Source of the DNA: Modicisalibacter coralii
GTDB lineage: Bacteria > Pseudomonadota > Gammaproteobacteria > Pseudomonadales > Halomonadaceae
Direction of reading: 5' to 3'
Assembly (NCBI RefSeq): GCF_004117855.1
Contig: NZ_QWBW01000006.1
Span: 186,001 to 250,000, forward strand
DNA: 64,000 bases
In this document: positions 1 to 64,000 of the stretch, one piece after another
How the letters are laid out: each line of letters starts with the position of its first letter
Numbering within the stretch: the stretch's first letter is position 1
Translations under genes and position numbers: made by a program
Notes under the pieces: generated by a model
The model's database searches: none
Told to the model about the DNA's origin: nothing
The model's input: the letters and a program-made list of their open reading frames with translations, nothing else

Positions 1-74
1 AACTGGTGCACATCGCCGACCAGCGCATGTACTTCTCCAAGCGGTCCGGCCGCAACCGCGTCACCCTGGCGTGA
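1..74 (+). CDS. C-terminal end of a GGDEF-domain protein (partial)
   Basis: The window opens inside a gene read in frame from base 3 and ending at a TGA at 72-74. The visible 23 residues include ADQRMYFSKRSGRNRV, which fits the conserved end of diguanylate cyclase (GGDEF) domains, where an A-D-x-x-[ML]-Y-x-x-K-x-x-G-R-N-R-V pattern closes the fold. The protein therefore probably makes cyclic di-GMP, although the active-site GGDEF loop itself lies outside the window and could be degenerate. The upstream domains and start are not visible. Confidence 0.75.
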   Translation, partial: LVHIADQRMYFSKRSGRNRVTLA

Positions 75-83
75 CGTCACCTC

Positions 84-494
84 TCACAAGCGTTCCTCGA
101 CCCGTCCCAGGATCTGGCGGCTGACCTGATTGACCAGCGGCTTGGCCGCCTTGTCGACCGCCTTTGCCAGCAGGCGGTTGCGAATCTGATAGCTGACGCT
201 GAGCTCGACGCGCGTCCCCTCGGGCACCTCGACGAGCGTGTAGCGCCCCTGATTGGCGACCCCCTGCAGCGACTCCCAGGCCAATGTATGCGGGGCATGT
301 CGCTCGGTGACCTGGACATCGAACTGCCAGTCACGCCCGATGACATGCAGGTACCAGCGATAGCGGTCATCCCCCAGCGGCTCGATCGCCTCGATCATGT
401 CGGAATAATCGACAAAGTTCTCGATACGCTCGAGTAGTGCATAGACCCGCGCCGGTGGTGCATGCAGGATGGCGCTGTGTTCGATGGTCGACAT
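84..494 (-). CDS. SRPBCC-fold (START/cyclase-like) lipid-binding protein
   Basis: A 136-residue protein of the SRPBCC / polyketide cyclase-dehydrase fold. The N-terminal segment with APPARVYALLERIENF followed by DYSDMIEAIEP is the usual first strand and helices that form the hydrophobic pocket, and the C-terminal half contains the long amphipathic helix of the fold. Members of this family bind hydrophobic ligands such as ubiquinone or lipids. The ligand here cannot be told from sequence. The reading frame is open upstream to 659, but the ATG at 494 gives the normal domain start and has a weak purine-rich site in front of it. The gene converges with the GGDEF gene and is divergent from queC. 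It is distantly similar to RatA/Coq10-like proteins, but I see no support for calling it a toxin. Confidence 0.7.
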   Translation of the reverse strand: MSTIEHSAILHAPPARVYALLERIENFVDYSDMIEAIEPLGDDRYRWYLHVIGRDWQFDVQVTERHAPHTLAWESLQGVANQGRYTLVEVPEGTRVELSVSYQIRNRLLAKAVDKAAKPLVNQVSRQILGRVEERL

Positions 495-587
495 GAGCTT
501 GCCTGTTCCCGTGATCCAAAGTCCCCGAGGGTAACCATAGCGTCCGTCCTCCGCCAGTCCGCACCCGCAGCGGTGTCGAACGCGCGC

Positions 588-616
588 TGGAGCCTGAAAG
601 GCTCGGGCGCTACAAT
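588..616 (+). promoter_or_regulatory. Putative sigma70 promoter of the que operon
   Basis: A TACAAT hexamer at 611-616 lies 17 bases downstream of TGGAGC at 588-593. The -10 matches consensus well and the -35 poorly. It lies about 105 bases upstream of queC, which is the first gene of a tightly packed operon. Confidence 0.4.
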
Positions 617-722
617 GCGCGCCGCGACAGCGCCTCTCTGAGGCACCCGCTGTTGCCAATCCGGACGCCCGGACCCCGGACCCGTCACGACGGGCACAAA
701 TTCTCCGGCAGGAAAACCGCTC

Positions 723-1415
723 ATGTCTGATTCAGCCAATCCGGCACCCAAGGCCGTCGTCATCTACTCCGGCGGCATGGACTCCTTCACCGTCCTCCAC
801 CGCGCCCTGCGTCAGGGCTACGAGGTCCACGCCCTGTCGTTTCACTACGGCCAGCGTCATGCCAGAGAGCTCGACATGGCCCGGCATGTCTGCCGACGCC
901 TGGCCATCGCGCATCAGGTCGTCGACATCCAGTCGATTCATTCACTGATCGACGGCTCGGCACTGACGGATGCCCAGCGCCCCATGCCCGAGGGCGCGTA
1001 CGCCGGCGACAACCTGGCCGCGACCGTCGTCCCCAACCGCAACATGATCCTGCTCTCGCTGGCCATCGCCCAGGCCGTCAACATCGGTGCCGGGATCTGT
1101 TTCTACGGCGCCCATGGCGGCGACCACGTCCTCTACCCGGACTGCCGCCCCGAATTCGTCGAACGGATGAACGCCGTGGCCGCCATCGCCAATTTCTCGC
1201 CGGTCACCATCGAGGCCCCCTATCTGCGCGCCGACAAGGCCGACATCCTCGCCGACGGCCTGGCCATGGGGCTCGACTACGCCGATACCTGGACGTGCTA
1301 TCAGGGTGGCGAACACGCCTGCGGCCGCTGCGGCAGCTGCCATGAACGCCTGGCCGCCTTCGCCGCGCACGGCCTCGCCGACCCGCTCGCCTACGCCAGC
1401 ACCGGGACGGCCTGA
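723..1415 (+). CDS. queC: 7-cyano-7-deazaguanine (preQ0) synthase QueC
   Basis: QueC converts 7-carboxy-7-deazaguanine plus ammonia and ATP to preQ0, the precursor of queuosine in tRNA (and of deazapurine DNA modifications in some organisms). The 230-residue length is normal. The ATP-binding PP-loop SGGMDS is at residues 16-21. The zinc site near the C terminus is visible as Cys192, Cys200, Cys203 and Cys206. The start has an AGGAAAA Shine-Dalgarno site. The stop codon overlaps the queE start by one base (TGATG), so it is the first gene of a coupled four-gene unit with queE and a QueD-like gene. Confidence 0.97.
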
Positions 1416-2056
1416 TGTACAGTGTCAAGGAAGCCTTCTATTCGCTGCAGGGCGAAGGCGCCAGGGCGGGCCGCCCCAGCGTGTTCTGCCGTTTCAGTGG
1501 CTGCAACCTCTGGTCCGGCCGCGAACGGGATCGCGCCACCAGCGCGTGCCGCTTCTGCGATACCGACTTCGTCGGCACCGACGGGCAGAACGGCGGACGC
1601 TTCGCCGAGGCGAATCGACTGGCCGACCATCTGGCGGGATTGTGGCCCGAAGGGGACGGGCGCGCACGGCGCTACATCGTGTTCACCGGCGGCGAACCCT
1701 TGCTGCAGCTCGACGACGTGCTGATCGAGTCCCTGCACGCACGCGGCTTCGAGGTGGCGGTGGAGACCAATGGTACCGTCCCGCCACCCCCCGGGATCGA
1801 CTGGCTTTGCGTCAGCCCCAAGGGCACGACGACACTGGTCGTGACACGCGGCAACGAGCTCAAGCTGGTCTACCCCCAGGCGGACGCCCCGCCCGAACGG
1901 TTCATCGATCTCGACTTCGCGCACTTCTATCTGCAGCCGATGGACACCGCCACCCTGGAACCGCGACAAACCCTCGGCGCGACGCTGGCCTATTGCCTGG
2001 CAAACCCGCAATGGTCGCTATCGCTGCAGACTCACAAGCTGTTGGAGATCGACTGA
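1415..2056 (+). CDS. queE: 7-carboxy-7-deazaguanine synthase QueE
   Basis: A radical-SAM enzyme that rearranges 6-carboxy-tetrahydropterin to 7-carboxy-7-deazaguanine, the step before QueC. It has 213 residues. The N terminus FYSLQGEG is the QueE substrate-binding signature. The 4Fe-4S cysteines are Cys30, Cys45 and Cys48, with the wide spacing of the cluster loop seen in many proteobacterial QueE proteins (CNLW then CRFCDTDF). TGGEPL-type glycine motif VFTGGEPLLQ follows. Start and stop overlap the neighbours by one base (TGATG at both ends), implying translational coupling. Confidence 0.96.
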   Translation: MYSVKEAFYSLQGEGARAGRPSVFCRFSGCNLWSGRERDRATSACRFCDTDFVGTDGQNGGRFAEANRLADHLAGLWPEGDGRARRYIVFTGGEPLLQLDDVLIESLHARGFEVAVETNGTVPPPPGIDWLCVSPKGTTTLVVTRGNELKLVYPQADAPPERFIDLDFAHFYLQPMDTATLEPRQTLGATLAYCLANPQWSLSLQTHKLLEID

Positions 2057-2907
2057 TGCCTCTCTTCGTCAATGGACTGAGCCATCTCGACGCCTCGCTC
2101 TGGTGCCCGGACCAGGGCCTGGTCGGGGTCAGCTGGCACGTCGACATCGAGCTCGACGGCGAGCTCGGCGAGGACGGCATGCTCTTCGACTTCGGAGAGG
2201 TGAAACCCTGGATCAAGACGGCGATCGACGACGGCCCGGACCATACCCTGCTGGTCCCGAGCCAGGCACCGGGGATCACGGTCAGCGAATGCGCCGAAGG
2301 CCTTTCCGTGCGCGCCGCCCTGCCCTATCCCATGGAGATCCGTGCACCACGCCAGGCATTCACGCTGCTCCCCTGGCACCGGATCGACGCCGAGCGTCTC
2401 GCCGGCCATCTCGGCGCCAAACTCACGCGGCACGCCCCGGCTCGGGTCGAGGCCGTACGCCTGCGCTTTCGCGAAGAGGCCATCGACGGCGCCGCCTACC
2501 GATACAGTCACGGTCTCAAGCATCATCGCGGCAACTGTCAGCGCATCGCTCACGGCCATCGCTCCCGGCTCAGGGTGTGGTGCGACGGCCAGCGTCAGCC
2601 CCGTCTCGAGGCCCACTGGGCCGACTATCTCGATGGCCGCTATCTGGTGCATGACGAGGACGTGCTCGCTGGCGGGGAAGTCGCCCGTCAGGCGACGAGC
2701 AACATCCAGTACACGGCGCCCCAGGGCACCTTTCGTCTGAGCCTGCCCAGCGAACGTTGCGAGCGACTGCCCTGCCCGACCACCGTCGAGCACATCGCCG
2801 GCTGGCTGGCCGAGCAGATCGCCCGCCACCATGCCCCGGGGCAAAAGGTGCGCGTCCAGGCCTTCGAGGGTATCGACAAGGGCGCCATTGCCGAGGCGAG
2901 ATCATGA
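2056..2907 (+). CDS. Double-length QueD-like 6-carboxytetrahydropterin synthase
   Basis: This 283-residue protein sits where queD is expected, starting on the last base of the queE stop. Normal QueD is about 120 residues; this one contains two tunnelling-fold (PTPS-like) halves. The first half (about 1-95) keeps the DFG motif at 45-47 and Asp62-His63, but the zinc HGH motif is replaced by GVSWH. The second half (about 135-283) keeps a complete zinc/catalytic set: His152, Cys161, His166, His168, then PTTVEH (241-246) and Glu271. Known QueD chemistry uses a Cys, an Asp-His pair and a Glu, so the two halves look partly complementary. It probably makes 6-carboxytetrahydropterin for QueE. The assignment to the pathway rests on motif and operon context. 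Confidence 0.8.
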   Translation: MPLFVNGLSHLDASLWCPDQGLVGVSWHVDIELDGELGEDGMLFDFGEVKPWIKTAIDDGPDHTLLVPSQAPGITVSECAEGLSVRAALPYPMEIRAPRQAFTLLPWHRIDAERLAGHLGAKLTRHAPARVEAVRLRFREEAIDGAAYRYSHGLKHHRGNCQRIAHGHRSRLRVWCDGQRQPRLEAHWADYLDGRYLVHDEDVLAGGEVARQATSNIQYTAPQGTFRLSLPSERCERLPCPTTVEHIAGWLAEQIARHHAPGQKVRVQAFEGIDKGAIAEARS

Positions 2908-3221
2908 GCCGGCTCATCGCCCGCCAAGCCGGGTCCGCGGAGCCCATTGCAATCAACGACGATGTCTCTGCGGGCGAATGCCGCCCCGGCTGTGGCGCCT
3001 GCTGCATTGCCCCGTCGATCAGCTCGGCGATCCCCGGCATGCCTGATGGCAAGCCCGCGGGTGTGCGCTGCATCCAGCTCGACGAGAACAACCTGTGCCG
3101 CTTGTTCGGCGACCCACGCCGTCCTGCGGCGTGTCACCGCTTCGTCTTCGACGCCGACTTGTGCGGCACGCATCGCGACGACGCACTGGCGCGCATTACG
3201 CGGCTGGAATCCCTGACCTGA
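2904..3221 (+). CDS. YkgJ-type cysteine-cluster protein
   Basis: A 105-residue protein overlapping the QueD-like gene by four bases (ATGA). It carries the cysteine cluster of the YkgJ / CxxCxxxCC family (presumed zinc- or iron-sulfur-chelating): Cys26, Cys30, Cys33 and Cys34, then further cysteines in GVRCIQL, NNLCRLF, AACHRF and DLCGTH. The metal and the function are not established. The length matches the family. Its place at the end of the que operon may be incidental, but coupling suggests co-expression. Confidence 0.8.
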   Translation: MSRLIARQAGSAEPIAINDDVSAGECRPGCGACCIAPSISSAIPGMPDGKPAGVRCIQLDENNLCRLFGDPRRPAACHRFVFDADLCGTHRDDALARITRLESLT

Positions 3222-3350
3222 CACTGGGCTCCCAGGATTCGATGGAGAGACGAGGCAGGCAAAAGATGACGGGATAAGAAACGACGCCCACCTTGCTGGG
3301 CCGGCACCACCTCACCGAAACCGGTGCGGACCACGCCCCAACCGGGAACG

Positions 3351-3380
3351 AAAAAGGCGCGGCCTGAGCCGCGCCTTTTT
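3351..3380. terminator. Bidirectional intrinsic terminator
   Basis: A perfect 13-bp inverted repeat (3351-3363 and 3368-3380, loop CTGA) begins with AAAAA and ends with TTTTT. It can therefore stop the que operon on the + strand and ppiD on the - strand. Confidence 0.9.
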
Positions 3381-3400
3381 GCGTTCCCGATGATCCGGCG

Positions 3401-5239
3401 CTAGCGCCGGTCGATCTCGGCATCGTTGCGCAGCGACTCCAGCAGCCCCTGAATGGCGGCCTGCGCCCTGAGCCGATCGGCCAACTGGACGACGAACTGC
3501 CCGTCGCCGGACGCGTCCCCCGAGGCGGCATCACTGGATTTGACCTTGTCCAGCGCGATCAGGGCCACCCCTGACTCGGTGTTCGCCCGCCCGAAGACCG
3601 GCTTGCCGCTGCTCGGCTGCGGCAGGCGGAAGGCCTGCTCGAGAACCGGCTTCGGCACCTGAGTCTCGCCCGACGCATGGCGCGTGACGGCGTTGACCGA
3701 TTGCCAGTCGAGAGACGGCGCCTGCCCGGATTCGAAGGCCTTGGCCAGTTCGGCGGCCCGTGCCTGCAAGGCGTCGCGGGTCATGTCGGCCTCGACCGCG
3801 GCTCGTGCCTGATCGCGAACCTCGTCCAGCGGCAGGGTCGTCGCCTGACGATGATCGGCGACACGCAGCACCAGACGCCGTTGATCGTCGAGCTCGATCA
3901 CGTCGCTGTTGTAGCCCTTGTCGAGCACGTCCGGCTGGAAGGCGGCCTCCATGACGCCTGGCTCGGCAAGCACCCCGGTGACGTCGTCGCGCGAGACCCA
4001 GCCACTGTGCTGGATCTCGAGCCCCAGGTCCTTGGCGACACCTTGCAGATCGTCGGCGGAAAAGCTCTGGTCGATCAGTTTCTGGGCCTGCTCGTTGAAG
4101 CGGTCCTTGGCCTTGTCCAGCGCGAGTTGCTGGCGCAGTTCGTCGCGCATCTCGTCGAACGACGGCGCGTCGATTGCCGTCGCCTTGAGCAGATGCAGGC
4201 CGTTGTCGGTGGCGACGATGCCTGAAACCTGCCCCTTGTCCAGTGAAAAGGCCGCATCCTCGAACGCCTTGCCGAAGAAGCCACGATTGATCACCCCCAG
4301 GTCACCGCCCTTGTCGGCGGAGGTGGCATCGTCGGAATACTCTGCCGCCAGGTCGCTGAAGCTTTGTCCCTGCTCCAACTTCTGCTGGACCTCCTGCAGG
4401 CGGGCCCTGGCCTCATCACGCGTGCGTTTGTCGCCAAAGCTGACCATGATGTGCGAGATCCGCCGAGGCGCCTCGACGAGACGCTTCTGATAGGCCTCTT
4501 GCAGGGCCTTGTCGGACACATCGACGTCCTTGGCCAGCGCTGCCTGATCGAGCACGACGTAATTGAGCTTGATCTGCTCCGGCCGCTTGAATTGCGCCTG
4601 ATGCTGCTGATAGTAGCGTTCGACATCCTGGGGCGAGACGTTCACCGGCTGTTCCAGGTCGTCTTTGCTCAGGATATGGTAACGAAAGCTGCGGGTCTGG
4701 TTCTGCAAGGCCAGCAGTTCGTCGCGCTCGCTGGGGAGCATGAACTCACTGCTGATCAGGCCCTGCTGGACCTGCTGGCGTTGCAGATCCTGCTTGAGCT
4801 GACGGCGAAACGACAAGGGCGTGTAGCCGGCACCGGCCAGGCGGTTGCGAAACAGGTCCGCGGAAAAGTGGCCGTCCTGGTCCTGGAATTCCGCGCGGTT
4901 GACGATCACCTGATCGAGCTGGGCATCGGAGAGGTAGATGCCGCCCTTGTCGGCGTATTGGTCGAGCAAGGTCTGGGTGATCATCTGATCGATGACCTGG
5001 CTGCGCAGCTGGCGCTCCTGATCGGCCGGCACCTGGCCGGAACGGATCGCTCGCTGCACCGCCATCTCGACGGCCTGACGGCCGATGGGCTCGCCATTGA
5101 CCTCGGCAACCTCATCGCTGCCCTGGGAAAACAGGCTGACTAGCGACTGGATCCCGAAAAACGCAAGGGTGACGATGACCGCACCGACGATGACCTTGGC
5201 GGCCATACTCTGGGAGCGATCCCGAATTTGTTGCAGCAT
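3401..5239 (-). CDS. ppiD: Inner-membrane-anchored peptidyl-prolyl isomerase/chaperone PpiD
   Basis: A 612-residue SurA-N/parvulin protein, matching the usual PpiD length. A single transmembrane helix at about residues 15-35 leaves the rest in the periplasm. A SurA-like N-terminal chaperone region follows. A parvulin domain lies at about 265-360 (ISHIMVSF, then AAEYSDDATSADKGGDLG and FEDAAFSL), then a C-terminal extension. PpiD assists folding of proteins emerging from the Sec translocon. I chose the ATG at 5239 because it has a GAGG site and begins MLQQIRDRSQ, typical of the family; the frame is open a further 14 codons. It lies downstream of hupB, separated by the hupB terminator. Confidence 0.95.
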   Translation of the reverse strand: MLQQIRDRSQSMAAKVIVGAVIVTLAFFGIQSLVSLFSQGSDEVAEVNGEPIGRQAVEMAVQRAIRSGQVPADQERQLRSQVIDQMITQTLLDQYADKGGIYLSDAQLDQVIVNRAEFQDQDGHFSADLFRNRLAGAGYTPLSFRRQLKQDLQRQQVQQGLISSEFMLPSERDELLALQNQTRSFRYHILSKDDLEQPVNVSPQDVERYYQQHQAQFKRPEQIKLNYVVLDQAALAKDVDVSDKALQEAYQKRLVEAPRRISHIMVSFGDKRTRDEARARLQEVQQKLEQGQSFSDLAAEYSDDATSADKGGDLGVINRGFFGKAFEDAAFSLDKGQVSGIVATDNGLHLLKATAIDAPSFDEMRDELRQQLALDKAKDRFNEQAQKLIDQSFSADDLQGVAKDLGLEIQHSGWVSRDDVTGVLAEPGVMEAAFQPDVLDKGYNSDVIELDDQRRLVLRVADHRQATTLPLDEVRDQARAAVEADMTRDALQARAAELAKAFESGQAPSLDWQSVNAVTRHASGETQVPKPVLEQAFRLPQPSSGKPVFGRANTESGVALIALDKVKSSDAASGDASGDGQFVVQLADRLRAQAAIQGLLESLRNDAEIDRR

Positions 5240-5269
5240 GCTGGCCTCGGATGCTGGTGGTCCTGAACG

Positions 5270-5299
5270 AAAAAGGCGCACCGCTTTCGCGATGCGCCT
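5270..5299 (-). terminator. Intrinsic terminator downstream of hupB
   Basis: On the - strand an 11-bp stem with one G-U pair (5289-5299 with 5274-5284) and a GAAA tetraloop is followed by a run of five T. It overlaps the region just upstream of ppiD, so ppiD depends on read-through or its own promoter. Confidence 0.85.
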
Positions 5300-5416
5300 G
5301 GCAACAGGGACGTGGGGGCAGCTACCGGCAAGGTGGGGATGCTCAACGTCATGAGTCGGTCATCAGCGCCCTGAAAATCGCTGCCAGGCCCCGCGATAAT
5401 CCTGTAGCTACGAGAC

Positions 5417-5689
5417 TCAGTTGACCGAGTCTTTGAGAGCCTTGCCGGCCTTGAAGCTGGGAACCTTGGCCGCACTGATCTCGATCGGCTGGCCGGTCTG
5501 GGGGTTACGACCGGTACGCGCCGCGCGCTCCTTGACGGTGAAGGTACCGAAGCCCACCAGCGCAACGGAATCGCCTTTCTTCAGTGAATCGGTCACAGTA
5601 TCGATCATCGCATCCAGCGCTCGGCTGGCAGCCGCCTTGGGAATATCGGCGGACGCGGCGATGGCTTCGATCAGCTCGGATTTATTCAC
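5417..5689 (-). CDS. hupB: DNA-binding protein HU-beta
   Basis: A 90-residue HU/IHF-family nucleoid protein, exactly the family length. The N-terminal [16 protein letters not shown] helix and the DNA-binding arm [12 protein letters not shown] with the intercalating proline (RNPQTG) are present. GFGTF is the conserved core strand. It bends and compacts DNA as a dimer. The position between lon and ppiD is the conserved gammaproteobacterial order. It has its own near-consensus promoter at 5773-5802 and a terminator, so it is probably transcribed as a single abundant message. Confidence 0.98.
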
Positions 5690-5772
5690 ACTTCACCCCT
5701 TGACTGTTTCGGAAATGACTGGAAATCGGCGCGATTTCGCGGGTGGCTTTGCACGATCACAGCAAAACGCAA

Positions 5773-5802
5773 TTTATAGCAACGTGCAGGAACGACTGTC
5801 AA
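5773..5802 (-). promoter_or_regulatory. Strong sigma70-type promoter of hupB
   Basis: On the - strand TTGACA (5797-5802) is separated by 18 bases from TATAAA (5773-5778), about 85 bases upstream of the hupB start. The -35 is perfect consensus. Confidence 0.75.
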
Positions 5803-5866
5803 CCAACCATCGGCGCCAAGGCCCGCCATACCGGGGTTTCAGCCCCGGCATGAGGACAAAATCAGG

Positions 5867-8275
5867 TCAATGCGTGCTTATCATACTGCGGGAAGAAGCC
5901 GCATCTTCGAGTCGGCTATCATCGCCATCACCGCCGGAAATATCAACCAGCGCAACGTCGAGCACCTCGTCGATCCAACGAACGGGCCGTATTTCCAGAG
6001 CGTCCTTGACGTTGTCGGGCACCTCTTTGAGATCCCGACGGTTCTCCTCTGGAATTAGCACCGTCTTTATACCACCGCGCCGTGCCGCCAGCAATTTCTC
6101 CTTGAGCCCACCGATGGGCATCACTTCACCGCGCAAGTTGACCTCGCCGGTCATGGCGACGTCGCAACGAACCGGGCGCTCGGTATAGGCGGACACCATG
6201 GCGGTCACCATGGCGATCCCCGCACTCGGGCCGTCCTTGGGCGTGGCACCCTCGGGCACGTGGATGTGCAGATCCTCCTTCTCGAACCGCTCGGGGTCGA
6301 TACCCATCGGCACGGCACGCGCGCGCACCACGGTGTGGGCGGCGTCCACCGACTCCTTCATGACGTCACCCAGCGACCCGGTCTTGTTGACACGCCCCTT
6401 GCCGGGCGTGACCACCGACTCGATGTTGAGCAGCTCGCCGCCCACGGAGGTCCAGGCCAGGCCGGTCACCCGCCCCACCTGGTGCTCCTGATCGGCCAGA
6501 CCGTAGCTGTAGCGGCGCACGCCAGCATACTCTTCGATGTCGGCCGCCGACAGCAGCCGCGGCGCCTGCGCACCTTCCTGGGCCTCCTTCTCGAGACGCC
6601 CGCGCAGTACCTTGCGACAGACCTTGGCGATCTGACGCTCGAGCTCACGGACACCCGCTTCACGGGTATAGTAGCGAATCAGCTCCAGGAGCGACTCGTC
6701 CGAGAAGCTCAGCTCGTCCTCTTTCAGGCCGTTGGCCTTGAGCTGCTTGGTCACCAGGTAGCGATCGGCGATCGCCAGCTTCTCGTCCTCGGTGTAACCC
6801 GGCAGACGAATGACCTCCATGCGATCGAGCAACGGCCCGGGAATGTTCATCGAGTTGGCGGTGCAGATGAACATCACGTCGGACAGATCGTAATCCAGCT
6901 CCAGGTAATGGTCGCTGAACTTGTCGTTCTGTTCGGGGTCGAGCACCTCGAGCAACGCCGACGACGGATCGCCGCGGTAGTCCATCCCCAGCTTGTCGAC
7001 CTCGTCGAGCAGGAACAGCGGGTTGCGAACCCCGGCCTTGCTCATGCGCTGGACGACCTTGCCGGGCAGCGAGCCGATATAGGTACGCCGATGGCCGCGG
7101 ATCTCCGACTCGTCGCGCACCCCGCCCAGCGCCAGACGCACGTACTTGCGGTTGGTGGCGCGAGCGATCGACTGCCCCAGCGAGGTCTTGCCGACCCCGG
7201 GCGGCCCGACCAGGCAGAGTACCGGCCCCTTGAGCTTCTTGACCCGCTTCTGGACCGCCAGGTATTCGAGGATGCGCTCCTTGACCTCCTCGAGGCCATA
7301 GTGATCCTCGTCGAGCACCTTGACCGCATGACCGAGATCGTGACGGACCCGGGTGCGCTTCTTCCAGGGCACCGAGACCAGCCAGTCGAGGTAGGAGCGC
7401 ACCACCGTCGCCTCGGCGGAGGTCGGCGCCATCATCTTGAGCTTGCCGAGTTCCTGGTTGGCCTTCTCGGCCGCTTCGGCGGGCATGCCCGAGTCCTTGA
7501 TCAGCTGCTCGTACTTCTCGGCCTCGTTGGGCACGTTCTCGAGCTCGCCCATCTCCTTCTGGATGGCCTTCATCTGCTCGTTGAGATAGTACTCGCGCTG
7601 GGACTTCTCCATCTGCTCCTTGACCCGCGAGCGAATCCGCTTCTCGACCTGCAGCAGGTCGATCTCGGACTCGATCAGCGCCATCAGATGCTCGATGCGA
7701 TCACGCACCCGATCCATCTCGAGCAGTTCCTGCTTGTCACCGATCTTCAGCGACAGGTGAGCACAGATGGTGTCCACCAGGCGGCTGGGATCCTCGATGC
7801 CCGAGAGCGAATTGAGGACCTCGTTGGGCACCTTCTTGGACAGCTTGACATACTGCTCGAACTGGTTGAGCAGCACGCGCACCAGCGACTCCTGCTCCCG
7901 TTCGGAGAGCGGCTGGCTCTCGCGCAGGGAGATCGTCGCCATGCTGTAACCGGCGTCGGCGTGACTGACGTCACGCACGTCGGCCCGCGAGGTGCCCTCG
8001 ATCAGCACCTTGACGGTGCCATCGGGCAGCTTGAGCAGCTGCATGATATCGGCCACGGTGCCCACCGAGAACAGGTCACCGACCTCCGGGTCGTCCTGCC
8101 CGGCCTCGCGCTGCGCGACCAGGAGCACCCGCTTGTCGGCCTCCATCGCGGCCTCGAGGGCCTGGATGGACTTCTCGCGCCCGACAAAGAGCGGGATCAC
8201 CATCTGCGGGTAGACGACGACATCCCGCAGAGGAAGAAGGGGCAGACTCTGTGTCTGTTGGGTGTTCTGCTGCAT
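5867..8275 (-). CDS. lon: ATP-dependent protease Lon
   Basis: A cytoplasmic hexameric AAA+ serine protease of 802 residues that degrades misfolded and regulatory proteins. The N-terminal substrate-binding domain begins with [20 protein letters not shown]. The ATPase has Walker [10 protein letters not shown] and Walker B FLLDEVDK. The C-terminal protease domain carries the catalytic serine in DGPSAGIAM and the lysine about 40 residues later in GLKEKLLAA. The final stretch is acidic and variable. It sits between clpX and hupB and has a putative heat-shock promoter at 8337-8364, downstream of the clpX terminator. Confidence 0.98.
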
Positions 8276-8336
8276 TGCAGACAGTTCCTCACGAATCGGA
8301 TGGTTGGGCCGCCCGGGCGGCTCAGGCTGGTACGGA

Positions 8337-8364
8337 AGATGGGGGCGGCGAGCGGGTTTTGCAA
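8337..8364 (-). promoter_or_regulatory. Putative RpoH (sigma32) promoter of lon
   Basis: On the - strand TTGCAA (8359-8364) is followed after 14 bases by CCCCATCT (8337-8344). This resembles the established sigma32 pattern CTTGAAA then CCCCATNT. It lies between the clpX terminator and lon, giving a leader of roughly 50 bases. The same arrangement occurs upstream of tig. Confidence 0.65.
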
Positions 8365-8384
8365 CCGGCGCCGGGGCAGAAACG

Positions 8385-8406
8385 AAAAGGGGGCCTTGCG
8401 GCCCCC
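8385..8406 (-). terminator. Intrinsic terminator downstream of clpX
   Basis: On the - strand a perfect 7-bp G/C stem (8400-8406 with 8389-8395) with a GCAA tetraloop is followed by TTTT. It separates the tig-clpP-clpX transcript from lon. Confidence 0.8.
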
Positions 8407-8423
8407 ACTGGATCGCGAACGGC

Positions 8424-9701
8424 TCAGCCGTCCTTGTTGGCGACCTTGCCTTCGTCCTGCGAGGAGTAGATCAACAGGGGATCACTCTCGCCGGCGATGA
8501 CCGAATCGTCGATCACCACCTTGGTCACGCCTTCCAGCGACGGTACCTCGTACATGGTATCGAGCAGCACCGACTCGAGAATCGAGCGCAGCCCGCGTGC
8601 CCCGGTCTTGCGCGCCATGGCCTTGCGCGCCACGGCACGCAGGGCGTCTTCGCGGAAGTCGAGCTCCACGTTCTCCATCTCGAAGAGCTTCGCGTACTGC
8701 TTGATCAGCGAGTTCTTCGGCTGGGTGAGGATCTCGATCAGCGCATCCTCGGTCAGCTCGGTGAGCGTGGCGATCACCGGCAGACGCCCGACGAACTCGG
8801 GGATCAGACCGAACTTGACCAGATCCTCCGGCTCGACACCGGCCAGGATGTCACCCACGCCCTTGTCGGTATCCTTGCTCTTCACCGAGGCGTTGAAGCC
8901 GATGCCACCCTTCTCGGCGCGATCGCGGATCACCTTGTCCAAACCGGCGAAAGCCCCGCCGACGATGAACAGGATGTTGCCGGTATCGACCTGCAGGAAC
9001 TCCTGCTGGGGATGCTTGCGCCCCCCCTGAGGCGGCACCGATGCCGTGGTCCCCTCGATCAGCTTGAGCAGGGCCTGCTGCACGCCCTCGCCCGAGACGT
9101 CCCGGGTGATCGACGGGTTGTCCGACTTGCGCGAGATCTTGTCGATCTCGTCGATGTAGACGATCCCCTTCTGGGCCTTATCGACATCGTAGTCGCACTT
9201 CTGCAGCAGCTTCTGGATGATGTTCTCGACGTCCTCGCCCACGTAGCCCGCCTCGGTCAGCGTGGTCGCGTCGGCGATGGTGAAGGGCACGTTCAGCAAC
9301 CGCGCCAGCGTCTCGGCCAGCAGGGTCTTGCCGCTGCCCGTCGGGCCGATCAGCAGGATGTTGGACTTGCCGAGTTCGACGTCTTCGGACTTCACCCCGG
9401 CCCGCAGGCGCTTGTAATGGTTGTAGACGGCCACCGACAGCACCATCTTGGCGCGGTCCTGGCCGATCACGTAGTCGTCGAGAGTGTTGCGGATCTCACG
9501 CGGAGCCGGCAGGCGATCCTCGTCGCCCTCTGCATCGGCCTCGAGGACTTCCTCGCGAATGATGTCGTTGCACAAGTCGACACATTCGTCGCAGATATAG
9601 ACGGAGGGACCCGCAATCAGCTTGCGTACCTCATTCTGGTTCTTGCCACAGAACGAGCAATACAGCAGCTTGCCCTCGTCCTTGCCTTTGCCGTCGGCCA
9701 T
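8424..9701 (-). CDS. clpX: ClpXP protease ATPase subunit ClpX
   Basis: A 425-residue AAA+ unfoldase that recognises tagged substrates (including ssrA-tagged proteins) and feeds them to ClpP. The N-terminal zinc-binding domain has Cys15, Cys18, Cys37 and Cys40. Walker A GPTGSGKT is near residue 120, and Walker [10 protein letters not shown] follows. The ClpP-contact IGF-type loop is seen as IGF in GGIGFNAS. The gene lies 67 bases downstream of clpP on the same strand, so both subunits are probably co-transcribed, ending at the terminator 8385-8406. Confidence 0.98.
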
Positions 9702-9768
9702 TCGCGTACCTCTTTACGGCGGCGGCCCGCACGGACCGCCAGGATATGCATGGATAGGATTTACGCTA

Positions 9769-10389
9769 TCAGGATGCCGGACGCTTATCCAGCACCGCGT
9801 CGATCAGGCCATACTCCACCGCCTGATGTCCGTCCATGAAATTGTCGCGGTCGGTATCCTTGGCGATGGTACCGATGTCCTGTCCGGTATGATCGGCCAG
9901 GATCTGATTCAGTTTATGGCGGATATTGAGAATTTCCTTGGTGTGGATCTCGATATCCGAGGCCTGCCCCTGATAGCCGCCGAGCGGCTGATGGATCATC
10001 ATCCGCGAATGCGGCAGGCAGAAGCGCTTGCCCGCCGTGCCGCCGGCGAGCAGCAACGCCCCCATGCTGGCCGCCTGCCCCAGGCAGACGGTGGACACAT
10101 CGGGCTTGACGAACTGCATGGTGTCGTAGATCGACATCCCCGCAGTCACCGAGCCGCCCGGCGAGTTGATGTACAAGTGGATGTCCTTGTCCGGGTTCTC
10201 GGACTCGAGGAACAGCAGCTGCGCCACCACCAGGTTGGCCATGTAGTCTTCCACCGGACCCACCAGGAAGATTACACGCTCCTTGAGCAGGCGGGAGTAG
10301 ATGTCGTACGCCCGCTCACCGCGCGCGCTCTGCTCGACGACCATCGGGACCAGGCCGCCGGCGTTTTGAATATCGAACTCGTTGCCCAT
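9769..10389 (-). CDS. clpP: ATP-dependent Clp protease proteolytic subunit ClpP
   Basis: A 206-residue serine peptidase that forms a two-ring tetradecamer with ClpX or ClpA. The catalytic triad is visible: Ser108 in GQAASMGA, His133 in [10 protein letters not shown] and Asp182 in DRDNFM. The N terminus is typical of a short cleavable propeptide. The frame is open 14 codons further, but the ATG at 10389 has an AGGG ribosome-binding site and the family start. It lies between tig and clpX. Confidence 0.98.
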
Positions 10390-10460
10390 TGCGTGACACC
10401 CTTCAATCCGGTGATTGGATAGCTCTACCACGTCGTCGATGTGACGGTTCAGTGACTAGA

Positions 10461-10481
10461 GACCCGGCACGAGGCCGGGTC
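10461..10481 (-). terminator. Hairpin between tig and clpP, possible weak terminator
   Basis: A perfect 8-bp stem GACCCGGC/GCCGGGTC with a 5-base loop follows the tig stop by 24 bases. There is no clear T run after it on the - strand, so it may attenuate or stabilise the tig message rather than end it. Confidence 0.4.
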
Positions 10482-10504
10482 AGCGCCAGTCAGCCGCAAC
10501 GCAG

Positions 10505-11860
10505 TCAGGCTTTATCGTCGGCCGGCTCCTCGCCGTCCTCGTCTTCGGCACCGCCCTGCTGCTGGGCGGCCTGAAGCGCCTGCTCGTAGGACATCTCGAC
10601 GTCCTTAACCTGTGCCTGGCCAAGCAGCTTGTCAACCGCCTTCTCCTCGAGGACGGCGGACTTGACCTGGTTCTTCATCTGCTCGTCCTTGAGGTAGTAC
10701 TCGACGACCTGCTCGGGCTGCTGGTACTGCTGCGCGAGTTCCTCGACCTTGGTCTTGATCTCGTCGTCGCTGGCGTCGAGCTCGTGATCCTCGATCACCT
10801 TGCCGAGCAGCAGACCGACCTGTACCCGGCTCTTGGCCTGATCGGCGAACAGTTCGTTGGGCAGCTGCGAGACATCGAAGTCATCGCCCAGGCCGAACTG
10901 CTGGGCAGCCTGGCGCTTGAGCGCATCGGTTTCCTGCTCGATCAGCGAGGCCGGCACCGGGATGTCGTTGGCGCGCTGAAGCGCCTCGAGCACCTGCTGC
11001 TTGACCCGGTTGTCGACGGCCTGCTTGATCTCGCGCTCCATGTTCTTGCGCACTTCGGCGCGGAACTGCTCGAGATCGCCGTTCTCGACGCCGAAACGTT
11101 CGACGAAGGCGGCGTCGACTTCGGGAAGCTGCTGCTCGCTGACCTGGTGGACCTTGACCTTGAAGGTCGCTTCCTGACCCGCCAGGTGCTCTGCCTGATA
11201 GTCTTCCGGGAAGGTCACCCGGATCTCGGTCTCGTCGCCGGCCTTGGTGCCGACCAGCTGATCCTCGAAGCCCGGAATGAAGCTGTCGGAGCCCAGCACC
11301 AGCTCGTGACCTTCGGCCTCGCCACCCTCGAACGGCTCGTCACCGATGAAGCCCTGGAAGTCGATCTTGACCTGATCGCCCTCGGCGGCTTCGCGGTCGA
11401 CGGCTTCCCAGGAGGCATTCTGCTTGCGCAGCGTCTCGATCATCTGGTCGATGTCGGCATCGGTCACCTCGGCGACCGGGCGCTCGACCTCGGCACCCTC
11501 GATGCCGTTCAGGGCGATCTCGGGATAGACCTCCAGCGTGGCGATGAACTCCAGATCCTTACCGGTCTCGTCGACGGTCGGCTCGATGGAGGGGTAGCCC
11601 GCGGGGTTGAGGCTCTGCTCGGTGATCGCACGGACGTAGTGCTGGCGCATCATTTCGCCGACCACTTCGTTGCGCACGTCACGCCCGTAACGCTGCTTCA
11701 CGACCGCCATCGGCACTCTGCCCTGACGGAACCCGTTCAGACGGACGCGCTGGGCGGTATCCTTGAGGCGTTCGCTGACGGCCTGATCGACCTCGTCGGC
11801 CGGTATCTGCACCGTGACGCGGCGTTCGATCGGGGAAGTCGTTTCGACGGAAACTTGCAT
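10505..11860 (-). CDS. tig: Trigger factor, ribosome-associated chaperone
   Basis: A 451-residue protein that binds nascent chains at the ribosome exit tunnel. The N-terminal ribosome-binding domain includes the signature GFRQGRVP (family GFRxGKVP). The FKBP-like peptidyl-prolyl isomerase domain (about 150-245) contains GDQVKIDFQGFIGDEPFEGG. The C-terminal helical chaperone region ends in an acidic tail. The open frame extends 67 codons upstream, but the ATG at 11860 with an AGAGGA site gives the exact family N terminus MQVSVETTSP. It is the first protein gene of the tig-clpP-clpX set, with a putative RpoH promoter 100 bases upstream. Confidence 0.98.
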   Translation of the reverse strand: MQVSVETTSPIERRVTVQIPADEVDQAVSERLKDTAQRVRLNGFRQGRVPMAVVKQRYGRDVRNEVVGEMMRQHYVRAITEQSLNPAGYPSIEPTVDETGKDLEFIATLEVYPEIALNGIEGAEVERPVAEVTDADIDQMIETLRKQNASWEAVDREAAEGDQVKIDFQGFIGDEPFEGGEAEGHELVLGSDSFIPGFEDQLVGTKAGDETEIRVTFPEDYQAEHLAGQEATFKVKVHQVSEQQLPEVDAAFVERFGVENGDLEQFRAEVRKNMEREIKQAVDNRVKQQVLEALQRANDIPVPASLIEQETDALKRQAAQQFGLGDDFDVSQLPNELFADQAKSRVQVGLLLGKVIEDHELDASDDEIKTKVEELAQQYQQPEQVVEYYLKDEQMKNQVKSAVLEEKAVDKLLGQAQVKDVEMSYEQALQAAQQQGGAEDEDGEEPADDKA

Positions 11861-11961
11861 GAATGGTCCTCTACCGACTAGGGCTTGTGAAGTGCGTTCA
11901 AAAGAAGAGGATTTTAAGAATCCCCGCGCGCCCTGGCAAGCGCGCCCAACCTTTGACCCGG

Positions 11962-11989
11962 ATATGGGGACGCAAGGCACCACTTGCAA
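11962..11989 (-). promoter_or_regulatory. Putative RpoH (sigma32) promoter of tig-clpPX
   Basis: On the - strand CCTTGCAA (TTGCAA at 11984-11989) is followed after 14 bases by CCCCATAT (11962-11969). Element and spacing match the putative lon heat-shock promoter, and the transcript would start about 90 bases upstream of tig. The rest of the 281-base interval to the tRNA cluster holds nothing else I recognise. Confidence 0.65.
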
Positions 11990-12141
11990 GGGATGAGGCA
12001 CGAATATCCCGAAGCGGGACTGGAGATACGCGCCGACAAGACGCAAACGGCCCGACTGCACCTACGCACCACGCGTGGGCGAAGTCCGTCGTTGTCGAAG
12101 GCAAAACAGGAAGAGGGAAGGAAAAACGCACGCCGACGAGA

Positions 12142-12217
12142 TGGGGTGGATGATGGGGATCGAACCCACGACCACCGGAGCCACAATCCGGGGCTCTACC
12201 ACTGAGCTACATCCACC
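12142..12217 (-). tRNA. tRNA-His (GTG), copy 2
   Basis: 76 bases including an encoded CCA. The cloverleaf is complete: acceptor stem with the extra 5' G (G-1) opposite C73 that is diagnostic for tRNA-His, D arm GCTCAGTGGTAGAGC, anticodon stem CCGGA/TCCGG around GTG, and T arm GTGGGTTCGATCCCC. It is the last gene of the tRNA cluster and identical in sequence to the copy at 12255-12330. Confidence 0.98.
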
Positions 12218-12254
12218 ACGACTCGTATCAGGCGCTAGCATCGAAGCAGGCGAA

Positions 12255-12330
12255 TGGGGTGGATGATGGGGATCGAACCCACGACCACCGGAGCCACAAT
12301 CCGGGGCTCTACCACTGAGCTACATCCACC
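12255..12330 (-). tRNA. tRNA-His (GTG), copy 1
   Basis: Identical 76-base tRNA-His with encoded CCA, 37 bases upstream of the second copy. The spacers between the copies differ, so this is an old or repaired duplication rather than a simple recent tandem duplication of the whole unit. Confidence 0.98.
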
Positions 12331-12397
12331 ATTGTCCTGCATCGATCGTTCGACGAGACCCCAAGGTGCGGGTTCCCGGGCCAGCCGGCCACCAATC

Positions 12398-12474
12398 TGG
12401 CGCGCCCAGCAGGACTCGAACCTGCAACCTACGGCTTAGAAGGCCGTTGCTCTATCCGGTTGAGCTATAGGCGC
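12398..12474 (-). tRNA. tRNA-Arg (TCT)
   Basis: 77 bases including CCA. Acceptor stem GCGCCTA pairs with TGGGCGC with one T-G wobble. Anticodon TCT lies in the stem ACGGC...GCCGT, reading AGA/AGG codons. The T arm GCAGGTTCGAGTCCTGC is canonical. Confidence 0.97.
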
Positions 12475-12561
12475 GCTTTGCCATGGCCTAGCTCTCACAC
12501 CGCCGCTTCGTTCACTACGGCGCGAGTTCCAGCTGAAGCGGGCCAACCTGCCTGCAACAGA

Positions 12562-12638
12562 TGGTCGGGGTAGAGGGATTTGAACCCCCGACATCCTGCT
12601 CCCAAAGCAGGCGCGCTACCAGACTGCGCTATACCCCG
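12562..12638 (-). tRNA. tRNA-Pro (TGG)
   Basis: 77 bases including CCA. The acceptor CGGGGTA pairs with TACCCCG (the C1-G72 pair usual for bacterial tRNA-Pro). Anticodon TGG lies between CCTGC and GCAGG stems, and the T arm GGGGGTTCAAATCCCTC is canonical. It is the first gene of the Pro-Arg-His-His cluster, the same kinds of tRNA as the E. coli argX-hisR-leuT-proM cluster. Confidence 0.97.
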
Positions 12639-12692
12639 CCGGCGAGATACACGGCCTTGACGCTTGCCACCGGGCCTCGTCAAGCGCTGCAT

Positions 12693-12720
12693 ATTTTACG
12701 CAACTTCCTCCGCGGGTCAA
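12693..12720 (-). promoter_or_regulatory. Putative promoter of the tRNA cluster
   Basis: On the - strand TTGACC (12715-12720) lies 16 bases from TAAAAT (12693-12698), about 55 bases upstream of tRNA-Pro. A GC-rich stretch follows the -10, as in stringently controlled stable-RNA promoters. Confidence 0.6.
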
Positions 12721-12837
12721 GCCTTTAGCGAACACCCTCGCTATCGGCCGCTTTGACTGGCGGGCATTGCATGCGAAAATCAGCGCCTTTCTTTCTCGGC
12801 TCCGTCCCAGCGCCGCCAAGTATCAAAGGAATCCCCG

Positions 12838-13707
12838 ATGACCGCCCAATTGATCGATGGCAAGGCCATTGCCGCGCACGTCCGCCAACAGGTCGCCCGA
12901 CAGGTCGAAGCCCGCCGTGAGTCGGGGGCCCGGGTCCCCGGCCTCGCCGTGGTCCTGGTCGGCGAAGACCCGGCCTCGGAAGTCTACGTCCGCAACAAGC
13001 ACAAGGCGTGCGACAAGGCGGGCATTCTGTCCTTTCGTCATTCGTTGCCGGCCGACACCCGCCAGAGCGAGCTGGAGCAGCTGGTCGATCGCCTCAATGC
13101 CGACCCGGCCGTGGACGGCATCCTGGTGCAACTCCCCCTGCCGGATCACCTCGACGCCCGGCCGATTCTCGAGCGCATCCACCCCGACAAGGACGTCGAC
13201 GGCTTTCATCCCTACAATCTCGGGCGGCTCGCGCAGCGCCTGCCGGTCCTGCGCCCCTGCACACCCAAGGGGGTGATGACCCTGCTCCAGGAAAGCGGCG
13301 TCAAGGTCCGCGGACTCGACGCCACCATCGTCGGCGCCTCCAACATCGTCGGCCGCCCGATGGCGCTGGAACTGATGCTGGCCGGCAGCACCACTACCGT
13401 CTGCCACCGTTTCACCCGGGACCTCAAGTCACATGTGGAACGTGCCGATATTCTGGTGGTGGCGGTGGGCATTCCCGATCTGGTCAAGGGCGAATGGGTC
13501 AAACCCGGCGCCGTGGTGATCGACGTGGGCATCAATCGCCAGGACGACGGCCAGCTGGTCGGCGACGTCGAATTCGCCCCGGCCGCCGAGCGCGCCAGCC
13601 TGATCACGCCGGTGCCGGGCGGCGTCGGGCCGATGACCGTGGCGTCGCTGCTCGAGAACACCCTCTTCGCGGCCGAGCTGCACGACGCCATGCAGAGCCG
13701 GGACTGA
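12838..13707 (+). CDS. folD: Bifunctional methylene-THF dehydrogenase/cyclohydrolase FolD
   Basis: A 289-residue cytosolic enzyme interconverting 5,10-methylene-, methenyl- and 10-formyl-tetrahydrofolate with NADP. The active-site Lys lies in YVRNKHKAC (family Y-V-x-x-K). The second signature [16 protein letters not shown] is near the C terminus. Cofactor-binding GASNIVGRP is present. An AAGGAAT ribosome-binding site precedes the ATG. It is divergent from the tRNA cluster. The downstream luxS and mtnN also serve one-carbon/methyl-cycle metabolism. Confidence 0.98.
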
Positions 13708-13712
13708 ACGTA

Positions 13713-13718
13713 TATAAT
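13713..13718 (+). promoter_or_regulatory. Consensus -10 element upstream of luxS
   Basis: A perfect TATAAT lies 6 bases after the folD stop and 53 bases before the luxS start. No good -35 sits at the usual distance, so activity may need an activator. Confidence 0.4.
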
Positions 13719-13770
13719 TTCGCCCCTAACGAATTACCCGATCCTTCAACAGCAACCCGTGGAGTCCTGG

Positions 13771-14235
13771 ATGAGCGATCAGATGAACGTCGAGAGCTTC
13801 AACCTCGACCACACCAAGGTCAAGGCCCCCTATGTCCGCCTGGCCGGCGTCAAGACCGGCGAGCACGGCGACAGCATTCACAAGTACGACATGCGTTTCT
13901 GCCAGCCCAATCAGGCGCACATGGAGATGCCCGCCCTGCACTCGCTCGAGCACCTGATGGCGGAGCTCTCGCGCAATCACAGCGACAAGGTGGTCGACAT
14001 CAGCCCGATGGGCTGCCAGACCGGCTTCTACGTCGCCATGCTCAACCACGACGACTATGACGGCGTGCTCGACCTGCTCGAGGCCACCCTGAAGGACATC
14101 CTCGACGCCGACGAGGTCCCCGCCTGCAACGAGATGCAGTGCGGCTGGGCGGCCAGCCACAGCCTGGAAGGCGCCCAGCAGCTCGCCCGCGACTTCCTCG
14201 CCAAACGTGACGAATGGGGTCAGGTCTTTGCCTGA
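13771..14235 (+). CDS. luxS: S-ribosylhomocysteine lyase LuxS (AI-2 synthase)
   Basis: LuxS cleaves S-ribosylhomocysteine to homocysteine and DPD, the precursor of autoinducer-2. The 154-residue protein has the metal site His57-x-x-Glu60-His61 (HSLEH) plus Cys124, and the catalytic Cys82 in GCQTGFY. I chose ATG 13771 because GGAG lies directly upstream at 13761-13764; a GTG four codons earlier would place the start before that site. With mtnN 25 bases downstream it forms the full two-step route from S-adenosylhomocysteine to homocysteine. Confidence 0.97.
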
Positions 14236-14260
14236 GCCGCGACGGGAGACGATTCAGCGC

Positions 14261-14986
14261 ATGCACAAGATCGGCATCATCGGCGCCATGCAGGAAGAGG
14301 TCGCGCTGCTGGCCTCGCGCCTGGAAGGCTGCGAAATCCGCCATCACGTCGGCTCGACGTTCTACATCGGCCGCCTGCAGGGCGTCGAGGTGGTGATCCT
14401 GCAGTCGGGCATCGGCAAGGTCAACGCCGCCATCGGCACTACCTTGCTGCTCGACATGTACCACCCCGAGGCGATCATCAACACCGGCTCGGCGGGCGGC
14501 TTCGGCGCCGGCCTCGAGGTGGGCGACGTGGTGATCTCCAGCGAGGTGCGCCATCACGACGTCGATGCCGTGGTCTTCGGCTACGAGCACGGTCAGGTGC
14601 CGCAGATGCCCGCCGCCTACCTCCCGGACGAGCGCCTGGTGCGCGTGGCCAGAGAGTGCATCGAGGGCCTCGGCCACCTGCGTGTTCACGAAGGCCTGAT
14701 CGCCACCGGCGATGCCTTCATGGCCTGTCCGGACGCCGTCGAGCGCACCCGTGGACGCTTCCCGACGATGCTCGCCGCCGAGATGGAAGCCGCCGCCATC
14801 GCCCAGACCTGCCATCTCTACGGCTGCCCCTTCGTGGTGATTCGCGCGCTGTCGGACATCGCCGGCAAGGAATCCAACCTCTCCTTCACCGCCTTCATCG
14901 ATCAGGCGGCCCGTCACTCGGCCGAAATGGTCGAGGCAATGATCGTGCGCCTCGGCACGCCGCGCCACGAGCCCCACGAGGCCTGA
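14261..14986 (+). CDS. mtnN: 5'-methylthioadenosine/S-adenosylhomocysteine nucleosidase
   Basis: A 241-residue nucleosidase that removes adenine from SAH and MTA, supplying S-ribosylhomocysteine to LuxS. The N terminus IGIIGAMQEE holds the catalytic Glu12. The nucleoside-binding AAEMEAAAIAQ (Met-Glu contacting ribose) and the catalytic Asp in RALSDIAG are present. It lies 25 bases downstream of luxS, with the ATG at 14261 preceded by GGGAG. A strong terminator follows at 15010-15044. Confidence 0.97.
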   Translation: MHKIGIIGAMQEEVALLASRLEGCEIRHHVGSTFYIGRLQGVEVVILQSGIGKVNAAIGTTLLLDMYHPEAIINTGSAGGFGAGLEVGDVVISSEVRHHDVDAVVFGYEHGQVPQMPAAYLPDERLVRVARECIEGLGHLRVHEGLIATGDAFMACPDAVERTRGRFPTMLAAEMEAAAIAQTCHLYGCPFVVIRALSDIAGKESNLSFTAFIDQAARHSAEMVEAMIVRLGTPRHEPHEA

Positions 14987-15009
14987 CCCGGCCGAGAGAC
15001 CTGCGAGGC

Positions 15010-15044
15010 ACAAGAAACCGCGCTGACGAGGCGCGGTTTCTTGT
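15010..15044. terminator. Intrinsic terminator between mtnN and cysS
   Basis: A perfect 14-bp inverted repeat (15010-15023 and 15031-15044, 7-base loop) with A-rich and T-rich ends lies between the converging mtnN and cysS genes and can serve both. Confidence 0.85.
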
Positions 15045-15065
15045 GTCGGCCGGCGGCGATACCGC

Positions 15066-16448
15066 TTATCGATCCAGTACCCAGGTCGTGCCCTCGCGGG
15101 AATCCTTGAGCACGATGCCTAGCGCCGCCAGCTCGTCGCGAATGCGGTCGGCCTCGGCGAAGTTCCGGGCCTTCTTGGCCTCGGCACGCGCAGCGATGCG
15201 CGCAGCGATTTCCGCTTCCGGCAACGGCAGCGCCGACTCGCCCCCCTGCAGGAAGGCTTCCGGCTGCTGACCGAAGAGCCCCAGGATACCCCCGAGCCGC
15301 TTGAGCTCGAAGGCCAGCGCCGCGGCCCGCTCGTCACCGTCGGCCTTGGCGCGGTTGAGCTCGCGCGCCAGGTCGAAGAGCACCGCCAGGGCCTCGGGAG
15401 TATTGAAGTCGTCGTCCATCGCCGCCGTGAAGCGCGCGGCATGGTCGGTGTCGACCTCGCCCTCGATCGCCTCGACACCCGCCAGCGCGTTGTAGAAGCG
15501 CTCCAGCGAACGGCGCGCGTCGTCGAGCGCGTCCGGCGCATAATTGATCGGACTGCGGTAGTGGCTCGCCACCAGCAGATAGCGCACCACTTCCGGGTCG
15601 TGCACCGCCAGCACGTCACGAATGGTGAAGAAGTTGCCAAGCGACTTGGACATCTTCTGCTGATCGACGCGCACCGCTCCGGCGTGCATCCAGGTATTGA
15701 CGTAATGCTTGCCGGTTGCCGCCTCGCTCTGGGCGATCTCGTTCTCGTGGTGCGGGAAGGTCAGGTCCGGCCCGCCGCCATGGATGTCGAAGGTCTCGCC
15801 CAGGCAGCGCGTGGACATCGCCGAGCACTCGATGTGCCAGCCCGGGCGCCCTTCACCCCAGGGCGAGGGCCAGCTCGCCTCATTGGGCTTGGCCGCCTTC
15901 CACAGCACGAAGTCGAGCGGATCCTCCTTGTGCGCCTCGACGTCGACCCGGGCGCCGGCGCGCATCTCGTCGAGGTCGCGATTGTTGAGCTTGCCGTAGT
16001 CGGCGAAGCGGCGCACCCGGTAGTAGACGTCGCCATTGTCGGCCCGATAGGCATAGCCCTTGTCGATCAGCGTCGCGATCATCGCCGTGATCGCGTCGAC
16101 GTGGCCGGTGGCGCGCGGCTCGAGATCGGGACGCAGCACGCCGAGACGCCCCTCGTCCTCGTGCATGGCGGCGATCATGCGTTCGGTGAGCGCGGCGATC
16201 GACTCGCCGTTATCCTCGGCGCGCTTGAGGATCTTGTCGTCGATGTCGGTGATGTTGCGCACATAGGTCACCTCGAAGCCCCGCGAGCGCAGGTAGCGGG
16301 TGATCACGTCGAAGGCGACCATCACCCGGGCGTGGCCGATGTGGCAGTAGTCGTAGACAGTGATCCCGCAGACGTACATGCGGATCTTGCCCGGCTCGAG
16401 CGGAACGAAGGTTTCCTTGGTACGAGTCAGGGTGTTGTAGATCTGCAT
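15066..16448 (-). CDS. cysS: Cysteinyl-tRNA synthetase
   Basis: A class I aminoacyl-tRNA synthetase of 460 residues, the usual length. HIGHAR (36-41) and KMSKSLGN are the ATP-binding motifs. The zinc site begins with Cys27 in [10 protein letters not shown], and later CSAMS and HHENE supply further ligands. The ATG at 16448 gives the family N terminus MQIYNTLTR; a longer open frame exists upstream but overlaps glnS. It lies 2 bases downstream of glnS, so both charging enzymes form one operon. Confidence 0.98.
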
Positions 16449-16450
16449 GC

Positions 16451-18130
16451 TCAGCCCTTCTTCTGGATCTTGGCCCAGGTGTCCTTGAGTCCGACGATGC
16501 GGTTGAAGACCCGCTTGCCCTCGGCGACGGCATAGCGGTCGGCGCAGAAGTAGCCCACCCGCTCGAACTGATAGCGCGCCTCCGGGGCGATATCGGCCAG
16601 GCTCGGCTCGGCGTAGCCTTCGACCACGCTCAGCGACGCGTCGTTGAGATGCTCGAGGAAGTCGACGTCGCGGTCCCTGTCGGGGGCCTCGACCTGGAAA
16701 AGGTTGTCGTAGAGACGCACCTCGACCGGCACCGCGTGCGCGGCGCTGACCCAGTGGATCACACCCTTGACCTTGCGCCCTTCCGGGTTCTTGCCGAGGG
16801 TGTCGAAGTCGACCGAGCAACGCAGCTCCTCGATCTCGCCGTCAGCCCCCTTGATCACCTCGTCGCAGCGAATCACGTAGGCGTTGCGCAGGCGCACCTC
16901 CTTGCCCGGCGCCAGGCGGAAGAACTTCTTGGGCGGCTCCTCCATGAAATCGTCGGCGTCGATCCAGATCTCGCGGGTCAACGGCAGACGACGCACGCCC
17001 ATGTCGTCACGGGCGGGATGTCCCGCCACCTCGAAGACCTCGTCATGATCCTCGGCTACGTTGGTCAGCACCACCTTGAGCGGTTTGAGCACGCACATCG
17101 CCCGCGGCGCGTTGTCCTCGAGATCGGAGCGGATCGCGTGGTAGAGCATGGCGATGTCGACCATGCCGCCCTCGGCACGGGTCACGCCGATCATCTCGCA
17201 GAACTTGCGGATCGAGGCCGGCGTGTAGCCGCGCCGCCGCATGCCCGAGATGGTCGGCATGCGCGGGTCGTCCCAGCCATCCACCACCCCTTCGTCGACC
17301 AGCAGCTTGAGCTTGCGCTTCGAGGTCACGGTGTAGTTGAGGTTGAGCCGCGCGAACTCGATCTGGCGCGGGCGACTGGGCACCGGCAGGTTGTCCAGGA
17401 ACCACTCGTAGAGCGGCCGATGATCCTCGAACTCCAGGGTGCAGATCGAATGCGTGACGCCCTCGAGGGCATCCGACTGGCCATGCGTGAAGTCGTACGA
17501 GGGGTAGATCTTCCACTTGTCGCCGGTCTGATGATGGCTGGCATGGCGGATACGATAGAGAATCGGATCGCGCAGATTGATGTTGGGCGAAGCCATGTCG
17601 ATCTTGGCGCGCAGCACCTTCTCGCCCTCGGCGAATTCGCCACGCCGCATCCGCTCGAGCAGATCGAGGTTCTCGTCGGCCGAACGGTCGCGATAGGGGC
17701 TCGGCCGCCCCGGCTCGGTCAGCGTCCCCCGGTATTCGCGAATCTCGTCCGGCGACAGATCGTCGACATAGGCCTTGCCCTCGCGCACCAGATGCTGGGC
17801 CCAGGCGTAGAGCCGATCGAAATAGTCCGAGGCATAGCGCACCTCGCCGGCCCAGCGAAAGCCCAGCCATTCGACATCGGCCTTGATGGCGTCGATGTAG
17901 GCTTGTTCCTCCTTGGCCGGGTTGGTGTCGTCGAAGCGCAGGTGGCAGTCCCCGCCGAACTGCTCGGCGATCCCGAAGTTCAGGCAGATCGACTTGGCAT
18001 GGCCGATGTGCAGAAAGCCGTTGGGTTCCGGCGGAAACCGGGTGACGACGGTGTCCACCGTACCCGCGTCGACTTCCTCGCGAATCTGGTTGCGGATGAA
18101 GTTCGGGGCGCTGCTACTCTCGTGGGTCAT
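16451..18130 (-). CDS. glnS: Glutaminyl-tRNA synthetase
   Basis: A class I synthetase of 559 residues. [17 protein letters not shown] contains the HIGH motif and the GlnRS-specific PPEPNG segment. The KMSKS-like motif is VTSKRKLK. The C-terminal beta-barrel anticodon-binding region is complete. The presence of GlnRS is typical of gammaproteobacteria, which got it from eukaryotes. The ATG at 18130 is the family start; upstream open frame overlaps ppiB on the opposite strand. Confidence 0.98.
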
Positions 18131-18211
18131 GGGACGTCGGAGAACCTCTTGATGTTCGGGTGTCGCGCGCGGTTTGAAGCCGACGGCTTCGCGCGTCGCT
18201 CGAAAGCGGCT

Positions 18212-18242
18212 ATTATAGCGTGACGCCAGCGCGCTTCGCCAA
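18212..18242 (-). promoter_or_regulatory. Possible promoter of glnS-cysS
   Basis: On the - strand a perfect TATAAT (18212-18217) lies about 80 bases upstream of glnS. The nearest -35-like hexamer TTGGCG (18237-18242) is 19 bases away, longer than optimal. Confidence 0.4.
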
Positions 18243-18274
18243 GGCGCACCATCCAGACAGTTCGGAAAGCTCCC

Positions 18275-18769
18275 ATGATCGTCCTGCAGACCAACTACGG
18301 CGAGATCCACCTGGAACTCGATCACGACAACGCGCCCAAGACCGCGGCCAACTTCGAACAGTACGTCCGCGACGGCCACTTCGACGACACCCTCTTCCAC
18401 CGGGTGATCGATGGTTTCATGGTTCAGGGCGGCGGCTTCGACAGCGACTTCTCCCAGAAGCCCACCCGCGAGCCGATCGAGAACGAGGCCGACAACGGCC
18501 TGAAGAACCGCAAGGGCAGCGTGGCCATGGCCCGTACCCAGGATCCGCACTCGGCGACCGCGCAGTTCTTCATCAACGTCGCCGACAACGACTTCCTCGA
18601 TCATCGCGGCAAGAACCTGCAGGGCTGGGGCTACTGCGTCTTCGGCCAGGTCGTCGCCGGAATGGACGTGGTCGACAAGATCCGCGCCGTGCCCACCACC
18701 CGTCGCGGCATGCATGCCGACGTGCCCGCCGAGGACGTCGTGATCCAGCGCGCCGAGATCCGCGACTGA
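18275..18769 (+). CDS. ppiB: Cytoplasmic cyclophilin-type peptidyl-prolyl isomerase PpiB
   Basis: A 164-residue cyclophilin without signal peptide. The active-site segment [13 protein letters not shown] holds the catalytic Arg, and [13 protein letters not shown] and YCVFGQV are the other family motifs. It catalyses cis-trans isomerisation before proline in the cytosol. It is divergent from glnS and precedes lpxH by 66 bases on the same strand, an arrangement common in gammaproteobacteria near cysS. Confidence 0.97.
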
Positions 18770-18777
18770 CACCGCCT

Positions 18778-18799
18778 GCGGCCCGTGCTCACGGGCCGC
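18778..18799 (+). other. Hairpin in the ppiB-lpxH gap
   Basis: A perfect 9-bp G/C stem (18778-18786 with 18791-18799) with a 4-base loop begins 9 bases after the ppiB stop. There is no T run, so it may stabilise the ppiB 3' end or weakly attenuate transcription into lpxH. Confidence 0.4.
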
Positions 18800-18835
18800 C
18801 TCGAGCCAGCCTCATCCACCGACCGTCGACCACCC

Positions 18836-19570
18836 ATGACGACACTGCTGATCTCCGACCTGCACCTGCATCCCCAGGCCCCCGACATCGCCGAGGGTTT
18901 CAAGCGCTACCTGACCGAGCACGCCGCCGGCGCCGACGCCCTGTACATTCTCGGCGACCTGTTCGAAGCCTGGATCGGCGACGACTACCAGGGCGACTTC
19001 GAGGCGACGATCCTCGACGCCCTGCGCCGCCTGAGCGACACGGGAACGCGGCTCTATTTCATGCACGGCAACCGCGACTTCCTGATCGGTGAGGGCTTCG
19101 CCGAGGCGACCGGCACGACCCTGCTCCCCGACCCGATCAGCATCGATCTCGGCGGCGAACGCGTGCTGCTCATGCACGGCGACAGCCTGTGCACGCGCGA
19201 CGCCGCCTACATGGCGTTTCGCGCCAAGGCACGCGATCCCAAATGGCAGGCACAGATCCTCGCCCTGCCCGTCGAACAGCGCCTGGCGCTGGCGCAGGAC
19301 CTGCGCCGTCAGTCCGGCGAGGCCAACTCCAACAAGGCCGAGGACATCATGGACGTCACCCCCGAGGAGGTGACACGCGTGATGGCCGAGCACGGGGTTA
19401 GCACGCTGATCCACGGCCACACCCACCGCCCGGCCGTGCATGCGCTCGAAATCGCCGGCGAGCCGGCACGACGGATCGTGCTCGGCGACTGGCAGCCCGA
19501 TCGCGGCTGGGAGATCCGCGTCGAGGCAGACGGCGAACCGGTGCTGCGCGACTTCCCGCTCGACGCCTGA
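18836..19570 (+). CDS. lpxH: UDP-2,3-diacylglucosamine hydrolase LpxH
   Basis: A 244-residue peripheral membrane metallophosphoesterase that hydrolyses UDP-2,3-diacylglucosamine to lipid X in lipid A synthesis. The metal-binding motifs are in order: SDLHL (near residue 9), GDLFEAWIG, GNRDF, and HGHTHRP near residue 195. The ATG at 18836 is the family start (MTTLLISDLHL). It confirms a Gram-negative envelope. A long hairpin at 19603-19642 lies downstream. Confidence 0.97.
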   Translation: MTTLLISDLHLHPQAPDIAEGFKRYLTEHAAGADALYILGDLFEAWIGDDYQGDFEATILDALRRLSDTGTRLYFMHGNRDFLIGEGFAEATGTTLLPDPISIDLGGERVLLMHGDSLCTRDAAYMAFRAKARDPKWQAQILALPVEQRLALAQDLRRQSGEANSNKAEDIMDVTPEEVTRVMAEHGVSTLIHGHTHRPAVHALEIAGEPARRIVLGDWQPDRGWEIRVEADGEPVLRDFPLDA

Positions 19571-19602
19571 TCCGCCGGCTGGCCAGACGCGCCACCCGGC
19601 CC

Positions 19603-19642
19603 AGCGCGTTGTGCCGCCGGCGAGCCGGCGGCACAACGCGCT
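19603..19642. repeat. 19-bp perfect inverted repeat between convergent genes
   Basis: Arms at 19603-19621 and 19624-19642 are perfectly complementary with only two bases between them, and the last base belongs to the stop codon of the regulator on the - strand. Neither side carries a T run, so it does not look like a standard terminator, though so stable a stem probably protects or ends the lpxH and regulator transcripts. Confidence 0.85.
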
Positions 19643-22600
19643 CAGGACTCGAAGGCCGCCGAACTGGATAGCTGCTGGTCGAGCAGAGTTCGCCAGCGCA
19701 GCAGCACCGGCGCATCGGTCTGGGTGATTTCACCGAGCATGTGACGCAGCGTTTCACCCGCCCGTTCGTCGCCCGGCGCCACGCTCTCCAGCCAGAACTC
19801 CAGGGCATGCAACTGATGATGCACGTTGTCGTGTTCGCGGGCCTGCTCGATGGCCTGCTCGACCAGGCGGCGAATCATCTCCGGCGAGCGCTCCAGGCGC
19901 TGGTAGACCCGCGCCAGTTGAATCGACAGCTCCGGGACGAAGAGCACGTTGCGCTCACGCGCCATCATCAGACACTGATCGAGGTAATCTTCGGCCAGCG
20001 TCAACTCGTCCAGCGCCATGCAGGCATCGACGTACCACAGCATCGGCCGCTGATGGCGATCGCGGCCGACCAGCTCGGCAAACTCCTCGAGTCCCGACTC
20101 GATCATCGTCAGCCCGGCACGATCCCCGGTCAGGGCGCGATGCCAACCCAGCGCACACTGGGCGGTCACGTGCCAGAGATGCAGATCCGGCGTGCGCGTC
20201 AGCTCGAGAGCCCGCTCGGCACGCGCCCCCGCCAGGTGGACATGGCCCAGTTGGCGATAGGTCGACGCGGCGCTCAGCAGCGCCAGCGCCAGCGAGCCGG
20301 GGTGGTTGAACGCCTCGGCGAGACGGATCGCCGCCTCGACCTGCTGCTCGGCGCGGCGGTAATCGCCACGCAGGCACATCGCCCAGCCCTGATAGCAGGA
20401 CGCGGCCACCTGAGGGTGATCGGAGAACGGCAACCACTCGAGCATCATGGGTTGATGGAGCGGGTCGATCTCCTCGAGATGGTCGTGGGCCTGACGCACC
20501 CGCCCCGCCCAGTACTCGCAATGGGCCCGGGCATAATCGGCCAGGCGACGATAGCGGGGATCGGGCAACTGCCCGGCCACGGCGGCCATCGCCGAGGCCA
20601 GAGAAAAGGCATCGGCATGCGCGAAACGCTGGCTGCAGCCGACCCAGAGCCCCCACTTGACCAGGAAACGCTGCTCGAGCTCGGTCTCCTCGTCGTCGCC
20701 GGGGGCACAGTCGATGAGCTCCCGCGCCTTGACGAAACTCTCGTGGGCGGTGGGCGAGCCGTGCCCTTCCAGGGCGAAGGCAGCCTGGCCGCGCACGGTC
20801 AGCAGACTGATCTCGCGCTCGGCCTGTCCCTCCACCTGACGCAGGCTGGCCAGCCCCAGGTCGGCCATGCGCAGCGCGGTGCGATTGGCGCTAACCTTGA
20901 GTGCCTCGCGCGCCGCCAGCTCGAAGTAGCGCGCCCCACGCGTGTAGTGCCCGCTGCGCCGCAGATGGGTGGCGAAATCCCCGGGATGGCGGCTGATCCA
21001 CATCGGGAAACGCTCCTCGATCAGCCCCACCACCTGCTGGTGAATGCGCGTGCGCACGTCCCGCGGACAGGACAGGTAGGCGGCCTCCTGGAGCAGCGGA
21101 TGCGTGAACTGATACTCGTATTCGCTGTGGGCGTCGCAGCGCTCGATGATCTCCAGCCGGCGCATGTGGTCCAGTGCCTGCTTGAGCCGATCGGTGTCGA
21201 CCTGGCTGCACTCGCGGAGAAAGTCGAAGCGAAACTGCCGCCCCAGCACCGCCGCCACATGGGTGACGTGCCGATCGCCGTCGAGCTGATCGATACGGCT
21301 GGCCAGCAGCCCCAGCAACCCGCGAGGCAACTCGTCGACCTGGACCTTGCGACCTTCGCGGCGGTCCATGTCGAGGCGCCGGCAGATCTCCTGCAGGTAG
21401 AGCGGCACCCCTTCACAACGCTCGATGAGCTGACCGCGCAAGCGTGGACTGAGATGCAGACGATAGCGACGCGCCAGCTGCGAAAGCAGGCGCGCGGACT
21501 GCATCGCGTCGAGCTTGTCGAGCACGATCTGCTGATCCCAGTGGAGCTTGACGGGCAGTGGCTCGCGGCCGTGATGGCTGGCGACGAGCAGGAAACCGCA
21601 ATTGATGGGCAACCGGGCCTGTAGACCACAAAGCAGTTTCAACGACGGCTCGTCGATCCACTGCAGATCGTCGATCATCAGCACCAGCGGCTTGTCGGCG
21701 GTGGCGCGCTCGATCAGCCGATGCAGCACCCCGACCAGCAGTTCGACCGCCTCGCCGCTCTGGGCGACGGCCGCCGTATCATCGATCGTGGCCAGCCCCA
21801 GCGCCTGGTGCAGCAACTGACAATGCGAGGGATCCTCGACCACCGCCTCGTCATGCTGCTCGACCAGCAGGCGATTGACGTTGTCGCCGTCGTAGCCCTC
21901 GCCACAGCGCCAGCGCAGCAGCATGCGCGCCAGACCGAACGGTTCCTGCATCGACATGCGCGTGGTCGACTGCCAGCACAGCGAGACGTCCTCGCTTTGC
22001 ACCCGCTGGCGGAAATTGACCATCAGGGCCGACTTGCCCATGCCCGAGGCCCCCTGGACCAGCAGGCTCTGGCGCAACCCCAGACCGGCCCGGGCCAGGG
22101 CATCGCGCAGCTTGCGCAGGGGGCTCTCGCGGCCGATCAGGCTGGGGGGAATCGTGCTGCGCCCGCCCTCGTCGGCGCCCAGCACCAGCGCCCGCAGACG
22201 CACCTTGCCGTCGCTGGCCAGCAGGCGCGACGACAGCCGCGGTTGCAGATCGAGCGCCGGCGGCATGTGCTGGCTGGCGTCCTGGGAGATCACCAGCTCA
22301 CTGCCTTCGGCCGCGCTCATCAACTCCAGCGACCGCTGCGTGACCTGGCCCAGCGGGTCGACCAGTTGCCGTTCGGGCAGGTAGAGCACCCGCCCGCTGT
22401 CGAGCCCCGCCGCCAGTTCGAAGCGCGGCGCGTCGCCCTCACCGCGCCAGTGCTGTGCGATCTCGTCGGGCAGCGCACGCCGACAATGTTCGTAGAGCGC
22501 CACCAGTTCGGCGAGCTGGTGTGCCGGCCCGTGCGTCCCGAAACAGGCCAGGCCCAGGCCGCCGGTGGCGCCGGGCAGCCAGAAGCCACCCAGATGATGG

Positions 22601-23541
22601 CATTGACGCTCGAGCCAGCGCAGCAGCTCGATCTGCAGCGCCAGGCAGTCCCGGGCCTCGCCGCGTTCCTCCCATTCGCCACGCAGCCGCAGCCGGATCG
22701 CCATCACCGATAGCTGGCGGTGCTCGATCTCGTCGTCGTGCAACGGCCGGGAGTCGTCGGCCAGGGTCCGCGAATAGGCGCCCTGAGGGGTCACCGGCCG
22801 TCCTTCGCTGCCGCCATCCGACCAGTAGCGCGCCAGTTGGAGAATGCTCGGCTCGGGCTGCTGACCGGACAGCGCCAGCAGTTGCAGATAGGCGTTGTAC
22901 TCTTCGTGGGCCGCGGCCGACTGCCCCTGCTCGATGAGCTGGCGGATCAACCGCTCGTGGAAAGGCGCATAGCCGGAAAAGCGGCTGACCAGGGTCCGCA
23001 GCAGGTTGCCGGGCACCTCCTCGCCGCTCTCCAGCACCTGTTCGGCATAGCCCAGCACCCGCTGACGCCACTCGCCACGGACGCGAACCAGCCAGCGTTG
23101 ATATTCCGCACATTGGGCGAGTTGCAGGTCCTCGACGAGGTCGCCACGATAGAGCGTCAGCACGTGCTCGAGGTGCGCGACATCGGCCGGCTCGGCAATC
23201 AGGGTATCCAGGCGCCGCAGATCGAACCCCCAGTCGCTCGGCAGCTCGAAGGCGATGGTCTGGCGCGAGACGCTGAGCGTCCTGTCGGCCTCGTCGCCCA
23301 GGCTCTGGCGCAGGCAATGCAGGGCATGACGCAGATTGGTACGTCCCGAGGAAAGGCCCTGATCGGGCCACAGCAGCTCGGCCAGCGCGGCACGATTGAC
23401 GGGCTGGCCCTGCAGCAGCAGGTGAACCAGCAACGCCTTGACCTTGTCGTAGCTGAACTGGGTGAGGGTGTCCTCGCCCAGACACAGCGAGAAATGACCG
23501 AACAGCGTCAACTGGGTAGTGCCGGAGAAAGTCCGTGCCAT
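19642..23541 (-). CDS. Large BTAD / cyclase-like / AAA ATPase / TPR transcriptional regulator
   Basis: A 1,299-residue protein of the SARP/AfsR-like signalling ATPase class. Residues about 5-105 resemble the OmpR-type winged helix that precedes a bacterial transcriptional activator domain (about 105-240). Residues about 272-440 resemble a class III nucleotide cyclase homology domain (LACFGTHG, then FELAAGLDSGRV and PLGQVTQRSLELMSAAEGSELVIS) but lack the metal-binding aspartates, so it is probably regulatory. A P-loop ATPase follows, with Walker A GASGMGKS (497-504) and Walker B LVLMIDDLQWID (619-630). The C-terminal half is helical repeat-like, as TPRs. Such proteins couple ATP and an unknown signal to gene activation. 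The ATG at 23541 has an AGGAA site. The target genes are unknown. Confidence 0.8.
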   Translation of the reverse strand: MARTFSGTTQLTLFGHFSLCLGEDTLTQFSYDKVKALLVHLLLQGQPVNRAALAELLWPDQGLSSGRTNLRHALHCLRQSLGDEADRTLSVSRQTIAFELPSDWGFDLRRLDTLIAEPADVAHLEHVLTLYRGDLVEDLQLAQCAEYQRWLVRVRGEWRQRVLGYAEQVLESGEEVPGNLLRTLVSRFSGYAPFHERLIRQLIEQGQSAAAHEEYNAYLQLLALSGQQPEPSILQLARYWSDGGSEGRPVTPQGAYSRTLADDSRPLHDDEIEHRQLSVMAIRLRLRGEWEERGEARDCLALQIELLRWLERQCHHLGGFWLPGATGGLGLACFGTHGPAHQLAELVALYEHCRRALPDEIAQHWRGEGDAPRFELAAGLDSGRVLYLPERQLVDPLGQVTQRSLELMSAAEGSELVISQDASQHMPPALDLQPRLSSRLLASDGKVRLRALVLGADEGGRSTIPPSLIGRESPLRKLRDALARAGLGLRQSLLVQGASGMGKSALMVNFRQRVQSEDVSLCWQSTTRMSMQEPFGLARMLLRWRCGEGYDGDNVNRLLVEQHDEAVVEDPSHCQLLHQALGLATIDDTAAVAQSGEAVELLVGVLHRLIERATADKPLVLMIDDLQWIDEPSLKLLCGLQARLPINCGFLLVASHHGREPLPVKLHWDQQIVLDKLDAMQSARLLSQLARRYRLHLSPRLRGQLIERCEGVPLYLQEICRRLDMDRREGRKVQVDELPRGLLGLLASRIDQLDGDRHVTHVAAVLGRQFRFDFLRECSQVDTDRLKQALDHMRRLEIIERCDAHSEYEYQFTHPLLQEAAYLSCPRDVRTRIHQQVVGLIEERFPMWISRHPGDFATHLRRSGHYTRGARYFELAAREALKVSANRTALRMADLGLASLRQVEGQAEREISLLTVRGQAAFALEGHGSPTAHESFVKARELIDCAPGDDEETELEQRFLVKWGLWVGCSQRFAHADAFSLASAMAAVAGQLPDPRYRRLADYARAHCEYWAGRVRQAHDHLEEIDPLHQPMMLEWLPFSDHPQVAASCYQGWAMCLRGDYRRAEQQVEAAIRLAEAFNHPGSLALALLSAASTYRQLGHVHLAGARAERALELTRTPDLHLWHVTAQCALGWHRALTGDRAGLTMIESGLEEFAELVGRDRHQRPMLWYVDACMALDELTLAEDYLDQCLMMARERNVLFVPELSIQLARVYQRLERSPEMIRRLVEQAIEQAREHDNVHHQLHALEFWLESVAPGDERAGETLRHMLGEITQTDAPVLLRWRTLLDQQLSSSAAFES

Positions 23542-23602
23542 TGTTATCAGTTCCTGCGTCGTTCTGTCAGCGACAGCGAGCACCCCTTCCCTGTGCTCTC
23601 CC

Positions 23603-24229
23603 TCAAGCCACCGCGGGTATTCCGCTGTGGAACCGAAACATGTCGTCGGGCGATTCGATCAGCTCGCGCTCGCGTTCGGCGAAGAAGGCGATGCGTGACT
23701 CGATCGGCGATACCGCGAAACGCCGGGCCAACATCAGGTAATCCTCATAGTGCCGCCCTTCCGACTTAACCAGAGAGCGGTAGAACTTGGCAAGTTCATC
23801 GTCCAGGTGCGGAATCAGCCGCGCGAAGCGTTCACAGGAGCGCGCCTCGATGAGGGCGCCGACGATCAGGACGTCGATCAGCCGCTCCGGGTCCTCCCGC
23901 GCCACGTGGCGGCGCAGCCCCTCGGCGTAGCGCGAGGCCCCGATATGCCGGTAGTCGACGCCGCGGGCCTCCATCAGCTTGACCACCTGCTCGAAATGCA
24001 GGAGTTCCTCGCGGGCCAGCTGCGACATCTTGACCAGCAGCAACGGCCGGTCGACGTAGCGATACATCAGGCTCATCGCCGTCGAGGCGGCCTTCTTCTC
24101 GCACTGGGCGTGGTCGATCAGCAACAGTGACGGATTGGCGAGCGCCGCCGCGACCCAGGCATCGGGCGTGGGGCACGGCAGGAAGGCCTGCAGGTCCGCG
24201 GGCAACAGGGTTTCACAGGTATCGGGCAT
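23603..24229 (-). CDS. miaE: tRNA-(ms2io6A)-hydroxylase MiaE
   Basis: A 208-residue ferritin-like di-iron monooxygenase that hydroxylates the isopentenyl group of ms2i6A37 in tRNAs reading UNN codons. The paired iron-ligand helices are visible as DHAQCEKKAAS, REELLHFEQV, EARSCERF and SEGRHYEDYL. The length matches the bacterial family. It lies 6 bases downstream of the DUF1289 gene and 61 bases upstream of the large regulator, so co-transcription of all three is possible. Confidence 0.95.
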   Translation of the reverse strand: MPDTCETLLPADLQAFLPCPTPDAWVAAALANPSLLLIDHAQCEKKAASTAMSLMYRYVDRPLLLVKMSQLAREELLHFEQVVKLMEARGVDYRHIGASRYAEGLRRHVAREDPERLIDVLIVGALIEARSCERFARLIPHLDDELAKFYRSLVKSEGRHYEDYLMLARRFAVSPIESRIAFFAERERELIESPDDMFRFHSGIPAVA

Positions 24230-24235
24230 GAGCGT

Positions 24236-24688
24236 TCACGTCGTGGATGGATCGGTATCGAGACTCTGCCGGTGGGCCCGCGCCTGGGCCATCAGCGTTC
24301 GCGATATCGCCTCATGGAGTTCATCGGCCGCCAGGCCGTTTCCTTGACCCCTCGGCTCCAGGCCGTAACGGCGGATGTCGCGAATCCGGTCGCGGCCCAC
24401 GCGCAGCAGTTCGACGGCGCGCGACAGCGACGGCTGATCGTGGCGAAAGCGAATGCGGTGGCGCTCGAGCTGAGCCTGCAGCTGGTCGGCATCGGTGACC
24501 CGCAGATAGCGCCCGGCCGCCGTCTCGCGCCAGGCGTCCAGGCGCTGCATGGCGGCGCGACGCTCGTCGTCGTCGTAGCGGAACCAGTCACGGATCTCGA
24601 TGTCGTTGCGCTGGCAACCGCGACACACCGTGTCGCCGACCGTGGTGGAACAGAGCCCGACGCAGGGCGAGACGATTCGTTTTGACAT
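24236..24688 (-). CDS. DUF1289 small cysteine-motif protein
   Basis: A 150-residue protein whose N terminus carries the DUF1289 motif: Cys9, Cys13, Cys22 and Cys25 (SPCVGLC then VCRGC), followed by IRDWFRYDDDERRA. The four cysteines probably bind a metal ion. No function is established. The remaining 100 residues are helical, Arg-rich and longer than in minimal family members. The ATG at 24688 has a strong GGAGG site. It precedes miaE by 6 bases. Confidence 0.85.
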   Translation of the reverse strand: MSKRIVSPCVGLCSTTVGDTVCRGCQRNDIEIRDWFRYDDDERRAAMQRLDAWRETAAGRYLRVTDADQLQAQLERHRIRFRHDQPSLSRAVELLRVGRDRIRDIRRYGLEPRGQGNGLAADELHEAISRTLMAQARAHRQSLDTDPSTT

Positions 24689-24775
24689 GGCACCTCCGGC
24701 AAGACGCCCCATGGTAACGCGGCACTCGACGACCGACGATAGTCTGGCGCCGGGACGGGCCCGGCAGCGCCCGAC

Positions 24776-24804
24776 TTAACATTGTCGACAGTTTCCCGTA
24801 GAAT
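24776..24804 (+). promoter_or_regulatory. Sigma70 promoter of acnB
   Basis: TTAACA (24776-24781) and TAGAAT (24799-24804) are separated by 17 bases, each differing from consensus at one position. Transcription would start about 105 bases upstream of acnB. Confidence 0.7.
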
Positions 24805-24915
24805 GCGCGCGGCTCAGACAGGGCCGGAGGACGCAGGAAAACCGCGATGTTCACGGACGATCACCCCCCATTTCCTGCCCCTGCTGGATTCCGATAATCG
24901 ATGAGGGTCCCCAAC

Positions 24916-27519
24916 GTGCTTGAAGCCTACCGCCAACATGTCGAGGAACGCGCTGCCGAAGGCGTCCCGCCGAAGCCGCTCAACGCCGAGCAGACCGCCG
25001 AACTGGTCGAACTGCTCAAGAACCCGCCGGCCGGCGAGGAACAGTTCCTGCTCGAACTGATCACCGACCGCGTTCCTCCCGGCGTCGACGAGGCAGCCTA
25101 TGTGAAGGCCGGTTTCCTGACCGCCATCGCCAAGGGCGACGCCGAATCGCCGCTGCTCGACAAGGTGCACGCGGTCAAGCTGCTGGGGACCATGCAGGGC
25201 GGCTACAACATCGCCACCCTGGTCGAACTGCTCGACGACGAGACCCTGGCCAAGGAAGCCGGCGAGCAGCTCAAGCACACGCTGTTGATGTTCGACGCCT
25301 TTCATGACGTCGCCGAACGCGCCAAGGCCGGCAACGCCGTGGCCAAGGACGTGTTGCAGTCCTGGGCCGATGCCGAATGGTTCCTGGCCAAGCCGGCGCT
25401 GGCCGAAAAGATCACCCTGACGGTGTTCAAGGTCCCCGGCGAAACCAACACCGACGACCTTTCCCCCGCCCCCGACGCCTGGTCGCGCCCCGACATCCCG
25501 CTGCACGCCAACGCCATGCTCAAGAACCCGCGTGACGGCATCGAGCCCGAGACGCCGGGTAGCAAGGGCCCGCTGGCCCAGATCGAGGCGGTCAAGGCCA
25601 AGGGCCATCCGGTGGCCTACGTCGGCGACGTGGTGGGTACCGGCTCCTCGCGCAAGTCCGCCACCAACTCGGTGCTGTGGTTCTTCGGCGACGACATTCC
25701 CCACGTGCCCAACAAGCGCGCCGGGGGCTTCGTGTTCGGCGGCAAGATCGCGCCGATCTTCTTCAACACCATGGAAGACGCCGGCGCCCTGCCCGTCGAG
25801 TTCGACGTCTCCCGACTCGAGATGGGCGACGTCATCGACGTCTATCCGTATGACGGCAAGGTGACCCGCCACGACAGCGACGAGGTGATCTCCACCTTCG
25901 CGCTCAAGACCCGCGTGATTCTCGACGAAGTGCGTGCCGGCGGGCGCATCCCGCTGATCATCGGTCGCGGCCTGACCGACAAGGCGCGCAGCGAGCTGGG
26001 CCTGGGCCCGTCCGATGTCTTCAAGACCCCCGAGCAGCCGGCCGATTCCGACCGCGGTTTCACCCTGGCGCAGAAGATGGTCGGCAAGGCCTGTGGCATG
26101 GACGGCGTGCGTCCCGGCATGTACTGCGAGCCGAAGATGACCACCGTGGGCTCCCAGGACACCACCGGGCCGATGACCCGCGACGAGCTCAAGGATCTGG
26201 CCTGTCTGGGCTTCCAGGCCGACCTGGTGATGCAGTCGTTCTGCCACACCAGCGCCTATCCCAAGCCGGTCGACGTCGAGACCCATCACACCCTGCCCGA
26301 CTTCATCATGAACCGCGGCGGCGTCTCGCTGCGTCCGGGCGACGGCATCATCCACTCCTGGCTCAATCGCATGCTGCTGCCCGACACCGTGGGCACCGGC
26401 GGTGATTCGCACACCCGTTTCCCGATGGGCATCTCCTTCCCGGCGGGTTCCGGGCTGGTGGCCTTCGCCGCCGCCACCGGCGTCATGCCGCTGGACATGC
26501 CGGAATCGATCCTGGTGCGTTTCAAGGGCAAGCGCCAGCCGGGGATCACCCTGCGCGACCTGGTTCACGCGATCCCCTACCAGGCCATCCAGCAGGGCCT
26601 GCTGACCGTCGAGAAGTCCGGCAAGAAGAACGCCTTCTCCGGCCGCGTGCTGGAGATCGAGGGCCTCGAGGATCTCACCGTCGAGCAGGCCTTCGAGCTG
26701 TCCGACGCCTCCGCCGAGCGCAGCGCAGCGGGTTGTACCATCACCTTGTCGGAAGACAGCGTGAGTGAATACCTCACGTCGAACATCACCCTGCTCAAGT
26801 GGATGATCGACCAGGGCTACGGCGACCGTCGCACCCTCGAGCGGCGTATCCAGGGCATGGAAGCATGGCTGGCCAACCCCAGCCTGATGCGCGCCGATGC
26901 CGACGCCGAATACGCCGAGGTGATCGAGATCGACCTGGATACCATCACCGAGCCGATGCTCTGCGCGCCCAACGACCCGGACGACGCTCGCCGGCTCTCC
27001 GAGGTCGCCGGCGAGACCATCGACGAAGTCTTCATCGGCTCGTGCATGACCAACATCGGCCACTTCCGCGCCGCCGGCAAACTGCTCGAGAAACAGCCGG
27101 CCGGCAGCCTGAAGACGCGCCTGTGGCTTGCACCGCCGACCAAGATGGATCAGCATCAGCTGACGGAAGAGGGCTACTACGGCATCTACGGTCGTGCCGG
27201 TGCGCGCATGGAAATGCCCGGCTGCTCGCTTTGCATGGGCAACCAGGCGCGCGTGGCGCCCAAGTCCACCGTGGTGTCGACCTCGACTCGCAACTTCCCC
27301 AACCGTCTGGGCGACGGGGCCAACGTCTACCTGGCCTCCGCCGAACTGGCCGCCGTGGCGGCGGTCGTGGGTCGCCTGCCGACCGTCGAGGAATACCAGG
27401 GCTACATGGGCGAGTTCAACGCCATGGCCGGGGAGATCTACCGCTACATGAACTTCCACGAGATCGAGGAGTTCCAGAAGGCGGCCTCCAACGTGATTCC
27501 TCTCGTCGAGGAAGCCTGA
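24916..27519 (+). CDS. acnB: Bifunctional aconitate hydratase 2 / 2-methylisocitrate dehydratase
   Basis: AcnB isomerises citrate to isocitrate in the TCA cycle and can also act on methylisocitrate. The N-terminal HEAT-like domain, then the swivel domain and the catalytic domains are in the AcnB order. The 4Fe-4S cysteines lie in [11 protein letters not shown] and in [10 protein letters not shown] prefer the GTG at 24916: it gives 867 residues beginning [12 protein letters not shown] as in the family (E. coli 865), with GAGGG eight bases upstream, while the in-frame ATG at 24901 overlaps that site. A clear terminator follows at 27563. Confidence 0.97.
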
Positions 27520-27562
27520 TCCTTCGATTCCGATGCTCGCAACATCGTCAATCGATGACCGA

Positions 27563-27593
27563 AGCGCCCCGCCCCGTGCGGGGCGCTTTTTTT
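27563..27593 (+). terminator. Intrinsic terminator of acnB
   Basis: A perfect 10-bp stem (27563-27572 with 27578-27587), 5-base loop, and an immediate run of T from 27584 to 27593 mark a strong rho-independent terminator. The next 213 bases up to the outer-membrane gene hold no feature I recognise. Confidence 0.92.
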
Positions 27594-27806
27594 ATACGAA
27601 CGCTTACAAGGCGTTACCTCGCGATACTTGATATCGAACAGCGTTCGACTTAATTTCATGACGTCTCGTTCAACCGTGTGTCACATCGCATGTCATTGGC
27701 AGGATGCCACTCCGAACGCCAACGAATCAGCCACCGCTGCTCGGGCTTCGCGAGTCTTCCCACGCACCGCTCGCGACCCGCGACGCTGCTTTCAAGGAGA
27801 ACACGC

Positions 27807-28409
27807 ATGACCATCAGGACACTGCTGACCGCCTCACTGGCCACCACCGGCCTGCTCGTCGCCGCCACGCCGGCCCTCGCCGCCGACGACGGCAAGGGGC
27901 TGTATCTGGGGATCGGCACCGGTTTCAGTTCGCTGAAGAATGACGACGACGAGATCGACAACTTCATCGAGTCCGGCAGCGAGGATTTCGATGTCGACGA
28001 CGACGACAACGTCTTCAAGGGCTTCGTCGGCTATGAGTTCAACCCCTACTTCGCCACCGAAGTGTTCTACGCCGATCTGGGCCGTACGCGCCTGGAAGGC
28101 AACAACGGCGCCAACACCGATCTCGAGTCCAGCGCCTACGGGGTGAGCGCGGTCGGCCAGTTACCGATCACCTCCTGGTTCACCGCCTTCGCCAAGGCGG
28201 GTATCGCCAAGTGGGAGACCGACGTCGACGGCAACCTGGGCAACGCCAACGTCGATCTGGAAGATCAGGACGGTACCGACCCGGTCTACGGCGTCGGCGC
28301 CCAGTTCAACCTGGACCCCTTCCTGATCCGAGCCGAATACGAACGCTACGATTTCGACAGCGACTACCAGATCGACTCCTTCACCGCATCGGCCGGCTGG
28401 CGCTTCTGA
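27807..28409 (+). CDS. Small outer-membrane beta-barrel protein
   Basis: A 200-residue precursor with a signal peptide of about 25 residues (cleavage after ATPALA). The mature part begins with KGLYLGIGTGFS and shows alternating hydrophobic strands, for example GFVGYEFNPYFATEVFYADLG, typical of eight-stranded OmpA-like barrels, and ends in aromatic Phe (WRF) as needed for BAM recognition. An acidic loop DFDVDDDDN suits a halophile or binds cations. The ATG at 27807 has AAGGAG. The exact role is unknown; it is not OmpW-like enough to name. Confidence 0.8.
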   Translation: MTIRTLLTASLATTGLLVAATPALAADDGKGLYLGIGTGFSSLKNDDDEIDNFIESGSEDFDVDDDDNVFKGFVGYEFNPYFATEVFYADLGRTRLEGNNGANTDLESSAYGVSAVGQLPITSWFTAFAKAGIAKWETDVDGNLGNANVDLEDQDGTDPVYGVGAQFNLDPFLIRAEYERYDFDSDYQIDSFTASAGWRF

Positions 28410-28430
28410 GCCCACCGCGACATCGTCACG

Positions 28431-28455
28431 CGACGCCGGGCCCCGCCCGGCGTCG
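28431..28455 (+). terminator. Probable terminator after the outer-membrane gene
   Basis: A perfect 10-bp stem (28431-28440 with 28446-28455) is followed by TTCGTTC, only a modest T run. Confidence 0.6.
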
Positions 28456-28549
28456 TTCGTTCACCGACAGCGCGTATCCCGGGGCACCGCGTCCGCCGGC
28501 CAGGTGGACGGGTTTGCCAGCGCCCCGGGAACGGTGACAGTCTGAAGGC

Positions 28550-30382
28550 ATGCTCGAGACAACCTCCGGCGCATTGGCGCCCCGCGCCCTGGGGCTGGCA
28601 GTCGGTCGCTCCCTGCGCGAACACTGGCGGCCGCTGGTCGCCTACCAGCTCTTCTTCACCCTGCTCGCCACGACGCTCCTGCTGCCGATCGGCGCCACGC
28701 TGCTGGCGGCGTTGCTCAAGCGGCTGGGCCGTCCGCTGCTCACCGGCACGCAACTCCTCGACACCATCCTCACCCCGCTGGGACTGCTCTGGATGCTGGT
28801 GGCGATCGGTCTCGCCAGCCTGCTGCTGGTACTGCAGCAGGCCGGCATGTTGCTGGTGGTGACCCGCCCCGCCGCCAATCGCTACCGCCTCGCCCTGGAA
28901 GCCCTGTGGGGCGTCGGCCGCCGCCTGCCGGGATTGACTTTGCTGACCCTGGTACAGACCGGCGCCCAGGTCGCAATCGCCCTGCCGATGATCCTGGCGC
29001 TGACCGGGCTCTACCAGCTGTGCCTGGGCGACATGGAGAGTTATGTCATCTCCCAGACCCATCCGCCGGCCCTGTGGGGCTTCCTCGCGGCGAGCATCGC
29101 CCCCCTGCTGCTCTGGTTGTGGGCAGCGGCCAGCCTCCATCTGCGCTGGTCTCAGGCGCTGGCGGTGCTGATGCTCGAGGATCGCTCCGCCCTGAACGCC
29201 CTGAGGCGCAGCCGGACGCTGACCCGGGGCCGCCACCGTCCCCTGCTGCTGCCCGTCGCGCTCCCGGCGGTGCTGATCATCGCCCTGCCGGTAGCGGCGT
29301 CCGCCCTGTTCGACGCCCTGTTCACGCCGCTGCTGTGGTGGCTGCCCGAGCGGGTGGCGGTGCTCATGCCGGCGATGCTCGGCTATCTCACGCTCTACGG
29401 CCTGCTGGCCCTGACGGCGACCTTCATCGGGGCGGCGATCAACAGCCTGCTCGGCGGCTGCGTCTATCTGCGCCTGGCCCACCGCCGACCGCGGCCGCCG
29501 ACCCCGACCTCGCACGATCATCCGGCCTGGGTGGCGTGGGGCGCCGAGGCCCTGGTGCTGGCGTTCGCCGCCTGGCAGGCGTGGTCGGTACTCAACAGCT
29601 TCGAGATCCACGACACGGTCACGGTCACCGCGCACCGTGGCAGCGCCGCCCAGGCACCGGAAAACACCCTGGCGGCCTTCGATCGAGCGATCGCCGACGG
29701 CGCGGATTACATCGAATTCGATGTGCGCCTCTCCGCGGACGATCGGGTGGTGGTCTCCCACGACGACAGCCTGCGCCGTCTCATCGGTTCATCGCAGCGC
29801 ATCAGCGAGATGGCCTGGGCCGACATCCAGCGCATCGATGTCGGCAGCTGGTTCGGCGACGCCTATCGCGGGCAGCGCATTCCGTCGCTGAGCCAGGTGC
29901 TGGACGCGACCCGGGGTCGGGTCAAGCTCTACATCGAGCTCAAGCCGGTGGGCGGCAATGCCGAGGCGCTGGTCGACGCCGTCCTCGAGCGCCTGCCGCG
30001 GGAGCGCTACGACGAGATCGTCATCGCCTCGCTCTCGTCGCGGGCGATTGCCGCCGTTGAGCGCCGCGCCCCGACACTGCGCACCACCCTGTTCGCCCAG
30101 TTCCTGGTTCGCGGCGGGCTCTACCTGGGGCCCATCGACGCCCTCGGGCTGCGCTACAACCGCATCACCGAACACAGCGTCGAGGCCGCGCATCGCCGCG
30201 GCTACGCCCTGCATGCCTGGACGGTCAACGATCGCCGGCAGATGGCCCGGTTGATCGACCTGGGCGTCGACAACATCATCACCGACCGACCGGCCCTGCT
30301 TCGCGAGGTGCTGCGCGAGCGCGACGATCTCAGCGACGGCGAGTTGCTGCTGTTGAAGCTGCGCAGCTGGCTACACTCTTGA
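28550..30382 (+). CDS. Membrane-anchored glycerophosphodiester phosphodiesterase
   Basis: A 610-residue fusion of an N-terminal multi-pass membrane domain (about 330 residues, roughly 7-8 hydrophobic helices, as in GPDPase_memb proteins) and a C-terminal GDPD TIM-barrel. The catalytic domain begins at about residue 358 with AHRGSAAQAPENT (His362, Arg363, Glu in PENT), followed by YIEFDVRLSADDRVVVSHD, supplying the metal-binding Glu/Asp and second His. Such enzymes release glycerol 3-phosphate from glycerophosphodiesters. The membrane domain may anchor it or gate lipid-derived substrate. The GDPD domain faces cytosol or periplasm; sequence alone does not settle which. Confidence 0.88.
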   Translation: MLETTSGALAPRALGLAVGRSLREHWRPLVAYQLFFTLLATTLLLPIGATLLAALLKRLGRPLLTGTQLLDTILTPLGLLWMLVAIGLASLLLVLQQAGMLLVVTRPAANRYRLALEALWGVGRRLPGLTLLTLVQTGAQVAIALPMILALTGLYQLCLGDMESYVISQTHPPALWGFLAASIAPLLLWLWAAASLHLRWSQALAVLMLEDRSALNALRRSRTLTRGRHRPLLLPVALPAVLIIALPVAASALFDALFTPLLWWLPERVAVLMPAMLGYLTLYGLLALTATFIGAAINSLLGGCVYLRLAHRRPRPPTPTSHDHPAWVAWGAEALVLAFAAWQAWSVLNSFEIHDTVTVTAHRGSAAQAPENTLAAFDRAIADGADYIEFDVRLSADDRVVVSHDDSLRRLIGSSQRISEMAWADIQRIDVGSWFGDAYRGQRIPSLSQVLDATRGRVKLYIELKPVGGNAEALVDAVLERLPRERYDEIVIASLSSRAIAAVERRAPTLRTTLFAQFLVRGGLYLGPIDALGLRYNRITEHSVEAAHRRGYALHAWTVNDRRQMARLIDLGVDNIITDRPALLREVLRERDDLSDGELLLLKLRSWLHS

Positions 30383-30404
30383 GGGCGTCCCCGAATCCAG
30401 GACG

Positions 30405-30433
30405 AAAAAAACCCGGCCTCTCGCGAGACCGGG
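30405..30433 (-). terminator. Intrinsic terminator of ppsA
   Basis: On the - strand a 9-bp stem (30425-30433 with 30412-30420, one G-U) with a GCGA loop is followed by seven T. It lies 27 bases downstream of the ppsA stop. Confidence 0.9.
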
Positions 30434-30459
30434 CAGGGGGAGGTGTTGCGTCGTGAGGC

Positions 30460-32832
30460 TCAGCCCAGGGTTTCGCCGGCCAGCATGAACCAGGTCTCGA
30501 GTACCGCATCGGGGTTCAGCGACACCGAGTCGATACCCTGCTCCATCAGCCACTTGGCCAGGTCGGGATGGTCCGACGGCCCCTGGCCGCAGATCCCCAC
30601 GTACTTGCCCTGCGCCCGGCAGGCGGCGATGGCCATCGACAGCAGCTTCTTGACCGCCGGATTGCGCTCGTCGAAGAGGTGCGCCACGATCCCCGAATCG
30701 CGATCCAGGCCGAGCGTCAGCTGGGTGAGGTCGTTGGAACCGATCGAGAAGCCGTCGAAGTGTTCGAGGAATTCCTCGGCGAGCAGCGCGTTGGCCGGCA
30801 GCTCGCACATCATTATCACCTTGAGGCCGCGCTCGCCACGCTTCAGGCCGTTGGCGGCGAGCAGGTCGACGACCTGGCGGGCCTCCTCCGGGGTGCGCAC
30901 GAACGGCACCATGATCTCGACGTTGTCGAGCCCCATCTCGTCACGGACACGCTTGAGCGCGCGGCACTCCAGCTCGAAGCAGGGCCGGAAGTCCTCGGAG
31001 ATGTAGCGCGAGGCGCCGCGGAAGCCGAGCATCGGGTTCTCTTCACCCGGCTCGTAGAGCTTGCCGCCGATCAGGTTCTCGTACTCGTTGGACTTGAAGT
31101 CCGACAGGCGCACGATCACCCGCTTGGGATGGAACGAGGCCGCCAGGGTCGAGATGCCCTCGACCAGCTTGTCGACGTAGAAGGAGACCGGGTCGTCGTA
31201 ACCGGCGGTACGCACGTCGATGATCTGCTGGAGATCGGTGGGCAGGGTGGCGTAATCGATCAGCGCCCGGGGGTGTACGCCGATCATGCGGTTGATGATG
31301 AACTCGAGACGCGCCAGGCCGACCCCGGCACTGGGCAGACCGGCGAAGTTGAAGGCGCGGTCGGGATTGCCGATGTTCATCATGATCTTGAACGGCAGCT
31401 CCGGCATGCTGTCGACGCTGGTGGTCTTGCAGTCGTAGTCGAGCAGGCCGTCGTAGACGTGGCCGGTGTCACCCTCGGCGCAGGAGACGGTGACCTCGCG
31501 GCCCTCCTCGAGGACCTCGGTGGCATCGCCGCAACCCACCACCGCCGGGATGCCCAGTTCGCGGGCGATGATCGCCGCGTGGCAGGTGCGCCCGCCGCGG
31601 TTGGTGACGATCGCCGAGGCGCGCTTCATGACCGGCTCCCAGTCGGGGTCGGTCATGTCGGTGACCAGCACGTCGCCGGGATTGATCTTGTCCATCTCTT
31701 CGGTGGACTCGACCACCTTGATGGCGCCGCTGCCGATGCGCTGGCCGATCGCCCGACCGGCGATCAGCTGGCGCCCCTTCTCCTTCAACTGGAAGCGCTC
31801 GAGCTTGCCGCCCTCCTGATTGGAGACCACGGTCTCGGGACGCGCCTGGACGATGTAGAGCTTGTCGTCATCACCGTCGCGGGCCCACTCGATGTCCATC
31901 GGCCGGCCGTAGTGCTGCTCGATGATCACTGCCTGCCGGGCCAGCGCCATGACATCCTCGTCGCTGATGCAGAAGCGGGCCCGATCGCCCAGCGGCACGT
32001 CCACGGTCTGCACCGACTTGCCCGCCGAGGCCTCGTCGGTGTAGGTCATCTTGATCAGCTTGGACCCCAGCGTGCGGCGCAGCACGGCGGGGCGTCCGGC
32101 GGCCAGGGTCGGCTTGTGGACGTAGAACTCGTCGGGGTTGACCGCCCCCTGGACGACGGTCTCGCCGAGACCCCAGGAACCGGTGACGAACACCGCATCG
32201 CGATAGCCGGATTCGGTGTCGAGGGTGAACATCACCCCGGCGGCGCCGGTTTCGGAGCGCACCATCTTCTGGATCCCCGCCGACAGCGCGACCTGGGCAT
32301 GATCGAAGCCACGATGCACGCGGTAGGAGATGGCGCGGTCGTTGAACAGCGAGGCGAAGACCTCGTGGACGGCACGCTTGACGTTGTCGAAGCCTTCGAT
32401 ATTGAGGAAGGTCTCCTGTTGGCCCGCGAAGGACGCATCGGGCAGATCCTCGGCGGTCGCCGACGAGCGCACCGCGACCTTGAGGTTGGCATGGCGCGAC
32501 TCGAGCTCGCGATAGGCTTCGCGCAGCGCGGCCTCGAATTCCGGCGGCAAGGGGGTGTCGATGACCCACTGGCGAATCTCGCGCCCGACCCGGGTCAACT
32601 CGCCGACATCGTCGACATCGAGCCTGGCGAGTGCGGCGTTGATGCGCTCGTTGAGCCCCTCGTGGGCAAGGAACTGACGATAGGCGTGGGCCGTGGTGGC
32701 GAAACCGCCGGGCACGGTGACACCGGCATCGGCGAGATTGGAGATCATTTCACCCAGTGACGCGTTCTTGCCGCCCACCCGATCGACGTCGTCCATGCCC
32801 AGGCGATCGAACCATTCGATGTAGTGTTCCAA
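30460..32832 (-). CDS. ppsA: Phosphoenolpyruvate synthase
   Basis: PpsA makes PEP from pyruvate and ATP for gluconeogenesis. The N-terminal nucleotide-binding domain has [11 protein letters not shown] and the central swivelling domain carries the phospho-accepting His in GGRTCHAAI, near residue 420. The C-terminal PEP-binding TIM barrel has [12 protein letters not shown] chose a TTG start at 32832: it yields 790 residues with the family N terminus (M)[11 protein letters not shown] and has an AAGGGGG site four bases upstream; the ATG further upstream (frame to 32904) would add 24 non-family residues. It is divergent from its regulator ppsR. Confidence 0.95.
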
Positions 32833-33064
32833 GAGACCCCCTTGATCCAATGCGGTGCCGGCGCCGGGTGCGCCGTGCTTGCCAGATGGACGACACGGTA
32901 CCAAGACGACCCCTTATTAGCCATTAGTCTAATAGCGAAGTCACTGGAGTATTTTTACAACACCGGGCGTTTGCGGTGCTTTCCTGTAGTCGGGCCAGCG
33001 AACTCGGTTGTCGCCCCTCCCGCGAACCGCGACAATATCGCGAACTTCCCGCGAGAATCCCGGC

Positions 33065-33898
33065 ATGACCCGCACCGCTTTCTTCATCTCCGACGGCACC
33101 GGCATTACCGCCGAGACCCTGGGCCGCAGCCTGCTCGCCCAGTTCGCCAGTCTCGAGATCCGCATGGTCACCAAGCCCTACATCGACTCCACCGAGAAAG
33201 CCGCGAACCTGGCCGCGGTGATCGAGGCCACCGCGGTGCGCGACGGCGAGAAGCCGATCATCATCGACACCATCGTCGATCAGGCGATCCGCGAGATCAT
33301 CAGCCGGGCGCCGGGCTTCAAGGTGGACGTGTTCACCACCTTTCTCGCCCCACTGGAGGAGGAACTCAACGTCCATTCGTCCTATTCGGTGGGCCGCACC
33401 CACGCCATCGGCCAGGACGACGTCTACATGCACCGCATCGACTCGGTGCACTTCGCGCTGGACAACGACGACGGCGCGCGGATCCATCAGTACGACACCG
33501 CCGACGTGATCCTGATCGGTGTCTCGCGCTGCGGGAAGACGCCCACGTCGCTCTACCTGGCCCTGCAGTTCGGCATTCGCGCCGCCAACTACCCGCTCAC
33601 CGAGGACGACCTGGACGAGGACGGCATGCTGAAGATGCCCCGCGCCCTGGCACCCCACCGTCACAAGCTGTTCGGTCTGACCATCGACCCGCGCCGGTTG
33701 GCGGCGATTCGCAGCGAGCGCCGCCCCAACAGCCGCTACTGCTCCATCGACCAGTGCCTGCAGGAGATCCAGCAGGCCGAAGCGCTCTACAAGCGCCACC
33801 ACATCCCCTACATCGATACCACGCGCTTCTCGATCGAGGAGATATCCACCCGCCTGATCGCCGAAACCGGCCTGCAGCGGCGCTTCAGCCCGCGCTGA
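33065..33898 (+). CDS. ppsR: PEP synthase regulatory kinase/phosphorylase (DUF299)
   Basis: A 277-residue bifunctional enzyme that inactivates PpsA by ADP-dependent threonine phosphorylation and reactivates it by Pi-dependent phosphorolysis. The N-terminal [11 protein letters not shown] is the family signature. The P-loop GVSRCGKT (residues 152-159) has Cys where most homologues have Ser. The gene is divergent from ppsA across 232 bases, the usual gammaproteobacterial pairing. The ATG at 33065 follows a weak GAGAATCCCGG stretch. Confidence 0.95.
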
Positions 33899-33908
33899 CG
33901 CCGGCCGC

Positions 33909-34484
33909 TCAATACTGCCCGGCCAGCTCCATCAACAAGCCTTCGGCGATCCGCCGCTCCGTGGCATCGTCGACCAGCAGGCGCGCCAGATGCAGGGCGA
34001 AGGCCATCGCCGTCCCCGGCCCCTGACTGGTCAGCAGCCGGCCGTCCTCGACCACCGGCTGCTGGGACAGGTGACCGCCGGCGTCTTCCAGCGCGGCCTG
34101 AAAGGCCGGGTAGCCGGTGACCACGTGGCCGCGCACCAGGTCGTGCCGCGCCAGCACGATGCCCGGCGCGGCACAGATCGCCGCGATCCAGCCGCCGCCA
34201 TCGCGCTGACGTTGCAGCAACGCGGTCAGGTGTCCGGTGTCACGCAGGTGCTCGGCCCCCGGCATGCCGCCGGGCAGGACGATGGCATCGAAGTCCGCGT
34301 CCTCGTCCAGCGCCTCGAGCCGGGTGTCGGCGACCAGCCGCGTGCCGCGAGACAGCGTCACGGTCGCCTCCGCCATCACCGATGCCACCGTGACCCGGAC
34401 ATCGGCGCGCCGCAGCACGTCGATCAGGGTGACGGTCTCGATGTCCTCGCTTCCGTCGGCCACCGCGAGCAATACCTTCGCCAT
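33909..34484 (-). CDS. DJ-1/PfpI-family protein (YajL-type)
   Basis: A 191-residue class I glutamine-amidotransferase-like protein. The nucleophile-elbow Cys104 is in AAICAAPG and the supporting Glu16 in GSEDIET, both invariant in DJ-1/YajL. The length suits YajL (chaperone/oxidative-stress, proposed deglycase). It lies 63 bases downstream of the rhodanese gene and converges with ppsR. The precise activity of the family is disputed, so I keep the name general. Confidence 0.9.
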   Translation of the reverse strand: MAKVLLAVADGSEDIETVTLIDVLRRADVRVTVASVMAEATVTLSRGTRLVADTRLEALDEDADFDAIVLPGGMPGAEHLRDTGHLTALLQRQRDGGGWIAAICAAPGIVLARHDLVRGHVVTGYPAFQAALEDAGGHLSQQPVVEDGRLLTSQGPGTAMAFALHLARLLVDDATERRIAEGLLMELAGQY

Positions 34485-34547
34485 GGAATCGTCTCCTCAA
34501 GGGTCGGTTAAACCACTCCCCTCAGGATAGAAGTCCAGCGACGGCGT

Positions 34548-34946
34548 TCAATCGCCATCTCGCGCGACCGGCCCCCGCGCCTCGCGCCAGGCGCTGAAAC
34601 CGCCGCCGATGTGGCACACCGGGCCGAACCCCATGCGCTGCAACTGCTGGACGGCCAGCGCCGAGCGTTGCCCCAGGGCGCAGAACAGCACGAAGCGGTC
34701 GCCGCTGGCGAACACCTCGCGGTGATACGGTGAGGCCGGATCGACCCAGAACTCGAGCATGCCGCGCGGCGCGTGCACGGCGCCGGGAATGCGTCCTTCG
34801 CGGGCGAGTTCGCGCACGTCGCGAATGTCGACGAAGGTGACACCGTCGCGGCCGTGCAGCGCCAATGCCTGGTCGACGCTCAGCGTCTCGATCTCGCGCT
34901 CGGCCTGGGCCACCAGTTCGGCGACCCCCATGATGCGGGACGTCAC
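34548..34946 (-). CDS. Rhodanese-like domain protein
   Basis: A 132-residue single-domain sulfurtransferase. VTFVDIRDVRELAREGRIPGAVHAPRG covers CH2A-like motifs (quoted here in two overlapping halves: VTFVDIRDVRELAREG and GRIPGAVHAPRG). The active-site loop Cys89 is in FVLFCALGQRSA. I chose GTG 34946 since it overlaps the mmsB stop (GTGA) and has GGAGGG upstream; the ATG five codons later has no such site. The family transfers sulfane sulfur, but the loop sequence does not identify the acceptor. It is coupled to mmsB. Confidence 0.87.
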   Translation of the reverse strand: MTSRIMGVAELVAQAEREIETLSVDQALALHGRDGVTFVDIRDVRELAREGRIPGAVHAPRGMLEFWVDPASPYHREVFASGDRFVLFCALGQRSALAVQQLQRMGFGPVCHIGGGFSAWREARGPVARDGD

Positions 34947-35854
34947 GATGTCTCGCCCTCCTCGCCGGCGCGATACAACCGCTGGATGCTCGAGAAATCC
35001 AGCCGGCCGCTGCCCTGGCTGGCATGCAGGGCATAGAGATTGCGCGCCTGCCCGCCCATGGGGATCGGCGCACGCGACGCCAGGGCCAGATTCGTCGCCA
35101 GGCCCAGGTCCTTGTTCATCAGGTCGACCAGGAAGCCGCCCTGGTAGTCGTTGGAGGCCGGCGCCTGCTCCATCACCCCCGGCCAGGGATTGTAGACGTT
35201 GAGTGCCCAGTTGCCGCCGGAGCTCTGCTTCATGATCTCGGAGAGCACCGCCGGCTCGAGGCCGTTCTTGACGCCCAGCGCGAGCGCCTCGGCGGTACCG
35301 CTCATGAGGATGCCGAGCAGCATGTTGTTGCAGATCTTGGCGACCTGACCGGCACCGCTGTCGCCGGCGTGGAAGACGTTCTTGCCCATCGCCTCGAGCA
35401 CCGGTCGGGCCTGGGCGAAGCCCGCGTCGCTGCCGCCGACGATGAAGGTCAGGGTCCCGGCCCTGGCGCCGCCGACGCCACCCGACACCGGCGCGTCCAG
35501 ATAGCTCAGACCGCGGCGGGCGGCCTCCCCGGCCACCTCGCGGGCGTCCTCGGGGGCGATGGTCGAGGCATCGATCAGCAGCGGCCGCTCGGTCAATTCG
35601 TCGAGCAGGCCGGGCTGGTCGTCGCCGCCCAGATACAGCGCCTTGACGTGCTCGCCGGCGGGCAGCATCGATACCACGACCTCGGCACCTTCGGCGGCCT
35701 CGCGCGCCGAGGCGCCACGCCGCGCACCGGCCTCTTCGACGACCTGCATGGCCGCCTCCACCAGATCGAAGACCATCACCGAATGCCCGGCCTTGACCAG
35801 ATTGACGGCCATCGGAGCGCCCATGTTGCCCAGGCCGATGAATGCGATTTGCAT
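34943..35854 (-). CDS. mmsB: 3-hydroxyisobutyrate dehydrogenase
   Basis: MmsB oxidises 3-hydroxyisobutyrate to methylmalonate semialdehyde in valine breakdown. The 303-residue protein has the NAD motif GLGNMGAPM (7-15), the substrate loop DAPVSGGVGGARAGTL, and the catalytic Lys in GAGQVAKICNNML. It follows the HIBYL-CoA hydrolase gene by 79 bases, giving the pathway order. An AAAGGAA site precedes ATG 35854. No mmsA gene lies in the window, so the last step is encoded elsewhere. Confidence 0.95.
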   Translation of the reverse strand: MQIAFIGLGNMGAPMAVNLVKAGHSVMVFDLVEAAMQVVEEAGARRGASAREAAEGAEVVVSMLPAGEHVKALYLGGDDQPGLLDELTERPLLIDASTIAPEDAREVAGEAARRGLSYLDAPVSGGVGGARAGTLTFIVGGSDAGFAQARPVLEAMGKNVFHAGDSGAGQVAKICNNMLLGILMSGTAEALALGVKNGLEPAVLSEIMKQSSGGNWALNVYNPWPGVMEQAPASNDYQGGFLVDLMNKDLGLATNLALASRAPIPMGGQARNLYALHASQGSGRLDFSSIQRLYRAGEEGETS

Positions 35855-35933
35855 GACGTGTTCCTTTGCTGGTTGTTGTGAATGGCGGACTTCGCACGCC
35901 TTGCCCCCGCGCCGGACCTTCGCAAAGGCGCGC

Positions 35934-37040
35934 TCAGAGAGCTCGTAACGGATGTTCCTCCGGTGCCCACAAGGGCGCCAGGAAATCGTCGACATCCGCG
36001 CGCGGCACCGCGGCGACGTCGCGATGCGACCAGCGTGGCTGCTTGTCCTTGTCGATCAGCAGGGCACGGACGCCTTCGGCGAGATCGGCGTGTCGGGTGC
36101 ACTGCACCGACAGGTTCAGCTCGTCGCGGAAGGCGTCCGCCAGGCTGGTGTGACGGTGACGCGCCTGCATCTCCCAGACCAGATAGGCCGTCACCGGACA
36201 GCCGGCGGCCAGCCGCGCGCGATTGGCGGCGAGCCAGGCATCGTCGCGGGTATCGTCGAGAATCCGCCGCACGGCCTCGGCGACATCGGCGACGTCGACC
36301 AGCGCCTGGAGGGTGTCGAAGTGCGCCAGCACCTGGCCCGGCGGCGCCTGCTCGCGATGCTCGAAGCGGCCGAGCACCTCGGCGACCGCCGCCGCGGGCC
36401 GGCTCAGGTCCGCCTCGCGCAGGGCGACGATGAGCGCATCGCGACGCTCGCGGGGAATGAAACGGTCCGCCAGCCCCAGAGACAAAGCATCCCGCGCGTT
36501 CAACTGGGCACCGGTGAGCCCCAGGTAGCGCCCCACCCCGCTGGGCATGTGATTGAGAAACCAGCTCGCGCCGATGTCCGGATACAGGCCGATGGTGATC
36601 TCCGGCATGGCGATCCGCGAGGTCTCGGTGACCACCCGTTCACTGCCCCCGGCCATCAGCCCCAGGCCGCCGCCCATGACGATACCGTCGCCCCATACCA
36701 CGAGCGGCTTGGGATAGGTATGGATGCGGTAGTCGAGGCGGTACTCGGCGGTGAAATAGCGGGTCGGAAAGTCATCGCCGGGCGTCTGCGCATCCCCTTT
36801 CATGGCGTGATACAGGGCGACCACGTCGCCGCCGGCACAGAAGGCCTTGTCGCCGCTGCCCTCGAGCCAGACCGCGGCGATCGCCGGGTCCGCCTCCCAG
36901 GCCTCGAGCTGGGCCTCGAGCCGCTCGATCATGCTCAGCGACAGGGCATTGAGCGAGCGTGGCGCCTCGAGCCTGGCGATGCCCAGCCGGGCATCGCCGT
37001 GGCCGGTGAGTTCCTCGAAATGGACGAGCGGTTCGGTCAT
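35934..37040 (-). CDS. 3-hydroxyisobutyryl-CoA hydrolase
   Basis: A 368-residue crotonase-fold hydrolase of the HIBCH type, longer than ordinary enoyl-CoA hydratases. CAGGDVVALY and GIVMGGGLGLMAG form the oxyanion hole, and MPEITIGLYPDIGASWFL carries the catalytic Glu and Asp typical of HIBCH. It frees 3-hydroxyisobutyrate from CoA in valine catabolism. Its place between an acyl-CoA dehydrogenase gene and mmsB supports the call over a generic enoyl-CoA hydratase. ATG 37040 was chosen because it precedes the fold; a longer frame exists. Confidence 0.93.
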   Translation of the reverse strand: MTEPLVHFEELTGHGDARLGIARLEAPRSLNALSLSMIERLEAQLEAWEADPAIAAVWLEGSGDKAFCAGGDVVALYHAMKGDAQTPGDDFPTRYFTAEYRLDYRIHTYPKPLVVWGDGIVMGGGLGLMAGGSERVVTETSRIAMPEITIGLYPDIGASWFLNHMPSGVGRYLGLTGAQLNARDALSLGLADRFIPRERRDALIVALREADLSRPAAAVAEVLGRFEHREQAPPGQVLAHFDTLQALVDVADVAEAVRRILDDTRDDAWLAANRARLAAGCPVTAYLVWEMQARHRHTSLADAFRDELNLSVQCTRHADLAEGVRALLIDKDKQPRWSHRDVAAVPRADVDDFLAPLWAPEEHPLRAL

Positions 37041-37095
37041 GAGACAATCATCTCCCGGTGGGACTGGAACGGATGAGGCATTTTCTTCCCCCGAC

Positions 37096-38262
37096 TCACT
37101 GCAGTGCCTCGAGCGCACCGGGCTCGAACAGGCGGCGGGCGGTGATCACGCGCATGATCTCGTTGGTGCCCTCGAGGATCTGATGAACCCGGGTGTCGCG
37201 AACCAGACGTTCGAGCGGATACTCCTTGATGTAACCGTAGCCGCCGTGGAGTTGCAGCGCCTCGTTGCACACGGCAAAACCGACGTCGGTCGCCAGGCGC
37301 TTGGCCATCGCGCAGTGCGCGCTCGCCTGCGGGTCCTTGCGATCGAGTTGCCAGGCGGCATGGCGCACCATCAGCCGGGCGCCGACGAGGTCGGTGGCCA
37401 TGTCCGCGAACTTGAACTGCAAGGCCTGGAAGGCCGCCAGCTCGCGGCCGAACTGCTGGCGCTCGTGCAGGTAATCGCGGGACAGCGTCAGCGCCTGCTG
37501 GGCCGCCCCCAGCGAACAGCTGGCGATGTTCAGGCGGCCGCCGTCGAGCCCGCGCATGGCCAGCTTGAAACCTTCGCCCTCCGCGCCCAGGCGATTGCCC
37601 GCCGGGATCCTGACGTCGTCGAAGCTGACCAGCCGGGTCGGCTGGCTCTTCCAGCCCATCTTGTCCTCGTTCTTGCCGTACTCGATGCCGGGACTGTCGG
37701 CGGGAACCACGAAGGCCGACACCCCCGAGGCCCCTGAATCGGGCTCGCCGGTGCGCGCCATGACCACCAGCAGGTCGGTGGCACCGGCACCGGAGATGAA
37801 CATCTTGCTGCCGGTGATCCGGTAGTCGTCGCCATCGCACACCGCACGGGTACGCAGGTTCGCCGCATCGGAGCCTGCCCCGGGCTCGGTCAGGCAATAC
37901 GATGCCAGACGTTCGCCGACGACCAACGACGGCATCCAGGTCTCGCGCAACGCCTCGCTGCCCCACTCGGCCAGCATCCAGGTCGCCATGTTGTGGATGG
38001 TCAGGTAGGCGGTGGTCGACACGCAGCCCTGAGCGAGCTGCTCGAAGATCAGCGAGGCATCGAGCCTCGACAGCCCCAGGCCGCCGTGGTCCTCGGCGAC
38101 GTAGAGCGCCAGAAAGCCCGCCTCGCCGGCGCGCTTGATGACGTCCACCGGGAAATGGGCGGTCGCATCCCACTCGGCCGCATGGGGCGCGAGTTCCGCC
38201 CTGGCGAAGTCCGCCGCGGCATCCTGCAGGGCCCGCTGGTCGTCACTGAGGGAAAAGTCCAT
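37096..38262 (-). CDS. Acyl-CoA dehydrogenase, probably isobutyryl-CoA dehydrogenase
   Basis: A 388-residue FAD enzyme. YCLTEPGAGSDAANLRT contacts FAD and substrate, and LEGTNEIMRVI near the C terminus has the usual catalytic-base region. HGGYGYIKEYPLERL is the family signature. The neighbours (HIBYL-CoA hydrolase and mmsB downstream) point to isobutyryl-CoA in valine degradation. A strong GGAGGAG site precedes ATG 38262. It is the first gene of a five-gene run (acd, hydrolase, mmsB, rhodanese, DJ-1 protein) and has a LiuR-like operator upstream. Confidence 0.9.
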   Translation of the reverse strand: MDFSLSDDQRALQDAAADFARAELAPHAAEWDATAHFPVDVIKRAGEAGFLALYVAEDHGGLGLSRLDASLIFEQLAQGCVSTTAYLTIHNMATWMLAEWGSEALRETWMPSLVVGERLASYCLTEPGAGSDAANLRTRAVCDGDDYRITGSKMFISGAGATDLLVVMARTGEPDSGASGVSAFVVPADSPGIEYGKNEDKMGWKSQPTRLVSFDDVRIPAGNRLGAEGEGFKLAMRGLDGGRLNIASCSLGAAQQALTLSRDYLHERQQFGRELAAFQALQFKFADMATDLVGARLMVRHAAWQLDRKDPQASAHCAMAKRLATDVGFAVCNEALQLHGGYGYIKEYPLERLVRDTRVHQILEGTNEIMRVITARRLFEPGALEALQ

Positions 38263-38335
38263 GGTCGTCTCCTCCGGCCGATTCGCTATCAACCTAGCAG
38301 CGCGTGGCCGCTCGACAAGACGACTTATGGTCTAC

Positions 38336-38351
38336 TTTACGTAAACGTCAA
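38336..38351. promoter_or_regulatory. Putative LiuR-type operator
   Basis: TTTACGT-AA-ACGTCAA is a 16-bp inverted repeat with one mismatch, located in the gap between the acyl-CoA dehydrogenase gene and the MerR-family gene. MerR-family LiuR regulators of branched-chain amino-acid degradation bind ACGT-containing dyads of this kind, so it can control both divergent units. Confidence 0.65.
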
Positions 38352-38413
38352 TGCCATTTAGCCTAGCGCTTCGATCCCGGTGACACCTTCGCCATCGAAC
38401 CGAGGATAGCCGC

Positions 38414-38860
38414 ATGCCCGACACACGCCCGTCCCGCACTTCCCGGCAGGAGGACGCCCGCCATCGCCGCACCTACACTATCGGGGAACTGGCCAAGCGC
38501 TTCGCGGTGACCCCGCGAACCATCCGCTTCTACGAACAGGAAGGCCTGCTCGAGCCCGAGCGGCGCGGCCAGACCCGGGTCTACCACGACAAGGATCGGG
38601 TGCGGCTCAAGCTGACCCTGCGCGGCAAGCGGCTGGGCTTCTCGCTGGCCGAGATTCGCGAGGTGATCCAGCTCTACGATCAGGCGCCGGACGGCGACGA
38701 GCGCCAGCTGCAGCGCATGCTCGACATCCTCGCCGACAAGCGCCAGGCCCTCGAGCGCCAGATGGAGGACATCCGCGCTCTGCAGCACGAACTCGACGAC
38801 GTCGAAGCGCGCTGCCGCGAGTCGCTGGATGCCCTGGCCCGGCAGCGGGCCGACGCCTGA
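38414..38860 (+). CDS. MerR-family regulator, LiuR-type
   Basis: A 148-residue regulator. The winged helix-turn-helix is at about 20-90 ([26 protein letters not shown], split as [17 protein letters not shown] and RFYEQEGLL). A C-terminal coiled coil (about 95-140) provides dimerisation. Position next to valine-degradation genes and an acyl-CoA synthetase fits LiuR, the regulator of branched-chain amino-acid and fatty-acid breakdown. It lacks the cysteine pairs of metal-sensing MerR proteins. The acyl-CoA synthetase starts 58 bases downstream on the same strand, probably co-transcribed. Confidence 0.85.
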
Positions 38861-38918
38861 AGCCTACGCCCATCGACGATGCTTCCCTTTGCGGACAACA
38901 ACAAGCAGGAATCACGAG

Positions 38919-40631
38919 ATGACACGCCAAGCCAGCCAGCCCCAGCCCAGCAACCGGCCCCCGGTCAGCTATCTCAGCGGTATCGGCCACCTGCCGCTCA
39001 AGGGCGAAACCATCGGCGACTGCTTCGATGCCACCGTGGCACGCTACCCGGATCGCGAGGCCCTGATCAGCCGTCATCAGGGCCTGCGCTACACCTGGGC
39101 AACGCTCAAGGCGGCGGTCGATCGGACGGCCCGCGCCCTGCTCGCCGTCGGCGTCGCCAAGGGCGACCGGGTGGGGATCTGGGCTACCAACCGCGCCGAA
39201 TGGGCGATCACGCAGTTCGCCACCGCCAAGATCGGTGCCATCCTGGTCAACATCAACCCCAGCTATCGCACCCATGAGCTGGAATACGCGCTGCGTCAGT
39301 CGGGTACCTCGACCCTGATCCTGCAGGGGGCCTTCAAGACCTCGCGCTATGCCGACATGATCGCCGAACTGGTGCCCGAGCTGAACGCCGCCCACGATGG
39401 CGATCTGGCCGGCGAACGCCTGCCCGAGCTCGCGCGCGTGGTATGTCTCGACGACGACTGGGCGCTGCCCGGCATGCTCACCTGGGACGCCCTGCAGGCG
39501 CAAGGCGACGCCGTCGATGCCGACCGCCTGGCAGCGCTGCAGGGCTCGCTGCAGTTCGACGAGCCGATCAACATCCAGTACACCTCGGGGACCACCGGCG
39601 CGCCCAAGGGCGCCACGCTGTCGCACCACAACATTCTCAACAACGGCTTCTTCGTCGCCGAGCGGATCAACCTCACCGCCGAGGATCGCATGGTGATCCC
39701 GGTACCGCTGTATCACTGCTTCGGCATGGTGATGGGCAACCTGGGCTGCATGACCCACGGCGCGGCGATGATCTACCCCGGCGAAGGCTTCGACGCCCTG
39801 GCCACGCTGACCACGGTCGCCGAGGAGCGGGCTACCGCTCTCTATGGCGTACCCACGATGTTCATCGCCGAACTCGAGCATCCCGAGTTCGCCCGCTTCG
39901 ATCTCTCGTCGCTGCGCACCGGGATCATGGCCGGCTCGATCTGCCCGATCGAGGTGATGCGTCAGGTGATCGACAAGCTGCACATGAAGGAAGTCAGCAT
40001 CTGCTACGGCATGACCGAGACCAGCCCGGTGAGCCTGCAGACCCAGACCGATGCGCCGCTCGACAAGCGCGTGACCACTGTCGGCACCATCCACCCTCAC
40101 CAGGAGGTCAAGCTGATCGATCCGTCCACCGGGCGCATCGTGCCGCGTGGCGAACGCGGCGAACTGTGCACCCGCGGTTACAGCGTGATGCTCGGCTACT
40201 GGGACAACCCGGCGGCCACCGAGGCATCGATCGACGCCGCCGGGTGGATGCATACCGGCGACCTGGCGCAGATGGACGACGACGGCTATGTAGCGATCGT
40301 CGGTCGTATCAAGGACATGATCATCCGCGGCGGCGAGAACATCTATCCGCGCGAGATCGAGGACTTTCTCTATACCCACCCGGCGATCTCCGACGTCCAG
40401 GTGATCGGCGTCCCCGATGAGAAATACGGCGAGGAGGTGATGGCCTGGGTCAAGCTCGTCGACGGTGCCGACCTCGACGAGGAGGCGCTGCGGGCCTTCT
40501 GCCAGGGCCGTATCGCCCACTACAAGGTGCCGCGCTACGTGAAGTTCGTCGATGCCTTCCCGATGACCGTCACCGGCAAGATCCAGAAGTTCAAGATGCG
40601 CGAGGTGGCCACCCACGAACTGGGGCTCTAA
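38919..40631 (+). CDS. AMP-binding acyl-CoA synthetase
   Basis: A 570-residue acyl-adenylate-forming enzyme. The P-loop [11 protein letters not shown] starts at residue 221, and [20 protein letters not shown] and [16 protein letters not shown] are motifs A3-A8. The catalytic Lys lies in [13 protein letters not shown]. It resembles the medium/short-chain acyl-CoA ligases found in liu/fad-type clusters. Its neighbour LiuR-like gene suggests a branched-chain or fatty acid substrate. ATG 38919 has AGCAGGA eight bases upstream. A heptamer repeat begins three bases after its stop. Confidence 0.92.
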
Positions 40632-40633
40632 CG

Positions 40634-40696
40634 GCTGCGAGCTGCGGGCTGCGGGCTGCGGGCTGCGGGCTGCGGGCTGCGGGCTGCGGGCTGCGG
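40634..40696. repeat. Heptamer tandem repeat (GCTGCGG)
   Basis: Eight perfect GCTGCGG units (40641-40696) are preceded by one GCTGCGA unit. It lies right after the acyl-CoA synthetase stop and before the end of convergent mtnP. Such short tandem arrays can vary in number by slippage. No coding or hairpin function is apparent. Confidence 0.97.
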
Positions 40697-40749
40697 CAAC
40701 AGTGAAGCAACAATCATCGAGCCGGCGTCAATCGACACCGGCTCGTGGC

Positions 40750-41532
<783 letters not shown>

Positions 41533-41535
41533 CTA

Positions 41536-42114
41536 TTACAGCCCCTTGGGCGCGAAGATGCCCGGCGCGTTGCGCCAGTAGCCCTTGTAGTCCATGCCGA
41601 AGCCGAACACGTAACGGTCCTCGACCTCCAGGCCGCAGTAATCGGCCTTGAGCCCCGGTACCGCCTTGCGCTCGTGGCGCTTGTCCACCAGCACCGCGGT
41701 GGAGACGCTGGCCGCCTGCGCCTCGTGACAGTAATCGAGTATCGCCGCCAGCGTCGCCCCCTCGTCGAGGATGTCGTCGACGATCACCACGTGGCGGCCG
41801 GCCATGGGGATCTCCGGCGAGACGCGCCAGAACAGCTCGCCACCCCGCAACCCGCCGCGGTAACGGGTAGCGTGCAGGTAGTCGACCTCGAGCGGAAAGC
41901 CCAGGCGGGTCAGCAGATGGCCGGTGGTGATCAGCCCACCGTTCATCACGCAGTAGAAGACCGGCAAGGTGTCGCCCAGCGCCTCGGTGATCGAGGCGGC
42001 CATGCGATCCAGCGCCATCTCGACGTCCTCCTGGGTGATCAGACAGTCGGCGTTGTCCATGATCTCGCGCATGGCGTTCAGCGAATCGTGGTGGTGGGTA
42101 TCGAATTCAGACAT
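41536..42114 (-). CDS. hpt: Hypoxanthine-guanine phosphoribosyltransferase
   Basis: A 192-residue type I PRTase. The PRPP-binding motif is VVIVDDILDEGATL near residue 100, and LHATRYRGG lies in the flexible catalytic loop. It converts hypoxanthine and guanine to IMP and GMP; the neighbour MtnP yields hypoxanthine, its likely substrate. I chose ATG 42114, which has AGGA seven bases upstream; the ATG two codons earlier is too close. The start overlaps the end of the MscS gene. Confidence 0.9.
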   Translation of the reverse strand: MSEFDTHHHDSLNAMREIMDNADCLITQEDVEMALDRMAASITEALGDTLPVFYCVMNGGLITTGHLLTRLGFPLEVDYLHATRYRGGLRGGELFWRVSPEIPMAGRHVVIVDDILDEGATLAAILDYCHEAQAASVSTAVLVDKRHERKAVPGLKADYCGLEVEDRYVFGFGMDYKGYWRNAPGIFAPKGL

Positions 42115-43378
42115 CGGCATCCTGGTCGGTATCTCTGGCTAGGGGGCCGCGAGCGCGACGCTCCTCGGGAGCGGACTGGCGGCGCGATGTATCCAGCGTG
42201 GAAGGCGGGCGTTCGCCGCGCGTGGGATGCGTGCGCGCCTCTTGTTGGTTGGGTTCCCGGTCGTCCGCCGCGGACGCCTGTCCGGGAAAGGGATCGGCCA
42301 TGTGCAACTCCCGCGCGGGCATGGCGATCGCCGCGCCGGCCTCGTCGACGATGTCGGCGACGCGCAGCAGCACCTCCTGCTTGATCGCCTGGTGCTCGCC
42401 CCAGTCGGTGGTGCGGGTGTAGGCATGGATCAGGATATCCAGCGAGTAGGCGCCATAGGTCTGGAAATTGACCAGCAGCAGATTGTCCCGATCGATGCCC
42501 TCGTGCTGCTCGAGCATCGTGCGGATACGCCCCACCACGTCGCCGATCCGGTCGAGATCCCGATAGCGCAGGCCGACGCTCTCGTGGATGCGCCGGTTGA
42601 GCATCCGCGAGGGATTGACCACCGCGATCGAGCCGAAAATCATGTTGGGCACGTACAAGGGCCGCGAGTCGAAGGTGCGAATCCGTGTCAGGCGCCAGCC
42701 GATATCCTCGACCACGCCCTCGATCTCGCGGTCCGGCGAGCAGATCCAGTCGCCGACCTTGAACGGGTTGTCGAGGTGGATCGCCAGCCCCCCGAAGAAA
42801 TTCGCCAGCACGTTGCGCGCCGCGAACCCGACCACCAGACCGCCGACGCCACCGAAGGCCAGCAGCCCCGACAGCGACATGCCCAGCGCCTGCAGGGCGG
42901 CCAGCGTGACCAGGGTGAGGATCGTCGCCCCCACCAGCTTGCTGATCGCCGACGCCGTCGAGGCATCCAGCGGCGTGCCGGGATGCCGCGCCGGCGGGAA
43001 CACCAGACGCCGCTCGATCTGCCGGGTCAGACGAATCCCGAACCAGCCGATCATCACCAGCACGAACAGCCAGAGGGCGGTGGGCGCGTGCCCGGTCAGC
43101 CAGGCGTTGTCCAGCCGCTGGGCGGCGAGCGCCGCCAGGGCGATCACCGCGATCCCCCAGATGCTCACCCACAGCGGGCGCCGCAAGGCCAGCAGCAGGG
43201 TGTCGTCCCAGCGATTGCGGGTCTTCTCGAGCAGATGGACGGAGCGCCAGATGACCAGTCGGGTGAACAGGTCGGCGGCCAGCGCGACCACCAGGATCAC
43301 CGCCGGCGTCACCAGCGGCGCCGGCAGGCCCGTGCGCGTCTCGACCCATTGCTCGAGGGGCGACAGCAGTTCCAGCAT
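42107..43378 (-). CDS. MscS-family mechanosensitive channel
   Basis: A 423-residue inner-membrane channel releasing solutes on hypo-osmotic shock. Several N-terminal hydrophobic helices lead to the pore helix region GLLAFGGVGGLVVGFAARNVLANFFGG, quoted as GLLAFGGVGG and VVGFAARNVLANFFGG; the rigid Gly/Ala spacing is the MscS TM3 signature. The beta domain follows with DNPFKVGDWI. The C-terminal 70 residues are low-complexity and charged. It lies between nagZ and hpt with a 2-base gap to nagZ, coherent with salt-stress life. Confidence 0.93.
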   Translation of the reverse strand: MLELLSPLEQWVETRTGLPAPLVTPAVILVVALAADLFTRLVIWRSVHLLEKTRNRWDDTLLLALRRPLWVSIWGIAVIALAALAAQRLDNAWLTGHAPTALWLFVLVMIGWFGIRLTRQIERRLVFPPARHPGTPLDASTASAISKLVGATILTLVTLAALQALGMSLSGLLAFGGVGGLVVGFAARNVLANFFGGLAIHLDNPFKVGDWICSPDREIEGVVEDIGWRLTRIRTFDSRPLYVPNMIFGSIAVVNPSRMLNRRIHESVGLRYRDLDRIGDVVGRIRTMLEQHEGIDRDNLLLVNFQTYGAYSLDILIHAYTRTTDWGEHQAIKQEVLLRVADIVDEAGAAIAMPARELHMADPFPGQASAADDREPNQQEARTHPTRGERPPSTLDTSRRQSAPEERRARGPLARDTDQDADV

Positions 43379-43380
43379 GC

Positions 43381-44418
43381 TCAGCGATCCTGCGGGTTAC
43401 CCGGTGGCGTCTCGACCAGCGCCTCGAGGCGCGCGTGAATCCGCCGCCAGCGACTCAGCGCCGGCAACGAGTCGATTTCGGGGCGTGCCCGACCGTAACG
43501 CAGCTTGGCCGGCCGCTTGGAGGCGTGTCCCGTACAGGCCTCGACGACCTCGAGCGCGGCCTGGCGATCGTTGCACACCAGCACCATGTCGCAGCCGGCC
43601 TTGAGCGCCTCCAGCGCGCGTGCGGCGGGTCCGCCGGCGACATGCGCCCCGGCCATGGACAGATCGTCGGAGAAGATCGCGCCCTTGAAGCCCAGCTCCT
43701 CGCGCAGCATGCCCAGCCAGTTCGGCGAGAATCCGGCAGGCCGGCTGTCGAAGGCCGAGTAGACGACATGCGCCGGCATCACCCCCTCGAGGCGCCCGGC
43801 CAGGGCGGCAAAGGGGATCAGATCGTGCTGGCGCAGCGCGTCCAGCGGCCGCGCATCGACCGGCAGCTCGCGGTGGGAATCGGCGGCCACCCCACCATGG
43901 CCGGGGAAATGCTTGCCCACCGCGACCATGCCCGCCTCGTGCAGCCCCTCGACGAAGGCCCCGCCCATCGCCGCCACCGCCTGCGGGTCGGCGGCGAAGC
44001 TGCGATCGCCGATCACGCTGGAAAGGCCGGTATCGACATCGAGCACCGGCGCAAAGGTCAGGTCCAGCCCGCATGCCGCCATCTCGAGCCCCAGCAGCCA
44101 GCCCGCATCGTGGCAGAACTGCAGCGCGCGCTGTGGATCGTCCGGATAACAGCGCCCCAGTCGGCCCATCGACGGCAAGCGCGTGACGCCCTCGCACAGG
44201 CGCTGGACACGCCCGCCTTCCTGGTCGATGGCCAGCAGCAGATCGCTGCGCACGCCGCGCACCGCGGCACACAGTTCGCGCACCTGAGCGGCGTCGACAA
44301 TGTTGCGCGAGAAGAGGATCACGCCGCCCACCTCGGGTCGCGCCAGCAGTTCCCGCTCCGCACGGGTCAGGGTGGTGCCTTCGAGATCCAGCATCACCGG
44401 ACCGATCGGTTGGGTCAT
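43381..44418 (-). CDS. nagZ: Beta-N-acetylhexosaminidase NagZ
   Basis: A cytoplasmic glycoside hydrolase family 3 enzyme of 345 residues that removes GlcNAc from anhydro-muropeptides in peptidoglycan recycling. The signature KHFPGHGGVAADSHRELP carries the catalytic His and Asp-Ser-His, and FSDDLSM the nucleophile Asp. The length is typical. The next gene, an MscS channel, begins two bases after its stop. Confidence 0.96.
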   Translation of the reverse strand: MTQPIGPVMLDLEGTTLTRAERELLARPEVGGVILFSRNIVDAAQVRELCAAVRGVRSDLLLAIDQEGGRVQRLCEGVTRLPSMGRLGRCYPDDPQRALQFCHDAGWLLGLEMAACGLDLTFAPVLDVDTGLSSVIGDRSFAADPQAVAAMGGAFVEGLHEAGMVAVGKHFPGHGGVAADSHRELPVDARPLDALRQHDLIPFAALAGRLEGVMPAHVVYSAFDSRPAGFSPNWLGMLREELGFKGAIFSDDLSMAGAHVAGGPAARALEALKAGCDMVLVCNDRQAALEVVEACTGHASKRPAKLRYGRARPEIDSLPALSRWRRIHARLEALVETPPGNPQDR

Positions 44419-44488
44419 GGTCGATGTCCTTGGCTGTGAAGGGAGCCGATTCTAGACCAATGGCGTCGCCGAGCAACAGCCATTGCCG

Positions 44489-45007
44489 TCAGTCATGCAG
44501 CCATACCGGCGTCCCCGGCTCGGCGAACGCGACGAGACGCTCCAGCGTCGCATCCCGGGCACGGATGCAGCCGTGGGACGCCGGACGGCCCATCGGCTCG
44601 CTGCCCGGGGTGCCGTGAAGGTAAATATAGCGGCGCTGCGAGTCGACGACACCGCCACGATTGATACCGCGCTCCAGGCCGCACAGCCAGAAGATGCGCG
44701 ACAGGATCCAGTCGCGCCCCGGATGGGCCTCGGCGAGCGCCGGTGAAAAGATCTCCCCGGTGGGCCGACGTCCGCGAAAGACACTGCCCAGGGGCTGGTC
44801 GCCGCCGATCACCGCCCGCACGTAGTGCCAGCCGAGCGGCGTACCGCCGCTGCCCTCACGCTGCCCCGGGCCGGCGGCGGCCGTCGACACCGCATGGGTC
44901 TCGAGCGCCTCGCGCCCCCGCCACAGCGTCAGGCACTGGCGTTCGACATCGACCTCGAGCCAGGGGCCCGCCTCGGGCGGCAATTCATCGAGTCGGGGCG
45001 TGCGCAT
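44489..45007 (-). CDS. L,D-transpeptidase (YkuD) domain protein
   Basis: A 172-residue YkuD-fold protein. The catalytic segment IYLHGTPGSEPMG with ASHGCIRAR holds His and the nucleophile Cys near residue 149. There is no obvious signal peptide, so either the start is misjudged or export is unusual; periplasmic family members normally have one. It probably edits peptidoglycan crosslinks or lipoprotein attachment. ATG 45007 has GGCGGGG in front; a GTG two codons earlier overlaps the psrA stop. Confidence 0.82.
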   Translation of the reverse strand: MRTPRLDELPPEAGPWLEVDVERQCLTLWRGREALETHAVSTAAAGPGQREGSGGTPLGWHYVRAVIGGDQPLGSVFRGRRPTGEIFSPALAEAHPGRDWILSRIFWLCGLERGINRGGVVDSQRRYIYLHGTPGSEPMGRPASHGCIRARDATLERLVAFAEPGTPVWLHD

Positions 45008-45009
45008 GC

Positions 45010-45669
45010 TCACCCCGCCAACGCCTGGGGCGGCTCGGGAAGGGGTGCGTTCATGCCCGCCACGACCACCGGTCGCAGGCGACGGATCAGCTCACGGACG
45101 CTGACGTGCTCACCGTAATCCTGCTCGGCGATGTCGCGCAGGGCGTCGAGCCCCGACAGCGTGAAGATCACCGTGCCCAGCATGAAGTGCAACCGCCAGA
45201 AACGCTCGGCGTCCGGCAACTCCGGCGTGGCCCGGCGCACCAGTTCGGCGAAGCGGGTGAAGACGCTGCCGTAGTGCTGCTGGATGTAGCCGCGCAGATG
45301 CCCCTGGGCCTGGGTATAGGCGAGCCCGAGCAGACGCATGAAGACCTTCAGGCTGTTGCGCTCGGCCGGCACCTCGAGGACCGTGCGGGCCATGTTCTCG
45401 AGCAGGACCTCGAGCGGGATCGGCTTGCCGTGGTACTCCGCCTCGAGCGCATCCAGGGTGGCGTGGAAACGTTCGGTGAACGGGTCCAGGTAGCGGGCGA
45501 AGACCGCCTGGATCAGGGCCTTCTTCGAACCGAAGTGATAGTTCACCGCCGCCAGGTTGACCTTGGCCTTGCTGGTGATGTTGCGTAGCGAGGTCTCGGC
45601 GAATCCCCGCTCGGCGAACAGCACCTCGGCCGTATTGAGGATGCGGGTCACCGTATCGGTCTGGGCCAT
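45010..45669 (-). CDS. psrA: TetR-family fatty-acid-responsive regulator PsrA
   Basis: A 219-residue TetR regulator. The N terminus MAQTDTVTRIL and helix-turn-helix with SLRNITSKAKVNLAAVNYHFGSK (seen as SLRNITSKAKVNL and AAVNYHFGSK) closely match Pseudomonas PsrA, which senses long-chain acyl signals and controls fatty-acid degradation and rpoS. Its place between nagZ and lexA repeats the Pseudomonas order. An operator-like palindrome lies at 45690-45703, suggesting autoregulation. Confidence 0.93.
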   Translation of the reverse strand: MAQTDTVTRILNTAEVLFAERGFAETSLRNITSKAKVNLAAVNYHFGSKKALIQAVFARYLDPFTERFHATLDALEAEYHGKPIPLEVLLENMARTVLEVPAERNSLKVFMRLLGLAYTQAQGHLRGYIQQHYGSVFTRFAELVRRATPELPDAERFWRLHFMLGTVIFTLSGLDALRDIAEQDYGEHVSVRELIRRLRPVVVAGMNAPLPEPPQALAG

Positions 45670-45689
45670 GGCATATCTCTGCTTGCTTA

Positions 45690-45703
45690 TAAACGATTGT
45701 TTA
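45690..45703. promoter_or_regulatory. Putative PsrA operator
   Basis: TAAAC-GATT-GTTTA is a perfect 5-4-5 inverted repeat 21 bases upstream of psrA. PsrA sites in Pseudomonas have the form [G/C]AAAC-N(2-4)-GTTT[G/C], so this fits except at the outer base. Confidence 0.7.
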
Positions 45704-45851
45704 AAACATTTCCGAAATTCTACGCTGCTTACACAGTGACAACAATCCAAGCTGTTTCAAACGCATCGGATCGCCGTGACTGGGCTGGGTAGGCAAACTG
45801 ACCGAACTCGACGAGGTTTCGTACCGCCCCTGATTTCCCCGGCGAGAATTA

Positions 45852-45884
45852 CTGGATACAATTCCATGCTGTATACTTAACCAC
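45852..45884 (+). promoter_or_regulatory. Two tandem LexA-box-like sites upstream of lexA
   Basis: Sites start with CTG at 45852 (CTGGATACAATTCCAT) and at 45869 (CTGTATACTTAACCAC), 17 bases apart. Both match the left half of CTG-N10-CAG but end in CAT or CAC instead of CAG. The second overlaps a TATACT -10-like hexamer (45872-45877), so LexA binding would block transcription. Confidence 0.7.
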
Positions 45885-45927
45885 ACGCCCAGCCACAGCT
45901 TCGATTCCAGCGACCAGCGGAGGCCGC

Positions 45928-46581
45928 ATGACCCGCTCACTCACCCCGCGCCAGCAGAACGTCTACGACTTCATCGTCAAGACCATGAACGAGCTGGGGT
46001 ATCCGCCGACCCGTGCGGAAATCGCCCGCGCCCTGGGCTTTCGCTCTCCCAATGCCGCCGAGGAGCATCTGCGCGCGCTCGATCGCAAGGGGGCGATCCG
46101 CATGATCCCCGGCACCTCACGCGGTATCCGTCTGCCGGCACAGGAAACGGAACCGGCCACCGCCGCCGAGGCCGAGCTCGACAGCGGCCTGCCGATCGTC
46201 GGCGAGGTCGCCGCCGGCAGCCCGATCCTCGCGGCCGCGCACATCGATCGCTACTGCCCGCTGTCGCCGGACTTCTTCTCGCCCCGCGCCGACTATCTGC
46301 TGCGGGTGCGCGGGCTGTCGATGCGCGACGTGGGGATCTTCGAGGGCGATCTGCTGGCCGTGCACCGCACCGATCGGGTCCGCGACGGCCAGATCGTGGT
46401 CGCCCGGCTCGAGGACGACGTCACCGTCAAACGCTTTCGCCGCGAGGGACATCGCGTCACCCTGCTGCCCGAGAACGCCGACTTCGCGCCGATCGAGGTC
46501 GACCTGCGCCACGATCACCTGGAAATCGAGGGTGTCGGGGTGGGCGTGATTCGCGGCGGCAACGGCCAGGCGCTCGGCTGA
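45928..46581 (+). CDS. lexA: SOS repressor LexA
   Basis: A 217-residue repressor. The N-terminal winged helix is [11 protein letters not shown] with [16 protein letters not shown]. The autocleavage bond is Ala96-Gly97 in VAAGSP, with catalytic Ser131 (GLSMRD) and Lys168 (VTVKRF). RecA-stimulated self-cleavage lifts repression of repair genes. It starts at an ATG with GCGGAGG upstream, is divergent from psrA, and shares a transcript with dinB 16 bases downstream. Confidence 0.97.
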
Positions 46582-46596
46582 GGCGATCGTCCGCGC

Positions 46597-47643
46597 ATGC
46601 GCAAGATCCTGCATGCCGACTGCGACTGCTTCTACGCCGCCGTGGAGATGCGCGACGACCCGGCCCTGCGCGATATCCCCCTGGCCATCGGCGGCACCAC
46701 TGCGCAGCGCGGCGTGATCGCCACCTGCAACTATCCGGCGCGCGCCTTCGGCGTGCGCTCGGCGATGCCCACCGCGCGGGCACTGCGCCTGTGCCCCGGC
46801 CTGACGGTGCTGCCGCCGGACTTTCCCCGCTATCGCGCGGTCTCGCAGGCGATTCAGGCGATCTTCCACGAACTCACCCCGCTGGTGGAGCCCCTGTCGC
46901 TCGACGAGGCCTATCTCGACGTCAGCGAGGTGGAGCGCTTTCGCGGCAGCGCCACCTGGATGGCCCGCTGGATCAAGCAACAAGCGCTCGAGCGCACCGG
47001 TATCACGGTGTCGGTGGGCGTGGCACCCAGCAAGTTTCTCGCCAAGATCGCCAGCGACTGGGAGAAGCCCGACGGCCTGACGGTGATCACCCCCGAGGCC
47101 GTCGACGACTTCATCACCGCCCTGCCCGTCGCCAAGCTGCACGGCGTGGGCCCGGCCACCGCGGCCCGTCTCGAGGCCCTGGGTATCCGCACCTGCGCCG
47201 ATTTGAAGACCTGGCCGCTGGAATCGCTGATCGACACGTTCGGCAAGTTCGGCCGCCGCCTCTTCGAACTCGCCCGCGGCATCGACGAACGCCCGGTACG
47301 GGTCGAGCGCGAACGCAAGTCGGTGAGCGCCGAGAACACCTTCCACCACGACCTGCCCGATCTCGCGGCCTGCCAGGCCGCCCTGCCCGAGCTCATCACC
47401 CGCCTCGAGACGCGCCTCGAACGTCACGGCAATCCGGCGATCAAGGGGGTCTTCGTCAAGGTGCGCTTCAACGACTTCACCCTGACCACCCTCGAGGCGC
47501 CCGGCCACGGCGTCGATCCCGGGCATTATGCCAGGCTGCTCGACGAGGCCTGGGCGCGCGGCAGTCGCCCGGTGCGTCTGCTGGGCGTCGGGGTCCGCCT
47601 GCGCCCGCCCGAGGATGCCCGTCAGTTGACGCTGTTTTCCTGA
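46597..47643 (+). CDS. dinB: DNA polymerase IV (translesion)
   Basis: A 348-residue Y-family polymerase. The catalytic acids are Asp8 in HADCDCFYAAVE and the SLDEAYLD pair near residue 103. The little-finger domain with VGVRLR-type end and a C-terminal QLTLF clamp-binding motif (residues 343-347) that contacts the beta sliding clamp. Coupling with lexA places it in the SOS regulon. Confidence 0.97.
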   Translation: MRKILHADCDCFYAAVEMRDDPALRDIPLAIGGTTAQRGVIATCNYPARAFGVRSAMPTARALRLCPGLTVLPPDFPRYRAVSQAIQAIFHELTPLVEPLSLDEAYLDVSEVERFRGSATWMARWIKQQALERTGITVSVGVAPSKFLAKIASDWEKPDGLTVITPEAVDDFITALPVAKLHGVGPATAARLEALGIRTCADLKTWPLESLIDTFGKFGRRLFELARGIDERPVRVERERKSVSAENTFHHDLPDLAACQAALPELITRLETRLERHGNPAIKGVFVKVRFNDFTLTTLEAPGHGVDPGHYARLLDEAWARGSRPVRLLGVGVRLRPPEDARQLTLFS

Positions 47644-47716
47644 CCGGGCGGCGAGCGGACGGCATCACCACGCCCGCACTTCAGTGGCTTGAGTACGGGC
47701 GCGAACACGCGGGTTT

Positions 47717-48568
47717 TCAGGCGAAGACCACCGTCTTGTTGCCGTGGATCAGCACCCGGTCCTGCAGGTGCCAGCGCAACCCGCGAGCCAGGACAGCCTT
47801 CTCGATGTCGCGCCCGAAACGCACCAGATCCTCGGCGGTATGACAGTGCGAGATACGATGCACGTCCTGTTCGATGATCGGCCCGGCGTCGAGTTCCTGG
47901 GTGACGTAATGGCAGGTCGCACCGATCAGCTTGACGCCACGGTCGTAGGCCTGATGGTAGGGACGCGCCCCGGCGAACGAGGGCAGAAAGCTGTGGTGGA
48001 TATTGATCACCCGACCGGCGTAGCGCTCGCACAGCGACGGCGGCAGGATCTGCATGTAACGCGCCAGTACCACATTGTCCGCGTCCACCGCCTCGATGAG
48101 TCGCTGGGTCTCGGCGAATGCGCTGGCCTTGTCGAGCGGATCGACCGGCACATGATGGAAGGGGATATCGTGCCATTCGACCAGGGGGCGCAGATCGTCA
48201 TGGTTGGAAATCACGCAGGGAATCTCGCAATCGAGTTCGCCGGTCTTCCAGCGATACAGCAGGTCGACCAGGCAGTGCGATGCCTTGGAGACCATCAGCA
48301 CCACGCGCTTGCGCCGGGCAATGTCGTTGAGCGCCCAGGTCATCTCGAAGCTGTCCGCGATCGGCTCGAAGGCCGCTTTCAATGCCGCGGCGTCGCTCGG
48401 CGAATCGAAACGGATCTCGTAGCGCATGAAGAAACGCCCGGTGGCCAGGTCCGAATGCTGATTGGCTTCGGTAATGGAGCCGCCCTGGGCGGCGATGAAA
48501 CCGGAAACGCGAGCCACGATACCCACGCGGTCGGGGCAGGAAACGACGAGACGATAGAAATGAGCCAT
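47717..48568 (-). CDS. purU: Formyltetrahydrofolate deformylase
   Basis: A 283-residue enzyme. An N-terminal ACT domain (about 1-80: YRLVVSCPDRVGIVARVSGF) senses metabolites. The C-terminal formyltransferase-like domain has RVINIHHSFLP with catalytic Asn and His, and later ATCHYVTQELDAGPII with the Asp. It hydrolyses 10-formyl-THF to formate and THF, balancing one-carbon pools and feeding PurT. The ATG at 48568 has only a weak CGGAT site. The putative promoter lies next to a MITE-like element. Confidence 0.95.
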   Translation of the reverse strand: MAHFYRLVVSCPDRVGIVARVSGFIAAQGGSITEANQHSDLATGRFFMRYEIRFDSPSDAAALKAAFEPIADSFEMTWALNDIARRKRVVLMVSKASHCLVDLLYRWKTGELDCEIPCVISNHDDLRPLVEWHDIPFHHVPVDPLDKASAFAETQRLIEAVDADNVVLARYMQILPPSLCERYAGRVINIHHSFLPSFAGARPYHQAYDRGVKLIGATCHYVTQELDAGPIIEQDVHRISHCHTAEDLVRFGRDIEKAVLARGLRWHLQDRVLIHGNKTVVFA

Positions 48569-48614
48569 GAATGATCCGTTGAATCGGCTGAAGAGGCGAT
48601 GATGAAGAGGCGAC

Positions 48615-48643
48615 ATTGTAACGAATCGCCGCCGCTTGGCTAA
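48615..48643 (-). promoter_or_regulatory. Putative purU promoter abutting the MITE-like element
   Basis: On the - strand TACAAT (48615-48620) and TTAGCC (48638-48643) lie 17 bases apart. The -35 hexamer touches the left end of the 158-bp element (48644). Confidence 0.45.
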
Positions 48644-48801
48644 GGAAGCGCTGAATAAATCAGCGAGCGGTGTCAAGCACGAGGCGTACGGCGCACAGGA
48701 ACCGGAGCCTATGGGGTATAGGTGAGGATTCCGACCGGGCTGGCGTTCCAGCACCGCACAACGAAGTGATTGGCCCGCGCAGCTATTTAGGCAGCGTTTC
48801 C
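48644..48801. mobile_element. 158-bp MITE-like element with 17-bp terminal inverted repeats
   Basis: The ends GGAAGCGCTGAATAAAT (48644-48660) and the complement of 48785-48801 match at 14 of 17 positions. There is no open transposase frame inside, so it looks like a non-autonomous miniature transposon derived from an insertion sequence. The interior is structured GC-rich sequence. No clear target duplication is visible at the borders. It fills most of the purU-RNase J divergent gap. Confidence 0.75.
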
Positions 48802-48811
48802 CTCACGTTCG

Positions 48812-48841
48812 TTGTGGCCCCGGCGGGCCATCCCGTATAGT
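48812..48841 (+). promoter_or_regulatory. Putative promoter of the RNase J gene
   Basis: TTGTGG (48812-48817) is 18 bases from TATAGT (48836-48841), starting just after the MITE-like element. The leader would be only about 25 bases to the ATG at 48871. Confidence 0.5.
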
Positions 48842-48870
48842 GCAATCTCCATGACGATACCGTGTCGATA

Positions 48871-50541
48871 ATGCTGCACTCCCGAGTCCATGTCCGTCCC
48901 CGCCCGCGCCCACCGCTGTATTTCTTCCCGCTGGGAGGCAGCGGCGAAATCGGCATGAACCTCAATCTCTACGGCTATCGCGACGACTGGCTGGCGGTGG
49001 ATTGCGGGATGATGATTCGTCAGGACCTCCCCGACGGCCCCTTGCAAGTCCCCGATATCGAGCCGCTGTCGGGCCTGGGCATCGTGCCGCGAGCGCTGGT
49101 CATCACCCACGGCCACGAGGATCACATCGGCGCCGCCGCCTGGCTGTGGCCGCAGTGGGGCTGTACGGTCTACGCCACGCCGCTCGCCGCCGGTCTGCTG
49201 CGCGCCAAGTTTCACGAGCGCGGCCTGTCGAGCGAGGCGATCCATGTCGTCGAGCCCGGCGATGCCCTGGAGTGCGGCGCGTTCATGCTGCGCTACCTGC
49301 CGGTGACCCATTCGATTCCCGAGAGCTGCGCGCTGCTGCTGTCCACGCCGCAACACCGCGTCCTGCACACCGGCGACTGGAAACTCGACCCCGAGCCGCT
49401 GATCGGTGAGCCGGTCGACGAGACCCGCTTTCGCGCCATCGCCCCCGTCGACCTGCTGGTGGGCGATTCCACCAATGCCCTGCAACCCGGCTGGTCGGGC
49501 AGCGAAGGCGACGTGGCCCGCGCCCTCGAGACCACCCTGGCCGAATGCCCCGGACGGGTGATCGTCTCGTGTTTTGCCAGCAACCTGGCGCGGGTGCTGG
49601 CGCTGGGCAGGGCGGCGAAACGCTGCGGACGTCGCGTCGGCCTGATGGGGCGTTCGATGGAGCGCATGGTGCGCATCGCCCGGAGCCTGGGCTATCTCGA
49701 GGATTTCCCGCCCCTCGTGCCGGTCCGCGACATGGGCTACCTGCCGGCCGAGGAGGTTTTGATCATCGCCACCGGCAGCCAGGGCGAGCCGCGTGCCGCG
49801 CTGTCGCGCCTGGCCCGCCACGCCCACCCGGACCTGGAACTCCAGCCCGGCGACACGGTGATCTTCTCGGCCAAGGCGATCCCCGGCAACGAACGCCATA
49901 TCGAGCGCCTGCAGCGCGGCCTGCGCCACCTCGACGTGACGGTCCTGGAAGAATCCCGGTACCCGGCACTGCATGCCTCCGGTCATCCGGCACGCGACGA
50001 GCTGCGCACCTTCTACGAATGGGTCCGGCCGCGCCGACTGCTGCCCGTGCACGGCGAACACCGTCACCAGCAGGCTCATCGGGAGATCGCCGAGGAACTG
50101 GGCATCGACGCCCCGCTGCTACCCGGTAACGGGGATCTGATCCGCCTCGACAGACAGGGACTGAGCGTGGAGCGACACATCGCCCTGACGCCCCGTATCG
50201 TACATCAGGACAACGTGCATTCACTCCGCGATCTGGAGAGCGCCCCCCAGGACCGCCATGCCCGCGATGGCGATCTGCACCTGGTACTGCCCGTGATCGC
50301 CATGGAATCCGGGGGCTGGCAGCGCGTGGGTCGGCTGCTGCTGGACTACAGCGGCCCGTCACCGCTCGATGAAACCGCGTTCGTCGTCTGGCTCGACGAC
50401 ACCCTCGAACAATCGGACAGCGAAACGCTGGCCGAACTGCGCGCCCAGCTCAAGGCACGCCTGCGGCACTGGCTCGCGGACCATATGCGTCGGCCGCCCG
50501 CGGTACACCTGCAACTCTCGGCCGCCGAGGCTTTCAGCTGA
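48871..50541 (+). CDS. Ribonuclease J-family nuclease
   Basis: A 556-residue metallo-beta-lactamase/beta-CASP nuclease. The zinc motif THGHEDHIG (His80, His82, Asp84, His85) and the downstream motifs LPVTHSIPES, LHTGDWKLDP and VHGEHRHQ are those of RNase J, which performs 5'-exonucleolytic and endonucleolytic RNA decay in many phyla. E. coli uses the RNase E system instead. The start is uncertain: ATG 48871 or GTG 48862; neither has a clear Shine-Dalgarno site. No other RNA-decay gene is close. Confidence 0.9.
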   Translation: MLHSRVHVRPRPRPPLYFFPLGGSGEIGMNLNLYGYRDDWLAVDCGMMIRQDLPDGPLQVPDIEPLSGLGIVPRALVITHGHEDHIGAAAWLWPQWGCTVYATPLAAGLLRAKFHERGLSSEAIHVVEPGDALECGAFMLRYLPVTHSIPESCALLLSTPQHRVLHTGDWKLDPEPLIGEPVDETRFRAIAPVDLLVGDSTNALQPGWSGSEGDVARALETTLAECPGRVIVSCFASNLARVLALGRAAKRCGRRVGLMGRSMERMVRIARSLGYLEDFPPLVPVRDMGYLPAEEVLIIATGSQGEPRAALSRLARHAHPDLELQPGDTVIFSAKAIPGNERHIERLQRGLRHLDVTVLEESRYPALHASGHPARDELRTFYEWVRPRRLLPVHGEHRHQQAHREIAEELGIDAPLLPGNGDLIRLDRQGLSVERHIALTPRIVHQDNVHSLRDLESAPQDRHARDGDLHLVLPVIAMESGGWQRVGRLLLDYSGPSPLDETAFVVWLDDTLEQSDSETLAELRAQLKARLRHWLADHMRRPPAVHLQLSAAEAFS

Positions 50542-50604
50542 CGCCCGCTCCGGGGCGCCCCGCCCTTTCGTCACAGTCGACACTGCCCGTCCCGCCGGCA
50601 CGAA

Positions 50605-50632
50605 AAAAAGCGGACGTCGACGTCCGCTTTTT
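50605..50632. terminator. Bidirectional terminator between RNase J and H-NS-like genes
   Basis: A perfect 12-bp inverted repeat centred on TCGA, bounded by AAAAA and TTTTT, can end transcription in both directions between the converging genes. Confidence 0.9.
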
Positions 50633-50690
50633 CCCGGCCTGGGGCGCCCCGGCAACGAAGCGATTCGTCACCGGGGCATGGGCCCGACAC

Positions 50691-50978
50691 TCAGGCTTTT
50701 TCGTTCTTGGGGGGACGACCACGACGCCGCTTGGGCTGCTCGGAAACCAGATCGTCGAGCGACAGACCCGCATCGTTGATGGCTTCGCGAATTTCTTCCA
50801 GCTTACGCGCCTTGACCGACTCCTCTTCCTGACGACGCCGCTCTTCTTCCTGCTTCTGCTCAATGACCTCGCCGATGACTTCCGCCAGTTTGTGCAACTG
50901 TTCCATGCTCAACTGACGCGCGGCTGCTCGCGCCACATTCTTGTTGCGAGCAATCTTTTCCAAGGATTCGCTGGACAT
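50691..50978 (-). CDS. Small H-NS-like protein with AT-hook end
   Basis: A 95-residue protein. The N-terminal half (about 1-70) is H-NS-like: it has RNKNVARAAARQLSMEQLHK followed by a long charged coiled coil used for oligomerisation. The usual H-NS DNA-binding domain (TWTGRGRTP type) is missing; instead the end RRRGRPPK (84-91) is a textbook AT-hook. H-NS-class proteins silence AT-rich or foreign DNA, and the AT-hook would bind the minor groove. ATG 50978 lies behind GGAGG. It resembles MvaT-like silencers in design, but I do not name it. Confidence 0.78.
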   Translation of the reverse strand: MSSESLEKIARNKNVARAAARQLSMEQLHKLAEVIGEVIEQKQEEERRRQEEESVKARKLEEIREAINDAGLSLDDLVSEQPKRRRGRPPKNEKA

Positions 50979-51146
50979 CATCCTCCTCCATTCAAAGCGA
51001 TGTAAAAAACCCAAAACGGCATGGGAATGTAAAAAGTATATTCGTGAGCAGGTAATAAGCAAGTGAAGTTGATTGCCGGGTATCGTTGAACGACACCGGC
51101 ATCGGCGATCACGAGTTTTTCAGGAGGAGAAAGAGGCGAGTGGCAA

Positions 51147-52136
51147 TTAGCCACCCGTCATGTTCATGAATCGTACGACCTGGACGTCGCCATCGGTGGA
51201 GAAATGATGGCGCTCGGGCTTGAGGGGCATGGCCGCGATGATGCGCTCCTTGAGGGGTTCGATGTCACCGGGGTAACGCCGCATGACCGAGCGCAAATCG
51301 ACCGAGTGTTCATTGCCCAGACACAGCAGCAAGCGCCCTTCGACCGTGACCCGGACACGATTGCAGGTCGCGCAGAAGTTGTGACTGTGCGGCGAGATGA
51401 ACCCGACCCGTGATTGGCTGCCGGGCATGCAAAAATAGCGCGACGGCCCCAGGGTCGACTCGGTGGTCGGAATCAGGGTGTATCGCGTTTCGATCAGCCG
51501 CTGGACCTCGTCGCTGGAGCAGTAGGTCTCGCCGCGCGAATGGTCGGAAACATCGCCCAGCGGCATCTCCTCGATGAAACTGATATCGAGTCGTTCGCGA
51601 CGGGCGAAGTCGACCAGATCGAGCACTTCGTCGTCGTTGCGCCCCTTGAGAATCACGGCATTGAGTTTGATGCGCTCGAAGCCGGCATCCTGGGCGGCAC
51701 GAATGCCATCGATCACCCGCTGGAGGTTACCGGTGCGGGTCAGTCGCCGAAAACGCTCGGGATCCAGTGAATCGAGGCTGACATTGAGCCGATCGAGCCC
51801 GCCCTGGCGCAGCGACCGGGCATGCTTGCCGAGCCCGGCGCCATTGGTGGTCATGGTGAAATCGCGCAGTCCGTCGAGCCGGCCGATCTCGTCGACCAGA
51901 TCGGTGATGCCGCGGCGAACCAGCGGTTCCCCGCCGGTCAGCCGGATCTTCTCGACCCCCAGCTCGGTAAAGGCCCGTGCCACCAGGGCCAGTTCTTCCA
52001 GCGTCAATACCTGCTCGCGCGGCAGGAACGTCATCTCCTCGCTCATGCAGTAGACGCAGCGGAAGTCGCAGCGGTCGGTGACCGAAATCCTCACGTAGCG
52101 AACGGCTCGCTGAAAGTCGTCGATCAATGCCGTCAT
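51147..52136 (-). CDS. moaA: GTP 3',8-cyclase MoaA
   Basis: A 329-residue radical-SAM enzyme that starts molybdenum-cofactor synthesis from GTP, together with MoaC. The first 4Fe-4S cluster is Cys23, Cys27, Cys30 (CDFRCVYC); the second is CATCNRVRV with the later Cys in LLLCLG. The chain ends in Gly-Gly, needed for activity. It has a strong GGGAGGAA site and overlaps the moaE stop (ATGA). It is the last gene of a six-gene operon, starting with mobA. Confidence 0.96.
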
Positions 52137-52585
52137 CTTTCCTCCCAACGCCTGGCGGCGGCGTGATCGGTATCGCGTTCGGACACCCAATAGTGGCCGT
52201 GCGTGGTGTGTTCCTTCTTCCAGAACGGCGCACGTGTCTTGAGATAATCCATGATGAAATCGCAGGCTTCGAAGGCCGCACGGCGGTGAGCGCTGGCCAC
52301 CGCGACCAGCACGATGGGGTCGCCGGGTTCGAGGCGTCCGACCCGGTGGATCAGGCGCACGCCATCGAGCGCCCAGCGACACCCGGCCTCGGCGACGATC
52401 TCGCCGAGGGAGGCCTCGGTCATGCCGGGATAATGCTCGAGCGTCAGCGCCGTGACATCCGGGGATTCGTTGAAGTCCCGCACCAGGCCGGTGAAGCAGA
52501 CGACCGCCCCGATGTCATGACGCCGGCGGAGCAATGCCGCCTGCTCGACGCCCGGGTCGAACGGTTCGGTCTGGATACGAATCAT
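52133..52585 (-). CDS. moaE: Molybdopterin synthase large subunit MoaE
   Basis: A 150-residue subunit that, with the thiocarboxylated MoaD, inserts the dithiolene sulfurs of molybdopterin. [14 protein letters not shown] at the N terminus, LEHYPGM and the catalytic FWKKEH with Lys pair are present. I chose ATG 52585 with GGAGG six bases away; a TTG two codons earlier is too close to that site. It overlaps moaA and follows moaC-moaD with 2 bases between. Confidence 0.95.
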
Positions 52586-52587
52586 GC

Positions 52588-53412
52588 TCAACCTCCGGTC
52601 ACCGGCGGAAAGAAGGCCACCTCGTCACCATCGGTGAGCTGGGTCTCCTCACCGCTCATCACCTGATTCACGGCACACAGCACGCGCCGCTCGGCGAGCA
52701 GCGCAAAGCGCGGGTCACGCTCGGCCAGCGCCGCCTTGAGCCCGGCGACGTCACTGGAGCGCAGCCGTTCCAGCGGCATGTCCAGCTCGCCGATCCCCAG
52801 CCGCTCGCGCAACTCCGCCAGGCACTTGACGCGAATCACGGGCTCGCCGGTGCGCGGCGTGACCTCGATGCAGCCTTCCTGGCATTCGCCGGTAACGATG
52901 GGTGCCGCCTCACGGCCCCCGGCAAGCGGTTCCGATGACTCGGCACGCGTATAGTCGCCCGACTTGCCGCCCCGCTTGGACTCGAGCTGGATGTCGCCGA
53001 TGATCATCGCCTTGTCGACGGCCTTGCACATGTCATAGAGCGTCAGACAGGCCACCGAGACCGCCGTCAGCGCCTCCATCTCGACCCCGGTCCGTCCGGC
53101 CAGGCGGCACGTCGCCGAGACCTCGACGCAGCTCGATGCCTCGTCGAGATCGAAGTCGACAGTGACCTTGGTCAGCGCCAGAGCATGGCACAGCGGGATC
53201 AATTCATGGGTGCGTTTTGCCGCCTGGATACCGGCGATGCGCGCGGTAGCCAGCACGTCCCCCTTGGGCAGACCGCCTTCGGCAAGCAATGCCAGGGTCT
53301 CGGGGCGCATGTGGACGCGCCCCGAGGCCACCGCCTCGCGCTGCGTCGTGGCCTTGTCGCCGACGTCGACCATGTGGGCCTCGCCGCGTGCGTTGAGATG
53401 AGTCAGGCTCAT
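52588..53412 (-). CDS. Fused MoaC-MoaD protein
   Basis: A 274-residue continuous open frame containing two Moco enzymes. MoaC (about 1-158) has the active-site [22 protein letters not shown] (as [15 protein letters not shown] and IQAAKRT), Lys50 and Lys131, and [11 protein letters not shown] linker of about 30 residues leads to MoaD (about 191-274) with [15 protein letters not shown] and the C-terminal VTGG carrying the Gly-Gly that is adenylated. MoaC makes cyclic pyranopterin phosphate; MoaD donates sulfur. The gene overlaps moeA by four bases and lies directly before moaE. Confidence 0.9.
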
Positions 53413-54656
53413 GTCAGTTCCCCGAAGGGTTGAATGGTCACGGTATCGCCCGCGGCGACGTGGTCCCGCGCGGCGTCGATTTCGATCAGGCAGTTGGCGG
53501 CCAGCATCGACGACAGCATGCCCGACCCCTGGGGCCCGGTGGTCGTCACGGACAGTCGACCGTCCGGACCGCCCGTATAGATGCCACGGTGGAAGTCGAC
53601 CCGCCCGGCGCGACTCGACAATGGCTCGTCGGCCACGGCGACCAGTCGCCGGGCACGCCAGGCCGTTTCGCCCTGCAGGCGGCGCAGCAACGGCTGGACG
53701 AACTGCAGGAAGGTCACCATCGCCGACACCGGATTGCCCGGCAGGCCGAAGAACGGCACCTCGCGTGGGCCCAGCACGCCGAACGCCAGCGGCCGGCCCG
53801 GGCGCATGGCGATACGCCAGAAGCCCAGCCGGCCCAGACGCTGCAGCGCCATCTTGACCCAGTCCGCCTGGCCCACCGACACACCGCCGCTGGTGATCAC
53901 CATGTCGGCATCGCGCACGGCCGCCTCGAGCGCGTCGTGAATCGCCCGGCAGTCGTCGGCGAGAATGCCCAGGTCGACTACCTCGCCGCCGAGCCGTTCG
54001 ATCAGGCCGCGCAGCGAGAAGCGGTTGGCGTCGAAGATGCCGGCGTCGGGTAGCGTCGCCCCCGGCGCGGTGACCTCGTCCCCGGTCGAGAACAGCGCCA
54101 CGCGCGGCCGGCGATGGACCGTCACCCGCGCGCGCCCCAGCGAGGCCAGAAATCCCAGGTGCTGCGGCCTGAGCCGGGTGCCGGCGGCCACCGCCAGGCT
54201 GCCGCGGGCGATGTCCTCCCCGGCCTGACGCACGTTCTGGCCGCGTCGCACGGTATCGGGCTCGCGGACCCGCACCCGCGCGGTCGCGGCATCGATGTCC
54301 AGCTGCTCGCGCATGATCACGCTGTCCGCGCCGCGCGGCAGCGGCGCCCCGGTGGTGATGGTGACCGCCTCGCCGGCCTCGAGCGTCCCGGCGAAGCGCG
54401 AGCCGGCCAGCACCTCGCCGACCAGCCGCAACGTCTCGCTGCCCGTCCAGGCCACGGCGATGCCGTCCATGGCCGAATTGGTGTTCTGGGGGACGTCGAT
54501 CGGCGACGACACGCGTTCGGCCAGTACCCGGTCGAGCGCGACGGCCAGATCGAGCGTCTCCGTGCCCAGCGGGGCGGGCGTCAACTCGCCAAGCGCCGCC
54601 TGGGCCTCCTCGACACTCAGAAGCCGTTCGCCGAGGTCGAAACAGGACAGAGTCAT
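53409..54656 (-). CDS. moeA: Molybdopterin molybdenumtransferase MoeA
   Basis: A 415-residue enzyme that inserts molybdate into adenylated molybdopterin. [15 protein letters not shown] and [13 protein letters not shown] are in domain I, and the MPT-binding [10 protein letters not shown] is in domain III, with [13 protein letters not shown] following. The usual length is 410. ATG 54656 has GGGGAGG; the frame is open ten codons further. Its end overlaps moaC-moaD and its start overlaps the mobB stop. Confidence 0.96.
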
Positions 54657-55222
54657 GCCGGGACCTCCCCGCGCGGATGACGGCACGCCGGCCAGCGTGC
54701 CGGCCAGGCAGCGATGTAGCGGGCCAGCGCCTCGATGTCGTCGAGTTCGAGACGCGTCACTCCCGGGGGCAGTTCGACGGCGGCGTCACTGGCCAGCGCC
54801 CGGACCCAGGGGTCCCCGACGGCCAGCATCGGTTGGCCCAGCGACGCCCGGTACAGTTCCAGCCGCGGCAACGGCCAGCGCTTGAAGCCCTCGATCAGCA
54901 CCAGGTCGGGCTCGAACGGACGCACCTGGTCGATCAGCCGGGCAAGGTCCGGCGCCGCCCGATCGGGGGTTTCCATGGTCAGCGCCAGGCGTTCCCGCGA
55001 GGCGACCAGCATCGGCGCGGCACCCGCCATCCGCAGGCGATGGCTATCCTTGCCCGGCCGGTCGACCTCGATGTCGTGGTGGGCGTGCTTGATCACCGCC
55101 ACGGCGAGCCCGGCGGCACGCAATCGCGGCAGCAGGGCCTCGATCAGGGTGGTCTTGCCGGTCCCGCTCCAGGCGGCGATGCCCAGCAGCGGCAGGGATT
55201 CGTTGTCGAGATCGAGTCGCAT
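54653..55222 (-). CDS. mobB: Molybdopterin-guanine dinucleotide biosynthesis GTPase MobB
   Basis: A 189-residue P-loop GTPase with Walker A WSGTGKTT (18-25). [16 protein letters not shown] is the family motif after the P-loop, and [11 protein letters not shown] is Walker B-like. MobB aids MobA in attaching GMP to molybdopterin to make bis-MGD. It overlaps moeA by four bases and lies 129 bases downstream of mobA. GGGAG precedes ATG 55222. Confidence 0.94.
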
Positions 55223-55351
55223 GGCACTCCCGGAATTGACGGCCCGCAGCGGGACCGCGGCTGATCGTGGCGCCCGACACGGGCCATCGGCCAAGGATAC
55301 CGGAAATCGCCGACGCCAGGGGCCGCGTTGCGGGGCATGGACGGCGGCGAG

Positions 55352-55939
55352 TCACTGTGTCGCATCCGGCGCCAGCGCCGCCCCGTCCTGCGGCGTGTTG
55401 AGATTGGCGAAGGCCGCCGGGCCCTCGGCAAAGTTCACGTAACGACAGGGGTGACGCGCGTACCAGCGCGCGACCTTGCGCTCTCCCGCCGCCAGCGCGA
55501 TCGCCAGGTCGTCGGCCAGATCGCGACGGATCAGGGCGATCACGGGGTGCGCTCGCGTGCCGTCGTGGGCCACGGCGATGGCCTTCCCACCGATCCCCTG
55601 GTGAAGGCGGGTGACCAGGTCACCGGGCAGACACGGCGTGTCGCAGGGCACCACCACCACCCAGGGCGTGTCGGCGGCGCACAGCGCGCTCCAGATGCCC
55701 ATCAACGGCCCCGCGAAGCCGGGCCGGCGATCCTCGATCACCGCAAAGCCCAGGGCGCGGTAAGCCTCGAGCGAGCGGTTGGCGTTGATCATCAATCGCG
55801 GCACCTGCGTCTCGAGGCGGGTCACGACGTGCTCGATCAGCGGCCGGCCCTGAAAGTGATACCAGCCCTTGTCGACGCCGCCCAGGCGTCGGCCCTGGCC
55901 GCCGGCGAGCACCACGCCGGTAATCTCTGGATGCTCCAT
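55352..55939 (-). CDS. mobA: Molybdenum cofactor guanylyltransferase MobA
   Basis: A 195-residue nucleotidyltransferase. The signature LAGGQGRRLGGVDKG (11-25) binds GTP, and VVVPCDTPCLP contains the Mg-binding Asp. It makes MGD needed by formate dehydrogenase, nitrate reductase and DMSO reductase family enzymes, though none is encoded here. It is the first gene of the Moco operon. An open frame extends to 56161 but the ATG at 55939 begins the domain. Confidence 0.95.
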   Translation of the reverse strand: MEHPEITGVVLAGGQGRRLGGVDKGWYHFQGRPLIEHVVTRLETQVPRLMINANRSLEAYRALGFAVIEDRRPGFAGPLMGIWSALCAADTPWVVVVPCDTPCLPGDLVTRLHQGIGGKAIAVAHDGTRAHPVIALIRRDLADDLAIALAAGERKVARWYARHPCRYVNFAEGPAAFANLNTPQDGAALAPDATQ

Positions 55940-56172
55940 GGTTCTGCCTGTCAACGTTTCGATGGCCCGACTCGCAGGCGCCAGAAATGGTCCGGACGGG
56001 CCAGTCGACACTCGCGAACACCGCCGGCCATCGCCCTCAGGATGGCTGCCTTCGGCCCCGCGCGTCCAGCCGGGCGGCGCGCTCGGCTGCCGCCCGAACG
56101 GAGCATGGCAGTCTTCGTCGCCTCGGGTAAACCGGCTATCATGCCGTCGAGGATAATGCACAAGGAACGCCC

Positions 56173-56754
56173 ATGAGCGGTTTCGATGTCGGCGCCCGGC
56201 TGCGGCAACTGCGCCAGGCCCGGGGTCTTTCCCAACGCGAGCTGGCCAAGCGCGCCGGGGTGACCAACAGCACCATCTCGCTGATCGAACAGAACAGCGT
56301 CAGTCCCTCGGTCAGTTCGCTGAAGAAGATCCTCGACGCCATGCCGCTGTCGATCAGCGAGTTCTTCGCCATCGAGACGCGCGAGCGCGAGCCGGTGTTC
56401 TACGCCGCCGAGGACCTGGTCGACATCGGCGACGGCGTGCTTTCCTGGCGCCTGGTCGCCGCCGGACGCGCCGAGCGGCGCATGTCGATCATCCACGAGC
56501 ACTATCCGCCCGGCGCCGATACCGGCGAGGACATGCTCACCCACGAGGGCGAGGAAGGCGGCGTGGTGGTCTCGGGCTCGATCGAACTGTGGGTCGACGG
56601 CGAAGCCCGCCGGCTACACGCCGGCGACGCCTACTACTTCGATTCGCGCCGGCCCCACCGCTTCCGCAATGTCGGCGACGAGGACTGCGTGATCGTCAGT
56701 GCCAACAACCCGCCGAGCTTCACCGACGGGGGCGACACCCGTCATCACCGCTGA
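56173..56754 (+). CDS. XRE-family regulator with C-terminal cupin
   Basis: A 193-residue protein. The helix-turn-helix (about 8-62) reads [20 protein letters not shown] then TISLIEQNSVSPSVSSLKKIL. The cupin (about 115-180) has HEGEEGGVVVSGSIELWVDG and AGDAYYFDSRRPHRF, a small-molecule or metal pocket. PuuR/YdcN-type regulators of this design sense polyamines or other small ligands. It is divergent from mobA and converges with uraA. The effector is unknown. Confidence 0.9.
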   Translation: MSGFDVGARLRQLRQARGLSQRELAKRAGVTNSTISLIEQNSVSPSVSSLKKILDAMPLSISEFFAIETREREPVFYAAEDLVDIGDGVLSWRLVAAGRAERRMSIIHEHYPPGADTGEDMLTHEGEEGGVVVSGSIELWVDGEARRLHAGDAYYFDSRRPHRFRNVGDEDCVIVSANNPPSFTDGGDTRHHR

Positions 56755-56758
56755 GCTG

Positions 56759-58009
56759 TCAGGGCGCCGCCTCCTCCTCTGCCGCCGGCAACACCAGATT
56801 GAGCAGGATGCCCACCACCGCGGAGAGACTCACGCCCTGCAGGGCGAACTGGCCGCCGCCGATCTGCATGCCGCCGATGCCGAAGACCAGGATCAACGAC
56901 ACGATCACCAGGTTGCGCGGCGCGGTCAGCGCCTGGCCGGCGCGCACCAGGGTGTTCATGCCGACCACCGCGATCGAGCCGAACAGCAGCGTCATGATGC
57001 CGCCCATCACCGGCGCCGGGATGCTCTGCAGCAGCGCGCCGAGCTTGGCGACGAAGGCCAGCAGGATCGCCACGAAAGCGGCGACGATCATCACCCGGGG
57101 GTCGAAGTTGCGGGTCAGGGTCACCGCCCCGGTCACCTCGGAGTAGGTGGTGTTGGGCGGCCCGCCGAACAGCGCCGCGGTGGACGTGGCCAGGCCGTCG
57201 CCCAGCAGGGTGCGGTGCAGCCCCGGCTTGACCAGATAGTCGCGGCGCGTCACCGAGCCGATGGCGATCATGTCGCCGATGTGCTCGACCGCCGGGGCGA
57301 TGGCCACCGGCAACATGAACAGGATCGCCGACAGGTGAAAGCTCGGCGCGACGAAGGAAGGTATCTCGAACCACGCCGCCTGGTGCACCGCACCGAGGTC
57401 GACCACCCCCATGACCAGGGCCAGCGAATAGCCGACCAGGATGCCGCCGAGGATCGGCACCAGCCGCAGCAGACCGCGGCCGAACACCGCCAGCAGCAGC
57501 GTCACCAGCAGGCTGGCCATGGACAGGACGATCGCCTGGCCATAACCGATGGCCTCGCTGGTCTCGCCGGTGGCCATGTCCACCGCCACCGGCGCCAGCG
57601 CCAGGCCGATCACCATGATCACCGGCCCCACCACCACCGGCGGCAGCAGCCGATGCAGCCAGCCAGTGCCCTTGAGGCGCACGAACTGCGAGATCACCAC
57701 ATAGACCAGCCCGGCGGCGAACAGCCCGCCCAGCGTCGCCGGGATGCCGAAATTCGTCACCGAGCCCTGGATGGGGGCGATGAAGGCGAACGACGAGGCC
57801 AGGAAGACCGGCACGCTACGGCGCGTCACGCCATGAAAGACCAGCGTGCCCACTCCGGCGGTGAACAGCGCCACGCTGGGATCGAGCCCGGTCAGCAGCG
57901 GCACCAGCACCAGGGCGCCGAAGGCGACGAAGAGCATCTGCGCGCCGGTGATCAGGGTGCGCAGCGGGGAATCGGCCCGGGAGGCCGGGGCAACGCTATC
58001 GGATGACAT
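56759..58009 (-). CDS. uraA: Uracil permease, NCS2 family
   Basis: A 416-residue inner-membrane transporter with 14 predicted segments in the UraA fold. GPPNTTYSEVTGAV and ALMGVVDL-like features (NCS2 signatures) are present, and PAVEHIGDMIAIG is the substrate-binding TM8 motif with Glu. It follows upp by 111 bases with an intervening terminator-like hairpin. GGAGCC precedes ATG 58009. It imports uracil for Upp. Confidence 0.93.
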   Translation of the reverse strand: MSSDSVAPASRADSPLRTLITGAQMLFVAFGALVLVPLLTGLDPSVALFTAGVGTLVFHGVTRRSVPVFLASSFAFIAPIQGSVTNFGIPATLGGLFAAGLVYVVISQFVRLKGTGWLHRLLPPVVVGPVIMVIGLALAPVAVDMATGETSEAIGYGQAIVLSMASLLVTLLLAVFGRGLLRLVPILGGILVGYSLALVMGVVDLGAVHQAAWFEIPSFVAPSFHLSAILFMLPVAIAPAVEHIGDMIAIGSVTRRDYLVKPGLHRTLLGDGLATSTAALFGGPPNTTYSEVTGAVTLTRNFDPRVMIVAAFVAILLAFVAKLGALLQSIPAPVMGGIMTLLFGSIAVVGMNTLVRAGQALTAPRNLVIVSLILVFGIGGMQIGGGQFALQGVSLSAVVGILLNLVLPAAEEEAAP

Positions 58010-58063
58010 GAAGGCTCCGTCGGTGTCGGCCGCTCTCTCGCGAAGCGGCTCGGGCTTGAGTCG

Positions 58064-58097
58064 AAAAAACGCCCCAGACGTCGAGGACGGTGGGGCG
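58064..58097 (-). terminator. Terminator-like hairpin between upp and uraA
   Basis: On the - strand CGCCCCA (58091-58097) pairs with TGGGGCG (58070-58076) across a 14-base loop and is followed by six T (58064-58069). It lies inside the upp-uraA unit, so read-through or attenuation would set uraA expression. Confidence 0.75.
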
Positions 58098-58120
58098 CGA
58101 ATGAGGCTTGGCGGGCGCTG

Positions 58121-58750
58121 TCAGCGGGTGCCGAAGATCTTGTCGCCGGCATCCCCGAGGCCGGGCACGATATAGCCATTTTCATCGAGTCGCTCGTCGA
58201 TCGCCGCGGTGTAGATCTCGACGTCGGGATGCGCTTCCTGGACCCGGCGCAGGCCTTCCGGCGCGGCGACCAGCACGATCACCTTGATCAGCGGGCAGTT
58301 GCGCTCCTTGAGCATGTCCAGGGTGGCGACCATCGAGCCGCCGGTGGCCAGCATGGGGTCGATGACGATCGCCAGGCGCTCGTCGAGGTCGTTGGTGAAC
58401 TTCTCGAAATAGGGCACCGGCTCGAGGGTCTCCTCGTTGCGATACAGCCCCACCACGCTGATGCGCGCACTGGGGATCAGGTCGGTGACCCCCTCGAGCA
58501 TGCCCAGCCCGGCGCGCAGGATCGGCACGATGGTGACCTTCTTGCCCTTGAGCTGCTCGACCTCGATCGGCCCGCCGTTCCAGCCCTCGATGGTCTGCGG
58601 TTCGAGGTCGAGATCCTGGGTCGCTTCATACGTCAACAGCTTGGCGACCTCGCCGGCCAGTTCGCGAAAGCTCTTGGTGCTGATCTCGGCGGCGCGCATC
58701 AGGCCGAGCTTGTGCTTGACCAGCGGGTGTTGGATGGCATGAACGCTCAT
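58121..58750 (-). CDS. upp: Uracil phosphoribosyltransferase
   Basis: A 209-residue PRTase converting uracil and PRPP to UMP. The PRPP-binding motif [12 protein letters not shown] and the C-terminal uracil loop [15 protein letters not shown] are visible. Length is standard. It pairs with uraA downstream for uracil uptake and salvage. ATG 58750 follows a purine-rich GGGACCCCC region, weak as a ribosome-binding site. Confidence 0.97.
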
Positions 58751-58872
58751 GGCGGGGGTCCCTTGCGAGGCAGGTTGGAAAGCGGGTCGGGGCCGGGGCC
58801 CCGAAATCGCGCGCCATTCTAGCGCGCCGGGGCCGGCGGGTTAAGTCGCCATCGCCGGCTCGCCCGACGCGA

Positions 58873-59559
58873 TCAGACGACGGCCGGCAACTGCCAGTCG
58901 ATGGCGCCGCGCCCGCGCTCGGCGAGAAAGGCGTTGGCGCGCGAGAAATGGCGCTGCCCGAAGAAGCCGCGATGCGCCGACAGCGGTGAGGGATGCGGGG
59001 CGTGCAGGACCCGATGCTTGTGACGGTCGACGAACGAAGCCTTCTTCTGGGCGTAGCTGCCCCAGAGCAGGAAGACCACGCCGTCGCACTGTTCGTTGAC
59101 CACCTGGATGGCGCGGTCGGTGAAGGTCTCCCAACCTTGATTGCGATGCGACCCGGCATTGCCGCGCTCCACGGTCAGCACGCTGTTGAGCAGCAGCACG
59201 CCCTGCTCCGCCCAGCTCTCGAGAAAGCCGTGATCGACCGGCGCGAAGGCGACGTCGGCGGCGAGTTCCTTGTAGATGTTCTGCAACGAGGGGGGCGTGG
59301 GCACGCCGGGGCGGACCGAAAAGCACAGCCCGTGGGCCTGGCCGGGGCCGTGATACGGATCCTGGCCGAGCACCACCACCCGCACGCGATCCAGCGGCGT
59401 GAGCTCGAAGGCACGAAACCAGTTCGCGGAGTGCGGATAGATCACCTTGCGCGCCGCCTTCTCGCGCGCCAGGAAATCGCGCAGCGCGTGCATGTAGGGG
59501 GCATCGAATTCACCGCCCAGGTGGCGGGCCCAGCTCTCGGGAAGGGGAACCTGCGTCAT
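58873..59559 (-). CDS. ung: Uracil-DNA glycosylase
   Basis: A 228-residue family 1 UDG removing uracil from DNA. The water-activating [11 protein letters not shown] and the leucine loop [10 protein letters not shown] define the family; Asn in [10 protein letters not shown] binds uracil. ATG 59559 with AGGCAGG gives the normal start. It follows gpt by 37 bases and is probably co-transcribed with it, though it serves repair rather than salvage. Confidence 0.97.
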
Positions 59560-59596
59560 CGCCTGCCTCGCGTTTGGCGTTGGCTCGTTCGAAGGA

Positions 59597-60091
59597 TCAA
59601 TCGTCGGTGGCGGCGCTGCGCACCTGATCGACCAGCGGCTCGACATAGGCGATGCCCATGTCCCAGGGGAACTGGATCCAGCAATCCTGCGCCACCTCGG
59701 TCAGGTACTGGTCGACCAGCGGGCGCCCTTCCGGCTTGGCGTAGACGGTCACGAAATGCGCCCTGGGCAGCATCTCGCGCACCGCCCGGGCCGTCTTGCC
59801 GGTATCCACCAGGTCGTCGACCAGCAACCAGCCCTCGCCGTCGTGGTCGACACCCTTGACCACGTCCAGCTCGCTCTGGTCCATGTGGTCGTAACTCTTG
59901 ATGCACACGGTATCGATCAGCCGCACATTGAGTTCACGGGCGATCAGCGCCGCGGGGATAAGGCCGCCACGGGTGATGGCGACGATCCCCGCGAAATCGC
60001 GCTCGACGAGCTGGTGGCACAACGCGCGCACGTCGCGGTGGAGCTGATCCCAGGAGACGGTGAAATGCTGCTGGTAGCGATTGGCTGACAT
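59597..60091 (-). CDS. gpt: Xanthine-guanine phosphoribosyltransferase
   Basis: A 164-residue PRTase very close to E. coli Gpt in length and pattern. The PRPP motif is [13 protein letters not shown], and [19 protein letters not shown] and [13 protein letters not shown] are characteristic. It forms GMP and XMP. The DW motif [11 protein letters not shown] binds the base. Together with apt and the NCS2 permease it forms a purine salvage block. ATG 60091 has AGGTGA upstream. Confidence 0.94.
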
Positions 60092-60172
60092 GACGAGAGT
60101 CACCTGTTGGCAAGGCTCGACCCCCGGCATGCCTACCCCGGGTGGTCGAGTCAATCGAGCGCCGAGTCGGAC

Positions 60173-60721
60173 TCAGTCGCTCTCGAGGAAGGAACACACC
60201 GCGAACACGCCGTGGCCGGCGTCGCGAATCTTCTGGGAACCGCCCAGTTCGGGAAGATCGATGATCGTCGCGGTTTCCACCACCTGACCGCCGCTGCGCT
60301 GGATCAGCTTGGCGGCGGCCAGCATGGTCCCGCCGGTGGCGATCAGATCATCCATGACCAGGATGCGATCGCCCTCGCGGAAGGCGTCGGAGTGCAGCTC
60401 CACCGTCGACTCGCCGTACTCCAGCGTGTAGGTCTCGCTGAGCGTCCGAAACGGCAGCTTGCCCTTCTTGCGTACCGGCACGAAGCTGCAGCCCAGCTCA
60501 TAGGCCACCGGCGCGCCGATGATGAAGCCCCGCGCGTCGATCGCGGCGATGGCGTCGAGATCCATCTCCTGATAGCGGTGCACGAAGCTGTCGATCAACT
60601 TGCGAAAGGCCGCGCTGTTCTGCAGCACCGGCGTGATATCACGGAAGTTCACCCCCGGCTGAGGCCAGTCGGGCACGGTGCGGATCACGGACTTGATGTA
60701 GTCCCCGTAGATACTACTCAT
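60173..60721 (-). CDS. apt: Adenine phosphoribosyltransferase
   Basis: A 182-residue PRTase converting adenine to [15 protein letters not shown] is the PRPP site, and [10 protein letters not shown] and GARGF-like [16 protein letters not shown] are the APRT-specific motifs. Adenine comes from the MtnN reaction among others. It overlaps the permease by one base (ATGA-type), so both are coupled. It is followed by gpt after 81 bases. Confidence 0.97.
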
Positions 60722-62034
60722 CAATGGCCTCCATCGAGGAACAAGAACTTGCCAATGAACAGCACAGAAAGCACCACCACCGCCGGGTTGAGGTCGCGAT
60801 AACGCCCCGAGAACAGCTTGATCAGGGTGAAACTGACGAAGCCCAGCGCGATGCCATTGGCGATAGAATAGGTCAGCGGCATGGCCAGCGCGGCAATCAG
60901 CACCGGTGCCGCTTCGGTGACGTCGTCCCAGTCGGCGTGGGCCAGGCTGCCGCACATCAGCACGGCGACGTAGAGCAGCGCGCCGGCGGTGGCGTAGACC
61001 GGGATCGAGCCGGCCAGCGGCGCGAAGAACAGGCTGACCAGGAACAGGATCGCCACCACCACCGCGGTCAGGCCGGTGCGCCCGCCCGCGGCGATACCCG
61101 AGGCGCTCTCGATGTAGCTGGTGGTGGACGAGGTACCCAGCAGCGAACCGCTGATGGTCGCGGTGCTGTCGGCCATCAGCGCGCGGTTGAGCCGCGGCAG
61201 CTTGCCCTCCTTGTCGAGCAGGCCACCGCGATGGGCGACGCCCACCAGCGTCCCCGCGGTGTCGAAGAGATCGACGAACAGGAAGGCGAAGATCACGCTG
61301 AGCATGCTCACGTCGAGCGCCCCGGCGATATCCAGGTGAAACATCACCGGCGCGATGGAGGGTGGCGCCGAGACCAGGCCGCCGAACTGGTTGTGGCCGA
61401 GCAGGATGCCGACCAGGGTGACGCCGAGGATGCCGATCATCACCGCGCCGGTGACCCGCAGGTGGGACAGCGCGGTGATCGCGAAGAAGCCCCCCAGGGT
61501 GTACAGCGCCGCCGGCTGCGAGAGATCGCCCAGGGTCACCAGGGTCGCCGGCTGGGCGACGACGATGCCGGCGTTCTCCAGGGCAATGATCCCCAGGAAG
61601 AGCCCGATCCCGGCGGCGATCCCCAGCCGCAACGACAGCGGAATCGAGTTGATGATCCATTCACGGATACGGAACACGCTGAGCAGGAAGAAGGTTACCC
61701 CCGACAGGAAGACCGCCCCCAGCGCCACCTCCCAGCTCTTGCCCATGCCCATCACCACGGAGTAGGTGAAGAAGGCGTTGAGCCCCATCCCCGGGGCCAG
61801 TGCGACCGGATAGTTGGCCCAGGCCCCCATGATCAGACAGCCGATCGCCGCGGCCAGACAGGTGGCGACGAAGACCGCGCCCTGGTCCATGCCCGCCTGG
61901 GAAAGCACGCTGGGGTTGACGAAGATGATGTAGGCCATCGTCAGGAAGGTGGTGATACCGGCGATGACCTCGGTGCGGATATCGGTGTGGTGTTCGTCCA
62001 GCTTGAAATAATTGTTCAGTTGTCGTTTCAACAT
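60721..62034 (-). CDS. NCS2-family purine permease (AzgA/GhxP-like)
   Basis: A 437-residue inner-membrane transporter of the AzgA-like NCS2 group. [17 protein letters not shown] near the N terminus, [15 protein letters not shown] and the substrate-binding [16 protein letters not shown] are its signatures. Related proteins take up adenine, hypoxanthine or guanine. Which base cannot be fixed from sequence. Coupling to apt hints at adenine. A 16-bp hairpin sits upstream (62117-62156). Confidence 0.92.
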
Positions 62035-62116
62035 GGGTCAACCCTGCGCAGTCGAACTCTGGTTTCGGGGAGCAGCACGAAAAGCCGCCTATGGTACCCA
62101 ATGGCCCGAGGCGACG

Positions 62117-62156
62117 CGAGCCATGGCCGGCACCCGCCGCTGCCGGCCATGGCTCG
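62117..62156. repeat. 16-bp perfect inverted repeat upstream of the purine permease
   Basis: Arms 62117-62132 and 62141-62156 pair perfectly over an 8-base loop. No T run follows on either strand. It lies in the 203-base gap between ribE and the permease, both on the - strand, so it is either a 3' structure of ribE or a leader element of the permease. Confidence 0.75.
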
Positions 62157-62237
62157 AAACAGTGACTGTAGCGACAGGTCATGCGAACGCGCCACGCCGG
62201 CAGTCAACGCCGTGGCCACGCTAGACGGCTAAGGGGG

Positions 62238-62852
62238 TCAGCCGAGTTGACGCGCCGCCAGGACCCGTTCGACGGTCTCGACGATCGCCTGGGTCTGCGG
62301 GTCGATCTCGATATTGACCCGGTCCCCGGGAGCCCGGTCGCCCAGGGTGGTGCGCGCCAGGGTCTCGGGAATCAGGTTGACGCAGAAGCGCCGCTCGCGC
62401 ACCTCGCCGATGGTCAGGCTGATGCCGTCGACACCGATGTAGCCCTTCTCGAACAGGAAACGTCCGTAGGGAGGCGGCAGCTCGAACCATAACCGCCGGT
62501 TGTTGGGGGCCTCGTCGATCTCGCAGAGTTCGGCCATGGCGATCACGTGGCCCGACATGGCGTGGCCGCCGATCTCGTCGCCGAAGCGTGCCGCACGCTC
62601 GATGTTGACGCGATCGCCGATGACCAGCTGCCCCAGGTTGGTCAGCCGCAGGGTCTCGCGCATCAGATCGAAGCTGACCCGCTCGCCGTCGATGGCGGTC
62701 ACGGTCAGGCAACAGCCGTTGTGTGCCACCGAGGCGCCCAGCTCGAGGCCCTCGCGACAGCCGGCCGGCAGCGCCAGCACATGAGTGCGAAAGTCCTGCT
62801 TGTCTTCCACCGCGACCAGCTCGGCGGTGCCCTGCACGATACCCGTGAACAT
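62238..62852 (-). CDS. ribE: Riboflavin synthase alpha chain
   Basis: A 204-residue trimeric enzyme converting two 6,7-dimethyl-8-ribityllumazines to riboflavin. Two lumazine-binding repeats are visible: the MFTGIVQGTAELVAV start and GHAMSGHVIAMAEL; the second with GYIGVDGISLTIGEV. The length is normal. It stands alone rather than in a rib operon. I see no FMN riboswitch signature in front of it. Confidence 0.96.
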   Translation of the reverse strand: MFTGIVQGTAELVAVEDKQDFRTHVLALPAGCREGLELGASVAHNGCCLTVTAIDGERVSFDLMRETLRLTNLGQLVIGDRVNIERAARFGDEIGGHAMSGHVIAMAELCEIDEAPNNRRLWFELPPPYGRFLFEKGYIGVDGISLTIGEVRERRFCVNLIPETLARTTLGDRAPGDRVNIEIDPQTQAIVETVERVLAARQLG

Positions 62853-63028
62853 GTCTTGCCTCCCCGTGACGAGGCGGCCAGTCTAGGAAAACCGCCCGCG
62901 GGCGTCCATTCCGCCGTGCCACGGCGAGCCCGTCAGCAGTCAGGCAGAACAAACGACCGATGATGGCGCTCCTGGCATGCGTTTTTTCTGCGATTCTGCG
63001 CCCACTCTTGCAGCTTATACCAAAGTCG

Positions 63029-63057
63029 TTGACAGTCCCGAAGGCGCTCTCTAGAAT
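63029..63057 (+). promoter_or_regulatory. Near-consensus promoter of the metN leader
   Basis: TTGACA (63029-63034) and TAGAAT (63052-63057) are 17 bases apart: perfect -35 and one mismatch in -10. The transcript would start at about 63064, ten bases before the presumed aptamer. Confidence 0.85.
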
Positions 63058-63073
63058 TTCGCGAATCTTCTTC

Positions 63074-63156
63074 AGGCGCCGATTTGTTCCCGGATTGCGG
63101 GCGCCTCCGAGGCCGGCGTTGCGACGCCCGTGTCTCGGAAAGTGCAGCTAAAAGGG
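63074..63156 (+). promoter_or_regulatory. SAM-II-like riboswitch aptamer with long linker
   Basis: SAM-II aptamers are compact H-type pseudoknots that bind S-adenosylmethionine. Here P1 is a 7-bp stem (63074-63080 with 63100-63106). Its loop (63081-63099) begins GATTTG and ends ATTGC, as in the SAM-II loop (GAUUUA...AUUGC). The 3' segment GCAGCTAAAAGGG (63144-63156) matches the conserved GUAGCUAAAAAGGG. Pseudoknot pairs CCC (63089-63091) with GGG (63154-63156) and TGC (63096-63098) with GCA (63144-63146) can form. A 37-base linker (63107-63143) with its own hairpin (CCGAG/CTCGG, GGCGT/ACGCC) replaces the short SAM-II linker. metN lies downstream, as expected for SAM control. Confidence 0.75.
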
Positions 63157-63172
63157 TGTGTCCAGCGTTGAT

Positions 63173-63199
63173 GGCCACCCATTTGGGTGGCCTTTTTTT
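63173..63199 (+). terminator. Intrinsic terminator between riboswitch and metN
   Basis: A perfect 9-bp stem (63173-63181 with 63184-63192) and seven T (63193-63199) form a strong terminator 60 bases before metN. GGGTG at 63154-63158, whose GGG is the 3' strand of the pseudoknot, could also pair with CACCC (63176-63180), giving an antiterminator when SAM is absent. Confidence 0.92.
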
Positions 63200-63258
63200 C
63201 ACCCTCGCTTCGCCCGTACCAACCGGTCCCCGATCGTCGCCGCGACTCGACCCGGACC

Positions 63259-64000
63259 ATGATCACACTCGACAACGTTTCCAAGACCTACGGCACGGGC
63301 GACCGCGCGGTGCGTGCCCTCAAGCCGACCGACCTGCATGTTCCCCAGGGCGCGATTCACGGCGTGATCGGCCTCTCCGGCGCCGGCAAGTCGACCCTGA
63401 TCCGCTGCGTCAACCTGCTAGAACGCCCCACCACCGGCCGGGTGTTCGTCGACGGCGAGGAGCTGTCCGCCCTCGACACGGCGGCCCTCAACCGGGCCCG
63501 CCACCGCATCGGCATGATCTTCCAGCACTTCAACCTGCTCTCGTCGCGCAGCGTGTTCGCCAATGTCGCCCTGCCGCTGGAACTGATGGGCGTCCCCCGG
63601 CGCGAGATCCGCGAGCGCGTCGAACCGCTGCTGGAACTCACCGGGCTCACCGACAAGCGCGACATGTTCCCGGCCCAGCTCTCCGGCGGCCAGAAGCAGC
63701 GCGTGGCGATCGCCCGGGCGCTGGCCAGCCGGCCCAAGGTGCTGCTCTGCGACGAGGCCACCTCGGCGCTCGACCCGCAGACCACCACCGCGATCCTCGA
63801 GCTGCTCCAGGACATCAACCGCAAGCTGGGCCTGACCATCCTGCTGATCACCCACGAGATGGAGGTGGTCAAGTCGATCTGTCACCGGGTCGGGCTGATC
63901 TCGGGGGGCGAACTGGTCGAGGAGGCCGACGTCGGCGATTTCTTCACCGCCCCGGCGACCCGCCTGGGCCGCGACTTCCTCAATGCCTTCCTCGAGCTGG
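63259..64000 (+). CDS. metN: Methionine ABC transporter ATP-binding protein MetN (partial)
   Basis: The first 247 codons of a MetN-type ATPase; the window ends inside it. Walker A GLSGAGKS is at 38-45, the Q loop in [10 protein letters not shown], the ABC signature LSGGQKQR and Walker [14 protein letters not shown] follow, and HE of LITHEME is the switch His. It powers uptake of D- and L-methionine with MetI and MetQ, expected beyond the edge. The C-terminal NIL regulatory domain is also cut off. Expression probably depends on the leader described at 63029-63199. Confidence 0.95.

Follow-up and report, generated by a model that had tools for sequence, protein, structure and literature searches.

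A probable SAM-II riboswitch variant with a hairpin inserted into loop L3 upstream of metN in Halomonadaceae

Introduction

The closest described system to the leader analysed here is the SAM-II riboswitch (RF00521, SAM_alpha; Corbino 2005; structure 2QWY), whose pseudoknot helix, in the accessible part of PMC3764141, is formed by UUGC with GC(U)AA and is accompanied by the triples U11-A45-U21, U12-A46-U20 and G8-G42-C23. The same text gives U10-U12, U20-C23 and G42-A47 as the conserved bases and assigns the reading of the charged sulfur of SAM to U11 and U21, while a single pair, P1a, was predicted by Barrick and Breaker 2007 (PMC2258182, available part). According to the openly available portions of the respective papers, a few SAM-II elements lie outside alphaproteobacteria (Corbino 2005), SAM-II is stated to occur in Gammaproteobacteria (PMC2258182, PMC2704228), and a survey with Rfam models placed SAM_alpha only in Rhizobiales and Rhodobacterales, with none in the Oceanospirillales group (Leyn 2014, PMC4239095).

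Several further systems are related. The SAM-II long-loop RNAs (RF01726; Weinberg 2010) are likewise a SAM-II form and are listed, in the portion of the source at hand, for Bacteroidetes and marine sequences. The metXZ RNA element of betaproteobacteria is presented in the open part of Leyn 2014 (PMC4239095) as a pseudoknot and terminator before metX or metZ. SAM-V and the tandem SAM-II/SAM-V RNAs of Pelagibacter share much of the SAM-II binding core, as far as the available excerpts of those papers state. In published work on Halomonas SAM riboswitches, on SAM-II with metN and on SAM-II in Gammaproteobacteria, represented by open texts and mostly by parts of them, the element reported here is not described.

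The present leader shares with SAM-II the P1 helix, the loop L1, the P2a/P2b pseudoknot and the ligand-contact bases, as well as the promoter just before P1, the terminator after P2 and the methionine gene downstream that the accessible SAM-II literature describes. It differs in having a 34-nt hairpin in place of the 5' part of L3, in its score under the Rfam cut-off, and in its target, which is metN, whereas metY, metA or metX are named for alphaproteobacteria in the sources as available. In contrast to the Pelagibacter tandem, the window holds a single aptamer.

Results

Organisation of the leader

The window, i.e., the whole stretch of DNA analysed, is 64,000 nucleotides long, and the features of its segment 63029-63199 and of the gene downstream are listed below. 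R1 denotes a search model built from 33 family sequences, which it matches by construction.

63029..63057, + strand: sigma-70-type promoter TTGACA-17-TAGAAT, 11/12 consensus matches
63075..63080, + strand: P1 5' strand GGCGCC (pairing kept in relatives; R1 alignment)
63081..63099, + strand: loop L1 GATTTGTTCCCGGATTGCG (GATTTG...ATTGCG), with the U-rich triplex strand GAUUU, the P2a strand CCC at 63089-63091 and the P2b strand UUGC at 63095-63098 (comparison with published SAM-II; relatives)
63099, + strand: P1a base G63099, last base of L1, with partner C63145
63100..63105, + strand: P1 3' strand GGCGCC (pairing kept in relatives; R1 alignment)
63106..63139, + strand: inserted hairpin in loop L3, 34 nt, flush with P1 (UCCGAG.../...CUCGGA; fold score; covariation in relatives)
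63140..63146, + strand: remainder of L3, AAGTGCA, 7 nt
63147..63156, + strand: 3' pseudoknot strand GCTAAAAGGG (P2b GC(U)AA, P2a GGG)
63154..63180, + strand: antiterminator hairpin as proposed, in which GGGUG (63154-63158) pairs with CACCC (63176-63180), along with inner pairs
63157..63180, + strand: 24-mer TGTGTCCAGCGTTGATGGCCACCC between aptamer and terminator, identical in 62/75 distinct metN-linked relatives
63173..63199, + strand: intrinsic terminator GGCCACCC-ATTT-GGGTGGCC (63173-63192) plus T7
63259..64000, + strand: metN, encoding the ATPase of a methionine ABC transporter, truncated at the window end (NCBIfam best match MetN; contig protein)

A letter-by-letter check of 63029-63199 gave the order promoter, P1, 19-nt loop, P1', hairpin, AAGTGCA, 3' pseudoknot strand and strong intrinsic terminator. 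The near-consensus promoter of the preliminary description was confirmed (one found, against a shuffle mean of 0.0, sd 0.2), and the loop beginning with GATTTG and ending with ATTGC, followed by the 3' segment, is present as it had been described. P1 had been put at seven base pairs; six of them (63075-63080/63100-63105) stand, whereas the seventh, A63074-T63106, is only possible and would compete with the first pair of the hairpin. Similarly, the linker with its own hairpin was upheld by covariation of the helix, although the length of 37 bases was not, since L3 counts 41 nt (63106-63146, i.e., the 34-nt hairpin and AAGTGCA).

The ATG of metN at 63259 lies 59 bases beyond the U-run of the terminator. 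The full-length MetN taken from the contig has 347 aa with ABC-ATPase and NIL domains, and the part inside the window falls below the cut-off of the NCBIfam model because the window end cuts the gene. On the contig, a permease gene (metI) overlaps the end of metN, the frame after it (L209:2147-3625) gives no evident metQ and looks membrane-transporter-like by eye, and a divergent riboflavin synthase gene lies upstream of the leader.

The SAM-II core

A letter pattern picked 108 distinct aptamers from 168 loci, of which 75 precede metN and 33 do not, the metN label resting on tblastn to the MetN of the window. The invariance of the pattern letters among the 108 is by construction, so conservation was read from 75 R1-found copies, which stem from 72 sources (60 chosen places on the R1 list and 12 earlier loci), and were located by a model trained on relatives. 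Three of them are extra copies contributed by tandem leaders and some are duplicates, so that 71 rows are distinct. In this set the bases that contact SAM or form triples, all present in the window, are conserved in 74 or 75 of the 75 copies, and the columns of L1 UUU, UUGC and GCUAAA are invariant or deviate in one copy.

Covariation across the metN leaders of relatives, suggested as a check in the preliminary description, was found for P1 and the inserted hairpin, with the pseudoknot nearly invariant. In P1, 99.5% of cells are paired and two pairs change on both sides among 33 rows; the figure is 97.9% in the 71 distinct rows. P2b and P2a are complementary in 33/33 rows, and among the 75 R1-found copies P2b pairs fail in 0 or 1 and the middle P2a pair in 0, while the outer P2a pairs are non-standard in 6 and 9. 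Because P2a and P2b hardly vary, the pseudoknot receives almost no covariation support within the family; a P2a/P2b pseudoknot is thus compatible with the alignments, not proven by them. The TGC-GCA register proposed earlier for the pseudoknot was incorrect, as the helix in the available part of PMC3764141 is UUGC with GC(U)AA, and the compensatory exchange noted with it belongs not to the pseudoknot but to P1a, the single pair that Barrick and Breaker 2007 predicted (PMC2258182, accessible part). This pair reads GC in 67, GU in 4, AU in 3 and AC in 1 of the 75 R1-found copies.

Rfam scores and compact relatives

The gathering cut-offs are 36 bits for RF00521 and 44 bits for RF01726. Against RF00521, which had been named in advance as a refuting test, the window gave a partial match of 18.2 bits over model positions 10-43, under the cut-off and not significant (E 0.21 in the whole-genome search). 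The long-loop model RF01726, proposed for the same check, had no match at the leader at E 10, and the SAM-V model had none within the window at E 10. At gathering threshold Rfam returned from the whole window nothing but four tRNAs; the tRNA genes are clustered on the minus strand at 12145-12638. The best RF01726 match elsewhere in the genome was at chance level (16.3 bits against the cut-off of 44), and other weak matches at the leader (RyhB, Phe leader, isrD and others), mostly on the terminator hairpin and far under their cut-offs, were rejected.

The bridge to SAM-II is given by relatives of the same family that precede the same gene and lack the hairpin. Three of the seven distinct compact metN-linked Halomonadaceae relatives pass RF00521 (L034, 47.8 bits; L036, 38.9 bits; L019, 36.9 bits), and the other four (L020, L040, L042, L049) score 23.3-29.6 bits over the whole model, under the cut-off. 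L034 and L019 retain the downstream block TGTGTCCAGCGTTGA and the terminator, which L036 is without. Because these three pass and the core is conserved, homology to SAM-II is established through them and the failed score of the window is overruled. When 20 loci were tested with RF00521, seven passed, among them none of the six bearing the hairpin (L062, L063, L069, L127, L154, L168); since three compact relatives do pass, the low score is likely due mainly to the hairpin and in second place to sequence drift, four of the seven compact relatives also missing the cut-off. R1 scored the window at 84.6 bits (E 1.8e-21), but the window sequence (L001) is among its 33 rows, so the evidence lies in the homologues rather than in this score.

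Homology and the structural features that could be tested, apart from the Rfam cut-off and the short L3 (11-13 nt in compact relatives, 41 nt with the hairpin in the window), identify the element as a SAM-II RNA with predicted SAM binding. The long L3 is treated as a feature of the variant and not as defining a class.

The hairpin inserted into L3

A linker of at least 22 nt occurs in 68/75 distinct metN-linked aptamers and in 9/33 of the others, the remaining seven metN-linked ones having 11-13 nt. Among the 68 long linkers, the helix begins right after the sixth P1 pair in 52 and ends exactly 7 nt before GCTAAA in 48, and for 55 at most 5/100 shuffles fold as well; the fold of 63107-63147 in the window has z -2.76, with 4/200 shuffles as good. 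Pairing of the arms was found in 397/476 cells, against 265.6 expected (sd 9.7, maximum 294 in 1000 shuffles with arms exchanged among sequences), i.e., 83% of cells against 38-46% with partners slid. All seven helix pairs change on both sides when 33 sequences, of which 28 have helix letters, are aligned with MAFFT (88.3% of cells paired), and again in the 71 distinct model-aligned rows (84.6%), an alignment fitted to the structure.

In a quick MetN tree of 74 rows (80 sampled, two without protein and four too short left out), the compact or hairpin label needs 2 changes against 10.4 in shuffles. The hairpin is present in 62/62 tree rows of the main Halomonadaceae clade, whose branch has a support of 92 and is not starred, and one hairpin copy (L016), with a predicted helix not flush with P1, falls among the compact rows. 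Beyond Halomonadaceae, this site also carries a hairpin in Methyloversatilis (L062, L076, L096, L154), Hydrocarboniphaga (L109, L127), Brachymonas (L100), Hylemonella (L142) and a betaproteobacterial MAG (L126), and in 9/9 of these loci at most 5/100 shuffles fold as well. Further Brachymonas copies, L067 and L104, are compact. That the hairpins are unlike one another and have compact neighbours, rather than a tree, suggests repeated gain of the hairpin outside the family.

Terminator and proposed antiterminator

The terminator of the window (63171-63194) has -18.0 kcal/mol and z -4.1 in the shuffle comparison, and a terminator lies within about 110 nt in 67/75 distinct metN-linked copies. The scan was negative in eight. 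In one of them, L085, a terminator with one mismatch can be seen by eye; the other seven include four close relatives from the genus of the window (L018, L021, L022, L023) that keep the aptamer. In L022 and L023, GG(T)GGAT could pair instead with ATCCCC.

The overlap of GGGTG with CACCC of the terminator, noted in the preliminary description, is real, GGGTG being complementary to the 5' arm of the terminator in 66/67 metN-linked copies with a detected one, although the length of the complementarity is not above chance (6.62 against 6.11), with 3/75 copies standing out. In folds of the growing transcript with P1 forced, GGGUG/CACCC enters the best fold once CACCC is made, and its lack from the bound-state fold is by construction because GGG was barred from pairing. 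The isolated antiterminator has -12.1 kcal/mol against -16.8 to -18.0 kcal/mol for the terminator. At full length with P1 forced, the terminator state (-56.9) and the antiterminator state (-57.3) are equal within error; without any constraint, the best structure contains the terminator and lacks P1 (-59.3) and the centroid has P1, all in secondary-structure folds that cannot represent a pseudoknot. The antiterminator fold is mildly better than shuffles, 9/200 being as good for the window, 36/200 for L019 and 59/200 for L034.

Covariation cannot test the antiterminator because its sequence hardly varies. The identity of the 24-mer also spans the loop of this hairpin, and pairing alone does not explain it. 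In other lineages, the 3' strand has a downstream partner matched by at most 2/40 shuffles in 6/11 out-of-family loci and in 9/32 betaproteobacterial and other loci, e.g., the perfect 9-bp antiterminator GCUAAACAG/CUGUUUAGC before metK (L214, L218), and these partners favour an antiterminator by analogy.

Distribution and downstream genes

In all, 75 distinct aptamer sequences precede metN. Over 151 genomes of the family, R1 matched 111 at E 0.001, and RF00521 matched 17 at E 0.01 with five passing the cut-off; among the five, the copy in G139 is tandem and not linked to metN, and of the 17 at least the one in G006 looks spurious, its match L048 (23.4 bits) having been set aside since it has no GATTT...TTGC...GCTAAA core. 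Across the order, 49/390 genomes matched R1, 13 of them in the family of the window, and the out-of-family loci that were read are compact. In the source genome, the single R1 match at E 0.001 is the copy of the window, and a search with the compact pattern gave no extra SAM-II copies, its 40-base gap excluding the window copy too. A sequence search of 38 genomes matched 25, of which 21 cover the aptamer and four (G011, G016, G034, G036) only the promoter, terminator or short stretches. G011, of the same genus as the window, had no R1 match, and its weak blastn match (L027) was discarded, the surrounding stretch, read as L210, being without the SAM-II pattern.

Best NCBIfam matches downstream of SAM-II cores were MetN (L215), MetK (L218), MetA (L216), MetX (L052), O-succinylhomoserine sulfhydrylase (L116) and MetH (L065, partial), those for MetN, MetA and MetH being below the cut-offs of the models. 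The cores before metK (L214, L218) belong to one genus of another family, NCBIfam having been run on L218. By NCBIfam, compact cores precede metX in Rubrivivax (L052, which passes RF00521) and metZ in Nevskiales (L116), with others assigned by eye (including L060 and L067). The metXZ element is therefore probably SAM-II itself, which we infer from these genes and not from its consensus.

RF00521 passed its cut-off in 30/369 genomes of the class. This class (GTDB) presumably may include former betaproteobacteria. L218 and L219, from other families of the order of the window, pass RF00521 among the nine loci given. Because these two pass and the occurrence is in print (PMC2258182, PMC2704228, available parts), SAM-II in Gammaproteobacteria is no surprise, and the host is not unusual as the preliminary description had it.

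Discussion

We consider it very probable that the leader contains a riboswitch of the SAM-II class, extended by a hairpin that sits at the 5' end of L3 flush with P1, and that this riboswitch acts as a transcriptional OFF switch for metN-metI. The assignment rests on sequence comparison, namely homology to SAM-II, the contact bases, the covarying P1 and linker helix, the terminator and the target gene, from which we infer SAM as the ligand, the antiterminator and the OFF direction. Comparison with relatives thus agrees with the preliminary description in its central claim of a SAM-II-type riboswitch with a linker hairpin and a terminator before metN. At low SAM, GGGUG at the 3' end of the aptamer would pair with CACCC, the 5' arm of the terminator, and RNA polymerase would read through. 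At high SAM, GCUAAAAGGG would be locked in the pseudoknot with L1, so that the GGGUG/CACCC antiterminator could not form, the terminator would fold, and transcription would end ahead of metNI, turning the importer genes off. The OFF-switch mechanism put forward earlier is probably right. Both Corbino 2005 and the prevalence of terminators downstream of SAM-II (PMC2258182) are in line with an OFF direction, as far as the open parts of both papers go. MetJ had no match in any of the 38/38 genomes searched, with a positive E. coli control.

The step at which the leader acts could be a different one. Seven of the 75 distinct metN-linked copies, four of them in the genus of the window, are without an intrinsic terminator, which would fit control of translation or through Rho, yet the window itself has a strong intrinsic terminator, metN starts 59 bases past the U-run, and no clear Shine-Dalgarno sequence is seen by eye in the aptamer or terminator, so we regard this as improbable.

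An aptamer that is SAM-II by descent and now senses another ligand, e.g., SAH or methionine, might be considered because the element controls import rather than synthesis and SAM is a predicted ligand; we give it very little weight against the retention of the SAM-contacting bases, among them U11 and U21, the readers of the charged sulfur. A precedent for loss of function exists in the tandem SAM-II/SAM-V RNA, where, according to the accessible portion of PMC11508383, a linker blocks SAM binding by the SAM-II domain, and the inserted helix could likewise inactivate the aptamer, regulation being achieved by other means. This too is highly unlikely, as 74 or 75 of the 75 R1-found copies retain the contact bases, while the sequences of the hairpins diverge almost completely. 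The SAM-responsive OFF switch for metN-metI is the reading that we retain.

The locus is thus a new structural variant of the known SAM-II class, with a predicted ligand, antiterminator and hairpin function. Our guess is that the inserted helix would stack under P1 and the 7-nt AAGUGCA strand would cross the P1 minor groove. Tentatively, and with somewhat less than even confidence, we propose that the hairpin works as a module of its own, which by stacking under P1 would pre-organise the strand of L3 or tune how fast the RNA folds. On this view it arose at the base of the main Halomonadaceae clade, where 62/62 sampled members keep it, and separately, at the same site, in Methyloversatilis, Hydrocarboniphaga and single Brachymonas, Hylemonella and other betaproteobacterial genomes. 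Aptamers that have or lack the extra helix at this one site form a natural series in which the contribution of L3 to SAM-II folding can be tested directly. Annotation relying on the RF00521 cut-off would miss a riboswitch that probably controls methionine uptake in these halophiles.

Tandem SAM-II/SAM-II leaders were seen in three genomes of one Halomonadaceae genus, g33 (L035:1509-1674:+; L039 and L045, minus strand), and resemble the Pelagibacter SAM-II/SAM-V tandem. They do not precede metN, and a terminator-like hairpin, with a full U-run in L035 only, follows the first copy. Downstream of the second copy lie a ribosome site (AAGGAG in two, GGGAG in L045) and an open frame of 71-79 aa, of which the one tested had no Pfam match. 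An AzlC-like gene follows the tandem in 2/3, Pfam having been run on one.
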